Assembly: GCF_026914185.1 (NCBI RefSeq)
Contig: NC_070564.1
Span: 124,001 to 188,000 of the forward strand
Reading direction: 5' to 3'
From: Puccinia triticina
Lineage: Eukaryota; Basidiomycota; Pucciniomycetes; Pucciniales; Pucciniaceae
DNA length: 64,000 nucleotides
Positions 1 to 64,000 of the stretch are shown here, one piece after another (position 1 is the stretch's first letter; every line of letters begins with the position of its first letter). The translations under genes and the position numbers were made by a program. The notes below the pieces were generated by a model that was not told the origin of the DNA, searched no databases, and was given only the letters and a program-made list of their open reading frames with translations.

Positions 1-1494
1 ATCAAAATGGCAGGCAATTAGGCAGAAAAAAATGATCTTGTGAATGGGGCTTGATAATCAAATGAGTTACTGGGGATGTAACCAGCAGAGGGCTTAGATA
101 GCTGAAACTCTCACGGAATGATTTCTGCTAGGGAGGAGTTTCTAAGTTCTTCCAACAAAGGCTCATGCAAGGGGTTACAGGTGGAAATGTTATCTTTGAT
201 GCACTCACCCCAACTACCACATTTACTCACCACTTCAACCATGAAATAGCAGGGGACATCTCATATTAGGGGGCTTCAAAGTTGGCGAGGTAAAACTTGG
301 ATGCACTTTTGCAATTAAGTGTTCAATTTAATTTTTGAATACCAAGTTGCAAAAGGGCAAGCAATCCACATTGAACTAAACCCCTCACCTTTACTTAAAT
401 TTTCTTTTGCAAGTTTTGAAATTGCATGTCACATGAGCAACTTTGAATCCCCCAAATATCCTGTGGGTTTGTGTGGGAGATGTGGGAGCTAGTCAAATTG
501 AGTATCTTTCCTTTTACTTCTTTTGTTGATCTATGTGACTTAAGTTATTTTTGATAAGACTAGATGAATTCACATCATGATCTAAAGAGCCTGCAGAAAC
601 AGATCTTGAGCCTATTGGAATAACGGCACCACAAAATCCTGGCTTTTGGTGACTCTCAATCATTATATGTAGGGGTTACAGATTTGACAAAAATTCCACC
701 ACTTCCCATCAAGACCACAATACCCCCCCCCCCCCCCCCAGAATTGATCAAAAGTCTCAAAAGCTAGATTTTCCTGCAAAAATCTAGACTTTCAGGACAT
801 CTTCAAGGGCTCCAGATTTGAAGACAAGTCCCCCGTTATGTCAACCCAGGGAGGGAAAATGATGGCCTCATTTGATGCCAGCATGAATTTTGATCATACA
901 ATGCAAGATTGAATGAATAAAAACCAACCATACAAAATTATGCAACCAACCTGGTACACAGGCAGGGTGAATTAGTAACCACTGTTCTCGTCAACATTGG
1001 CCACAGGATGAATGTGTCATCCCAGTTTCAGCATCAAAACACCTATTTTACACTCTTGACAAATATCAAGTGAATGTTGCTACATATGGTGCTGAATATG
1101 GCCAAATGAATCCATCTTGGGGTCAATATTGATGAGAACAACGTGGTTTACCTTGCCTGTGTACCAGTACCATTTTGGTTACATAATTTTGCATGGATTG
1201 TCTTTTTCATTTAATCATGCATTCTATCACCAAGATTTATGCCAGTGTCAGACCAGGCCCAAATGATTTTTGCCAAAAAAAATGGCCCAACTGTGTCACC
1301 TTCCATTTTTTTCATACAATTGCCATATGTATAGGTGATCCAGAAAATCAAACTGGATGCTTTATTTTTGTATTATACATGCATAATAAAGAAAAGAAAA
1401 TAGTACGTAGACATGATGTTTAATATTTGATCGACTGATTCTTTAAAAAATGATGATGATGGTGATGGTGATAATAAGACATATTTTATGTATA
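1..1494. other. Gene-free AT-rich stretch with repeat fragments
   Basis: No convincing coding exon is visible. A C homopolymer lies near 723-739. The text around 740-830 (lines of 'aaatctagactttcaggacatc' type, cut short here) resembles pieces near 8.69-8.83 kb and 51.5-51.8 kb, so it is probably an old dispersed repeat. A short inverted-repeat element occupies 900-1223 and is listed separately. Confidence 0.5.
900..1223. mobile_element. MITE-like element with long imperfect terminal inverted repeats
   Basis: The left end (AATGCAAGATTGAATGAA) matches the reverse complement of the right end (AATGCATGATTAAATGAA). The match continues inward for about 75 bases with mismatches, including a shared CAAAATTATG and a TGGTACACAGGCA block near 954-966 and, inverted, near 1157. 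Length is about 320 bases and there is no coding capacity. I found no clear target-site duplication, so the superfamily is not assigned. Confidence 0.55.
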
Positions 1495-1638
1495 TAGACA
1501 AATCTCGAAGAGGATAAATCAGGAACAAGACAAAAAAGACAGAGACGGAACCAAGGAAATCGAATGGGCACTTTACAAATAAAAGGAGGAAAAGAAGTAA
1601 AAGATTATTGACGTTTGCAAGAAGACAGATTGAGAAGA

Positions 1639-3370
1639 TTATGAGGAAGAAACAGGGGTGAGAAGGGAATCTTTCAGCCAGTTGAACCGACCCAACCAAG
1701 TCGGATCTCGGAAGCCAAAGAGGAGATCGCTAGATCGTTTGAGAGGGTCGCGGACCAGGAGTCGGTCGACAAGCTGAATTTGACCTTGGACGAGTTGATG
1801 ATCATCTGAGCCCATTGGATTCTGGTTCAGATGATTTAAATGATGATTGGACTGAGTGGATTTCCAACGGTATTCAGATTTGATGATCTTCAGTAGCCCT
1901 TGTTTGCGTTTCTTGAGATAAGCCTGTTCGCTCTCTTCTTCAACGATCTCGTTTGAGTTAGTCAGACTAGCCCTTCTCGAGTCCCCCTCAGTCCCAGGCT
2001 CGATCCGCTGGGGTAATTTGAAGGGCAAGAAGCCCATGACGAGACTGTAGCCGATCACTCCCAAGGCCCATCCGTCAGTCTTCGTACCATCGTACTCTCG
2101 TCCAAGGATGATTTCTGGTGCCGCATACTCCTCCGAACCGCATCTGCTCTGTAAGAACTTCATCCCACTCTCGGTCGAATGCTTCGGATCGACACTCTTT
2201 GTCAGCTTGACTGATAATCCGAAGTCAGTCACTTTTAGATATACGTTCGGGTTCGTCAGGATGTCCTCTTCCTCTTCCGGGATGTTTTTGATTTCTCTGA
2301 CTAGTAGGATATCTGAGACAAGAGATCAAATTGTTAGTTTTTCTTCTGCTTCCTCACCTGGCCAACTAATATCAGGACTTACTTTCAAGTTTGAGATCCC
2401 GGTGTACGATATCGTGCTGATGAAGCCAATGGATCGAGATGCATAGTTCGGCCATCAATCTACAGATGATCAATGGCCTCAGAGTCGATTTGAATTTTGA
2501 AACTAGCTCGAAGAGCTCCCCGCCTCTGAGTTCTTCCAAGACGATGATCTGTAATGAAGAGTTCTTCTTGATCAGGTTGGTTGATTCATTGGTGATTGTG
2601 AAGCTCTCGATTAATTTGATGATGGTCGGATGGTCGATTGACTGTGGTAATAATAATTGGAAAGAGGTCATCAGTTGTTGTGAAAAGATGAAATCATACT
2701 TGGAGCGTGTGAAGTTTACCTTCAAGATCTCGATTTCTCTGAGAGTGCTCATCCGGATATTGTCGGTTTCGTTTGAGGGCATTTGATCCTGAGTGATTAG
2801 ATGTTGACGTTGAGCAGGTGTATTAGAAATGGTGGTGGTGGTGGTGGTGATTCGGATGAGTTTGAGGGCAACTGAGGGGACGGGCTGGTTGTTGGTTTGA
2901 TTGAGTAGATGTGCCTGGATGACTTTGGAGAAGCTACCTTGACCTAGGATCCGATTGAGATAGTAGCGATTTCGGTTGGGAGATGGGGAGACGATGGTTG
3001 TTCCTATCATAGGATCTTGATGCGGATGGGCTGGGCTGGTTGAGCATTCTGCTTGAGGACTGCTACCAGTAGAAGGTTCTCTTGATATTGATAGTTGGGG
3101 TTGGCTGATTGAGTAGTTCTGATGGGGATTAATTGGCTCGTGGGATGGTGGTGGTGGCGGGGGTGGTGGCAGTTTGTGGGCTGCGGGTGAGGGGTCGGAG
3201 GGGAGTGAGAGCTGGGCGGCTGAGAAGGCGAGTGTCTTGAGCTGGGACTCGGAGGATGAGCTGGAGGAGGATGAGCTGGAGGATGAGGACAGCTGGAGCA
3301 GGTCGGTTGATGTTGATGAGCTTGAGGATGCGGATGAGGCTGAGGTCGTTCTCTCCTGGTGGGCCTTCAT
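1639..3370 (-). CDS. Serine/threonine protein kinase, CAMK-like (PRR1/NPR-type relative)
   Basis: Three exons are supported: 3370-2720, 2641-2383 and 2312-1639, giving about 527 residues. Intron 2719-2642 is 78 bases and in frame; intron 2382-2313 is GTAAGT...CAG and joins HRDLKLE to NILLV. The first ~130 residues are low complexity, with a Ser run and a Pro run. The kinase domain shows the glycine loop (LGQGSFSKV), the VALK lysine, the HRD-DLKxxN catalytic loop, DFG and an activation segment reading CGSEEYAAPE. The GSEEYAAPE plus YDG..TDGWALGVIGYSLV pattern is typical of the fungal PRR/NPR/HAL5-type branch, whose members regulate transporters and stress signalling; that subfamily call is an inference. 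Start is the first ATG of the long opening. It appears intact and should phosphorylate Ser/Thr substrates in the cytosol. Confidence 0.85.
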
Positions 3371-5261
3371 TGGAGATTGTTCGGAGTGGTTGGTCTTGCG
3401 GGTGCTGGCCCAGGCCTGGCTGGGCGCGGCCCTGGGTATTTAAGCGTGTCCGTGACAGCTCGGGCGCCTGTCACGCACCATTCTGTCCTGGACCAACCCA
3501 GCAGAGCACCGGAAACCAACCAGGCCGGAGTAGCCACGCTCTCACCAACCGACCGAGCCGCATTAACCCGTCGCCAGAGCGCTGTAGCAGCAACAACTGC
3601 CTCCATCTGTACTGTATTCATGGCCAGCCTTGGCAACCCTTCACGGTATGTACGCACTTGACAATTCATCCGAAAAGTGATAACCATCTGCAACAAGAAA
3701 AATTAATCCGGTCTGAGTCCTATATACATGGCATCACTTCATCAGTTGCTATTCTATGTTAGCTCGACAGAGAGACACAAGTGATTTTCTTATAACTTAG
3801 GTGTGGATACTGCAATTCAATCACCTTGGAGAAAGACTGCACTATAAACATAATGGAAGACCTCCCCTCAACACTGCAGGGGACTACAGAACCAAAGGGA
3901 AGTCTTCCAATACATTTATAAGGCCGTGTTTGGCAATGTCATATTGCGCAGCCTATTGTTTAAAACATGCCACCCTTACATATTAGGGGTTCACAATTGA
4001 AATTAACCAAACTTTGGAGTTACATTTAAGGCCTTTATGATTTTTTTTATTTTAAAAAAAATGGAAAAATGTACAGCAGAATGTAATACTGGCCAATCAG
4101 CCCAATTGATCAATTTTTTAATAAATTGTTCATAAGCACCTTAAAATGTGTCCTAAAGTTTTGCAAATTTCAATTGTGAACCCCCCTATTGTAAAACATA
4201 TTTTTTAGGAGAATCTTTTATAAGTAAGCTGTCATGAAGCTTGACAGTTTACTTCCAAATGATCAGGCTGAAAAATGATGTTTTACATACTTTAAAGGGA
4301 CATGTTGTGGTTATTTGTCATTATAGAGCCTTAAATATGTATATGAATATTTCTGTGGCCAACTTTGAATACCAATTTATATTAACTCTCTGGTAAGCTT
4401 TACATGCACAGCTTGGCTTGAGGGCTGTTCTCACCAATGAAAACATGGGAATGGGAAAAAGTAAAATCAAACCAAAACTGAGATTCTGTTGGTTAAAAAT
4501 ATCCATCTACAGACAGTCACAATAAACAGATCTGAGGGGTTGTGAAGGCCCTCATGAAAAATGTAGAAAACTTTGGAGAGATTCTCCATGATCTTGAGAA
4601 GCTTTTGTTCCCTCAAACCTTTGCTGCCCAAGGGGAAAGGGTGAAGCCAGAAAGGTTTGAAAAATGGCATGGTTCTGATTCTGTCAGCCTAAACTTGGAC
4701 ATAGGGTGAAGTCCCTCCCTCGGAGGGTCCTGTGGGACAGCGCCCCCCCTCCAATAGAGGGACTTAGTAAGTTAAGGTATGGGAGCATTCTTTGCAGCAG
4801 AAGCACACCTTGCCAATCAAGAAGTGTGGACATTTAGGGAAGCTTGGCAATTGCAACAGTAATTTTGCTAATTCTAATATAGCCAACTACATACTGTCAC
4901 CTGTGACATGAGCAATGGTACCAAGAAAGATAATGAATAACCCAAGAAGTAGAGCCGAGATCAAGTTTTCGGTAGAATACAGAAACAAATGTCAAAGGCA
5001 AAAGATCAGATCATGCAGTCGTGATACAGATAAAACAGCAAAAACAAAAACCGCCCCACAGAAAATTAACATCAATCATCTTTTTTCTGCAGCATTTTTT
5101 TTTCTTCCTCTTATGTAGTCCTCTGAGGACTATCCAGCAACAGGACCAAGTGTAGAACAGGCGCAATCACCGGCCTATTTTGAACGGGTATGACAAGTCA
5201 AGAAAACACCGTTTCTTTTTTTGATGATGTGCAATTGAGAAGAGAAAGGGAACATAATATA
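3371..5261. other. Intergenic region between kinase and zinc-finger gene
   Basis: This holds the upstream region of the minus-strand kinase (a TTAAATA-like AT box sits about 70 bases before its ATG) and the downstream region of the C2H2 gene. A small TIR element lies at 3986-4186. Around 3921 the sequence GCCGTGTTTGGCAATGTC resembles the GCCAAACAC-type motifs near 56.2, 58.8 and 59.3 kb. Otherwise I see nothing codable. Confidence 0.5.
3986..4186. mobile_element. 201-bp MITE with ~45-bp TIRs and TA target duplication
   Basis: The left end GGGGTTCACAATTGAAATT is matched by the inverted right end (GGGGGGTTCACAATTGAAATT when reverse complemented, shown without extension). Similarity continues over about 45 bases to a shared ACATTTAAGG/ACATTTTAAGG. 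Both sides are flanked by TA. The interior is AT-rich and non-coding. A TA duplication fits Tc1/mariner-type mobilisation, though a two-base duplication is weak evidence. Confidence 0.75.
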
Positions 5262-7806
5262 CTACTTAATAGCTGGTTTTGATTTCTTTGTGCGCTTAGG
5301 CTGGTGCCCAAGTGGATGGGCTGCACCTCGTCGTTTTTCCTGGGCAGACGCGGAGATCTGGGGCCGGGATGAAGGACGTGCTTGGTGGAGGGTGGAGGAG
5401 CAATCGACGTCGCCACCCTGGGAATCAAGACCGACATCGGGGTCGTCCTCGTCCTCCTCTTCCACATCATCATGATTGTGGTTGTGGTCGACGGAGGTGT
5501 TGTTCAAGTGCAGATGGATGGATTCGGATTTGAGATGTCGAGTGAGTTGGTCGGAGCGGGTAAACCGTCTCCCACAAATTGTACATTCAAATTTCTTGAC
5601 CAGCGAGTGGGTCCTCATGTGTTTCGAGAGATTAGATGATTCCGAGAACTGGGCTGAACATCCCTTGACTGAACACTTGAACGGCTTCAAGCCCGTGTGT
5701 GTTCGTTTGTGGATTGTCAATGCAGATTGCAATGCGAAAGATTTCTGACATCCTTCAACGGAGCATTTGTACGGCTTTTTTGCATTCAACAAATCAGACA
5801 TGACTCGTTAGCCTTTTTACTCTATCTCTCACCTAAGCGCCTAATCATGCAAGAAGGGATTATTTTTTTACCTTTTCGTTCGTGTGCGTTCGACGATGTT
5901 GAACCAAAGTCGTCATTTCACCGAACTTTTTTCCACAGTTTTCGCATTCGAATGGTTTATCACCAGTGTGAGTTTGAAGATGTCTCATCAATTTCTGTCT
6001 TTGATTGAATGTCTTTCTAGAATTGTCGGAGTCGTTTGCTGCGGTCCTCGCAGCGTCGTCTTCTTGTTTATGATTAGAGGCCTCAGAAAGTTTCAGCTTC
6101 GTGATACAGTAACAACCCTCCCAGAGACAAGTATAGTTTGATTTTCCCGACCCCACATGATCGGTCGATATATGCTCCGTCAACTCTGCCGTGTTCGCAA
6201 AAAGCCTGGCGGTACATGAGCCCCAGCGACACACGTGCTGGCAGGGAACGTCGCTTTGAAGGACTGGCGTTTTAGTCGTTGACAAATTCTGACCAGGTTG
6301 AGATCTGAGGAGTGGATCAACGGAGGAGGCCGTGGAGGGACTTATAGGGCTGATGAAAGAATCTTGAACAGATCGAGTGTGATTATCATTACGACTACCC
6401 CGGATAGCTGAGCAGTCGGGTTGGGCAAGTTGATCCTTCGAGTGGTTGGATAAATCAAAACAGGACTGATAATTGCCAAGGGGTGAGGTCTCGGTGGAGT
6501 CATGTGGGGCAGTGTTTGAACAGTCGGTCGAGCAGTGATTGAATGGTGGATTGCTGGCTGAGGATAGCCCACAATTCATAAACAAGCCATCGGGACGGCG
6601 TTTTAAAGAATCGGTTGACATCGGTGGTGGTTGTTCCGACTGTGATGCAATGATGTCGGATGGAGTGATGCGTTGATTATCGATCCGAGAAGAAGGATGA
6701 GTCTGCCGGGATTCTGGTTGAGAAGCTGGATCAGGTGCCGGTGAGGGCTGGAAAAGGTGGCAGACATTGACATGTTCGGTCAGCCTGAACCTATCGCTGA
6801 ATTCGAGATTGCAATCTTTCCATTGACATTTAAAAGTGATGATCGTATGCTGGTTGCAAGGGACGTTGATTGAGGCTATGGATGGAATTACAGAGTCTGG
6901 TTCGGTACTTTCTCTGTTAGATTTGTATGGCAAGGTGATCGAAGGTCTGTCGAACATATCAAAGTTGACATGATGGCTGGGATGAGCATGAGCATGATGG
7001 CTGGGTAAAATTTGGCCCTGTGTGGGCTCATCACAGCAGCAACATCTAATCTAGATGGCAAAAGCAGAATTCCAAAACAGGTGGGGGTAAGCTTTTTTAG
7101 TGGTAATAATGTAAACTTTTATCGATCTGTAGAGGGTGAAACCTACGAGTTCTTCCAGATCTTTATTACTCCAGAGTATATCTTCTTCGAGTGCATCGCC
7201 GTTACCGACTTGAGAGGCAGGAAAATCATCAAGATCGTGACGGGAGACACTTGAGGCTAATGATGGTGAGAGTAACCTGGAGCCTGATTGGTTGGTGTTC
7301 GTAGAAGTGATACTGGGAGAAGGCCGGAGTAGCAAGCTTTGAGCAGGCTGATCGCACTCTATGCATGGTTGGAGAGAGATCGGGGAGGGAGGACAGCCAG
7401 CTCGACAGCAATCACAATCCAAGGGGTCTTGCTGGCAGACGGCTCCAGAATAGCAAGTATTCTGAGAGCAGCTGAGATTTGGAGTGCATGATGGATTCAC
7501 TCGTTGCTGGACTGGTTGTAAGTGAGTTGGTGGTGGAGGATGGCTATCGAAACAGGTCGATGAGGTGGATGGACAGTTGGAGAGGTTGCATATTTTCCCG
7601 TTCTGATCGGCAAACGGTAGACAAAGCTCGTCCGAACAGCACCACAGTTCGAATAGATCGTCTTGAGCCGGCGGGTTGGGGTTGTAAGTCGCAGTAGGAT
7701 TCGAGCCGAGATGGGAGGTTGTGGGTGGGAATGAGCTATCGAAAAAAGCTTGATTCCAAAAGGCTTGATCGCTATCGTCCTTGGACGAGGAGGGTGCGAT
7801 GTTCAT
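5262..7806 (-). CDS. Seven-finger C2H2 transcription factor, ZAP1/ZafA-like zinc-responsive activator
   Basis: Exons 7806-7147, 7017-5872 and 5774-5262 give about 772 residues; both introns are phase 0 (GTAGGT...CAG, 129 bases; GTAAAA...AAG, 97 bases). The second intron is fixed because splicing rebuilds the finger linker HTNEKPYKC. Fingers in order: FKCQWKDC, VCRWGSC, YTCLWEGC (with an insert of ~30 residues before its histidines), FECENCGKKF, YKCSVEGC, FKCSVKGC, FECTICGRRF. The two-fingers-then-five arrangement and the ALTIHKRTHTG and ESSNLSKHMRTH signatures are those of ZAP1/ZafA. Exon 1 contains a Cys-rich stretch (about residues 95-140), and the exon 1-2 junction encodes a run of alternating His and Ala. 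Both could bind zinc, as in ZAP1 activation domains. Predicted role: nuclear control of zinc uptake genes. Orthology is inferred from finger motifs only. Confidence 0.8.
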
Positions 7807-9158
7807 GTCAATTTATTCAATCAACCGAGTTCTGCTGTCCGTTGCGGTTGGACTTTCGATAACCAGCTAGGGGTGGTGTCACGATATCCTACGTATATGA
7901 ATAAATGGTTACATAAATACGTGTTTGACGCGGACTCCAGCGAGGGCGGATCAGATCGGAGATATAAGCTGTGCAGAACGATAGGAGTTCAACTCGAGTC
8001 AGTTCCGTTATCGGTGTTGTGCATACACACTGCTAGACTTGTTCCAAGTGTGCTTACCATGCTTGGTTTCGCTTTGGTTTGGTTTGTTTTCCTCTTTCCT
8101 GCTGCCGCTGACTGGGAAAGCATCTTCCCCCCGGGTGGGTACGGGGAAACCATGGCTGCGCCGGAGTAACCGGTAGGGTTCGCATGAAGGCGCAATCATT
8201 TCGGATTCTAGAATCCGACTTCTGCTACCACTTGAGGACCAACAAATCACTGAAACATGTTGGAAGGGCACCCCGGTGAGGTCCTCGCTTTCCTTCATCC
8301 TGACAAACGGCCCGGTCATGGCATATCGTAGCTGGAAAAGTACAAGCAAAGCCAACCTAGTTTTGTAAAGCTTTTGATGGCACACAACCAATCATTTTCA
8401 CCCTCAATGGAGGACTTCCCATAAAGTCAGATCTGATCCCCCAGATTTCATATTTTTGGTAGGTCCACTGGGGAACACAAGCTCTAGAAATATTTCAAGG
8501 TCTCCTAGATCTCCTGCTAGCCATTTCCGCATCAACTGTGAACGCGCATATTACCATGGCAAGAGCTCAAGCTCAAGGAACCCACCCAAAATCTAGCAAG
8601 GGCTTGGCCTCTGGTGATGCGCCATGGCTAGATATTTCAGAGTAACTTGTAAATCTGAGAGGTGCGAGCAACAGAACAAATAATCTGGCAAGATCTGGAA
8701 CTCTGGAATCTGGAAATCCAGATCTGAATCTGGAAGGCCTTCCAGATTGATGGGAATTCCTCCATTTCCCTACAAAATCTGGGAAAATCTGAGTTCCCAG
8801 ATTGACAGGAAGTCTTCCAATTGCATTGGAATGCCCGGATATTAGATAACTACATAGACATACCATCTTTTCCAAGAAGCTTGGACAGATTTTCAAAAAT
8901 CATTTGCAAATCTCATATATTGTCTTTTCTAGAATGATTGGATTTTTTCCACAAATTCTGGCTTTGTTATGCACTTAACCTAAAATCACAGTTTGCACCA
9001 AACTTTGGGCAAACCTTGCATTCAAGGTTTTTCAAGCACATGCACACAAAAATCATCACCCAACTATGAAACTTTGAGATTTAAGTCTGACTGGGATGAC
9101 AACCCAGCCCTCTGTTGGCCCCTTCCTGCCCCCCATAGTGGCAGAGGGCAGTGGCCAA
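7807..9158. other. Upstream region of the C2H2 gene plus old repeat fragments
   Basis: There is no coding exon that I can support. Around 8690-8830 there are several CCAGATTTG / CAGATCTGAATCTGG / AGATTGACAGGAAGTC phrases that recur near 51.5-51.7 kb, suggesting an old dispersed repeat rich in short palindromes of AATCTGG type. Confidence 0.45.
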
Positions 9159-9305
9159 TCACTGCAAGAAAAACTCTAGAAACTGCTTGCAGTTGAGATG
9201 CAAGAGCTCAAGGCAAGCTGTGCCTCATGCAAGAATCAAGCACTGGTTGATTCTGTGCGCATTGCATAATTTTTGCAAGATTGAGTCTAAGGTACAAAAA
9301 ACTGA

Positions 9306-9521
9306 CACTGCCAGCATATTTGGCTGGGTTGAGATTATCCCAGTTAAACTGGGATGCACTCAACCAATTTAAACTTGGGTGATCTCAACTGATGAAATAT
9401 AAATTCAAGGTACCCCCCTTGGGTTTATATTAAATTGGTTGAGATCAACCAAGTTTAAATTGGTTGAGTGCATCCCAGTTAAACTGGGATGACTTCAACC
9501 CAGCCAAATATGCTGGCAGTG
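9306..9521. mobile_element. 216-bp palindromic CACTG MITE with TGA target duplication
   Basis: The element is nearly one inverted repeat: CACTGCCAGCATATTTGGCT at the left and its complement at the right, with arms meeting near GGTACCCCCC. TGA flanks both sides (9303-9305 and 9522-9524). CACTG/CAGTG ends plus a 3-base duplication point to CACTA (EnSpm)-type transposase. A second copy is at 56218-56422. Confidence 0.8.
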
Positions 9522-9587
9522 TGAGTACAGGCTCCAAAATACTGATTTGATACCTGTGCAAATTCCCCTCATGTGCATGTATCCCTT

Positions 9588-9996
9588 CAACAATGGGAAG
9601 TTACTTACGTTACGTTATCCAGCGGGATTTTTGTAACGTAACTTCCCACCGTTACCAGATAACGCGTTATCGTTATCTGGTGAAATATTCCTGCGCTATT
9701 TTGGATAACGTAACAGAGGCAAATTTCCGCCTTGATGCCGCAAAAAATAACGCCGATAACGCGCTAACCGCGTTATCTGGCATAAAAGAACCGTAAAATA
9801 GGCAAAAAAACCCGCGTTATCCGCACGTTATCCTCCTCAGATTGCGGGGAATAACGTAACGGGTCTAATAAAACAGAAAAAAAATCAAAAAATAACGTAA
9901 CTAAAACAATGCTGCCGTTAGCGCAAGGATAACGGCACCAATTTAGTTACGTTATCCGTTACTTTTTGTTACGGATAACATAACTTCCCATTGTTG
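9588..9996. mobile_element. TIR element built from TAACG/GTTATC repeats
   Basis: Ends are CAACAATGGGAAGTTA and its exact complement TAACTTCCCATTGTTG. ATCCCTT occurs immediately outside both ends (9581-9587 and 9997-10003), compatible with a 7-8-base hAT-type duplication. The surrounding minisatellite also contains ATCCCTTT, so chance cannot be excluded. The interior is filled with many TAACG and GATAACG words in both orientations and contains no long conserved reading frame. Confidence 0.65.
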
Positions 9997-10335
9997 ATCC
10001 CTTTCACAATGTGTACATACCCCTTTCATCATGTGTTCATGACCCTTTCATGTTTACATGTCCCCTTTGAGTTGTTTAAATCCCTTTCAATACCTCTTTC
10101 ATCATTCAGGTTTACATACCCCTTTGATGTTCACATATCCCTTTCATGTGCAAATACCCCTTACTGCACATCCCCCTTTCATGCATGATACCCCTTTCAT
10201 GCATACATACCCCTTTCATCATGTGTACATATCCCTTTTATATGTTAATACACCTCATCACATTCCCCTTTCATGTGTACATATTTCTTTCATCTGTACA
10301 TACCCCTTTCATGTGTACATACCCTTTTTATGTTA
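9997..10335. repeat. Degenerate ~20-bp minisatellite (ACATACCCCTTTCAT type)
   Basis: Roughly 16 imperfect units of a phrase like TGTACATACCCCTTTCAT run head to tail; the array seems to begin at about 9555 and to be split by the element at 9588-9996. It has no coding signature. Confidence 0.75.
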
Positions 10336-10655
10336 TTCTGGCTGGATTCAATGGCGCATGGAGTGTTTAGTAAAAGAAAACAAAAGGGTGCTCAGGGGGA
10401 TGCTCATTTGCCTCAGCCTACTGCATGAGCACTACAGCATGTTCAACATTGAAATGCTGAACAAGGTACACACTTGATCAAGGTGCACCAGCACGGAATT
10501 TGAGTGCTTGACTCCAGCTTGAGCTGAGCCTTGATTGAAGCTTGCTGCATCTCAACTGCAAGCAGTTTCTAGAGTTTTTCTTGCAGTGAAGATATGGTTC
10601 TGATTCACTGGGGGAAGAAACTCCTAGAACAACTCAGTATAGACTATATACAAGT

Positions 10656-10880
10656 TGTTAGTCTTATGGATTGAAGCATACTACATAATGGATATAAGCA
10701 TATCTCAACATTTTTTTCATCATCATCCTAGACCTAGTTACTGCGGCGCTCACATAGTCTACTCCCGGCAGAGCTGGGTACCGGCTCCTTTTCTCTCTCT
10801 TTACCGAGTTTGGAGTTGATACCCGTGCCGTGCCTGTGCTGACGCAACATGTTCCTTATCATCAGGTTCATATCCTTATA
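10656..10880 (+). repeat. 5' LTR of the copia element
   Basis: Begins TGTTAGTCTTATGG and ends TTCATATCCTTATA. The core from CATCCTAGACCTAGTTACTG through the CAGGTTCATATCC block is shared with the 3' LTR, whereas the first ~70 bases have diverged strongly. Confidence 0.75.
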
Positions 10881-10948
10881 GGTTAAAAGCCGGCTCTAAG
10901 CGGCCCAGGGTACTTGATCCTCCTTAGCGTTGAAAACGACTTGGGTGG

Positions 10949-12303
10949 ATGTCTGGTGCTGGAAGTAGCAATCAATTTGAACATCAAGCAAATTTGGAGA
11001 AACATCAAAGAGAAGCAAAAGAAAAGCAAGATCAACAAGAAGAAGAAGATCAAAAAGAAAGAGAAAGACACCTTAAAGAAATAGAAGATAATCAAAAACT
11101 ACACCAGCAAGAAGTGGACAAGATATTCAACCAAAGATCCAAACAATGCCAACAACTCTTCAACAGCATCCAGGACGTTGTGATGGCCAACCCGACCGCT
11201 GAAGACTTTGCAGCCCTCCGCCAGATCTCAATTGTCTCAAACTACGAATTACCCAGTCCGGATCAACCACCTCCTCCGCTATCTCGCGTGCAGAACTAGT
11301 CATCCGCGCCTTCTGCAAAGATCCCCTGGGCACACACACGGCCACCAATCCTCAGTTGTCCAAGCTATATTACGGCGGCATCTTCTTCCAGATCTGGGAA
11401 AAGGAGATAAACAGGACACTCCGCCATGTCTTCCGAGTTGACAAGTTCACCAAAAAAGAGAAGAACTTTGTTGATCAAATTGGCTACAAGCGGGACAATA
11501 TCTCTCGGCTGTTCAGGGCCACCATCAAGTCCGACTTGTTGGCAATTGTGAACAGAACCAACACCAAAGAGCCTTGGGAGATTTTCAAGCTGCTCAAGAC
11601 CAAATACAGCCCCTTGGACCAACAACATAAGCTGTCCCTTGCCGAGCAGATCCTGACCTTGGCGGCCGACAAATCACCATGTAGCAAGGTATCAGTGGCA
11701 AAATGGAGTAAAGTGATGGCTGAACTCCTTCAACACAAAGTGACTGCAGATGAGCTTGGGGGTCTACTGCTCCAGTCTACTTTTGTCGCCCCGGTTGGTG
11801 TTGATGTTCAAAAGTTTGAGTTCACCATTGACCAGAAGTTGGAAGCAATTGAGAAACTGTCTTTCAGCAATGTTACAACGGTGATTCAAGCAGCCTCCAG
11901 CAAGAACAAGAACAAAATCGCTACGCAGCCAATCAACAATGGCTAGATGCCAATGGATCTAGACGCGGTCCATGCAATGCGGCCCCCTCAACCTTGGTAC
12001 GCTCCTCCCCACAAGCGTGGCCTGCAACCACAACACCAGCAATGTCCTCAACAGGATGCCTGACCTCCCAATCTGTCAACCAAGAAGGCGACCAGCTTTT
12101 GTGGACAAGTGCCAAGCAAACATCTCAAGGAATGATACGGCCATATCTGTCATCACTGCAACCAGTACGGTCACTGGTACAATAATTGCTTGGCATTCTG
12201 GTCTGATGTTGAAGCAAAGGAGATCGGAGCGCCACCGGTAGACCATGATCAGCCCCACTCCAACTACATTCCCCCAAACCGACCACCTTTTCCCCACAAC
12301 CAA
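10949..12303 (+). pseudogene. copia gag (nucleocapsid) remnant with CCHC zinc knuckle
   Basis: The frame opening at 10949 encodes a Gln/Glu/Lys-rich coiled-coil-like N-terminus and stops at 11299. The gag core continues in another frame from about 11307 (through KLYYGGIFFQIWEKE) to 11946, so a frameshift lies near 11290-11305. A CCHC knuckle reading CHHCNQYGHWYNNC is encoded at about 12147-12188. The region ends where a solo-LTR-like insertion starts at 12304. Confidence 0.8.
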
Positions 12304-13156
12304 TGTGGTGAACAAAAGAAGTCACTGCGTAAAAATGTCAGGACCTCCGCTGCTCCAAGATGTTTCCCGGGTAAAGTTGGGTGATCTGGGAAACTCCGCT
12401 CCGCTCTGCAAGTACTTGTAGGGGCGCCATGATTGAAAGAATGAGTCAAGTAACGTATAAATAACCACAAAGACACGTAGAAAAGCGGCAATAAACCGTA
12501 AAATCCACCATAAAGTACACAAAAGACAACTCTGCAAGTCAAAACAACTCCGCCACAAGTAGTAATATCTCCGCCGTAAATAATCCGTACCAGAGTAACC
12601 AGAATGAAGTAAAAAGTCCGTAAAAGAAAACAACATCTGATGATGGATTGATGGGAGTGAAAACTATCCCCCTCCGTACAAAAGGGAAAAACAATGTGAG
12701 AAAGAAAACCATCCTCCTCCGCCCGCCTCTCACGCACACCATTCGCCAAGCCCCGCTCCCACAACCACACATGTCATCCACCCATTCCGCTCTCACGCGG
12801 ATCTTCTGTCAACGTTGCTGCACGTCATTGCCCACCTTTGAACTCCTCTCGCCTTAGCTTCCTCGCCCCTGTCTAGCCTTCAATGCCGGGATCCCACACG
12901 CCGCCTCCGCCCCAGCTACGCCCGCTTTGGCTGCCACCGCTTCCCCCAGTCACAGCCTATACTATCCAGTCCGCGCCGGCCTGCTTAAGTTGAGTCCAGC
13001 TCCGCCGCCGCCGCGCGGTTGACATAGCCCCGTGCACCGCCTTGTGATCATTTTCCGCACTGTGCCGCTCCACGCCAGCCTTGCGGAATCCACAGCCCGC
13101 AACCTCCGCAAACCCGTGCGGCCAATTTGGTTCCCCGACCCGGTTTTAGCATCACA
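12304..13156 (+). mobile_element. Solo-LTR-like insertion between copia gag and protease
   Basis: An ~853-base segment starting TGTGGTGAACAAAAG and ending GCATCACA. ACCAA occurs at 12299-12303 and overlaps the right end at 13156-13160. Skipping the segment rejoins the copia reading frame (PHNQ into the protease leader), which confirms an insertion. A related ~900-base copy is at 18396-19295. The interior is rich in TCCGC and AAAGTAAAG words and encodes nothing recognisable. TG...CA ends and a 4-5-base duplication suggest an LTR; a short-TIR DNA element is the alternative. Confidence 0.7.
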
Positions 13157-13160
13157 CCAA

Positions 13161-14340
13161 GTTTGACACCTTGATGTCCCTGAAGTGAACAACGGCAAGT
13201 TCTTACTTGATTCCGGCGCCTTGACACATGTGAGTGGCAACCTCCATATGTTCATCACAAAAGAAGAGCTAGCAATACCAAGGACAATCTCCCTTGCAGT
13301 TGCTAACTGTACTGCTGTGGTCAGGTTCAAGGGTTGAGTGAGGATCAGTACATCTGTCAGCCTTAGAGTCAACTCAGCTGACCTAAAGTCTGCCTTTTTC
13401 TACTTTTTACATATGAATTAATTCATATCTTTTTCATATTAAGAGATAACCTTGTTTTGAATTCACATTTGGTTTCTTGATGCAATTTTAACCCTAGTCA
13501 CGACTTACCAATTCTTTGTAACTCTACTCCTTCCCTGAGTTATTGAGTTGTAGCGCGCATGCGCAGTTGTGATGTGTCAGCGCTACCAGGCGCGCCAAAC
13601 CACATGTACATATGTAAATTACATAAGCAAACTGTGAAATTTTTTGTAGTCAGGATCCCCCTTGCCTGAGGAGGATCTACAGACTTCAGCACACCAGAAC
13701 CACACCCCAGATAACCCCAGGATCACCACCAAAGAGATTACCACGCTCCCAGTATACCTACTGTCACAGGTGCCTAGGATATTGACAGTAAGTAACCTCT
13801 TTCACTGAACATTGTTTATCTCAGAGGTACAACTCTGTGTCTGCTTGATCTGCTCTTCTTTGCTGGCCTTTGCCTTATTCTTTGATAACAGGGCTGCCCC
13901 TGCTTAACATCATTCTTTTTCTGTGGTTTTTGCAAGAAACAAACCACATAGGTTTCTCTTTAAAGAACCTTGACTATCCAGAAGGAAGCTAAAAAATTGT
14001 GGCTGGATTAAACTTGTCTAATCCAGAAGCCCTCCACATTTCTTTGGTGAGAGGAGGCTGTAGCACTCTCTAGCACAGCTTGCCAGCACTCTTCTGAAGA
14101 GGTAGCATTGCCAGTGGACGTGTATTCCCACCAGAATAACCTTGAATATCTTCTTATCTTGAATCTGCTCAGTTTCTCTCTCTCTCTTATATTTGTATTT
14201 TCTTTATCCAAAGAAATCCAAATATTGCCCCCCATTTTCTTGTGTCCTGCTGTCACTATAGAGACTCAGGCTCACAACATCAAAGGGTCCGATTGAAATC
14301 AACAACGTCTACCATTGCCCCGGCGTTGATGGTCTCCCCG
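13161..14340 (+). pseudogene. copia aspartic protease remnant (direct copy), split by a solo LTR
   Basis: The frame carries the protease signature LLDSGALTHVSGN near 13200-13240, continues to RFKG, has a stop just after, and resumes beyond the 13355-14276 insertion with IEINNVYHCPGV (14290-14330). It matches the inverted copy at 14341-14887 closely. Retroviral-type proteases of this family cleave the Gag-Pol polyprotein; this one cannot be expressed whole. Confidence 0.75.
13355..14276. mobile_element. 922-bp solo LTR with ACATC target duplication
   Basis: Begins TGTCAGCCTTAGAGTC and ends AGACTCAGGCTCACA, with short inverted ends TGTCAGCCT/AGGCTCACA. ACATC flanks it exactly at 13350-13354 and 14277-14281. 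The copia protease frame continues across once the segment and one ACATC are ignored. There is no coding content, as expected for an LTR left by recombination. Confidence 0.85.
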
Positions 14341-14887
14341 GGGAATTTTTTTCCAGAGCTTTTGATCTTGCACATTGATTGCAGAAGAATGATTTCCAGG
14401 TCTTCTTCTCAAGTTCCTCTGAGAAATGGACCTTCAAGTATTTCCTCACAACTTCCTCTGAGACGTGACCAAGGCGCCGTTGCAAGAGATAAGGATCAAA
14501 AGATAGAGTTGAAGTGATTTTATTCATTTCAAACACTTCACTACACATAGCTATATACCAACAAAAGTTTCCAAAATGAGTAATAAAAGAAACATTTGAG
14601 GGACTGAGAAGTGTAGCCGTGCGCCCTGAAAAGGTGAGTTGCCATCCCGAGTCTTTCAGATGGCCAACTGAGAGAATTAGACCATAAACACCGGGGCAAT
14701 TGTAGACATTGTTGATTTCAATCAAACCATTCGATGTATTGATCCTCGCTCGACCCTTGAACCTGACCACAACAGTACAGTTAGCGACTGCAAGGGAGAT
14801 TGTCCTTGGTATTTTTAGCTCTTCTTTTGTGATGAACACATGGAGGTTGCCACTCACATGTGTTGAGGCGCCGGAATCAAGTAAGAC
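14341..14887 (-). pseudogene. Inverted copia protease to pre-integrase block
   Basis: The minus strand encodes LLDSGASTHVSGN, the same protease region as the direct copy at 13.2 kb, then continues through IEINNVYNCPGV to a GAG pre-integrase segment (RRLGHVSEEVVRKYL and CNQCARSK). The reading frame is open over the whole block, so it is better preserved than the direct copy. Homology with the plus-strand copia begins and ends sharply at both edges, indicating an internal inversion with partial duplication. Confidence 0.8.
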
Positions 14888-15339
14888 CTTATATCTGGAC
14901 GGCAATCCTTACCAGCAGAGACCAAGTCGCGTCGCAGATCATGGAGTGGATTGAAAACATCAAGACGTCAATTGGTTGCGATCCAAAACACATTCGGACA
15001 GACAACGCGCCTGAATACACCGGCACCTTACAAAAACTCCTGAAACCAACTGGCATCAACTATGCTCCAGTGACTCCATACTCCCCCGAGCAAAACGGTG
15101 AAGCTGAACGTGTGAACCAAACGCTTGGGGAAATGGCCCGCACAATGCTGCACAAGAGTGGACTCCCAAAACACTTCTGGAGTTTTGTGTATCAGGCCGC
15201 GTTGTACATCCACAACAGAATTCCCAACAGCAAAGTACAAGACACAACTCTGACCCAATTACACGGCATCAAAGTGGATCCTAACAAGATGTATCCATTT
15301 GGAGTGGCGGCAATTGTCCTGGTGCCTAAAGAACATTGA
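14888..15339 (+). pseudogene. copia integrase core, N-terminal part missing
   Basis: The frame encodes the second and third catalytic regions of a copia integrase: RTDNAPEYTG (Asp) and YSPEQNGEAERVNQTL (Glu). The segment that should carry the first catalytic Asp is missing at the junction with the inverted block. The frame ends at a stop after VPKEH at 15339. Confidence 0.8.
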
Positions 15340-15571
15340 GAAAAACTTGACCAGCGTGCTCAGGAGGCTCAGCTGATTGGTTTTCCGCCTGCAGGTGGTG
15401 GATGGTTGTTCTGGTCACCATCAAAAAACAGGATAATCCACTCAACGGCTGTCATTTTTCCAGAATTTGTCAACTTACCTGTAAAGAAAGCTACACCTGC
15501 GAAAATCTAAGTACCTGAAGAACTGGCGCAGCATAATCTGCATTCAGTCCTCAACCAGATCATCTTGAAGC

Positions 15572-17880
15572 TTGGCAAAGAACCTACTGATGTTATTCAT
15601 GAGCAAGAGAATAAGGCAATATCAGAACGTTCTCACGCAAGATAGGCACATTCCGTCAACTATCAAAACTGCGTTAGTAAGCTCCAAGGCAATTGAATGG
15701 AGGACAGCTGCAGAATACGAGGCAGAAAAGTTTGACTCACTTCAAGTGTGGGAGCCAGTGGATCCGTTTCCTGGTGCAAAATCCCTTGGATGCCGCTGGG
15801 TGTTCACAATCAAGCCCCAGAATCAGAAGCAGACCCAAAGTCTTTCGCCCAAGATACGTGGCAAAAGGATTCAACCAGAAAATGGGTGTGGATTGCAATG
15901 AAACACATGCTCCAACAGCCTCTCTGAACATGCTCCGCGTACTGATCTCTCTGGCGAACAAGTTCAAATTTCCGATGGCAACGTTTGATGTAAGCTCCGT
16001 GTACCTCTACAGTCCAATCAAGGAGGAGGTCTATGTGCAACCACTGATAGAAATCAGGCCAGAGCTCAAAGGAAAAACTATGAGGCTCAAGAAAGCTATG
16101 TACGGGACGAAGCAGGCAGCGCGCTGCTGGTGGAAATTCTTCAAAGGCAAAATGGAAGGACTTGTATTCTCAGCATTGGAATTGGAACAATCACTGTACA
16201 TGTACAAATGCGGTACGGATTTTGTGATCATTTTGTTACACGTGGACAATGGACTGGCGGTGGCAACAAATCGGGCTCTTTTGGACGTCTTGCAAATGGG
16301 GATGGAGAAGGGCATGAACATCAAGTGGACAAATGGGTTGAACATTGTGGACAAGGACGGTGAAGTGGTGATGGATCAAGCAGGACTATTGGAGCAGATC
16401 ATCAGGGATTAAAAACGGCCGGCACACCCTTGCTGGAGCACCCTCCCGGATGATACGCTTGAAATCAACATTTTTGAACCGGTTTCCCCAACAGAATATA
16501 GGTCTATTGTGGGATCCCTGATGTATCTGGCGGGTGGAACACGACCAGATTTGTCATACAGGGTGAAATTGCTGGCCACATACAGCAATAACCCTTCTGA
16601 ACAACATTGGACAGCCCTGGACTACCTTGTTGGCTACCTCAAAAGATCAGCTGATACAAAACTGGTTTTTAGCAGTCAAGGAAACTCCCTAGATCTATGG
16701 TCAGACGCTAATTGGGGCGGCAAGCACGAGCCGTCAACCTCTGGTTTCTTCATAAAATACCTTGGTAATCCAGTTGCGTGGGGTGCAAAACGCCAGACAG
16801 TTGTAAAAGAATTTGAACAACTGAAAGATTTATTGCTTATTAGAAATGAAACTACAAATGTTCAAGAGCTAAACATTAATAGCGCAGAACTAATTTTACC
16901 TGAAAGCAGATTAAGTTCTGCCTGAGCTGTGGGGCTGAGTGAGGTTGTTCTTGGATGGACAAGGGAGACAGGCTTTGGGAGGATGGTTTGCACGGTGGTC
17001 GGAGGGCGTGAGATGAGCCTGCATGACCAACACCAGTCCTCACTGATTCAGCTGCCGTTTCCTCTTTCTGTTTTCTATCTATCTGTTTCTACTCACGGGT
17101 ATGTCCCGGCTATCTTAGTAGCTTGAGTTTGTCTTGGCGAAATGAGTTTGCTGGATCTAAAGCTGCTTAGCGGACATGGTTCGTCTAAGTCAGCTTGCTG
17201 TCTGTTTGGTGGAAGTAACCACTGGGCTTACACGTAGCTGTCGCTTCCGTGATCCTGTCGAGCAGGTCTGGGTTGGGCTTGGATCCGAGACGTTCCGCGA
17301 GTGATCTTTTAACGAAAGAAGGTTCAGTCAGTCTCAGAATGAGATCTGCTTTTGCCTGAGCTCGGGTACGTACAAGGTTTGGAGTCTTGTTTGTTCTGTT
17401 TGCTGGGCTTTGACCGTTAAGGTTCTTGCTGGTGCTGCTTGCGTAATCGACGGAGCAATATACTTTTAGCTGTCTGTGCCTGGGTTAGGTCTTGGTCTGG
17501 GTTGCGAAAGGGCTTACCTTTCTTTGCAACTGGGTCTGGGTCCTGGCTTAGCCGGGCTAGCTTTTTTGCTGGTTGCTGCGGGTCCTCCGCTGTATTCCTA
17601 CAAGTTGTAGCTCTCTTGACATGTGTGGCCGAATACATAGCTCTGTCTGGAGGTGCCCAGCAACTGGCTGGTATTGCTATCCTCCTGCAAGACATCAACC
17701 ACATCATTCCCCTGAACATCTATTTCAACAACCAAGCGGCTATCCTTATTGCTGGCGACAAAGCGTCAAAGAAGAAGACACACTACCTCAATCGCGCATC
17801 CTATTTCATCAATGACTTTGTGCGAGAAAACAAGATCCAAATCGCGTGGACAAACACACACAACCTGAAGTTTGCATTCT
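15572..17880 (+). pseudogene. copia reverse transcriptase/RNase H remnant, frameshifted
   Basis: The RVT_2-type domain starts near 15600 (AIEWRTAAEYEAE, GCRWVFTIKP), shifts frame near 15820 and continues (RYVAKGFNQK, ATFDVSSVYLYSP, MYGTKQAARCWW). The active-site box reads LLHVDNGLAV instead of a YVDD-type box. A stop lies at 16410, then the thumb/RNase H part follows from 16509 (GSLMYLAGGTRPDLSY, LWSDANWGG). An insertion at 16806-17603 separates WGAKRQTVV from the C-terminal CVAEYIALS and RASYFINDFV motifs. Confidence 0.85.
16806..17603. mobile_element. ~798-bp LTR-like insertion in copia RNase H
   Basis: AGTTGTA occurs on both sides (16799-16805 and 17603-17609), and removing the segment with one copy restores the RNase H frame across the QTVVAL junction. 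Exact ends cannot be fixed within the repeated bases; TAAAAG...CCTACA with an AGTTG duplication is one reading. The segment has no transposase or Gag-Pol motif, so it is probably a solo LTR. Confidence 0.7.
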
Positions 17881-17900
17881 TGGGGGGGGGGGGGGGGGGG

Positions 17901-18225
17901 TGTTAGTGTTAGGGGTAGCCAAGAGTGCAAACTATGTTAGTACATGAGTTGAACTTGTATGTGCGCGTAAATTTGTTCATCGTCATCCTAGACCTAGTTA
18001 CTGCGGCGCTCTACTTGTACATAGTCTACTCCCGGCAGAGCCGAGTACCACCTCCTTTTCTCTCTCTTTACTGAGTTTGGAGTCAATACCCGTGCCGCGC
18101 CTGTGCTGACGCAACGTATTCCTTATTGTCAGGTGAGTAGCAATCAAACCAAGTTTGGAGTCAATACCCGTGCCACGCCTGTGCTGACGTGACATGTTCC
18201 TTATTGTCAGGTTCATATCCTTATA
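17901..18225 (+). repeat. 3' LTR of the copia element with an internal tandem duplication
   Basis: Starts TGTTAGTGTTAGGGG directly after a G tract and ends TTCATATCCTTATA. It is about 100 bases longer than the 5' LTR, mostly because a ~70-base block (GTTTGGAGTCAATACCCGTG onward) is present twice, at about 18077 and 18151. Confidence 0.75.
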
Positions 18226-18395
18226 CGCCTCCTGCCCAATCAAGGCCCCCTGGGAACACCTGAAACCCCCGCTGTGCACAGGTGGCATGATTGGGTGGCT
18301 TCTGGGGCCAAATCTTGGCACATGGCCAATCCCCAGGTGAGCCTACACAACCACTGACTGTGCCAATCACATCCATCAACTTTGAGCTCCTCCGG

Positions 18396-19295
18396 TGTGA
18401 TGAACAAAAGTGGTCACTGCGTAGAAATGTCAGGACCTTGCCAATCCAAGATGATTCCCAGATAAAGTCGAGTGATCTGGAGAAACTACGCTCCACAGTT
18501 CCGCTGCGTTGTAGGGCTCTGAGTGGGATAAATAAAGTAAAGTACGTAAAATAATCTAGCTCCGCAAAGTAAACAGTAAAATAAAGCTCCGCCGCATAAA
18601 GGAGATAAATCCACCACAAAACTCCGCAAAAACTGCAAGAAAACAGCCGTAAAAACTACGCAAAGCACAACCGTAACAAATAAAAAGCAAGTCCGTAACG
18701 TAAAACTCTGCTCCGCAATGTACGCAAAGTAAAAGAAGCACAACAATCCGCAAAGTAAAGTAAAAACCATAAAAAGAGAGTCTGTGGGGAGTATGATGAT
18801 CCCAAATCCTCCCTCCACCACTGTGGTTTTATAGAGAAAAGGAAGAGAACTAAAAGATATCCTCCGCCCGCCTCCCAAGCACGCCATCCGCTAACTCCAT
18901 TCACACACGCACACTTGTCATCCGCCAAGCGCTATACACACACGCATGTCATACGCCAAGCTCCGCTCTCACGCCAACTCCTGTTGTCTCCGCTGCTTGC
19001 CTTTGACCACCGTCAAACTCCTCTCTCTAGCTTCCACGCCCCTGTCTAGCCTATGATGTCAGGATCCCACACGCCGCCCTTCTGGCTGCCACGGCTTCCC
19101 CCAATCACCACCTCCGCTATCCAGTCCGCGCTGGCCTGCTTAGTCTGAGTCCAGTTCCGCTGTCGAGCTCTGTGCGCCGTTGCCTTTGGTTGTGCGCTCC
19201 GCTCCGCTCCGTTCCGCACCGTTTCCGCACCGCCTGTGCGCCGCACTGATTGCTCTGTGGACAATTTGACACATGTTCCAGAATTAATCACCACA
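18396..19295 (+). mobile_element. Second copy of the 12.3-kb solo-LTR-like element
   Basis: Starts TGTGATGAACAAAAGTGG and ends AATTAATCACCACA. It shares blocks with 12304-13156, including AATGTCAGGACCT, the TCCGCCCGCCTC...CACGC region, CCCCTGTCTAGCC and TATCCAGTCCGCG. No clear target duplication is seen (CCGG/CCGT). Confidence 0.65.
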
Positions 19296-19368
19296 CCGTG
19301 AGATTAGGTTTCATTGTGTGAGATTTGAGTGAGCAAGTGCTGAGCCAATTAAGAGCTGTGTGAGCACT

Positions 19369-20423
19369 CTGTTGTGGTGTTCAGACTGGTACATGCGGTG
19401 GAACATTGGATTTGGTGCAGGACTAGCCAACCCGCACTCAAGATGTTTTAGGATTTGGATCTCAAGCTTTGCTTCCGCTTCCGCCGGAATATTCAAGGTT
19501 TGTACTCCAGCTACGCCAACTTAGGTTCAGTTTCATTACACTCTTTTTGGCTATGCTCCTTTTGGTTCTCTCTTTTTGTTTATGTTTCCCTGGCTCTCTC
19601 TATTACTCTGTTAATTGTTTCTCATACTTCCTTCCTGCGGACTATCTCCGCTTTGGGAGCTCTGTTCTCTGGTTGTTGTTTGATTTTGGACTGTTGCGCA
19701 CTTGTTGTTTTGGTTGCTCTGGCAGGTTTCCAATGGTTGTTCTTGTTTTAGTGGCAGACATGCTTTGGACACAAGGGTCAGGTGCATGCTGCTTATCCTA
19801 GACTATAGTTCAAGCTCCACCTGAGCTTGGACAAGTTGGGATGAAATTTCAATCCTAATCCAAGTCCTCTGGTACCCGCCTGGCGGTACCGGGTGTCCAT
19901 CTTTTGCAAAAAATCCATGGGTAACAGCAGTGCAACTGGTACCCAGTGTGGTGTTCAAACCAGTACACACAGTGAAATTTGATTTATGGAGCAGAGCTAG
20001 CTGACCAATCTTCAAGACGCTTTCTGTTCAAGATCTCACAACCACACCCCAAGGCAGCAGACCAGGATAGTTAAGGTTCCGCCTCTTCCTCCACTATTTT
20101 AAGGTTTAGTATCCGCTGGTGCAGGCTTCTCATCCCCTTACATTCTTTCCACTACTTCTTTCCCCAACATTTCTTTCTCTTTGTCCTGCCCCTCCTTTCC
20201 CTCTTTGGCTGTCTCCGCATCAGGGTGTCCTTTCTCATTGTTAGTCCGGTTGCAGAGTGTCACAAGGTTGTTGTGTTGGTTTTTCTGGTTTTTTTCCAAT
20301 GCTTGTTGTAGTCATAGTAGCGGACATGCGTTGGACACAAGGGTCAGGCACACACCACTCATCTTAGACTATAAGTTCAAGCTCTGCCTGAGCTTGGACA
20401 AGTCTCCCATGCAATTTCCATTC
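19369..20423. repeat. Two divergent direct repeats of ~480 bp
   Basis: 19369-19858 and 19948-20423 share, in the same order, a start like GTGGTGTTCARACYRGTACA, a pyrimidine-rich middle, and an end like GGACACAAGGGTCAGG followed by TCAAGCTC.RCCTGAGCTTGGAC. They may be tandem LTRs or a decayed duplicated element. No reading frame is conserved between the copies. Confidence 0.6.
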
Positions 20424-21228
20424 TGATCCAAGGAGGATACCATCAATTTCTGATCATTATTGATCCTGATCCTGATTCTTTCCTGAGTTCCGTGAGTTTT
20501 TGAGCCCATTCCCTGATTCTTTTCTGCATCATTGACCTCCAACTCCACAATCTTCATAGTTTTGAGCCTTGTGCATCCCTTCTCCGCCTCTCCAACATTG
20601 TTTGTTGGACCTATTCCTCTGAATCTCATTCCTACACCTCTGCCAAGGATATCCATTCCCTCCGTCTCTAAAAAAATCCACCCCCCAACCCCACTATCAT
20701 AGTTTTTGAGCCTGTTCTTCTCAATATTTTACAATATGCAACCCAAAATTTGCCCCCTGTCACTACCAAATTTATAAAATCCCAAGGGATTGTGTGACAT
20801 AGATTTCACTCATCTATGACATAGGTTCTTGAAAAATTGACTGTGAAAAATTAAAATTCCAACTGCCAAATGAAGCCAACATCCTGAGTACCAAAATTTG
20901 ACATCTACCCCAGGTCCACAAGAACCAAAATTGGTCCAAATTGTTTTGCTAATGTGAGTCCAATTTGGTAGATTTTCAGAGGTAGTGTTAACAGTACCAC
21001 AGGCCTGGTACACTTTGGGCCACCCAGTGAAAAGTCATGAATTTTTCTTTATGTTTGTTGTTGTTTGTAAAAGTGCGTCAAAACAGGGCCACAATTTTTT
21101 TGAAGGAAAAAAAGACAACACAAGATAATAATGATTATCAATAAGGGCCAGAAACAGCAAAACCCCTCCAATTACACAACAATCTCTATGATCACAATTT
21201 GGGCGTCAATTTTTTACTTTTTCCAACT
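20424..21228. other. Non-coding stretch before a truncated gene
   Basis: I see no exon that could supply the 5' part of the gene ending at 21471. The sequence is AT-rich and similar in texture to the flanking repeat-rich DNA. Confidence 0.4.
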
Positions 21229-21471
21229 AGACATTGTAAGGTAAGAACATATATATATATTTATTTAATTTTGCTCTTATAAAATATCTATCTCCGTTCA
21301 CTTGTTATTTTGTTTTTTGTGGGTGAAAGGAATTACGACAAGCTAAAAGTTGATGACGATGATGATGATGGACCAGAGAAAGCCAGATTAGAAGAGGAGC
21401 GAAAAAAGATGGCAAGAGAGAGAAGAACACAATCGAGGCAACAAAAGGAAGAGAGAAAAAACAAATTATAA
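21229..21471 (+). pseudogene. 3' exon(s) of an unidentified gene, 5' part missing or far upstream
   Basis: The terminal exon (21332-21471) follows an acceptor in TGAAAG and encodes a highly charged tail: NYDKLKVDDDDDDG, then a Glu/Lys/Arg helix ending ERKNKL and TAA. A tiny preceding exon (ACATTGTAAG, about 21232-21241, between AACTAG and GTAAGA) would keep the frame. Codon use and the sharp splice signals look real. No further upstream exon is visible before 10-20 kb of transposons, so the gene is truncated or has a very long intron. It ends 7 bases from the stop of the convergent USP7-like gene. I do not recognise the family. Confidence 0.5.
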
Positions 21472-21478
21472 AAACAGT

Positions 21479-26093
<4,615 letters not shown>

Positions 26094-28403
26094 CTAATCA
26101 TCCAGGAATGTTGATGTGCGTACGTGAAGAAAGTGTCATAGATCAGTAGCTGCTCAATGTGAAGTGACCCAAAGGGGTTACATGAATGAGGCGCTGTCAA
26201 GGAATGAAAGGCGAGTAAAAAAGACGGACCATTGTAATTTTTTAAAACTATTTCTTCGCGGGGGCGATCAAGGAAGGAATGAAGGAAGGGTTGACTGAAT
26301 CAAACCAGTCGGGATCCGGTGCGCTGATCGAGTTGGTGAAACAGGAAAGGATGAGGTCGAGAGGTGGTCGAGCTTGCTAGACCAGTCTTCCGAAATTCGA
26401 ACCGAACTATGTACGCAAGTTGAACTTGATCGCCAATCAAAGTCAGCGTTCTGTTGAGAGCGAAAATGTCCGGAGCACGCCAAAAGAAGCCGGGTGGAGG
26501 ATAGTTCGATCGGTGAGTGACTGGTTGTAGGATGAGGGGAGAGGTTTGAAGGTTTCGAAGCGATTGCGTTTGACGGGTCGATCGGTCGGTCGGTCGTTGG
26601 TATTAACGATTGAACGAAAAACGCACCCGAAGTTGAAAAACCCGCACCGCGATTGACAAGGTGGTGAGGTAAGAGAGGTTTGGAATGGACGGGATGTATA
26701 CGTTCGGGATGTGGTGGGTGTGGTTGAGGTAGGTTTGATAGGACCGGTAGTTTGAGCAGGTCAATTGATGAAGAGAGACATTAACAATGTCAAAGGAGTG
26801 AGTACCAAGGGCAGTGTCAAGTTAGATACCGGTGATGGATAGCCCAAGGACTCACACGACTCAAAGCAGACCAATGACGATGTCAAACTGATTGGTAGAG
26901 GAGGTTTGCGGTAATGTCGATTGGTGTTTTATTACGTAGCCTTTTTTCTTGTTTCAGACTGGGTGGGAAAGGGTGACGCAGGTGAGCTGGTGGTTTGTTT
27001 TGATCTGTAGTCCTTTGACTTTGTTGCCTGTGTTTCTTTTGTTGGACCGAAGCGGAGGCAAAGGAAGACAGTAAGGATGTTCTCTGGTTCAACTCGTCTG
27101 TTTTGGTCAAAACCCAACCAAAGCCGATCCGAGTGTCGATCGCTCGATCGATATCCCTCCGTAGAAGATGAGCAGCTGAAGGAAGTGAGTGTTTTTTTAT
27201 TTATTCTGCTGGGTTGGTTGGTTGGCTGGTTCGAGGGGGAAGGAAAGAGAAAGATGGAAGATGGAGAGGTGGTCAGGGAGCCAAGTTGCAGGAGGGCGAA
27301 GGAAGGAAGCGAAGGGACGGTCAACAGCAGATTGGAGTACGGCCTGCCAGCTTAGAGCGTTCACACCGGACCTCGCCAGACCACCCACTTCTGCCCACGT
27401 CCACCAGCTGTCTAGTGTAATGGATTTGTAAGCCGATCATCAGCTCGCATGACTCCCTCGACGTGTCCCAAGCATTCAACCACTACAACATAGTGCTCCT
27501 GGCACAGCCATCTGCTGCAAAACCAAGTCCAGAAATCACATCAGCGCGCCCAGGTACTTCAGGATTCATGCCGGGGTTTGGTGTGGATTTCTAACGACCA
27601 TCAATGATGTAACTACTATTTTAGAAATGATAAAACCAGAGCCACGGGCTGGATGGTTGAGGAAGATGATCTCGAGTGGTTTGTATAAGACTAAATTCTG
27701 CTGCGTTTTATGTTTGCCTGATGTGCGGAGTGAGTGTTTCTCTGTGTGGATTTCAATGTGTAGAATAAAAGGTATTTATAAGCCGGTGGAGCATAGAAAT
27801 TATAATTTGTCTATTAAAAGAAGAAATAAGGAATGATTACAAGACTTTCCTTGAGATGAAATGAGAAAAACGCAATTGTTTCCTGATCTGTCAACACAAA
27901 CTTCGAAAGGATTCTAACAAAGGTGTTGGAACTTTCAACCAGTTGAAAATACGCGGCGCGCTTGTAAGCGTAGGGGGAAGTTGTAAGTTTTTGTGTGAAT
28001 TTCAGGATTAGAAAGAATAACGGATGCGGAGTGAAAATAGTTTGAATTGGCGCGTGTTAAACTAGGCACATTAAGGTTTCGGTGTAAGGAAGAAGAGGGA
28101 AGAAATAATGGAGGGAAAATTTTGTTTTGTTCATGCAGAGACAGAAGAAATGAAGGAAAATCTTGGGGACCGAAAATCAATACTGGAAGCGTAAAACTAA
28201 AAAAAATAAAAAAAACTAAGAACGGTGAATGGATAGGAAGACTTGAGCTAGCCATTCCACAGTGAAGAAGAAGAAGATTGATCAAAGTATCTCGTCGCCA
28301 GCTGTGAATCTGAATCGACGGAGCCGCAAAATAAAATAAACAGATTCAGGTTAGCGGTTAGAAAGATGTGAGATGCAGGATTTAATTGCAAGCTCACAAG
28401 AAT
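26094..28403. other. Upstream region of the USP7-like gene and gene-free DNA
   Basis: The first part must contain the missing 5' exon or leader of the deubiquitinase. From 26.5 to 28.4 kb the reading frames lack recognisable motifs and have mixed codon character; a CGATCGATCGATA-like run lies near 27138. I find no gene that I can defend. Confidence 0.4.
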
Positions 28404-28688
28404 TCAGTTTGGACGCGGAGTCGAGGCCCTGATTTCACTCAGGCGAAGACGGCGAGCGAGTAGTTTTAGCTTTTCATTGTCGGCCATTAACTCGATTCCA
28501 TCGCGGGTGAATCGATAGGAGTGCTTGCCACTGGCAGTCATAATGGGGATTCTTGAAGCGAAGGCAATGGGAAGGGGGATGTAGCATTTGGGCTTGGTTC
28601 CAGCGGCGCCAAAGCCAGGAGGGTGGGTGGGCGTTCTTCCAGAGTTAGCCAAAGGAGATGAAACTGGGGGAAGATGAGCAGCAGCCAT
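28404..28688 (-). CDS. Small hypothetical protein, 94 residues
   Basis: A single open frame starts at an ATG in good context (AGCATGG) about 100 bases downstream of a TATAAAAGG box on the same strand. The product begins MAAAHLPPV, has a Pro/Gly-rich first third, a central segment reading YRFTRDGIELMADNEK and a basic helix ending RPN. No domain, signal peptide or membrane segment is visible. The well-placed TATA box argues for transcription. It could also be the first exon of a longer spliced gene. Confidence 0.5.
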   Translation of the reverse strand: MAAAHLPPVSSPLANSGRTPTHPPGFGAAGTKPKCYIPLPIAFASRIPIMTASGKHSYRFTRDGIELMADNEKLKLLARRLRLSEIRASTPRPN

Positions 28689-28783
28689 GCTTGGAATCCC
28701 CTGGGGGTAGTGCGAAAAGGACAGGGGTGAAGTTGGAGTCGGACTAGTGTCTTGAGGGAGGAGAGGCGAGAGATCGTGGGCGC

Positions 28784-28792
28784 CCTTTTATA
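28784..28792 (-). promoter_or_regulatory. TATA box for the 28.4-kb small gene
   Basis: The minus strand reads TATAAAAGG followed by GCGCCC, a close match to the TATA consensus, 96 bases before the ATG at 28688. The intervening leader is pyrimidine-rich. Confidence 0.55.
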
Positions 28793-28849
28793 TTCCTCTG
28801 AAGGCTTGCTGCTGGTTGCTGAGGCCACAGAGCCAGCAGACAACATGGC

Positions 28850-30524
28850 AGCACACTGGCTCAGCGGCGAGCGAAGACGTCAAAATACTATCAGAGGTTT
28901 GGCGCTGAGCAGGATTGAAACGCCCTTGTGTGCTGTCGCGGCCTTTTGCTTGCTCAGAACACTAGAATTGCGACTCAGGAGTTTTCAGAAATGCAATTCA
29001 TTGTGATCACATCATATCCGCCAGAAGAGCGATGATATAATTAGGCCACAGTAGAGTATTGCACAACTTAGCCTCAGAAAACCGAGTATCCACTCATTTA
29101 AACATTTGCTGAACTAACGATAGCCCCTATACTACCTAATACCTATCTACCAAGGTGCATCTAGAACCACAATCACGTGTCTTAGAAATTGTCCTCCAAG
29201 AATTCTTTATATGTAGCACGAAGGGATTCTAATGTCTCACGAAGCAGTTGACTGGTTTAAAGATTCTTGAGAGCACATCTAAGTCGATTTTGTCCATTAT
29301 ATCATCATTTTCTTGTTCCTAGAAACTGGAGGCCTTAGTCAAATATCAATTGGTTTGTAACCTTAGTTCAATGCTGTAAGTTATAACAACTGTTAAGACT
29401 TCACAGTGATTGTAAGGACTCCGTTTGAGTCCTTCACTGATTGTTGTCAAAGGAGGAGTGCTTCTAGTTCCAACATGTACTGAATTTACAGGGAGCTACT
29501 GCTAGCCAGTAGAGAGAAGGGATCAAGGTTCACTCTTATCAGCATCTACAACTAGGTTGATGAGAATGAAAGAAAGGAAAAGGCTTACCTGTACCTAGCC
29601 AGTATAGAGAAGGGATCAAGGTTCTCTACTGGACTAGGGAAGAAGTGGGTCAAGGATAAGTATAGAAAAGCTTATGTAATATTATGACAGACATATCTTG
29701 TGAAACCCCATAAGAGGTGGGGGTTTACAGCAATATTGGCCAAAATAAACCAGGCAGAAACACTGTCATATCAGCAATTCAAGCACCCCACAGACACATA
29801 TATTCCAGTGCAAATGGGGTTCTTAACTAGCAATGTTTGTATTTGAACTGACTCCTGAGCATTGTTTTAAGACATATAACCATGGGAGTTTCCTTGGCAC
29901 TTGTGTGCAAGTGCCATATCTGAACTCAGTCATAGATTTGGTTGGATCTCAGTTAGATGCTCTAGAAATATATGATTCCCGTGGTAAATACCTTGTTTCT
30001 GCCAAGTATTTGATATTGCTTTGCAAGGTAGTTGAAAATGTGTTCTAAAGCAGTTCCAGTAATCCAAGTTTATTAAAGTCACTGAATCACAAAACAAAAC
30101 TCCAAGGGTTTCCCCTACAAATCTTCAAAAATCACAAAAAAAATCAAGGGTTTCCCCTCTACAACTTCCAGAAAAAAAATGAAGGGTTTTCCCTCTACAA
30201 ATGCCAAAATTAACAAAAAAGCACAATTTTAAAACAAACTGCAACCAGCCACCTAACATCAGCAAGCTGATGCACCGTGGCCCACTGTCCATCCCTGTCT
30301 AGCAGGGTTAAAAAACAGTGAGAGGATGACCCCCAGCGCGCCGCATTGAAGGCATTATACAAAGGGGGGCCAACAAGTTTAGCCCCTCAAACTGCGCAAG
30401 TGCAACAGCGGAGGAGGTGAGGACAAACTGCACGCTGGAAGTACAGCGGCAGAGGACTCCCTGGGGGAGTAGCCAAACACAAGATCCTCCCCCCTTTTAT
30501 ATGCCATGGACCAGCAAGCTTGCC
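28850..30524. other. Repeat-derived gene-free stretch
   Basis: 29.50-29.65 kb contains a local duplication (GAGAAGGGATCAAGGTTC twice). 30.05-30.48 kb contains repeated AAGGGTTTCCCCT phrases and a GCGCAAGTGC motif that recur near 63.70-64.00 kb, so both belong to the same dispersed element. No gene is seen. Confidence 0.5.
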
Positions 30525-30770
30525 TCAGAGCATCTCCACCACAGGCTCAGTTTTTGGGTCCCTATTTGGATTAAATAGGGACCCAAAAACTGATATAGGG
30601 CCCGCGCAGATTCTCTTTCTCCACCGCAAGTCGCTATCCGGGCTCCATATTGCCATGTGAACCCCATCCCCAAATCCCCCTACCGTACTATCCATTTCCA
30701 TCCTCAAAATATCCACCCAGTTCTTGATCAACACCCCTCAAATAGCCGCGGCCAATCACACTCACCAAAC

Positions 30771-31055
30771 ATGGACCAAAATTTCATTCAGATGTTCAAT
30801 CGAAGACAGCGTTTGATTTTGAACTCAAATATAATAACACACGCGGTCATCCAGGCAACCAACCTACTGCTCAATGAAGACAAGGAAGAGCCAGTTCATG
30901 GTGGATCTAGGCCGGGAAAGCAACCCAATCAACCACGTGATTTCGAGGGTGCCTATCAAAGGCTTATACAGCACTACTTTGCTGAAGATCTGCTACTTGG
31001 ATTTCGAATGAGCCGCAACAATGCCAAATATAAACAAAATGAGTGTCTCAAATGA
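30771..31055 (+). pseudogene. Harbinger transposase N-terminal fragment
   Basis: Starts with MDQNFIQMFNRRQRLI and shows the RDFEGAYQRLIQHYFAED block, parallel to ARDFELGYQQLFKDYFAES in the copy at 35.9 kb. Similarity breaks within FRMSR through an internal deletion and the frame soon stops. The DDE catalytic domain is absent. Confidence 0.65.
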
Positions 31056-31162
31056 TTTGTTTCATTTCGTACTTAAAACTGCACTTGTCTTGCTTGCAAT
31101 TTGCGCGCTCTCACAATGTCAAAAGGGAATGAAAAATTTGTTTTTCTCTTTTATATTCTGAT

Positions 31163-34100
31163 CAACGGTGAAACCAATACAATACAATACAATAATGGTC
31201 AATGTATCTGTATTGTATTTGTTAGCCAATACATGGCAATACAATACATTGGTCATGTATTGGCTAACCAATACAATACAGATACATTGTATTGGAAAGC
31301 CAATACATGGATAAGCAATACTGTGTAATGTATTTCTTAGGCAATACAATACCAATACATTATTGGTACTGTATCTGTCATACCTGCTGAAAACAGAAAA
31401 AGAAACAAATAAAAAAAACTATGTTTCTTTGGGAAACTCTTGGTCTGCGTGGAAGAAATAGGATAAATAAAAAGGTAATATATGTCAAAGAAAACTACAA
31501 CTCTTCTGGGAGACATATTTTTTTCATGTGATCATGCTCTTGCTTGGCATGCACAAATATACTGTTGGGAAGCTCAAATTCACCATCTGGATTGAATCCT
31601 TGAAGCAACCATTGGTGGGAGCTCACACACCTCTCAATGGTTCGGACAGAAAGACTTCCACGATCACGTCCACAAGTGTCTGATGCTGCCGAGAAACACC
31701 TCTCAACGCTTGCTGAGGTTGAGCAGGTAGCTAAAAAATCACGCGCAAGGAGTGCCAGGATAGGAAAATCACGGCTGTGGGCCTATTAAGATTAAGATTG
31801 AGGTCAGTACGAAATTGACTATGACGGTGGAACAATGTATGAATATGCTTTACAAACCTTCCACCATTGTAGTGCCTCATGTGCTTGAGACGTAGGCTGC
31901 TTGAATTTTCCCGAAAGGTATAGCGATAGCTCGTCGGTGGGGGTCGTTTCAACAGTCTCCGGAAACAAGTCAACCTCTTCAAGTTCCCGCTTTCTAAGAT
32001 TTTGTTTGTCTGACTCGGAATGTTCAAGCGAGGCAGGTGGCTCACTGATCACCAGATTGGCTTCGTATTCGATCTTTCTCATGTTGAAGTGTTCGGTAAT
32101 TAGGGACTCGGCATGTGAGTGATCGGATGGGTACCACGCTCGGAAGATCGAAAGCCGGTAACTTGGATTTAAAATTGTTGCAAGAACAATTGTGTCGCAC
32201 TTGATAGCCTCATCGACATAAGTTCTTGTTTTTTCAAGCATCTTGACGAACATAGGATGGAATTCCTCTTCATTTTTGGAGGCAAGTTTTTTCTTGAGGA
32301 ACGAGGTTATGCCCCAGTATTCGCCTAGCATCATACTACCAGAGGAGATATCTCCTTCCATCCTTTTGGTAATAAAATAAAACTCCTGCCAAGCAAATCA
32401 GAAATCAGTTTTGATCGCTCTATCATGTATTCAAAATGAAAATACCAACAGAAAGTGTATCATTTAGCTTCCTCACCACTTCCCAATCGGAGCGAGCGAG
32501 CTCTACATTGTCAAAGTAATTCGAGTCATCGTCTTTCTCTTGCCGGTCCTTCTCGTTGTCGATAAGCTTGTTGATCACGTGGCGAGCATTATAAGCCCGT
32601 TCGCGGCTTTGGAATTTAATATTCCATCGAATCCCATGGCCCGCAATCAAGCCAGGCCCCGAGTAGTCGAGTTTCTTGCACCACGTGTCAAACTCGGATC
32701 GTCGTGCCGCCGACGAAGTGATTTTCGAAATAATGAAGTCAACCTACAACAGCAAAATGGGTATGTTAGCTGCTTCACAAAAAAAACGATCAGTTCATTG
32801 GATTGATTATTGCTAACCTTCTCCAATGTTGTCGCAACTGGTTTGCCTTCAATATTGAAATCTTCATCGTCCACTTCATCATCGCTGTTTGAAGGTCCAT
32901 TGTCTGGTATTTTCTCTCGGAACCGACCAACTTGAACCTCTAAGCCATCAGAGTCTTGATTTTCATTCTCGTTCTTTTCTTCAATATCGAAAAGTGCCGG
33001 TACAAATCCAAGAGTCGATTTTTTGGCCTTGGTCAGTCCAGCAGAAGAAAGCGAAAGGGCCCGGAGACCAGCGTTAACAATGAGAGCGATCTTGTGACAA
33101 AAGCATCGTATGTGGTTTTTGGATAAGTTGAGACTCTCCGAAGTATCCCTGAGGATGATACGATCAACCTCCGCAGCAAGGGTTCGGTTGTTTGACCCAG
33201 AATCAGTCGTGTGAGCTAATATGTATATATTCCAAAAAAAAGCGAAGTAGGCATCAGTTTGTGGCGTTCAAATTAACTTCATGAAAGATCAGAGAGAAGA
33301 ATAGAGGTTAGAAAAACTTATCTTAGTATGAATGCCCGACTTTTTCAAAATATGCGCAAAAGGAATAGCTAAATACTTCCCTGCATGTGTCCATGCAATA
33401 TACTTCAACGCTAAATGGACAATGCGGAAATTCCAGTTGTCCGAAACATAAGCTGCTGAGATTCCCATGAAAGCTTGTCGGTTCCCCTTAGTCGTCCAAA
33501 CGTCGTGTATAATAGTTATCTTCGAGCTCAATTCCTAATGTAATTAAATCAGCAGATCAGTTTCTGCATGTTGAGGTGCAAGATAAAAGGGATCGATAGA
33601 TTTCAATCAACAAAAGAAAATAATGTTACCTTGATCTGTTCGATGGCTTTGGTCTGCAAATTCAAGTAAAGCTTGTGGGCTTCCTTTGCAACCCATGCGC
33701 GAGAGAATAGACCGCCGCCCTTCCAATGGTAGCTTAAAGCAACCCCAAGTCCAAAGTCTTCAAAACGACTCCACAGAAGCAAATGTCGAACTAACCAAAA
33801 AAGCATCAAGTGGTTGAATACCTTGGTGTCATAGCTTCCAGATTCCAGCATGATCTCAATAGGATCCTTCTCTTTCTGGGTCGATTTTTTCTCGATCTCT
33901 TTAGGAGTTAACGGTAGCTTGGCCCCGTTTTTGATCACATCCGCTCGTGATGGGCATGGTGCTCGGTTTTTGTCCCCGTCTCGATGTTTGTATAGGTTTG
34001 CGCGAGTTCCCAATGTCTGTTTGTAGCTATTCCCGCACCATCGACATTTGTACAGCACAGGAGGGCCTGATTTCTTTTCAAACAAAACAAATTGAGCAAA

Positions 34101-34966
34101 CGGATGCCTTGAAGGCCAGATCATAAAGAGGCCTACCTGACCATCAGCTAATGTGGGCTTATGGAAGAAATCCTCGACATCATCCAAGTTAAGATCATCA
34201 TCCCTCTTCTTTCGCTTTTTTCGGGCGGTTTTAACTTTGGAGTTTTCGTCTTCTGAATCTTGTTGGATATCGATTGCATTTTGGGGATGCTCAGCAAGGG
34301 AGCCACTCTCTAGATCAGATTCAACCACTCGTGAACTTCGCTTCCTCTTTGCATTTCTTGAGGTTTGGGGGCTTTCCGCTGTCAAGATCGATCTTGCTTG
34401 GGCGTGTTTTGCAGCTGAAATTGGAGTTGAAGCAAGCGATTTACGGCCATCTCAGTTTGGTTGGATAAAGTTTGGATTGGTAAGAGCAGGAGTGATCGCC
34501 CGGGTTGATTGGCGGGAGGGAGGCCGTACGCGAGCTGGAGATGCGGATGATCGAGGCATTCAGACGGACTGAAACGGCGATGGTGATGGTTGCAACAGAA
34601 ACAGAGACTGAACGATACTGGCCGTGGAGGATGTGATATTGTATATATGTGGTCACCGTCTATGACTACAAACAAGTCCAACCGGTCTCTGCCCTGAGTC
34701 GAAGTGAGTAGGCTGTGACAGCTGGGCCTGTCTGCTGGAATTTGAATACATGTGTGCATGTATCTGTAATTCATCTGTATTGTATTGATCAGTCAGATAC
34801 ATGAAATGTGATATCATGTATTGTATCTGAAATGATGATACAAAACTAAAATACAATTTGTATTGTATCTGTAAAACAGATACAATACAGATACAATACT
34901 TTTGGCCCTTATCAGATACAATACATGACCAATACAGATACATGTATTGTATTGGTTACACCGTTG
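31163..34966 (-). mobile_element. hAT transposon, near-complete, with AATACA-rich terminal arrays
   Basis: Ends read CAACGGTGAAACCAATAC (left) and, inverted, CAACGGTGTAACCAATAC (right). TTCTGAT flanks both sides (31156-31162, 34967-34973); the eighth base differs (C/T). About 220 bases inside each end are built from TGTATTG/GATACA words in both orientations. A multi-exon transposase gene fills the interior on the minus strand. A 310-base MITE with the same ends is at 63040-63349. Confidence 0.85.
31495..34385 (-). CDS. hAT transposase with BED finger and dimerisation domain
   Basis: Read through several introns on the minus strand. A nuclear-type basic N-terminus (KTARKKRKKRDD) is followed by a BED-type finger (YKCRWCGNSYKQTLGTRANL), a catalytic-core segment (ITIIHDVWTTKGNRQAFMGI), TTDSGSNNRTL and IRCFCHKIALIVNAGL, and the C-terminal hAT dimerisation region (FPILALLARDFLATCSTSAS then VERCFSAASDT). 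It ends at a TAG at 31495-31497. No in-frame stop was found in the core exons, so it may be functional. The start is uncertain: the frame is open from about 34430 and the first exon may lie slightly upstream at an ATGGCC. It catalyses excision and insertion with 8-base duplications. Confidence 0.75.
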
Positions 34967-35012
34967 TTCTGATTGCTCTTAAAACATTGAGAAAGATGGG
35001 TGAAAAAGAAAA

Positions 35013-35690
35013 CTAGCTCGTGCTGGGGTTTGATTCAAGAACATCAAGTATTTCCTTTTGCTTCAATTCAAAAAAACGACGGGCTGTAGGATTACAGTCA
35101 TTCAAGTCCTTAGTCATAATCACAGTTTGCGCCTCAAGTTTGTAGATATTGTTCTGTCTCTTCAGTTGCAAAGCTATTTCTTGCTGAGCCGCTCTAACTT
35201 CATCTTTCCAGTCGTCTGCACCTTTGGCCTTTGATTGGTGAAGGGCTTTGGCCTTTTTCTTCCCCATCGGACAATTGGCACCTCTATCAAACCGACTAGT
35301 GGAGATTGACTTGTCATCGGCAGTTGTTCCAGCAGGTTCGGACCTTGGTTCAGGCCCATTGGAGCTTGGGCTTCGGGGTCGGTTTTTGGAGTGGGATTTT
35401 GGAGTCAACGTCTTTTGGCAAAAGTAGTTGTGCCATTTGGGACACTTGACGAGTATGTTGTAGCATTGCAGGTGAGTAAAAGATGTACCTCCATGATCTT
35501 GAGCAAAGAGTTGGAGAGCCATGTTCAAGTTGTCTTCAAGGGAGGCTCCGCTCTGATTCAAGTTCTCAATTTGGACCACACATCCTCGAAACTTGCTGAT
35601 ATCCTTCTGAAGGCCTGCCCATTGGTTCTTCAGGCCCTTTGCAGTTTGTTGTGATTCAGACTCAGAGATTGCTTTGGTATAGATCTTGTG
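35013..35690 (-). pseudogene. Harbinger accessory Myb/NAM-associated protein, 5' truncated
   Basis: The minus strand encodes TAKGLKNQWAGLQKDISKF, GASLEDNLNMALQLF and a FTHLQCYNILVKCPKWHNY block, then a PMGKKKAKALHQSKAKG basic segment and a C-terminal helix ending NPSTS. This is the plant/fungal NAM-associated (Myb/SANT-linked) partner that helps Harbinger transposase bind ends. The N-terminal SANT part is missing because the sequence breaks at the neighbouring Harbinger end (35713). Confidence 0.7.
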
Positions 35691-35712
35691 GACTCAATCC
35701 CAGAACGTCTTA

Positions 35713-36615
35713 GAGCATCTCCACCGCGGGGTGTAAAATTGAGGATGTAAACCGCGCAAATACACTCGCAGGTTTTGATTTTGAAGCTTGTGTGACATGC
35801 GGCAGCTACTGCAGGGAAGGTAAATTAGGCTGTAAATCCCCCTGAACCTCAAATTCCCCGGCTTCCCGACTTGTCCCCGGCCACCGGACATCAAAATCTT
35901 TGATCATTGCACACCTGTTGAAGAGAACAACCGTGATGGACCGCAAATCAGTAATCAAAAACATCCTCCGATCACAGGCTGAGATCCTTGCGAATACCAG
36001 CCGAATCCAGATGGCGGTAGCCGAGGCAGCAAGCGTTTTACTTGCTGAGGACGAGGATGTCAAACCAGCTCCAACTCACAGAGGGTCAATCAAGGGCCGC
36101 TCAGCCAACCTAGCTCGCGACTTTGAATTGGGTTATCAGCAGTTGTTCAAAGACTACTTTGCTGAATCACCTACGTGCCCACCTGACGTCTTCCGGCGAC
36201 GATTCCGAATGCAACAGTCTCTCTTCTTGCAAATCGTGCACGATGTCGAAGGACACAATCATTATTTTGTGCAGAAGAACGATGCACTTGGCAAGCCGGG
36301 ATTACAGCCAATCCAGAAAATCACTTCTGCCCTCCGCATGCTTGCCTACGGAGGCGCCGCTGATGCTAATGACGAGTATCTTTGAATTGCTGAGAGTACT
36401 TCTCTTGAAAGCCTGGATAAGTTCTGCATTGCAATCATTCAGCTCTACTCCGAAGAATATCTCTGATCTTCAACTGAAGAAGATGTCAGACGTATATTCA
36501 CAATAAACAAGAAGTGTGGCTTTCCCGGAATGCTTGGATCACTGGATTGCATGCACTGGGAGTGGAAAAACTGCCCAGCAGGATGGAAAGGCACGCACCA
36601 AGGCAAGGACAAGGT
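35713..36615 (+). mobile_element. Second PIF/Harbinger remnant, right end lost
   Basis: Begins GAGCATCTCCACCGCGGGG after TTA (35710-35712), the usual Harbinger duplication. Its transposase fragment runs to about 36615, after which unrelated DNA follows. No matching right terminus was found. Confidence 0.7.
35936..36615 (+). pseudogene. Harbinger transposase with two in-frame TGA codons
   Basis: Starts MDRKSVIKNILRSQ, continues with RRRFRMQQSLFLQIVHDV and ITSALRMLAYGGAADANDEY, meets TGA at 36383 and again at 36464 in the same frame, then resumes with GFPGMLGSLDCMHWEWKNCP, which carries the first catalytic Asp. Both TGA codons sit where Arg (CGA) is expected (the NDEY-x-IAEST context for the first), as C-to-T decay would give. 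The rest of the DDE domain is lost. Confidence 0.75.
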
Positions 36616-38594
36616 ATGCCCCTCATCTCTGACAGCCAGGACGTGAGGTTGGACCTGACCCCGGCAAAACCATGTCCCCTTTGCTAGGGACCGGCATCAT
36701 GACCGAATATTATCGGTGATGATTCCAGACCTGTTGGGAGCTGCTCAACTCGGTCAGTTTCCCAGGAAGATGGTGGTCGGTCCTGTGCACAAGTCCTTGG
36801 GGCAACTTTGAACAGCAGGGGTGATGTCACCTGCTTCAGAAATTCTTGACTTTGAGAGCCTCACTGCTCCTGTCTTCTTGAGTCTCAAGTCCCCCCTCAT
36901 CATCTCCCCCATCCGCCTCCCTTCCTTGCTCTTCCCTCCATCCGCCTCCCTTCCTTGCCCCTCCATCCAGCTCCCTTCCTTGCTCCTCCTCCTTCCCTCG
37001 CTCCTCCATCCTCCCTTCCTTGCTCCTCCCCCCCTCTGTTCCTCTCTCCATTGCTCCTCTCTCCATTGCTCCTCCCTTGTCTCTTGCTCCCTACTTTGTT
37101 CTCTTCTTGTTTGCCTTTTGGCCCGTTTATTGCGGATAATCAGCTCAAATCATTGTAATAGTAGTCTATGTGACATGTTTGTAGTTGTATCAGCTTGGTG
37201 TACAGATATCTTGTTGCTTGTTTAATTCTTGTAACAAAACCATCCTGCTAATGTAAATATTGTTGCTGTCTATCAATAATATTGCCAATCGGGCCGGCGG
37301 CCCACCCGGGTCTGAACGCCAGCATTCTGCCGCCTCAAGGGCCGACCTGGTTGGGTCGGTGTACAAAGTTATGGTGTGGTGGGCTGGTCGCAATGCCACA
37401 CATGTTGTCGTCTTCAAGACGGCCCAGGCCGGATGGACAATCTGCTTGGTGTCATTGGCACTGCTATTACACCGGCCATCCGACCGGTGTGCCTGCCAGC
37501 TCTTTGGCAGACATCGTGCGCCCCGCCATGATGTCGTCAACCACTGGTGGGTCAAACAGAGTCCCGAGGACGGGAAATCTCTGTCCTCTTGACGGCGAAA
37601 CGCGCCCGCCGTGTTAACAAGGCGCATCTTGGCACACAGCCAAGTCCCGCTTGGCCGAGATCAAGCTCTGGGAGTCTGGGCTGATGGGATCTGAATAGTG
37701 TGACTCTGCATGGACAACTGCACACGCCGGTGATCAGACTCCGGGCTTTGTCTCTGCCTCCAAAGGCAGCTCCCTTCTCGACATCGCACATCGGACATCG
37801 TCAAGGGAGGTCTTCCTTCTTGATGGTTGGTCATGAGGGAGGAAAGACTGGATATTTACAGTTGTATCGGTGATCGAGAAGGGAAGAGGACCGCGTTCCC
37901 GGTGGGCGAGAGTTGTATCGATGATCACGACGAGATTCTTCCCTTCTCGATGACCGGTTTGCAGACCGAGCATCGAGGATCTCTCCTTGATGGCCGGCTG
38001 CCGGGGTTTTTACAGAGTTGATGGATGAGAATTACTGTAGGATGCTGCTCCGATTGAAACCATCAGTCGCGCGCTGCTAGCGATGAACAGTGGACGCTTG
38101 GGCCCGGGTGGTGTCGAACTGGCGTGGTCAAGACTCGAGTGGTTGATGATGTGGACTCAGGAACAGCCCTCGATGGGCTGATTCTTGGCGGACATGCACT
38201 CGAAAGGGTCCGTTTCCGGCAGCCTGGTGCCGGCCAGTGAGCCGGCAGGCCGGCGCTGGCGAGCCTCGGCACCCGGCGCTCTCAGCTGTCTGCACATGCT
38301 TGCCCCGGACGAGGCCCGCCAGAGTGCTCCGCTGAGGGAGGGGCGGCCGCTAGCCCGGTGGCTGGGACCAGTGCAGGCCGGGCCGATGCGCAGAGGGCGG
38401 GCAGTCTGTTCCTGCCCACCCAGGCTGGCTCGGGGCTGCCCAGATCGGTCCTGCCCATGATGGGCGCCGAGTCCCTTAAGAGCACCCTCCCTCCTCAGCC
38501 GAACACTACTCCACTCCACCCCACTCCCCCCGCCGTCCTGTCCTGTCCGTTCCTCGCCCCTGCGCCTGATCTCCTGCTCCTGCAATCCCAAACG
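36616..38594. other. Low-complexity and repeat-rich intergenic DNA
   Basis: 36880-37100 is a CT-rich tract of TCCCTTCCTTGCTCCTCC units. 37.28-37.65 kb is GC-rich without motifs. 37.80-38.01 kb contains an imperfect palindrome around TCTCGATGACCGGT, resembling the palindromic units of the 45-kb foldback. From 38.2 kb the DNA is CpG-rich and forms the upstream region of the C2H2 gene at 38595. Confidence 0.5.
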
Positions 38595-40435
38595 ATGTCC
38601 ATCCACCTCCTCACCAGCCCCGGCCCAGCCCTCGCCCGGCAGCCCGCCGCATACACCACCGCCCGCGCAGCGTGAGTCCCCCCTCCCTCCCTCCCGCCCG
38701 CACAGCGCCCTGCTGACCCTCCGCCGCCGCCCCCAGCCACTCCGAGCTCGCAGCCAGTCTCTGGGGCCACTTCCATCCCCCCGCCTTCGCCCCAGCCGAC
38801 TCCCTGGCGGCCATCGACTTCCCCTCGAATGTGCCCACCCTCTGGGGCTACCAGACCCTGCTCGGCTTCACCCCCGCCGCGCTCAGCCAGCTCAATCCCT
38901 ACTGCAGCCAAGCCTACCCCCAGGCACTCTCTTCCTCTCCCTCCCAAGCGACCACCCCCTATGCCGAGAGAGACCAGCCCTTCGACCAGCAGTTTTCATC
39001 CTTCCCCCCATCTCTTTCCGCCGGAGCAGCTACCCCCACCCAGCCAATCCCTTACTATCATCTCCCCAGCCCAAGCCGTCTGATCCAAAACCCCGCCCAC
39101 ACCGCGTTCGAGCAGAACAGCCGCCATTCGCCAGCGTTCAAGATGTTCAAGTGCACGCTTGACCCCAGCTGCGAGATGGAATTCACACGCGCAGAGCATC
39201 TCGCAAGGCATGAAAGGTATGTCCTCTTATACTATACTATTCCCCTTACATCCAGAAACTTATCTCCACACCGTCTCATCTCCAGGAAACACACCAAAGA
39301 GAAACCATTCAAGTGCCACTGTGCCAAATCCTTCAGTCGATTAGATAACTGGAGGTTAGCACTCTTTCTCTATCTCTTATCGGTCCTTGCGGCCTTTGCC
39401 TCGTTGATCCCAACGATCTTCAACCGAAACAGGCAACACAAGGTGTCCGTCCACAAGGAGGACGCCCAGCAAAACGCGCTGACTGAGGAGCGTCTTGTCC
39501 AAGTCCACAAGAGCATGCAGCGCCAAAACAACATCCGCAAAGCCGCCACGATGGCTGCCCAGCGACAAGACCGTCCCGAGAGCTGTCCCTCGATGACCGG
39601 CTCTTCCTCCGAATCTGCTTACTCCCCCGCCCCCAGCTCCTTCTCGGACACCAGTCTGCGCCATCCATCTGCCACAGGCTATGTTCGTCGTCAGTCACAG
39701 CCAAGCCCCCTCCCCGCTAAGACCCCAGACAAGGCCCTCTGGAGCCAACTCACCACCCCGCCCTTCAACAACCACCCCGGCCATTCTCCCAGCCCTTCAA
39801 CCCCGATGGGAATCGTCGGAAACTCTAACTCTTCTCTGCTGATCCCCTCAGACTCACACCCCGCCGTCGGCACACCTTCGAACACGGTGCAATACGACGC
39901 AGCTACTTACAACAGCGACAAGAGTGACGAGTTTCACCGACTCGCTGCGCAGTACCCCCCGCGATTGATCAACTACAATCAAGTCTCCAGAGCCCCCCTT
40001 TCATCTCTTTGGCCGACCCTCCAGCAATTCTCATCATCTTCCGCCACCTATCCCGCCTCGCCTTACGAGGCAAACGCGGCGACCTATGAGGCAGCAGCCC
40101 CGGGGACCCAATCCGCCGACCAAGCCGCGGGTCTCGTGTTCAAGATGAACGACAGCATCTTCTCCCACCACCTGCGAGTCCTCTCCTCCATGACCCACGA
40201 GCAAACCGCCATCCTGACCCCACGCAAGCCTGCGGGCGGCTTGCTGGGACACGCCGATCTCGGATACCTCGAAAACCAACGCGCCTACTCGAGCTACTTG
40301 CTCGTCGGCCAAAACACCCCGGACTTCGCCGCCGCCCCCTCCCGCAAACGCGCCCTCGTTGCTGAGGACGCCGCGGAGGCCGGTGCCAGTGGCCATCCAA
40401 ACGAGCCAAACTCGGTCAAGAAGATCAGGATCTGA
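38595..40435 (+). CDS. C2H2 zinc-finger transcription factor, USV1/RGM1/COM2-like
   Basis: Exons 38595-38671, 38737-39216, 39286-39354 and 39433-40435 give 542 residues; the introns are 65, 69 and 78 bases, all GT-AG. Splicing builds two adjacent fingers near residues 178-235: [24 protein letters not shown], shown here in pieces ([10 protein letters not shown]), then [10 protein letters not shown] with [16 protein letters not shown]. The [10 protein letters not shown]...SRxDNxxQHxxSVH pair is the USV1/RGM1/COM2 signature, which binds stress-response-type promoter elements. The second finger has CHC spacing (one residue between cysteines), which is unusual. The rest is Ser/Pro/Ala-rich and probably regulatory, with a basic C-terminus (VKKIRI). 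Start is the first ATG before a GTGAGT donor; the gene is GC-rich compared with its surroundings. Confidence 0.8.
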
Positions 40436-42108
40436 ACGTGGCCAGACTGCTTCCTTTTTTTTTCTACCAATCTAACCGACGGACAACCCCCACTTTTCGC
40501 TCTCCTTATAATGTGACAGTCTAATGATCATGAACGACTCCCCTCCTTATGTAACTTATTAGTAAAATTAGCAACGTTCTGAGTCGACTCTTTTAAGAAG
40601 TGAAAAAACTGCAACCCCCCCCGCTTTGTACTTCCATTTTTGTCTCCCTACCAAAACCGTTCCTTATGATTATTTTGTGCAATTGATTTCAAGGACACTG
40701 TTTCGCTTTCACCCTCCTCTACAAGCTGCATCCTGTATGACTGAGCTTTTGAAGTTACATGCCAACTTTCAACTTGGTCTTTGCCCTGGGGGAAGCTCAT
40801 TTAGAGTCAACAACTGGGTACGGATCTCTCCGCGAGCGACGTGAGGACATGTATGCAGGCATGCCAGTCTTGACTCTGTCAAAGAATGTGCCAGCAGTGA
40901 TTCGATTTGGCTTCCATTCTTAGTAATCCGTCCTATATCCGAATACAAAACTTTGGGGGTCTTCCCCTGAGCATCCCTCGCAGTCGAGTCCCCTTCCCCG
41001 CTTCGACCCCGAACCAATGTATGCGCCTCGCCTGAGTCCATTTCGCTTTGCTTGGCGAAGAAGTGAATTGCTTATGATGCACATCCCCGAAGGAGACCTC
41101 TTCAGCCGACGTGGTGGGCCGATCTATGAAGATCCGCGGGTTACCTCCCGACGCCCGTAACATTTTGGTCTTCGGCTCTGTTCATGCGCATTATATCCAT
41201 CACATATCAGCCAACGTATTTCTTTATGTAGGAATTAAATCTGAACGTGACTCGCAGTCGGCAGAAGTCTCCTTTCACCCGCTGTGAACACAGGACCCCC
41301 GACGAGGCCTCAGAACGCTCTGTTTGAGGATCATGATCAATCAGGTCAGCTGCCGCCTGTTAGTTAGCTTCCTCCTGGACTGCGCTCCAAGAGACTTTAG
41401 TTCGCCAAGCGCCTTCAGTCAAGCTGGCCGACCTGATCTCTGAATTTGCGTGAGTAAAGCTTAAATCAAGGCTCCGCTTTGCCGGATCGATCAATGACTA
41501 CTAGCGCAATGCACTGTATTTGTAGCCTTATCTCTCGCCGGCATTGATTCCTGAAAGACTCAAAAGTTGCAGGTTGAAGCCTTCACTGGATGCCATGGCC
41601 TCATACTCATACGCAGACGGACGCCTCATCCTCGGGCACATTTATGTCTTTACATAAAAATAAAGAGCGTAATAGTAGGGCACGAGGAACATTGACTGTT
41701 GAGATGCTGTCGTGTATATTGCTCCTCATAGTTAAGCAATTCTTTGGTCGATAGTCGCAAGACTAACGTAACTGACAAACTTTTCTTTTTTTTGAATGAT
41801 ATGGATGGTGTTCATAGTTACCTGGAAAGATTCTTGGATTTGAAGCCCCGCTAGACGCGAGGTGGCTTTCGAGCTCATCCCAAGCTACAATAGAGTCGAC
41901 AGCTGGCGAAGCGAATGGATTCCGACGCTCGGACATTGCCGGTGGTGGCCATCGCAACTGGCATGTCGTATGTCCCCCTTTCCGAGTGGACTCTCATCGG
42001 CTGGCAGGTTCCTTCCCTGCTGTGCCCGCTTCTACAAGAGTCAGTTGGCATCCTTCCTTAGTTGATCAAGAGCAGATAAATTGGCTTATAATTTTCTTGG
42101 AACCATTA
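40436..42108. other. Gene-free stretch; possible lone exon on minus strand
   Basis: 3' flank of the C2H2 gene, then unassigned DNA. The minus strand at about 41935-41820 could encode MSERRNPFASPAVDSIVAWD... (stopped here) and ends at a CCAG|GTAACT donor, which resembles a first exon, but no following exon was found. Treat it as a low-confidence candidate or a gene relic. Confidence 0.35.
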
Positions 42109-42732
42109 ATGTGTCGTACGAAAAATGATAAGGCAGAGAATCCCAACGTTGCAATTACGATTGATTTTGCCGAACGAAGTTTGTACCGGGAACAACCGGC
42201 AGAATGCAGCAGCTTAGAAAGTGACGGCATAGCAGCCCCGATTCCTCTGGATGATGTCAAGTCACTTGAAGTTGACTCGAATCATCCAGCCGCCTCTCAT
42301 GATGATGTGGGCGATCAAAGCAGCGATGGAAGGGACGAATGCGCGGTTTGCTTGCAGCCCATGGACGGCACTCTGCGTCCACTAATGTGCAAACATACTT
42401 TTCATCAGGCGTGCATTGATGAATGGCTAGCAGAGAAAACCAACTGTCCGAGTTGCCGGGCCACAGTGGGACAGCCACCGGACGACCAAGCCGGGCCTCT
42501 GGATGCCGCCAGCTCGATTCTCAGTACTCCCGATGACTCCCATCTGGAAGCTCAAGGGCACCAACGATCAGCCGCTGAGCTGCACCCCCATTTCCATCGA
42601 TTTTCAGCCGGCTTGGCTTCCCAGAATGCTGGCTCAGAGTGCTCTTGTCTACGACTCAGGATTCTATACTTCTTGACGGGTCTTTTGACAGTCCTCGCTC
42701 TCTTGGTCTATATTTTCACAAGTCATAAGTAG
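42109..42732 (+). CDS. RING-H2 finger protein with C-terminal membrane anchor, E3 ligase candidate
   Basis: From the ATG at 42109 the product has 207 residues. A RING-H2 domain is clear: ECAVCLQPM, then MCKHTFHQACIDEWL and NCPSCR, with the usual C-H-C-H spacing. An acidic linker precedes it, and the C-terminus is a single hydrophobic helix (ILYFLTGLLTVLALLVYIF) with a short basic tail, suggesting tail anchoring with the RING in the cytosol. The frame is open upstream to 41986 and a CTTAG acceptor lies at 42061, so a 5' exon may exist. RING-H2 proteins recruit E2 enzymes for ubiquitin transfer; the substrate is unknown. Confidence 0.75.
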   Translation: MCRTKNDKAENPNVAITIDFAERSLYREQPAECSSLESDGIAAPIPLDDVKSLEVDSNHPAASHDDVGDQSSDGRDECAVCLQPMDGTLRPLMCKHTFHQACIDEWLAEKTNCPSCRATVGQPPDDQAGPLDAASSILSTPDDSHLEAQGHQRSAAELHPHFHRFSAGLASQNAGSECSCLRLRILYFLTGLLTVLALLVYIFTSHK

Positions 42733-43582
42733 TTAAACCTGTTCCATTATTACCCTTTTTTTTTTTATCTCGCTCATGACATTGAGGTTATTGTACTTGT
42801 TTTGTAACAAAAAAGGGAAAAATCATGATCTTCTTTGTCTCCGCCATTGGTGACGGGCGAAGTTAGCAGAAGTCCCTTGCATGCATTGCCGGGGGGCGCG
42901 GCGAGAAGCGCCTCGCACGAAGTGCGACCTTCCTCTCTGTTGTGAGGCTTGGTTAAGCTCGGTACCCCATATCTCCTTCTTGTTCTCCAAATCCGGAGTG
43001 AAGTCTCCGATTCTTGGGAGCTACCCGATTGTTTTATTCGCTTTCTTTTATACCTGCGTCAGTTGATGAAAGAACAGATTTGAATTGGTCAGACAAGATT
43101 ATACATATCTAACCATTAAACTCCTGATCAAGAGGTTCGAGGAGCTGCCCGTCAAAAGATACGTATTTATGTGAGAATTGGCCCGACTCAAGTGGGCGAA
43201 CACCATGTCCAGGCACCCTTCTGACTGTCAAATATGGCACCATCCCCATGGCCCACGCTAGTAAATTCCGTCCCTAAAACATGTATGTAATCCATGCCGT
43301 GCTTGGTCTACATATGGCTTGCCTCGCACCTCAGTGTGATACGCGGTAACCTGCGGTAACGGAACCAGGATTACTAAGTATTTGGATGTTGTTTGATGTC
43401 TGTGACAAGTTTTGCTTAGTAGAGGGTTCCTTCCAACAATCTCTTACAACCTCGATTGAAGACATTGCTCCACTTTGTGAATATCTGAAGTGACCGCTCT
43501 TAAAGCGTGAAGTTGTTTGAGCTGAATCAACTTGTGCACCCCTTTTGCACCTTGCAGCTGGCTATAGGTATAAATTAACGAG
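42733..43582. other. Intergenic DNA
   Basis: Contains a T run after the RING gene and a GC-rich patch with nested short palindromes near 42885-42930 (GCGCGGCGAGAAGCGCCTCGC). No gene seen. Confidence 0.4.
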
Positions 43583-46500
43583 ATGATTAACCAAAATATC
43601 AATAGGAACTCTTCGATTGGCGGAATCGCTGGAATCGCCCTCATCCAGCTATTTCTCACCTTTGTCATGGCGCCCCTTCCGCCGGAAGCAACACGTGCTC
43701 TGCTTGATTTTGATCGACAAATCGGACAACAACATCACGAACTCGACGATTGGAGACAATTAACGCCTGGGCCTCTGCACCTCCTGAACGACCACGCCGG
43801 CCATACAACTTCATTATTACCAGTTGAGCCTCAATTCGAACAAAGACACGCCCTTGGGGTGCAACTTGCCGCACCAGATGGTGATTGGTTTGAATGGCGG
43901 TCTATTCCCTCTCCTGCCGAAATCCCAAGAAGCTCGTCGATACAAATGCCAGCTTCACATTCAAAGCAATTAGCGCACCAAAAGTTCCCCGATGGTTCTG
44001 CAATTCAATCCTCCCCAAATCAGCTTCGAGTTGAAGACTACATTCAAAGTGGTTTGTTTGATTTTGCAAGCTTAGATTACGAACAGTCCCAACATGAAAA
44101 TATCCACTTGCATCCCCAAAGCCTGGAAAACCCGATAACAGTAACCACACCATCAGAGTCCAAGCATTCGCCTATTCAACGGTCCAATCTACCCGGCATC
44201 TTGAAAGGTAATCCTTCTACATTATGGATGGCCTACTTTTCCAGTTTAATAACTGAATTTTCTATCTTGCGCGAGAGCAGGACACGATTCAGTTTCTAGC
44301 CATTCAGAAATTTGTAACGAACCCAGCGACAATTTTTCATCTCTGAAGAGGGACCTCCTTGCAGGCAGCCCGGATCATCCAAAATCAAAAAAAGTCAAGC
44401 AGTCAGCAAAACAAACACCGGAAAGCACTGCTGTGATCCCCCAAACTCCGCAAAGCTTCATAAAACCAATGGATCATCTTGCTAAACTCATAGTAACTCT
44501 TGATATGTTTTCCCTGGAATTAAAACAATATGGATTGATCAATAAACTGCATTTCCCTGGGTATACCAGGTGGAAATCAGGCCATTTATTTCAGACAAAC
44601 GTACTCCATAGTAGCAAACTTTGGGAAAATCTCAACAGCAATGTCAAGGGCTCCGATTTGCCTGTTCTGATTCAAGAAGCTATTGCATATGGAAAGGCTC
44701 GTACTCAACCTACAGCTCTCGAACAAACTACAGTCCTCGCACGAGCCAAGATGTTGCTAGAGGAGATATTCTTCCGTGACGGTCAATTTCTCATAGCTTT
44801 TTCTGCTTCAATATTGGTCGGAGAATCCAACAGGAAAAATCTCAACCCACATAAAAAATCTGAAATACTTGAATTGAGATTGAATGAGCAAGAGAAACTT
44901 CTTCATTGGTTGGCCAAACTAGTTCACATTAGAAATGCCGGAAGGAGATCAGAAGCCTCGACAGATTTGTTTGAACCGTCAGAAGTTGAAGAGGGAAATC
45001 GCGCACTAGACTCATTCTGTCAACTGTTTTTTTACTATTGTACGGCTCCCGGACGAGATCTTAATTATGAATTGGTGGAAATAAAAACGGACACAAAAAA
45101 AAAGACTAGGAAAGTCACCTTTGGTGATGCAATTCAAACATTACTTGCGATCAACGCCTTAGGAATTTACTTGAAATGCAACAATTTAACTACGGGTTTA
45201 CTTCGCGCACGGAGGGAAACTCGTTGCGCACGGGAATTTCCGTTGACTCGACGTCACGTGACGTCGGGCCCCCCTCCGTGCGCGCCACCAGCTCCCCTCA
45301 AAAAACTATCCGCACACGGGGGTGCCGTGCGGTGACAGGTGGCCGGGGTGAAGCACTCCGGCCATCCGGAGGAAACAATCCCCTCGATGACCGGCACAGA
45401 CCGGTCATCGAGAGGGTATATCACATCTCTCTCGATGACCGGCATTCCGGTCATCGAGAGGACAAATCCCCCTCGATGACCGGTACAGACCGGTCATCGG
45501 GAGGCTACATCCCTCTCGATGACCGGTACAGACCGGTCATCGGGAGGCTACATCCCTCTCGATGACCGGTACAGACCGGTCATCGGGAGGCTGCATCCCT
45601 CTCGATGACCGGTACAGACCGGTCATCGGGAGGCTACATCCCTCTCGATGACCGGTACAGACCGGTCATCGGGAGGCTACATCCCTCTCGATGACCGGCA
45701 TAGACCGGTCATCGGGAGGCTACATCCCTCTCGATGACCGGCATAGACCGGTCATCGGGAGGCTACATCCCTCTCGATGACCGGCATAGACCGGTCATCG
45801 AGAGGCTACATCCCTCTCGATGACCGGAGTAGACCGGTCACCGAGAGGATACACCTCTCTCAATGACCGGCATTCCGGTCATCGAGAGAACACATCTCTC
45901 TCAATGACCGGCATTCCGGTCATCGAGAGAACACATCTCTCTCAATGACCGGCATTCCGGTCATCGAGAGGGATGTAGCCTCCCGATGACCGGTCTGTAC
46001 CGGTCATCGAGGGGGATTTGTCCTCTCGATGACCGGAATGCCGGTCATCGAGAGAGGTGTATCCTCTCGGTGACCGGTCTACTCCGGTCATCGAGAGGGA
46101 TGTAGCCTCTCGATGACCGGTCTATGCCGGTCATCGAGAGGGATGTAGCCTCCCGATGACCGGTCTATGCCGGTCATCGAGAGGGATGTAGCCTCCCGAT
46201 GACCGGTCTATGCCGGTCATCGAGAGGGATGTAGCCTCCCGATGACCGGTCTGTACCGGTCATCGAGAGGGATGTAGCCTCCCGATGACCGGTCTGTGCC
46301 GGTCATCGAGGGGATTGTTTCCTCCGGATGGCCGGAGTGCTTCACCCCGGCCACCTGTCACCGCACGGCACCCCCGTGTGCGGATAGTTTTTTGAGGGGA
46401 GCTGGTGGCGCGCACGGAGGGGGGCCCGACGTCACGTGACGTCGAGTCAACGGAAATTCCCGTGCGCAACGAGTTTCCCTCCGTGCGCGAAGTAAACCCG

Positions 46501-46678
46501 TTTAACTAAATGGAAGAAGCTATTTCCATCAGATGTTGACTTCACCAGCATGTTTGCTTTCCTCAAGCAATCTGAGTATAGTACGCATAATTTATTTAAC
46601 CTAAAAACACATTGGATTAAATGGGGAGAAATGAAGGTCTTGCCGTGGGAGAACAAACAAATACATCAAAAATTTTGA
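43583..46678 (+). pseudogene. Predicted secreted protein gene split by a foldback transposon
   Basis: Exon 1 (43583-44217) begins with a likely signal peptide: polar n-region, hydrophobic core IGGIAGIALIQLFLTFVMA, then PLPPEA. A 63-base intron (44218-44280, GTAATC...CAG) leads to exon 2, which runs without stop to 45192. There a 1308-base foldback element with an 8-base duplication (TTTAACTA) is inserted; the frame resumes beyond it and ends at TGA 46676-46678. In the present allele translation runs into the element and stops at 45333-45335, replacing about 57 native C-terminal residues with about 48 foreign ones. No known domain was recognised; the style (signal peptide plus Leu/Lys-rich body) resembles lineage-specific rust secreted proteins. 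Host function is unknown. Confidence 0.75.
45193..46500. mobile_element. Foldback transposon: perfect 219-bp arms, palindromic-unit array, 8-bp TSD
   Basis: CGGGTTTACTTCGCGCACGG starts the left arm; its exact complement ends the element at 46500. The outer ~219 bases of each arm match perfectly by eye. TTTAACTA flanks both sides (45185-45192, 46501-46508). Between the arms lie about 22 units of ~42-44 bases, each itself an inverted repeat of the type CTCGATGACCGGT-acag-ACCGGTCATCGRGAG joined by CTACATCC-like spacers; spacer orientation flips near 45.96 kb. Each arm contains CGACGTCACGTGACGTCG. No protein is encoded. An 8-base duplication suggests hAT-type mobilisation. Confidence 0.92.
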
Positions 46679-47650
46679 AGTCTTGCAAATTTTTCAGATT
46701 ATTCTCAAACCATAATTTCTGATGGTTTTAAAATTTATGATAAAAATATAATAACATTAGTGCCAAATTTTCCAGCACAAAATGGGCCAGTTAGAGCTGC
46801 CAGGAATCCAATGATCACTTGTGCTTGTGAATGATTGTCAAGAAAAATGTTGGATTCTCTTCAATTGACATTGATGATACATGTGCAGGTGAGGGTGAAA
46901 AAAAAATTAATGGTGCTCAGCGGTCAGCTGTGTACCCTATCCCCAAGTGTCACAGTGGAGCTGTCAACAATTCTTAAACAAGTGCCCAGGGGTCCGGGTT
47001 CATAAGGGGACACTTGAACATCAGATTTCTCATTGGAAAAAAATTTCCTTGGCTTCTTCATGTGGTGAATGCTTCTCAGGGACTATAAGAAGTTTCATGA
47101 GGGCATTCCAACATTGCTTCTGTATAACTCTGTGAAATTCCTTCATGTCTGGTTGAGTCTTCTCTGGATCGGAAATGTTAGAAAAATGTTGTCAAAACTC
47201 CAACATGATCTGGGCCCAGGCTATTAAAATTCAAACTAATCATCAACAAATCCACAAGCATAAACACCATAGCTTTTTTTACTGTTCATCATTCCTCCCG
47301 CACTTCTAGCTCTCTCATTTTTCTGATCAATCAAAATTGAAAAAGATGTTCCTTTTTATAAAGAAATTATAGACTTTCTTTGTGCACTGCAAAAGTGCTT
47401 TGTGCAATGTGGGTGTTGGAGTTTCACTAGTTCTTACGGCCATTCTTGAAGAGCTTGCGGGCTCGAGGCCAAAATATTATTTTTTTTATTTCAGCCACAG
47501 GCCTGTACAGCTTCACTGTACAGGCAGTCAAAACCCATTTGGGCGACTGTTTAGCTCGACGAGGGTGCCGCGCCAGCCACAAGGCAGGGCAGGCATGCGG
47601 CAAAGGGTCTGATTGGTGTAAAATTGCTCCAGGATTGCAATGGTGCAACC
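46679..47650. other. AT-rich gene-free DNA
   Basis: No exon supported. Around 47505-47528 GCCTGTACAG/CTGTACAGGC forms a small inverted repeat, and a related inverted version (GCCTGTCATACAGG, GCCTGTAT...) lies on the far side of the hAT at 50.59-50.62 kb, so the hAT may sit inside an older inverted-repeat element. Confidence 0.4.
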
Positions 47651-47658
47651 CTTGAGGC

Positions 47659-50522
47659 TAAGGATGGCTATAGGGCGGGCCGGCCAACGGGCCGCCCGAA
47701 CCCGCGCGGGTTTGGGCCGGGTTCGGACACACATTTCAGATAATAATTTAAAATCGGCCCGGCCCGTCCGACCCGTTTAGCAAACGGGCGGCTCGCGGGC
47801 GGCCCGCGGGCGCCCGTGGGCCGCCCCCGGTCGGGGGACCGGTGTTCTCCGAAGCGGGACTGGCTGCCGCTGGCAGCTGCAGTGCCACCTCAGCCAACTA
47901 CGAACTAGCCATCAACAGTCAACCGGTGACCAACTCACCCCCACGGGCCACAATGGCAAAGAGAAAGACACGCGCACACCCTGGTTCGTCCGAGGAAGAA
48001 GGCAAAACTGACGATATCCGCGTCGCCGAGAGATCGGAACCAGAAACTCCATTGACTACGCAGCAGGAGATCGATAGGCAGCCACCTAGAACTGAGGCTT
48101 CAGTCCCCCAGACACCAGCCCCCGCCGACAGTTTGAGTGAATCACAAGAAACCGCCAAAGGGAGCTTGTTCAAAAAGCGTAAACTCACCAGCAAGGTGTG
48201 GGACCATTTCAAGAAGATTGAAGAAGGTGGGCCGTCCTGTTCTTATCCCTCTTAGTTTCTATAAGTATAGATATAACTGACTCGGATCTTTTGAATTTTG
48301 ATATTGCAATCATCAGGAGGTGTATCGAAGGCAATATGCAACTACTGCAACCTCAAACTCTCGGCTACATCATCGGCAGGAACGAACCATCTCCGACGAC
48401 ATTCTGATCGCTGTATCACAGACAGCGGGGCTCTCGTTCAACACAGACAAGGACTTCTCGGTTTCACCAGCTCCTCCCAAACCACCAGCAACCGTGTTTG
48501 GATCTTCTCTCAAGAAAAAACTCGAGAGAAATTTGCAAAAGCGATTATTGAGCATGAATACCCGTTCGCGATGGCCGATCATCCGGGATTCCGAGAGTTT
48601 ATGGAGTCAGCCCAGCCCAACTTCACCATGCCCCGACGAAAGGCAGTGCGGAGTGATTGTATGGCTATCTACAATCACATGAAGCAAGGCGAAATGGCGA
48701 TGATGGCGAAAGCAAAGATGATCTCCTTAACCACTGACATGTGGACAGCCTCCGATCTGACTGGCTACATGGTAATAACGGCCCACTACATCAACAAGTG
48801 GGAACTGAACAAGAAGATCATCAGCTTCCGGCCCCTCCCGCCTCCGCACACTGGCCATGCGATCTCGGAGCGAATATGTCAAGTTCTCAACGATTGGAAG
48901 AGCTTGAACAAAGTCGCTTTCGTTACCCTTGACAATGCTGTCAACAACACGGCAGCTATGACCCGGCTACAGCGATTGATAAAGGATCGCTCGGTTGCTA
49001 GCTCAACTCCTACGACGTCGCCATACTTCCATGTCCGATGTATGGCGCATGTCATCAACCTAGTGGTCAAGGATGGTCTCAAGGTCGTAGGTCCCGCAGT
49101 CGAGTCACTCCGAAATAGTGTTCAGTACATACACGGATCTTCGTCTCGGATGGATGCCTTCAACAAGGCTCTTGTTTCTGTGAATCTAGCCGAAGACATG
49201 AAACACCCATCCAAGGATGTACCGACCCGATGGAACGCGACCTTCTTAATGATTGAGTCATCAATGCCATGTAAGTTGGCCTTCCAGCAAATCGATCTTG
49301 AAGACGACAAATTTGAAACTTGCCCAAGCGAAGCACAATGGGAGGAACTCGGCGTCATCCAAGATTTCCTCGAGCCTTTCTACCAAGGCAAGCTTATTTG
49401 AATCTTACTGTGAGCATCCATCAAACATCTACTGATATATTTTCTCTCAGCCACCCTTGTCTTAAGTGGAACACAGTATCCAACCATCAACCATGCCTAC
49501 CGCGCAATGACCGCCATTCAGAAGCAACTAGCCCACTACGCCGAACCTCGCACCTGCCCTAGTGAAATAGAAACTCGCCTCCATGACATGGTCAAGCCAA
49601 TGCTCGAGAAGTTTCACAAGTACTGGGATTCATCAAAGGAGCTTGCGGCGATCGGACTGATTCTAGACCCACGATATAAGATTCGTTATCTTCGCTACAG
49701 CCTCGAGCAGCAATCCCACCTCCCAACATCTGAGGTTGATTCTTTCACAGCAAAGGTTAGGTCTTCCATCCTATTGCTTTGGAACCAATATGTACCCCCT
49801 CAATCACCTGTTGCCGAACGATCCACTCAACCCGCCTCAACGGCCAAGGTTAAAAAGATCAACGAAGATCTATCCGGGTTCAACGAATACATGGCCGGTA
49901 CCATGTCTGGACATCAACTCAACGCGCCCGGAGCCGAATTGGATTTGTATCTAGAAGAACGGAACGTTGTCTGTGACCCCAATAGCGAGGACAATCAGTT
50001 CAATATTCTTGGCTGGTGGGAGGGAAATGCGGCTCGATTCCCTTCATTGTCCCAGTTTGCAAGAATAATGCTCATGATTCCCATGACATCTGTGGCATCA
50101 GAGTCGGCTTTCTCAACGAGTGGGCGTGTGCTGGACGATTATCGGATGCGGCTTAATGATGAAACGGTCGACGCATTGTTGTGCACTCAAGACTGGATCA
50201 AAGCAGCCAGGGCGAAGGAATCATCTTAAATTTCTTTTTTATTTTCATATGTTGTAACCGGTGAAGGGTTGTAATGCAACCTGAGTCTGACTGGTGAAAT
50301 AGCGGGCGGCCCGCAGGCTGCCCGCAGGCTGCCCGTGGGCTGCCCGTGGGCTGCCCGCAAATTGTAAGCCCGCGGGCTGCCCGCCACCCGCCCGTTTAGT
50401 AAACGGGTTTGGGCCGGGCTGCGTTCTTGGCTGCACTGGCCCGGCCCGGCCTGTCCGCTAACTTCACGGGCTAGCGCGGGCCGGCCCGCGGACGGCCCAA
50501 GCCCGCCCAATAGCCATCCTTA
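47659..50522 (+). mobile_element. Complete hAT transposon with 8-bp target duplication
   Basis: Ends read TAAGGATGGCTATAGGGCGG (left) and, inverted, TAAGGATGGCTATTGGGCGG (right). CTTGAGGC flanks both sides exactly (47651-47658, 50523-50530). Subterminal regions are rich in GGGCCG/CCCGCGGGC words. It carries one intact transposase gene. A decayed relative occupies 56034-58202. Confidence 0.92.
47953..50229 (+). CDS. hAT transposase, uninterrupted, 707 residues
   Basis: Exons 47953-48226, 48317-49387 and 49451-50229. Intron 1 is GT-AG (90 bases). Intron 2 has a GC donor (AAG|GCAAGC...CTCAG, 63 bases): only this junction keeps the frame, joining FYQ to ATLVLSGTQYPT. Start ATG has context CACAATGG. 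The N-terminus is basic (MAKRKTRAH), followed by a BED finger near residues 95-130 (CNYCNLKLSATSSAGTNHL, RRHSDRC), a catalytic core (SLTTDMWTASDLTGYMVITA; VTLDNAVNNTAAM; HVRCMAHVINLVVKDGL) and a C-terminal dimerisation domain (GWWEGNAARFPSLSQFARI, SVASESAFSTSGRVL). No internal stop or frameshift was seen, so it may be active and could supply transposase to related non-autonomous elements. Confidence 0.9.
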
Positions 50523-50675
50523 CTTGAGGCCCCAAATTTAAAAAAAAAAAAGAAAGTAGTGCTTTTCTTCTAATCACATTACTGTATGCAGCCTGTCATA
50601 CAGGGGCTATACAGGCTTTGAGGCTGAAATCAGCAGTCCAAAATTTGTGCCTACCCAACCCCAAGCTTTTCAGGA

Positions 50676-51341
50676 ATGGCTGTAATATCCTTACTTTTTT
50701 TTTATTTCACTTTTCTTCCCTGTCACTCTTTTTCCTTTTCAGAAACCATTTTTTCATTTCCTTTACTCACTAGACCCAAAAGCGGCTCGGCCAATGCAAG
50801 CAATTCCCCCCGGCCCGTCAGCTGTCGCCACACGCATGCTCTCCTGGAATGCCACCGCCTCCCATCCCAACCACACTCTGCCAAATCTAACTGCTCAGAC
50901 ATTCATTTCCAAGCCGTTGTTGGGCCAAGATTGTGCAAAAAGTTCTGCAATAAGTATCCAACAGATTTCCAAAATTTTTGGACAGCATATGTCCAACAAC
51001 TGATTGGACAAGACTGTCTGAGAAGATTCTTCCTGCAGCGTGAACATTGCCTGACAAACTGAATTGGTATTGCCCCTTGGTTGACCCGGCAAACATTTGT
51101 AGCTCCCGAAAATTCACACTTCATCAACCCCAGCTTCCCAAACCCACCAAACATCACCATATATCAGTTGACTGCCCCAAGAGCCAATCTTAGGGGCATA
51201 TTCACCACAACACTCCCAATGACTTTGGGGGGTGTCTTGGCAGTGGTGAAGGTTAAATTTGGTTACAATAAAGAAGAGTTCCATAAAATACATCCAAGAC
51301 TTGTTGAATTCTTGACTAATGAGTACAAAACACAAATCTAA
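50676..51341 (+). pseudogene. Unidentified open frame with one in-frame stop
   Basis: One frame is open from an ATG at 50676 (hydrophobic start MAVISLLFFYFTFLPC) to a TGA at 51060-51062, and stays open in the same frame to 51341. The encoded text (DFQNFWTAYVQQLIGQDCL; YNKEEFHKIHPRLVEF) has normal composition but matches no family I recognise. It might be a relic gene or part of a transposon. Confidence 0.3.
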
Positions 51342-51825
51342 TACATTTCTTCAAGTCTTCTAAGAGATGAGGTTTTTTTTCTTCTTTTCCTCAGCCTCAA
51401 GGATTTCATTGAACATGTAGTATCTAGTGATAATCACAATCCTTTTCCGCACCACATGTAGAGTAGTAGAACCAGTGGGCTAGAGCTAGGGTTAGCTGGA
51501 ACTCTGAATCACTTCAGGGATCTTTGGGGACCTAGATTTCCCTGCAAAATCTGAAATCTGTTGGTTCAGATCTGACTTTCTGGATTGACAGGAAGTCCTC
51601 CATTTCCCTGAAAAAATCTAGACTTTTGGGGATTATGCAACTGCAAGGGTCCCAGATGTTATGGGAAGTCATCCATTGTAGGAACAGACCTGTAGCATAT
51701 GGCATTTCCCCCTAAAAAGATAAAGTTTTGGGGCTGTAAATCAACTTCTGCAGGGAATGCAGATTTGAAGGGAAGTTCTCCATCTGTGACACCAGAGAAC
51801 TTGCGGTGCCGAGCTCGCCGGGGCG
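51342..51825. other. Old dispersed repeat fragments
   Basis: Around 51.5-51.8 kb, phrases such as TTGACAGGAAGTCCTCCATT and CCCTGCAAAATCTG recur (compare 0.7-0.9 kb and 8.7-8.8 kb). No gene seen. Confidence 0.45.
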
Positions 51826-52644
51826 CAGGGCATAGCACGGTCGTATTCAGCGCGTTTTTTGGGTTGAATACTGATTTGTCAAGTTTTTGAGTATTTGGAG
51901 ATATTCAATGGAAAAACTTCCAAAATACATTAAAAACACCAAAACAACACATTTTTTGTGTTTTTGACATATTTTGGCCCATTTCTGGGACATATAATTT
52001 TGAGGGGGTCATCTGTCAAAAATATCATGGTGCCAAAGGTGCTTATAATATTGCCGGAGGCATATCTCATAATGGCAGACACACTATTCAGAGTGCCAGA
52101 TGCACTTTTGATAGTGGCGGACACACTTTTCATAGTGGCAGACACACTTTTCATAGTGGCAGACGTACTTTTCAAAGTGGCAGACGCACTTTTCAAAGTG
52201 ACAGACACACTTTTCAAAGTGGCAGACGCACTTTTCAAAGTGGCAGACACACTTTTCAAAGTGGCAGACACACTTTTCAAAGTGGCAGACGCACTTTTCA
52301 AAGTGGTGGACACACTTTTCAAAGTGGTGGACACACTTTTCATAGTGGCAGACGCACTTTTCATAGTGGCAGACGCACTTTTTGTAGTGCCAGACGCACT
52401 TTTCAAAGTGCCAGAGGCAGATTTTTTTTTGTGTTGCACCAAAGGGGCTGGTAGAGGGCCTGTGCAAACTCATCTGGGGCCTCTGGGCCCCAGAGAAGCT
52501 TGTATTGGCCCTCTACGCGCCCCTTTGAGCCATTATTTGAATTTTTTCAAATATTTGAGCTTAAATTTGCCCAGGCATTATTCGACTCGAATCGGATTTG
52601 AATAAGAATACTCAAATCAATTCAATTGGATGTGCTATGCCCTG
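51826..52644. mobile_element. TIR-bounded element containing a 21-bp coding-length minisatellite
   Basis: CAGGGCATAGCAC at 51826-51838 is repeated exactly inverted as GTGCTATGCCCTG at 52632-52644, with GCCGGGGCGC-like sequence outside both. No clear duplication was identified. The interior is dominated by the array at 52074-52412. Confidence 0.5.
52074..52412 (+). repeat. 21-bp tandem array, each unit a small hairpin, open in frames on both strands
   Basis: About 16 units of GCAGACACACTTTTCAAAGTG with variants. CACTTT..AAAGTG makes each unit a hairpin. Because 21 is a multiple of 3, the array stays open: plus strand repeats ADTLFKV, minus strand repeats SATLKSV-type heptads. The surrounding frames (plus 51958-52605) may be untranslated by-products of the repeat. 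Confidence 0.8.
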
Positions 52645-53420
52645 CCGGGGCGCTCCCAGCCAAAGGCGCCATGCTTTGGCCGCTTGGCAGGCGCTCCTAT
52701 GCCCGCACCTTACAAAAAGGTAGCGCCGACAACCCTAGCGTAGGGTTGTGTGACCGAACCAGGTGTAGATTATGAGTAAATCTCATAGAAGCTCTGCTTC
52801 TTGGATCTTGTTTTGTTTTAACTTTTTCAACAATGTTTTAGTTTTTTAGGATGGCCCGGGAGTTTCTTCTCCTCCCCAAGTCATCCAAGTATGGGATTGA
52901 GGAAAGTCGAAGAGTCTGACTTTTCCTTTCATTCCCCCTCTCTTCTTTTTGGTGCCTTAGGGCCCTGGGCCATTTGGAAAAGAGGTTTGTCAGGGAATTT
53001 AGAAAGTATTCAAGACTGCCACCTCAATGATGGCATATTCTTCTTTACCCTAGGTTGCACCGCAAACCCAAGGTCTGAGGGGCGGGTGGGGCGAACCTAA
53101 ACTCCTACAATTGGCGAGCGGCGGTTTGGAAAGGTTGGCGGGGTCGTTCGTGTGCTTCTCACTCTGCCTGCCGGTACCGGTTGATCTTGATCAAGTAGGT
53201 TGACCGCGCCCTCCGCAGCATTTAGCCAGAGCGCGCCGCCCCGGATGGTTTTCACTGCGGGTCTTCCTGACTGCGCCTTGCTCCCCTCTCGCGCGGCGCA
53301 GCCGGGACATCTACTGACCCTAGCTCCTTGGACTTTCCCCACCTCCCGCTGCGCTCCCGCAAGAAACACAAGCCAGCCACCCAGTGCAAATTTTGAATAG
53401 GACCTTACGACGAATAACCG
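52645..53420. other. Intergenic DNA before the FAP7-like gene
   Basis: The 3' half is GC-richer and serves as the upstream region of the adenylate kinase gene. No exon or recognisable element was found. Confidence 0.4.
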
Positions 53421-54087
53421 ATGACGGGCTCAGACGATGAAGGTTCGTGTCGACGGAGAAACCCGAATATCCTGATCACCGGCACTCCCGGGACCGGAAA
53501 GACTACCCATGCGGAAATGCTGGCACTGGAATCTAACGGCTCCCTTAAGGCGATCAACATCGGCGATTTTGTGAAAGAACATGGTTGCCACGAAGGATGG
53601 GACGATGAATGGCAGAGTTGGTTGGTGGACGATGAGAAAGTTAGTTGGTTTGTCTCTTGCCACCTTTCTAACAAACAAAGTTGATCTCTTCCAGTGAAAA
53701 ATCTAATCAAGCGTTTTGTTGATGTTGACTACTATCCAGCTCTTAGACGAATTGGAACCGCTGATGTCTTCATCGGAAGGTGGGATCATATTGGATTGGC
53801 ATTCGTCAGAAATCTTCCCGGAAAGGTGGATCGATTTGGTGATCGTTTTACGAACAACACATACTATACTTTGGGATCGATTGGAGAAACGAAACTATTC
53901 TTTAAGGAAGATCCAAGAGAATAACGAAGCTGAGATCATGGGTGAATGTATCGAGGAGGCCAGAGAGAATTATGATGAAGAAATTGTGATCGAATTAGAA
54001 AGTGAATCCATTGATGCTATCGACTCTAATATCCATCGAATCTTGGCCTGGATTGAACAATGGAAAAATGACAACCAACATCCATGA
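53421..54087 (+). CDS. FAP7: Adenylate kinase isoenzyme 6 homologue (FAP7/hCINAP family)
   Basis: Two exons, 53421-53639 and 53740-54087, with a 100-base GTTAGT...CCAG phase-0 intron, give 188 residues, the normal family length. Motifs: P-loop NILITGTPGTGKTT near residues 16-29, INIGDF, DGW/DDEW segment, then LLDELEPLM, GGIILDWHSSEIFPERW, VIVLRT and DRLEKRNYS, and the C-terminal HRILAWIEQW. The family combines adenylate kinase/ATPase activity with assembly of the small ribosomal subunit, acting with Rps14 in late 18S rRNA maturation. The start was chosen because the ATG precedes a short acidic leader right before the P-loop. It is convergent with the PER1-like gene, 259 bases apart. Confidence 0.92.
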
Positions 54088-54346
54088 AAGAGTTATACAT
54101 AAATATATAAATCTATCTGTATACTTTTGAACCCTGGAAGGAAAAATAGGTGCAAGGGGTCGAGCAGGGAGGAGACCAAAATGTCCAAACAGACAACAGC
54201 GGAAAGTCGTGTGACTACTAAGTAGGAATATGTTTAAATGAATGCACAAGGGGTTGGTGGTGATATAAAAGGTGGCGTGAACACGTGGAGATATATCTTC
54301 TGGGGATACGGAGTGATGTTGGCCCTTAGGCTGGAGACGAGAAGAT

Positions 54347-55723
54347 CTAGTTGCGGGTGGGAGAGGATTTTAATGGTGATGCTCTAGACGTGGCCCCGGT
54401 TTCTTTCAAGTCGGGTCCAGGTTGATTGATTCCTTCGACAAATTGAGACTCCCATTGAGCATCCTGAGCAAGAAATCCGACGCACCAAATCCAACCTAGA
54501 GGGGTCGTAGCAAGATGCCAGAGAGCATGGGCATCCAAGCTCATATTCCAGACAGGTGGGAAGTCGAGTAACTCTAGTGATCCAGCACCGATCAGACAGA
54601 CTAGTGGGACGATCGGTTTAGAAACGTAAGGCGGCTTGATCCCTGTTTCTGTTACGGCTGGAATTGACTCATATAGGAGAGAGATCCAACTAGATGAGAA
54701 GAAACCTTTTGATCGAGATGGTGATGTTGGGGGAGACTCCGACTGCTCAGACTGGGTGGGCGAAGACACCAGGTCATCGTCGTCCTCGTGCAGCTTCCCA
54801 AGTTCCTTCGGAGGTCGATGAGAATGAGATGCCGTCCAACTTAACCAGAGTAAGATCGTCAAGACTCCGACGATAACATTGACAGCCATGTTGTATTTGT
54901 AATTAAACCGTTCGCCAAAGCTGAGAAATGCGATGTGAACCAAAAACATCGCACTCATGATTAACTTGAGCTGACTACCGATGTACAGCCGTTGATCGAG
55001 TGGGATATAATGACGAGCCTGGGTCGGGTACAATCTGAAGATCCTGACGCTAGATACATAGAGTCCGTAGAGTGAATAGGCGGCCGCGCTAAAGTAGTCC
55101 AAACGTTCGGTCCATGGTTTGTCTCGACAGTGGAAGAGAATGCTCCAGATCCAGGCATTCATGCCAACGATAGCCACGCCGAGATAGTGAGCGCGTAGGG
55201 GCCATCCGAGAGGGATGAGTCGCTTCATTGTCCGGTACGAAACGGCGTATGCCATAAAGTTCAGAAGACTGAAGAGCGCTGAGAGAGGTTCCTGAATACC
55301 GTACCACCGCTTGAATGGCCATTTGCCATGGAATTGGACAATCCTTCCAGGGGGTAATCCTTCTAATTCGGTCCCGGGCTCCCAATCTGGCTCATCCCAC
55401 CAGCCTTCAAAGGTTTGGCCGGGTTGGGGGACTGCTCTTGGTAGCTTGAGAACTTTTTGGGTGAGATCATGCATACATTGATAAGCACAATTATCCGTAC
55501 AGGTCCAATGGAATAACTTGAGAGTGAAGGGTAGTTCTTTGGGCTCGTTATCGACCGTATAACAGTTTTCGAAATTGCAGTAATTCACACATCGTTGATA
55601 ACCCGGCGAATAATCTCCCGGTGAGCATGTTACTTGAAAAATCGGGACTGCGAGGATGAAAACCCATATCGAAAACTTCGACGACGTTCGAGATGACATT
55701 GCTTTGATCCTGAGGATGTTCAT
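54347..55723 (-). CDS. PER1: PER1/PGAP3 family GPI-anchor lipid remodelling protein
   Basis: Single uninterrupted frame of 458 residues. A signal peptide (about residues 1-33, core FSIWVFILAVPIFQVTCS) is followed by a Cys-rich luminal segment (CVNYCNFENCYTV, FHWTCTDNCAYQCM) and the conserved FHGKWPFKRWYGIQEPLSALFS, given here as FHGKWPF...QEPLSALFS, then several membrane helices with the CREST-family HCRDKPWTERLDYFSA motif containing the catalytic-type His/Asp residues, and a late H (DAHALWHLATTPLGW). PER1 removes the sn-2 acyl chain from GPI anchors in the ER so that a saturated chain can be added. A Ser-rich insert (about residues 310-345) lies between helices. Start could also be Met9. Confidence 0.92.
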   Translation of the reverse strand: MNILRIKAMSSRTSSKFSIWVFILAVPIFQVTCSPGDYSPGYQRCVNYCNFENCYTVDNEPKELPFTLKLFHWTCTDNCAYQCMHDLTQKVLKLPRAVPQPGQTFEGWWDEPDWEPGTELEGLPPGRIVQFHGKWPFKRWYGIQEPLSALFSLLNFMAYAVSYRTMKRLIPLGWPLRAHYLGVAIVGMNAWIWSILFHCRDKPWTERLDYFSAAAYSLYGLYVSSVRIFRLYPTQARHYIPLDQRLYIGSQLKLIMSAMFLVHIAFLSFGERFNYKYNMAVNVIVGVLTILLWLSWTASHSHRPPKELGKLHEDDDDLVSSPTQSEQSESPPTSPSRSKGFFSSSWISLLYESIPAVTETGIKPPYVSKPIVPLVCLIGAGSLELLDFPPVWNMSLDAHALWHLATTPLGWIWCVGFLAQDAQWESQFVEGINQPGPDLKETGATSRASPLKSSPTRN

Positions 55724-56033
55724 GACTACTGTAGATAAAACTTGATGAAATTATCGCTGAGTGGTTCCAGCTTCAGACGTGGAATATGTCGGATAAAAGC
55801 AGGAAATCTGTATCGGATGTTCTTGTTTGTTCAGTCATCAGTTTCAATGGGTAGAGACTGCACAGAGCCAGAGGAGAAGGATGCTGACCAGCAGTTCGTA
55901 TTACGTATGTCTTATCCTTGCCTTGATTCCGACCACGAAGTTGGTCGATTTTTTTGTCGGCTGGGATATCCGAGCTGGCCATCGCACCACCCGAACAATA
56001 CCCGAGGCGACTCCGATCAACCACCTGTCACTG
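55724..56033. other. Short upstream region of the PER1-like gene
   Basis: About 300 bases between the ATG on the minus strand and the hAT remnant. No clear TATA box on the minus strand; nothing codable. Confidence 0.4.
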
Positions 56034-56217
56034 GGTTGACAATCGGGCGGGCTCGGGCCGCCCACGGGCTAGCCCGCCTCAGCCCGCAACTTAATTGGAC
56101 AGGCCGGGCCGGGCCAAAACATCAGATTTTGCTGTCCGGCCCAAACCCGTGTCCGCAATGAGACGGACACGGGCTGTCCAGCAGCGCCTTGTTGGGCCAG
56201 ATGGCCAGCGGGCCAAA

Positions 56218-56422
56218 CACTGCGCTGGGATGAAGTCATCCCAGTTTAACTGGGATGCACTCAGCCAATTTAAAATGGGTTGATCTCATCCAATGAAATA
56301 TAAAACCAAGGGGGGTACCTTGGTTTTATATTTCATCAGTTGAGATCAACTAAGTTTAAATTGGTTGAGTTCATCCCAGTTTAATTGGTATAACCTCAAC
56401 CCAGCCAATTATGCTGGCAGTG
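56218..56422. mobile_element. Second palindromic CACTG MITE, AAA target duplication
   Basis: Same family as 9306-9521: CACTG/CAGTG ends, CATCCCAGTTTAACTGGGATG motifs, central GGTACC, arms about 100 bases. AAA flanks both sides (56215-56217, 56423-56425). The left arm lacks about 11 bases near its tip. Inserted in the GC-rich part of the hAT relic. Confidence 0.8.
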
Positions 56423-56554
56423 AAAGCGGGTGGCCCGTGGGCAGCCCCCAGGGGGCCCACGGGCCAGCTATAAGCACTCTCAAAAAAAGGTATTTTCAGA
56501 GGAGCCTAGGAGGAGAAATGGTTTTTTGCAATTCTAAGTACATGTATGCCACTA

Positions 56555-57441
56555 CACCAGGAAAAAGAAAATAGTCACTTGATGGCAAGTGACATGATGC
56601 AGCTTTGGTTTATGCTCCAGAGCTACTCCAGCGCTTCTCCAAGTCTGCTCCACCAGCACTTGTAGAGCTTGCAGGACTGCACCAGAGCACTCAATGTGGC
56701 ACAGTCAGCTGATCCTAATTTTTTCCCAGGAACAGCTGATGCTCATCATAAGCTGAGCAGTAGGCATTGACTGAGCCTGGGCCAAAGCTGAGCATTGGCT
56801 GAGCCTGGGCCACAGCTGAGCATCATCTTGGAAAAGGCTTGTGCAGAGCTTAGGATCAGCTGGGACAATACTGTTCCAAAGATTAACACCAGCTGGGCCA
56901 AAAATTTTCAAAAGCTGAGCATTGGCTGAGCCAAGGCTGGTCCACAGCTGAGCATCAGCTGAGCCAAGGCTGGTCCACAGATGAGCATAAGCTGTTACAG
57001 GAGTGGTCAGACTCAGAATCTGAGCATTGGCTGGGCCAAGATTTATCCAAAGCTAAAAATCAGCTGAGCCAATACTGGTCCAAAGCTGAGCATTGGCTGG
57101 GCCAATGATAGTCCTAATCTGAGTCTAAGCTGAGCCATTACTGGAATAAAGCTGAAAATAAGCTGGGCCAGGACTGGTTCTGATCTGGGCAACAAAGCTG
57201 AGCATGAGCTGGGCACCAAAGCTGAGCATAAGCTGGGAGCTAAAGCTGAGTATCAGCTGACCAGAAATGGGGATCAGTGGTGCCCAGCAAAAACTGAGGA
57301 TCTCCTGTGGAAATTCTTAAACTGGTTAGATGGTGGGTAGATGGTGGGTAGATGATGGGTAGATGGTGGGTAGATGGTGGGTAGCCCGCTGGAGCTGGCA
57401 TGATGTCACTTGTCATCAAGTGACTACTTTTTTTCCTGGTG
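56555..57441. mobile_element. CACCA-ended non-autonomous element with internal tandem repeats, CTA duplication
   Basis: Ends CACCAGGAAAAA and inverted TTTTTTCCTGGTG; similarity extends about 45 bases through GTCACTTGATGRCAAGTGAC. CTA flanks both sides (56552-56554, 57442-57444). The interior (56.73-57.27 kb) is a minisatellite of GCTGAGCATNNGCTGGGCCA-type units. A CACNN terminus and 3-base duplication fit the CACTA superfamily. Confidence 0.75.
57327..57384. repeat. Five 11-bp tandem units (TAGATGGTGGG)
   Basis: TAGATGGTGGG is repeated head to tail with one variant (TAGATGATGGG). Confidence 0.9.
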
Positions 57442-57450
57442 CTAGGTCAA

Positions 57451-58020
57451 CTACAAAAGAAGATTTACAGAAGATAATGGAAAATATAGCATGAAGAAAA
57501 GAACAGACTGCTTTTTCTTGTCTTGAGCGCATAAGAGTGCTTCTGTGGGTTCTTTGCTCAGGCGGCTTTGGTAGTTGTCCAAAACACGGCCCCCAATGGA
57601 AAAGGCTGATTCCAATACCACAGAGGTCACCGGGGTCATCAAGATTACCTTGGCAAGCTTTGAAAGGGGGAGGAATTGACCTTCCACCAGCTGAGGATAT
57701 CAAAATGTTTGCTGCTGGTTATGCCAACATTCCTCTCCTCAAGGTAGAGGTATAATTTGGCACCCAGTGCATTGGACTGGCTTCTGTCTGTCATGTCATT
57801 CATGTATTGGAGGAAAGAAGCCTCATTGGCTTTTGTTTTTGGGCTCAACAGCGCCTGGACTTGTATTTTGGATGTGGCAGAGACCGGAGAATACATTGCA
57901 GATAAATTGAGGATAGACTCCCTGAAGAAATGTGAGATTTTCTCAGAGTTCCTGTGACCAAGTCTTGTACATATTCCGGGATGGCACACTTATTTTGAGC
58001 TTCTGGCCGACCAGATGAGC
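57451..58020 (-). pseudogene. hAT transposase C-terminal relic
   Basis: The minus strand encodes LYLYLEERNVGITSSKHFDI and ILSWWKVNSSPFQ, then after a frameshift near 57670 LSKLAKVILMTPVTSVVLES and AFSIGGRVLDNYQSRL. This parallels the dimerisation domain of the transposase at 47.95 kb. The rest of the gene is missing. Confidence 0.8.
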
Positions 58021-58210
58021 AAGGCAAAGCCCACAGGCTGACCAACGGGCAGCCCGCGCCAAACTGCGCCGCTTAGCGACTTTAACAGGCCAGGCCAAAG
58101 CTCAATATTTTCACAAAATCACTTTCCGCGCCCGGCCCAAACCCGGCCGGGTTTGGGGCCTGGGCAGCCTGTTGGACGCCCAGCCCAATTGTCAACATTA
58201 CCTGTCACTG

Positions 58211-60060
58211 TGACACCGCCAGGGCTATGAGAGGACTTGAGTTAAGTTAGAACTCAAACCCCATCAACTTGATTGCACCATCTGAAGAGCAGTGACTACA
58301 CCAATCTGCAGTCCCTACGTGGGGGAGACTTTCCGGTAAGCAGTGGTATTCATCCACCATTTTCTCCCTCATCCATTTTTTTTTGACTCAAAAAAGAGGT
58401 CTCAATGTTTCTGAGGGACCTGGGAAGCAGACTTGAGTTTTCATTATCTGGTTTCTTCATTGTATAATCTAGAAATCAGAAAGACATAAATCCCATCCTA
58501 GGGTGAGGAATGAGTAAATCCAGGGACATTGCACTTAACTTCCCAAAAGCTTCATCTCAGCAGTATCATCCATCAAGTGGGCTGGCTGGCTCCCTAAAAT
58601 TCTCTAATACTGTGTACAAAGAAACTAGGGAACTCACGGCTGCGCCGCAGAAAATGAACATGGATAAGAACATGGATAAGACCTCTGAAATACCAGATCT
58701 TACATCTCTTGCTTGAGAAATAATCAACACTCACTACACAGGTTTTTGCTTGCAATTATCATTGCAACAAATTATGTGAAAAATTGTGCTAGTACAATAG
58801 ATGGCCAAACATTGTTTTAAGAAAACCGCTGCGCTTAATTTGACGTTTGCGCAGCGCAGTGATTTTTATTGTGCTTTTGGTGTAACTTTAGGATAGCGCA
58901 ACAAAAGTGGTGCAGCAGTCGGCGGCACTTTTCTTCACTTTTTGCGGATTTTAGCTGTGAAAAGTGTTTGCGTGAAGTTGCTGGTTGCTTGAAATATTGG
59001 TTTTAGTGCAGAATTTTTTCATCATTCCAACCTTAGACCACAAGAAAAAACCTGTTTGATCCCAGGATTTGTTACAACCCAGCTTTGCAACATAATTTCC
59101 CACTGTTTTAGTGCTCATTGCATTGAGAAAACAAATATTGCTATTTCAGCAAAGGTTTTTGCTTTTCAGTGCCCAGTGCAGCTGGTTTTTGCCATGTAAT
59201 TGATCAGCAAAGCAAAAGACCACTCCTGAAATTGAAGAGTTTTTTGCTCTGAGAACAATCAGCAAAAAGCGCAGCGGGCCAAACACTGTCAAAAGTGCTA
59301 GCAAAAATGGAGGCTTGAGATGAGCAATCAGATTCAGCTCTTCAACATTACCTTACTGTCCATAAGAATTACCAACAAACAGTTGCCTGTGAAATTTTAC
59401 GCCCCCTGGTCCAGCCCGGGACAAGGCACGCGCCATAGGGTAGCCTATTGTAAAAAGCCCTTTTGCCAACCACTTCCATGTTGATTCACTCTATTAGACC
59501 CCTGACACATCACTTATTGTAGTAAACCAATATTTTGATTATGATAAAAGCTGTTCAGCTTTCAGCGGTGATTCCTGATCAAGATACTTTCTCATAGACC
59601 TGTGAAGCAAACTGATCATCTTGTTATTGGATTCTACTATTGTTTGTCACTTCCTGTTCCTCGCTGCATCAATAAAAAATGTAGTTGCTCAGATTCTAAT
59701 TATTTGGCTATGCTTATGGAGGCTTGCCAAGAATTTGAAGAATGACCTATTGATTGAGGGTTTTGAAAACTGTTCAGGATAAAGCATGCAAGGATTGTGA
59801 TGAATCAGAACAGTAGATGAAGGAAATTACAGAAAAATTGCAGGAATCAGTCATGCAACAAAAAAAAATATCAGCAAGTTGATCAGATAGCATTGATTTT
59901 AGAAGAGTTGTCTTTGGAAATTAAAAATATGAGGAGGAAGTGTGGAATCAATTATGTTGAAGAACAGGATGTTTTCTCCTCAGGACTTGCATCAATTTCA
60001 GACTGAACTGGGCACAGATGAATGTGTGTAACAAAAGAAAATTATCATGGACCAACTCAT
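58211..60060. other. AT-rich gene-free DNA
   Basis: Contains one possible TIR element (58826-59277) and no recognisable gene. Short frames near 58.5 kb lack motifs. Confidence 0.4.
58826..59277. mobile_element. Possible TIR element with CCGCTGCGCTT ends
   Basis: CCGCTGCGCTT at the left is matched by AAGCGCAGCGG at the right. A GGCCAAACAYTGT phrase occurs 17 bases outside the left end and directly outside the right end. Interior AT-rich with GCGCAGCG words. Boundaries uncertain. Confidence 0.4.
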
Positions 60061-60066
60061 TCATAC

Positions 60067-60258
60067 CTCAAAAGCAAACATTACGCCACCAACAGGACTC
60101 CCAAATGTGACGGCTACGCCAGCTGCGCTAACAGCAGTGCCAAGATCTCTCATCTTGCGACGACTCTTGCTGAAGTGTTGGAACTGATTAGCAAGGACAA
60201 AGCCAATAGAAGCGGCCATATGAAAGCTGGACTGTTCCTTGCTGATGCTGGCAACTAG
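60067..60258 (-). pseudogene. Exon fragment of a CLC-type chloride channel/transporter
   Basis: The minus strand encodes SSFHMAASIGFVLANQF, RRKMRDLGTAVSAAGVAV and TFGSPVGGVMFAFE, corresponding to the CLC helices around the A-A-G-V-x-x-x-F-G-x-P-x-G-G-V motif, and ends exactly at a GAG|GTATGA donor. The conserved GP of the GxEGP selectivity motif appears as EQSS, so the copy is degenerate. No neighbouring CLC exon was found; it is an isolated relic or a transposon-captured exon. Confidence 0.7.
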
Positions 60259-60261
60259 CAA

Positions 60262-61080
60262 TACACCACAGAAATTTGCTCAGCACCTGTTTATGAGTGC
60301 CTTTGCACAATTCATGCCGAGGTTTGGTCCGATCCTTGTTAGATACTGGTTCAAAGTTGGTTTGATTTTGGTCTGATCTTTGTTCAAAGAATGTTTGATG
60401 TCAGGAGCAATCTAACAGGATCCTCACTGGAATTATATGAGATGTATTGTGAAAGATAAATGTAGAACATACACCATACCTATGCTGAAACTAAGCCCAG
60501 CTATGATCAGGTGGACTCAATCCACAATGTTGACCAAATATATGAATGTTTTGACCTGATTTTTTACCTCTGTGTATACCCATACCCTGTAGATTGCTCT
60601 GCTGCATGTTTTTGTATTTTTTTGGGTCAGCCTAAATGCACTCCAAAAAAAATCCCAAAAGCATTCTAAACGTGAGTGTATGGAGTGTGCACTCAAATGA
60701 TTGTTGGAGTACAGAGTAGAATACTCCAAGTTGGCTAGAGTGCAGAACCGGGGACTCAAGAGTCTTTGGAGTGCACCACAAAGAACTTCAGTGGCCAGCA
60801 AATGTAATGAGTGCCTGTGAGTCTCACTCCATCAGATTGGAGTGCATATCCCCAGCACTCCATTCATGCATGATATTTCTCCTCCCTGAAAGGGGAGTGT
60901 AGAGCTGGAGTGCATACACTTGAACCCCAGTCCAGCAGGGTAGATATACACACCCTGTCTGGCCATCCTGTGGGCTATGTAGTACTTAATGGACACACCC
61001 CACTGACACCTCTCAATCACCGGTGTGGTACACCATGGGGGCAGGGGGAAAAAATATTTCTGGATTTGCGTGGATTCACA
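60262..61080. other. Gene-free DNA leading into a decayed palindromic array
   Basis: No exon seen. From about 60.65 kb phrases like GGAGTGCA/TGCACTCC recur in both orientations, suggesting an old foldback repeat. Confidence 0.4.
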
Positions 61081-62950
61081 TCCTCTTGATGACCAGTCTG
61101 AGCCGGTCATTGAAGGGACTCACTCCTTTTGATGACCTGTACACACCAGACATTGAGAGGTGTGACTCCCCTCAATGACTGGTACAGAACACCATTGAGG
61201 AGATTCACACCTCCTTCAATGACTGGTCCGTGCTGGTCATTGAGGGGAGTCACACCTCTCGATGACTGGTGTATGCTACAGGTCATCAAGAGGAGTGATT
61301 CCCCTCAATGACCGGTACAGACCGGCATTGAGGAGATTCACACCTTCTCTCAATGACTGATCCATGCCGGTCATCAAGAGGACTCCCACCTCTCTATTTC
61401 CGGATTGTGCCGGTCATTGAGGGGATTCACACCTCTTGACACTACAAACATTTATTATTTTGCCCAAAAATAAAATAAAAGTCAACATGAAAAAAATAAA
61501 ACCAAAATTTCACTCAGGGGAACAAACTGAGCATGCTGAGCCAAAAAAATAAAATGTCCCAAACTGAGCAAAAAACATTGGACAATGTTTTGGGATGGTT
61601 TTTTTTCACGGGCCTGGCGGGCCTGGAGCGGGCTTGAGCGGGCCTTGAGCGGGCCTGAGACGGGCCTGCCCCAAAAGCACATTGGCTCAGTATTGAAGAA
61701 GTTTTGCCTTGCCCTGGGAGCTTCTTGGGCTTTTGATGGGCCCAAAATCTCAAAATGGGCTTTTGGTGGTCTAGAAGTATCAACCTGGGCCAATGAATAG
61801 CCCATGGGCCTTTGAATTCCCAGAAAGCCCACCATGAGCCCCCACATAGCTAATGGGTTGTTGGTAGCCCATGAAGATCTCCATGGGCCAACAGATACCC
61901 TCATGGGCTTTTGGTGGCCCATGAAGATCTCCATGGGCCAAGAGATATCCTCATGGGCTTTTGGTGGTTCAAAAAGCTCCCCATGGGCTTTTTGTGGCCC
62001 AGAAAGGAAGCAAAAAGCCCATGGGATCCTATGATGGAAATTTTCCATTGGAAGTATCTGTTGGCCCATAGGGATCTTCATGGGCCACCAAGAGCCCATT
62101 AGCTATGTGGGGGCTCATGGTGGGCTTTCTGGGAATTCAAAGGCCCATGGGCTATTCATTGGCCCAGGTTGATACTTCTAGACCACCAAAAGCCCATGTT
62201 GAGATTTTGGGCCCATCAAAAGCCCAAGAAGCTCCCAGGGCAAGGCAAAACTTCTTCAATACTGAGCCAATGTGCTTTTGGGGCAGGCCCGTCTCAGGCG
62301 CTCAAGCCCGCTCCAGGCCCGCCAGGCCCGTGAAAAAAAACCATCCCAAAACATTGTCCAATGTTTTTTGCTCAGTTTGGGACATTTTATTTTTTTGGCT
62401 CAGCATGCTCAGTTTGTTCCCCTGAGTGAAATTTTGGTTTTATTTTTTTCATGTTGACTTTTATTTTTTTTTTGGGCAAAATATTAAATGTTTGTAGTGT
62501 GATGACCAGTACAGACCGGTCATCAAGAGGAGGTGTTACTCCTGTTTCCCCTTGATTTTTTTCCAGGTAATCAAGAGCAGTAACACCTCCACTTGATGAC
62601 CAGTCTGTGCCAGTAATTGAGGGTACTTTCACCTCTCAATGGCCGGTCTATATGGGTCATTGAGAGGAGTAACACCTCCCCTCAATAATCATCAGTCTGT
62701 GCCGGTCATTGAGGGAACTTACACCTCTTGATGACTGGTCAATACAGGTCATCAAGGGGAATAATTCCTCTTGATGACCAGTCTGTACTGGAAATCGAGG
62801 GGAGTAACATCTCCTCTCAATGACCAGTCTGTACCGGTCATCAAGGGGAGTCTCATGTCCTCTTGGATGACCAGAACAGACAGGTCATTGAGGGGGGGGG
62901 GCACTCGGCCATTGAGTGGGGTAAGTACTCCACTCAATGGCCATTGAGTG
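61081..62950. repeat. Decayed GATGACCGGT palindromic-unit array, split by a foldback element
   Basis: 61081-61436 and 62503-62950 contain units such as CTCAATGACYGGTAC-aga-CCGGTCATCGAG with many C-to-T and G-to-A differences (TTGATGACCAGT, CATTGAGG) and spacers such as AGTAACACCTCC. The motif and ~42-48-base spacing match the young foldback at 45.2-46.5 kb. The array is interrupted at 61440-62499 by a CACTA-ended element. Confidence 0.8.
61440..62499. mobile_element. CACTA-ended foldback element, ~500-bp arms, TGA duplication
   Basis: CACTACAAACATTTATTATT at the left is matched by the inverted right end GTAGTG. TGA flanks both (61437-61439, 62500-62502). The arms run about 500 bases each with only small differences and meet near 61.97-62.05 kb; the left arm has an extra GAGCGGGCCTTGAGCGGGCC unit. 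Inside the arms are direct ~60-base units of TTGGTGGCCCATGAAGATCT type. No protein of its own; long frames are by-products of the symmetry. Confidence 0.85.
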
Positions 62951-63039
62951 GTATTAAACCCCAGTACGCTGCTTGATGGCCAGTCATTGAGTGTTGTGCA
63001 CAGGACTCAATGGCCGGTCATCACTCATGGAGTACACAC

Positions 63040-63349
63040 AACGCTGCAACAAATCCAATACATGTATTTGTATTCCCCTGTATTGCATCATATTGTATTG
63101 CATATACATTGTATTTGTATTGTATTGCTCATCCAATACAATAGGCTGTATTTTTGCATTTTGTATTGCCCCCCCCCATATGTAATATCTTTTGGATTGG
63201 CTTGGTCAATACATTTTATTTGGACTGTATTGTATTGTATTGGGGGGGGAAATACAATACAAATACACTAAGTCATTTTGTATTTGCAGAGAAATCCAAT
63301 ACAACGTATATGCATATACAATACATGTATTGGATTTGTTGCACCGTTG
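63040..63349. mobile_element. 310-bp hAT MITE related to the 31-kb element, 8-bp duplication
   Basis: GTACACAC flanks both sides exactly (63032-63039, 63350-63357). Ends read AACGCTGCAACAAATCCAAT and, inverted, CAACGGTGCAACAAATCCAA. The interior is made of TGTATTG/AATACA words like the terminal arrays of the hAT at 31163-34966, which probably supplied the transposase. Confidence 0.85.
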
Positions 63350-63357
63350 GTACACAC

Positions 63358-64000
63358 CCCAGTTGATGTCCGGTCATTGGGTGGGATGTATGTATACTCA
63401 GCTCAATTGCCGTTCATCAAGCAGAGTGTGTACTCCACCCAGTGGTTGGCTATTGATTGGAGTGTGGCCGGTTGAAGTGATCTTCCACTGGTAGGGCCAG
63501 TCAAGGAGCTTATATAAGCCTCTCCAAGGAGGTGCAAAGTGTCATGCCCACCATTGATCCCTGTTGTTACACAAATGTACAGGTGTATGTTAGTGTGACA
63601 CATGCCAATTCAAGTCACCAGCTTCAAAACCAAAAGAAGCCAAAAATTTAATTCAAAAAAACACTTATGGTGTTCAAAGTTGGTTTGCATAATTTTATCT
63701 AAGTTTATTAAAACCACAGTTTCACCAAAAAAAAATTCAAGGGTTTCCCCTGTTTATAAAAAATCACTAAAAAATAACAAAGGTTCAATGCTAACAAATT
63801 AAAAATGAGCAATAACAATACAACAATATTCTACACATCTAACATACAAGAGGTTTGACTTATAACGATCCCCCAGCCTGTGACATGCCACAGGTAAAAA
63901 GGTCCCGGAGTTAACCCGCTCAGCCTGGCGCAAGTGCGTGGGGCAAAAGTCAGGGCTGGAAACCCCTCAGCCAATTGCAAGTGCAATTGGGAAGGGGGAG
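63358..64000. other. Repeat-derived DNA at the window edge
   Basis: 63.36-63.50 kb still carries palindromic-array-like phrases (GTCCGGTCATTGGGTGG). 63.70-64.00 kb shares AAGTTTATTAAA, CAAGGGTTTCCCCT and GCGCAAGTGCG-type phrases with 30.05-30.42 kb, i.e. another copy of that dispersed repeat running off the end. No gene seen. Confidence 0.5.

What the first reader, a model, noticed from the sequence alone, without database searches (positions are those of the whole stretch)
45193..46500. Young foldback transposon whose interior is an array of palindromes
Perfect ~219-base arms, an exact 8-base duplication (TTTAACTA) and about 22 internal ~43-base units, each itself an inverted repeat around GATGACCGGT...ACCGGTCATC. 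The symmetry is hierarchical: palindromic units inside a palindromic element, with spacer orientation flipping near the centre. The whole transcript would fold into nested hairpins. It encodes nothing, so it relies on a transposase in trans, and its age is near zero by arm identity. I do not know a described family with this architecture.
Basis: partly seen in the sequence, partly recalled or inferred. Interest (0 to 1): 0.9.

Follow-up and report, generated by a model that had tools for sequence, protein, structure and literature searches.

The report
Rust foldback transposon of stacked palindromes
This is a recently spread, gene-less jumping element from a rust-like fungal genome, made of two mirror-image halves filled with small palindromes; its ends resemble those of Mutator-like transposons in the same genome that encode the kind of enzyme it lacks.

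Summary
The element spans 45193-46500 (1308 nt), with 218-nt perfect arms, an exact 8-base target duplication and 22 palindromic units of about 43 bases. It is a dispersed family, not an assembly artefact. The end motif occurs 126 times at up to 2 mismatches (reversed control 2). Of 35 fetched two-ended copies, 27 carry exact 8-bp, AT-rich duplications. A related locus shows the empty site.

The superfamily can be named. Two larger elements with related ends (78-85% identical) and exact 8-bp duplications encode MULE-domain ORFs, so this is a non-autonomous foldback Mutator-like (MULE) element. Foldback MULEs with long, module- or repeat-built arms are already described (Tm1, MuTAnT).

What is unusual is the arm filling: an ordered series of palindromes, mirrored about one flip. 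Whole units change faster than the arms: four copies with no differences over both 190-nt arms carry 14, 20, 22 and 22 units. The same palindrome occurs 2,623 times genome-wide, and fills at least one element with unrelated ends and a 9-bp duplication. The array therefore looks like a module shared between transposon families. Its function is unknown.

The parts
45193..46500 (.). whole non-autonomous foldback element, 1308 nt
45185..45192 (.). left copy of the 8-bp target duplication TTTAACTA
46501..46508 (.). right copy of the 8-bp target duplication TTTAACTA
45193..45410 (+). left perfect arm (218 nt); 0 differences in its first 190 nt from L034, L037 and L039
46283..46500 (-). right perfect arm (218 nt)
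45193..45246 (+). terminal 54 bp; very low non-CpG divergence (0.0032) across 58 arms of 29 copies; part of the stretch shared with MULE elements
45249..45266 (.). perfect 18-bp palindrome CGACGTCACGTGACGTCG in the left arm (mate at 46427-46444)
45383..45968 (+). left half of the array: 14 palindromic units, order A E B B B B B C C C D E E E by loop type
45982..46310 (-). right half of the array: 8 units in mirrored orientation, b e d c c c b a
44253..45191 (+). open frame of unknown family (no Pfam match) that the element interrupts; a paralogue at C7:231300-231700 is uninterrupted
61078..61439 (.). degraded array of the same palindrome (65-70% alike), no CGGGTTTAC ends found
62501..62888 (.). 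second degraded array of the same palindrome, no CGGGTTTAC ends found

Best explanation
A recently amplified, non-autonomous foldback member of the Mutator-like (MULE) superfamily. Shown: the terminal stretch (roughly positions 1-91, up to 129) is shared with larger elements that encode a MULE-domain protein with a FAR1/AFT-type DNA-binding region; both kinds are flanked by 8-bp AT-rich target duplications; many dispersed copies exist; an empty site exists. Inferred: a MULE transposase recognises those ends in trans, cuts the element out and inserts it at an AT-rich site with an 8-bp stagger. Inferred: the array is an extension of the inverted-repeat arms that gains and loses whole 43-bp palindromic units by slippage or unequal exchange, while keeping unit order and the single central flip. 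It is probably not needed for MULE mobility as such, because the seven MULE loci examined lack it. It may help transposase or host-factor binding, or be carried as a passenger.
For: End motif 126 hits at up to 2 mismatches, control 2. Exact 8-bp duplication in 27 of 35 copies, up to 1 mismatch in 30 of 35; cross-element control 7 of 1190 pairings; 9-bp exact in 1, 10-bp in 0. MULE element L083 (C7:2461405-2465763): both ends match the arm (85% over 91 nt, 82% over 85 nt), exact duplication AAAATATA; L084+L085 (C18): 81% over 90 and 78% over 129 nt at its two ends, exact TAAAAATA. PF10551 MULE E=2.1e-28, AFT 2.7e-8, FAR1 2.1e-7 in L083; PF10551 5.4e-9 in L084. Of 3 further MULE loci picked by protein match or frame length alone (L088, L091, L092), 2 have an arm match near the transposase frame (79% over 128 nt; 72% over 69) and the third an end-like 20-mer with 5 mismatches. 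Non-CpG divergence is 0.003-0.004 at arm positions 1-97 but 0.019-0.032 at 98-190. Empty paralogue with a single target copy and an open frame across it. Whole-unit turnover with unchanged arms.
Against: No MULE copy with ends as close as those between array copies was found; the best both-ended MULE match is about 85% over 91 nt. No intact helper was shown: the L083 protein lies in two overlapping frames and the L084 copy has stops. L083, L084, L089 and L090 were picked because an end lay near them, and L088-L092 each show one end only. No excision or transposition was observed. With CpG sites included the conservation contrast is small (0.0125 and 0.0168 for 1-54 and 55-97 against 0.0178 and 0.0309 for 98-129 and 130-190), and indels near position 145 in some older copies may inflate the inner figure. 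8 of 35 copies lack an exact 8-bp duplication.
Confidence: 0.87

Rival explanations
1. The helper is a KDZ (Kyakuja/Dileera/Zisupton) transposon, since KDZ genes are abundant here and KDZ insertions also give 8-bp duplications.
For: At least 185 KDZ matches in the genome (capped scoring); KDZ sequence abuts arms of array elements at L059 and L056.
Against: At four further KDZ copies seen on both sides (C8, C4, C9, C12) the flanks differ and the element stops at its own end, GACCTATGTAACC inward; three of the four show exact 8-bp repeats that I read by eye (AGGGGGGT, TGCAACAC, GAGCAGCC; 4 to 6 of 8 are G or C), unlike the AT-rich ones here. None of the 13 stretches has an arm end there; only short matches to arm positions 135-162 occur. 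At L059 and L056, each seen on one side only, KDZ joins the arm at the same 8 bases CTCCCCTC, which fits two insertions into array elements.
Confidence: 0.03
2. The helper is a hAT transposon, since hAT elements also duplicate 8 bp (recalled).
For: An end at C1:8218184 has hAT-like ORFs about 5 kb inside.
Against: No right end within 13.7 kb. By eye, among the listed places (100 of 126 ends), no other close hAT relative lies within about 35 kb of an end. That end matches a MULE copy (L088) at 91% over 45 and 90% over 40 nt, so it looks like a MULE end.
Confidence: 0.03
3. The palindrome array was selected as a hairpin-forming RNA or dsRNA source that affects silencing.
For: Units fold strongly (DNA parameters); the whole element is an inverted repeat.
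Against: Changes on both stem sides (89 cells, 72 of them with matching letters) equal the number expected if the sides vary independently (87.8), so there is no excess of paired changes. No transcript or small-RNA data.
Confidence: 0.1
4. The inverted arms are an assembly or foldback-read artefact.
For: Foldback artefacts exist in long reads (PMC12870357, search listing and start of abstract only).
Against: 27 of 35 copies at different places have exact 8-bp duplications, and there is an empty paralogue.
Confidence: 0.01

Closest known systems
Tm1, Mutator/Foldback family of root-knot nematodes (PMC3169594; abstract and 12 passages seen)
   Same: Composite inverted repeats with varying numbers of a short internal repeat, MULE-domain partner, non-autonomous members (one class carries a histone-hairpin motif), duplications of 8-10 bp, mostly 9.
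   Different: Tm1 sub-repeats are about 14 bp and are not called palindromes in the passages seen; no target consensus found there; here the duplication is 8 bp and AT-rich, and the units are 43-bp palindromes in a fixed mirrored order.
MuTAnT of Medicago, and FARE1 as described in the same paper (PMC4486113; passages seen)
   Same: Long foldback arms built of modules, 218 related copies, a mudrA-like partner, strong TA target preference; FARE1 is said to carry long palindromic repeats on both ends.
   Different: No array of palindromic units is mentioned for MuTAnT in the passages seen; 9-nt duplications and TA microsatellite targets.
Galileo, P-superfamily foldback of Drosophila (PMC3688188; abstract and passages seen)
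   Same: Long, internally repetitive arms; the arm repeats were shown to hold extra transposase-binding sites.
   Different: P-element transposase with a THAP domain; different superfamily; here nothing is known to bind the repeats.
Tetris of Drosophila virilis (PMC4079207; abstract and passages seen)
   Same: Foldback with tandem repeats in the arms that also form longer arrays; 8-10 bp duplications; its authors suggest Mutator.
   Different: Its repeats (TIR-220) form satellites and no palindrome is mentioned (term count 0); here palindromic 43-bp units are shared with an element that has other ends.
MULE subgroup of plants, Phytophthora, Puccinia and fungi (PMC6446971; passages seen)
   Same: MULE transposases, FAR1 in half of the members, inverted repeats of 30-220 bp; MULE duplications 8-11 bp.
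   Different: Foldback derivatives are not mentioned (term count 0 in that text).

Membership tests
Mutator-like (MULE) superfamily, non-autonomous member | target duplication of 8-11 bp | tested here: met
   27 of 35 exact at 8 bp
Mutator-like (MULE) superfamily, non-autonomous member | ends shared with elements encoding a MULE transposase | tested here: met
   L083 and L084+L085 have both ends, duplication and PF10551 ORFs; identity 78-85%, so kinship of ends, not identity
Mutator-like (MULE) superfamily, non-autonomous member | mobilised in trans by that transposase | not testable with these tools
   no activity data
Foldback (FB-type) element | long inverted-repeat arms making up most of the element | tested here: met
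   inverted repeats I1 and I7, single flip
Foldback (FB-type) element | variable number of tandem sub-repeats within the arms | tested here: met
   4 to 33 units among 35 copies
KDZ transposon derivative | KDZ ends | tested here: not met
   KDZ ends and targets differ at the copies examined
hAT derivative | hAT gene enclosed by the same ends | tested here: not met
   none found; the one nearby end resembles a MULE end

The most novel reading that the evidence does not exclude
The palindrome array is a transferable cis module that has been taken up by unrelated foldback families of one genome: it fills elements with CGGGTTTAC ends and 8-bp duplications and at least one element with GGGTCAGCC ends and a 9-bp duplication. 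It could be a selfish repeat that spreads between transposons by exchange, or a landing platform for a shared host or transposase factor that raises transposition of whatever carries it.
Probability: 0.25. Interest if true: 0.75.

Novelty: new variant of a known kind. Interest (0 to 1): 0.52.

Why it matters
It gives a recently spread foldback family, a probable class of helper and a target preference in a rust-like genome. It also supplies a natural series of near-identical copies in which the arms are constant and the array length varies, which suits tests of how foldback arms grow. If the palindrome module really passes between transposon families, it would be a cis-acting parasite of transposons, a layer of selfishness that I know of no clear case for (recalled, not searched).

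Tried and rejected
KDZ as helper: pursued because KDZ hits lay near an end, then rejected on ends and duplications. hAT as helper: pursued through C1:8218184, rejected. Arm homogenisation by conversion: tested and not supported in general (31 private changes in one arm, 3 in both), although L022 and L047 have arms closer to each other than to any other fetched arm, which leaves room for it there. Compensatory pairing in the palindrome stems: no excess. The large gaps in the arrays of L021, L038 and L044 (about 1.1-2 kb of other sequence) were looked at and not identified. The papers library was searched for the palindrome letters (35 papers hold them; the 10 listed have titles on unrelated topics), for Puccinia with foldback (5 papers; the one opened, PMC9757828, passages on hairpin small RNAs), for foldback, Mutator-like and tandem terms, for Puccinia with MULE terms, for foldback transposon with palindrome terms and for Puccinia triticina with Mutator and hairpin terms; nothing I saw describes this family, but I opened only eight papers, in passages. 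Most subscription papers are not held. Copies in other rust genomes could not be searched with these collections.

Rows dropped: 6 copies with badly diverged arms (L025, L026, L028, L042, L052, L058) were left out of the arm-divergence and private-change counts (29 of 35 used). Eight further end pairs that I noticed were not fetched, and both lists are capped at 100 places. L086 was fetched but not counted among the 35. Loop-5 units are not in the 664, and units whose loop was not one of the typed kinds are left out of the orientation count.

Full report
What is there. The element is 45193-46500, 1308 nt, with arms perfect for 218 nt and TTTAACTA on both sides. Inside lie 22 palindromic units. 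Typing the units by their loop gives, left to right, A E B B B B B C C C D E E E, then a flip, then b e d c c c b a. The right half therefore mirrors the left in order as well as orientation, with different numbers of copies per type. The whole element is one long foldback whose inner arm is an ordered palindrome array. Across 35 copies the same rule holds: with the flip placed where it fits best, in 31 of 35 all typed units agree with a single flip, and the other four (L023, L027, L028, L049) have one or two exceptions; units with other loops were not typed. Spacing between neighbouring units less than 70 apart is 43 in 382 of 556 cases.

It is a transposon family. The 20-base end occurs 68 times on one strand and 58 on the other at up to 2 mismatches; the backward control gives 1 and 1. 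Of 35 fetched copies with two ends, 27 have an exact 8-bp duplication and 30 have at most one mismatch. At other lengths exact matches are few (6 bp: 3, 7 bp: 4, 9 bp: 1, 10 bp: 0). Pairing the left flank of one copy with the right flank of another gives 7 of 1190. The duplications are AT-rich, with T most common at positions 1, 3, 5 and 7 and A at 2, 4, 6 and 8. At the window copy, the left flank lies in an open frame of unknown family. A paralogue on C7, about 70% alike, aligns with the left flank up to the target and with the right flank from the target, has one copy of the target and stays open across it.

Which superfamily. Two larger elements have both ends: L083 (C7:2461405-2465763) with exact AAAATATA, and L084+L085 (C18:3204356-3214409, with what looks by eye like a copia element inside) with exact TAAAAATA. 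Their ends are 78-85% identical to the arm over 85-129 nt. Both encode MULE-domain protein; in L083 PF10551 has E=2.1e-28 and AFT/FAR1 DNA-binding models match an overlapping second frame; in L084 PF10551 has E=5.4e-9. Neither was shown to be intact: the L083 protein is in two frames, and the L084 copy has stops. L083, L084, L089 and L090 were found through an end lying near them, so they are not an unbiased sample. L088, L091 and L092 were picked from 143 protein matches by protein match or frame length: two of these three have an arm match, and the third an end-like 20-mer with 5 mismatches; in L088 to L092 only one end was seen. None of these seven loci contains the palindrome or an exact half of it (0 of 7). 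I conclude that the array family is a non-autonomous foldback MULE. That such a transposase moves it is inferred.

Rejected helpers. KDZ genes are common, and at L059 and L056 KDZ sequence adjoins the arm. Four further KDZ copies, seen on both sides, end differently (GACCTATGTAACC inward); three show exact 8-bp repeats, read by eye, with 4 to 6 of 8 bases G or C. L059 and L056 look like KDZ insertions into the same 8-base arm site, each seen on one side. A hAT-like gene lies about 5 kb inside one end on C1, but no second end was found within 13.7 kb and that end resembles a MULE end.

Age and evolution. Arm identity within an element does not date it: in 33 of 35 copies an arm of another element is as close as or closer than the own second arm, and 31 of 34 private changes are in one arm only. 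Recent spread is better shown by the window copy, L034, L037 and L039: no differences in any of their eight arms over 190 nt, yet 22, 22, 14 and 20 units. Arrays thus change by whole units faster than arms change by base. Arm positions 1-97 diverge at 0.003-0.004 outside CpG, against 0.019-0.032 at 98-190, as expected if the outer part is the transposase target. With CpG sites included the figures are 0.0125 (1-54), 0.0168 (55-97), 0.0178 (98-129) and 0.0309 (130-190), a much weaker contrast, and indels near position 145 in some older copies may inflate the last one. C to T and G to A make up 212 of 459 changes from the majority letter.

The palindrome beyond this family. The exact pattern GATGACCGG-N4..6-CCGGTCATC occurs 2,623 times in the 122.8-Mb assembly and its backward control 0 times. 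The 35 fetched copies hold 664 units under a looser rule, so most exact copies lie elsewhere. Five such loci on C1 were read, chosen because no known end lay beside them, and none has an arm match to the window element. One of them, L096:184-2086, is an element of its own: a 24-bp perfect terminal repeat beginning GGGTCAGCCTAAATGC, an exact 9-bp duplication TTTCTGCCC and 26 palindromes. L094 is a relative (97.5% over 318 nt of left flank). That end type occurs 411 times at up to 1 mismatch, control 0; how many of those carry the array was not tested. Spacers differ between the families but look alike by eye and keep similar periods, and the arrays of L094 and the window element align at 74% over 922 nt, largely through the palindromes; this suggests common descent of the arrays rather than chance. 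Within 664 units the core ATGACCGG (positions 5-12) differs in 0-5% of units, positions 2-4 in 16-27% and position 1 in 3%, but both-sided changes (89) equal the independent expectation (87.8), so there is no sign of selection for pairing.

What is known. Foldback MULEs are an established kind: Tm1, MuTAnT and FARE. Tetris shows arm repeats spreading as satellite-like arrays. Galileo, of another superfamily, shows that arm repeats can be binding sites. A plant MULE study finds tandem whole terminal repeats (PMC3310237, passages). A MULE subgroup that includes Puccinia, with FAR1 in half of its members, is listed in PMC6446971. What I have not seen described, within the searches, is an arm made of ordered palindromes shared between elements with different ends.

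Limits. No expression, small-RNA, excision or population data.

Noticed in passing
L096:184-2086 (C1:1893083-1894985); end type 411 hits genome-wide: A second transposon family (ends GGGTCAGCCTAAATGCACTCC, 9-bp duplication TTTCTGCCC) whose arms hold CACTCC/GGAGTGC repeats and, in this copy, 26 of the same GATGACCGG palindromes.
   Followed up: partly
L095 (C1:515700-516900), L097, L098: Further arrays of related palindromes with other loops, spacers and flanks (for L095, GGTACCCG repeats); their ends were not worked out.
   Followed up: partly
L059:6968-6969 and L056:5730-5740: KDZ sequence joining array-element arms at the same 8 bases CTCCCCTC in two places (one side seen each); three KDZ copies elsewhere have 8-bp repeats with 4 to 6 of 8 G or C, unlike the AT-rich ones of the array family.
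   Followed up: partly
window 61078-61439 and 62501-62888: Degraded arrays of the same palindrome in the window, without recognisable ends.
   Followed up: partly
L092:107-733, L083:625-1239: MULE loci carry a second frame with a GDGHCSFRAAA-like stretch that resembles an OTU-type cysteine protease (recalled resemblance; no Pfam match).
   Followed up: no
window 48295-49398: A hAT-type frame about 1.8 kb from the element; closest named relative at 71% identity in Puccinia triticina.
   Followed up: no
L043 and L046: Two copies with the same duplication TATAAATA and the same next bases on the right (TAGGTG), so probably inserted into the same repeat at two places.
   Followed up: no
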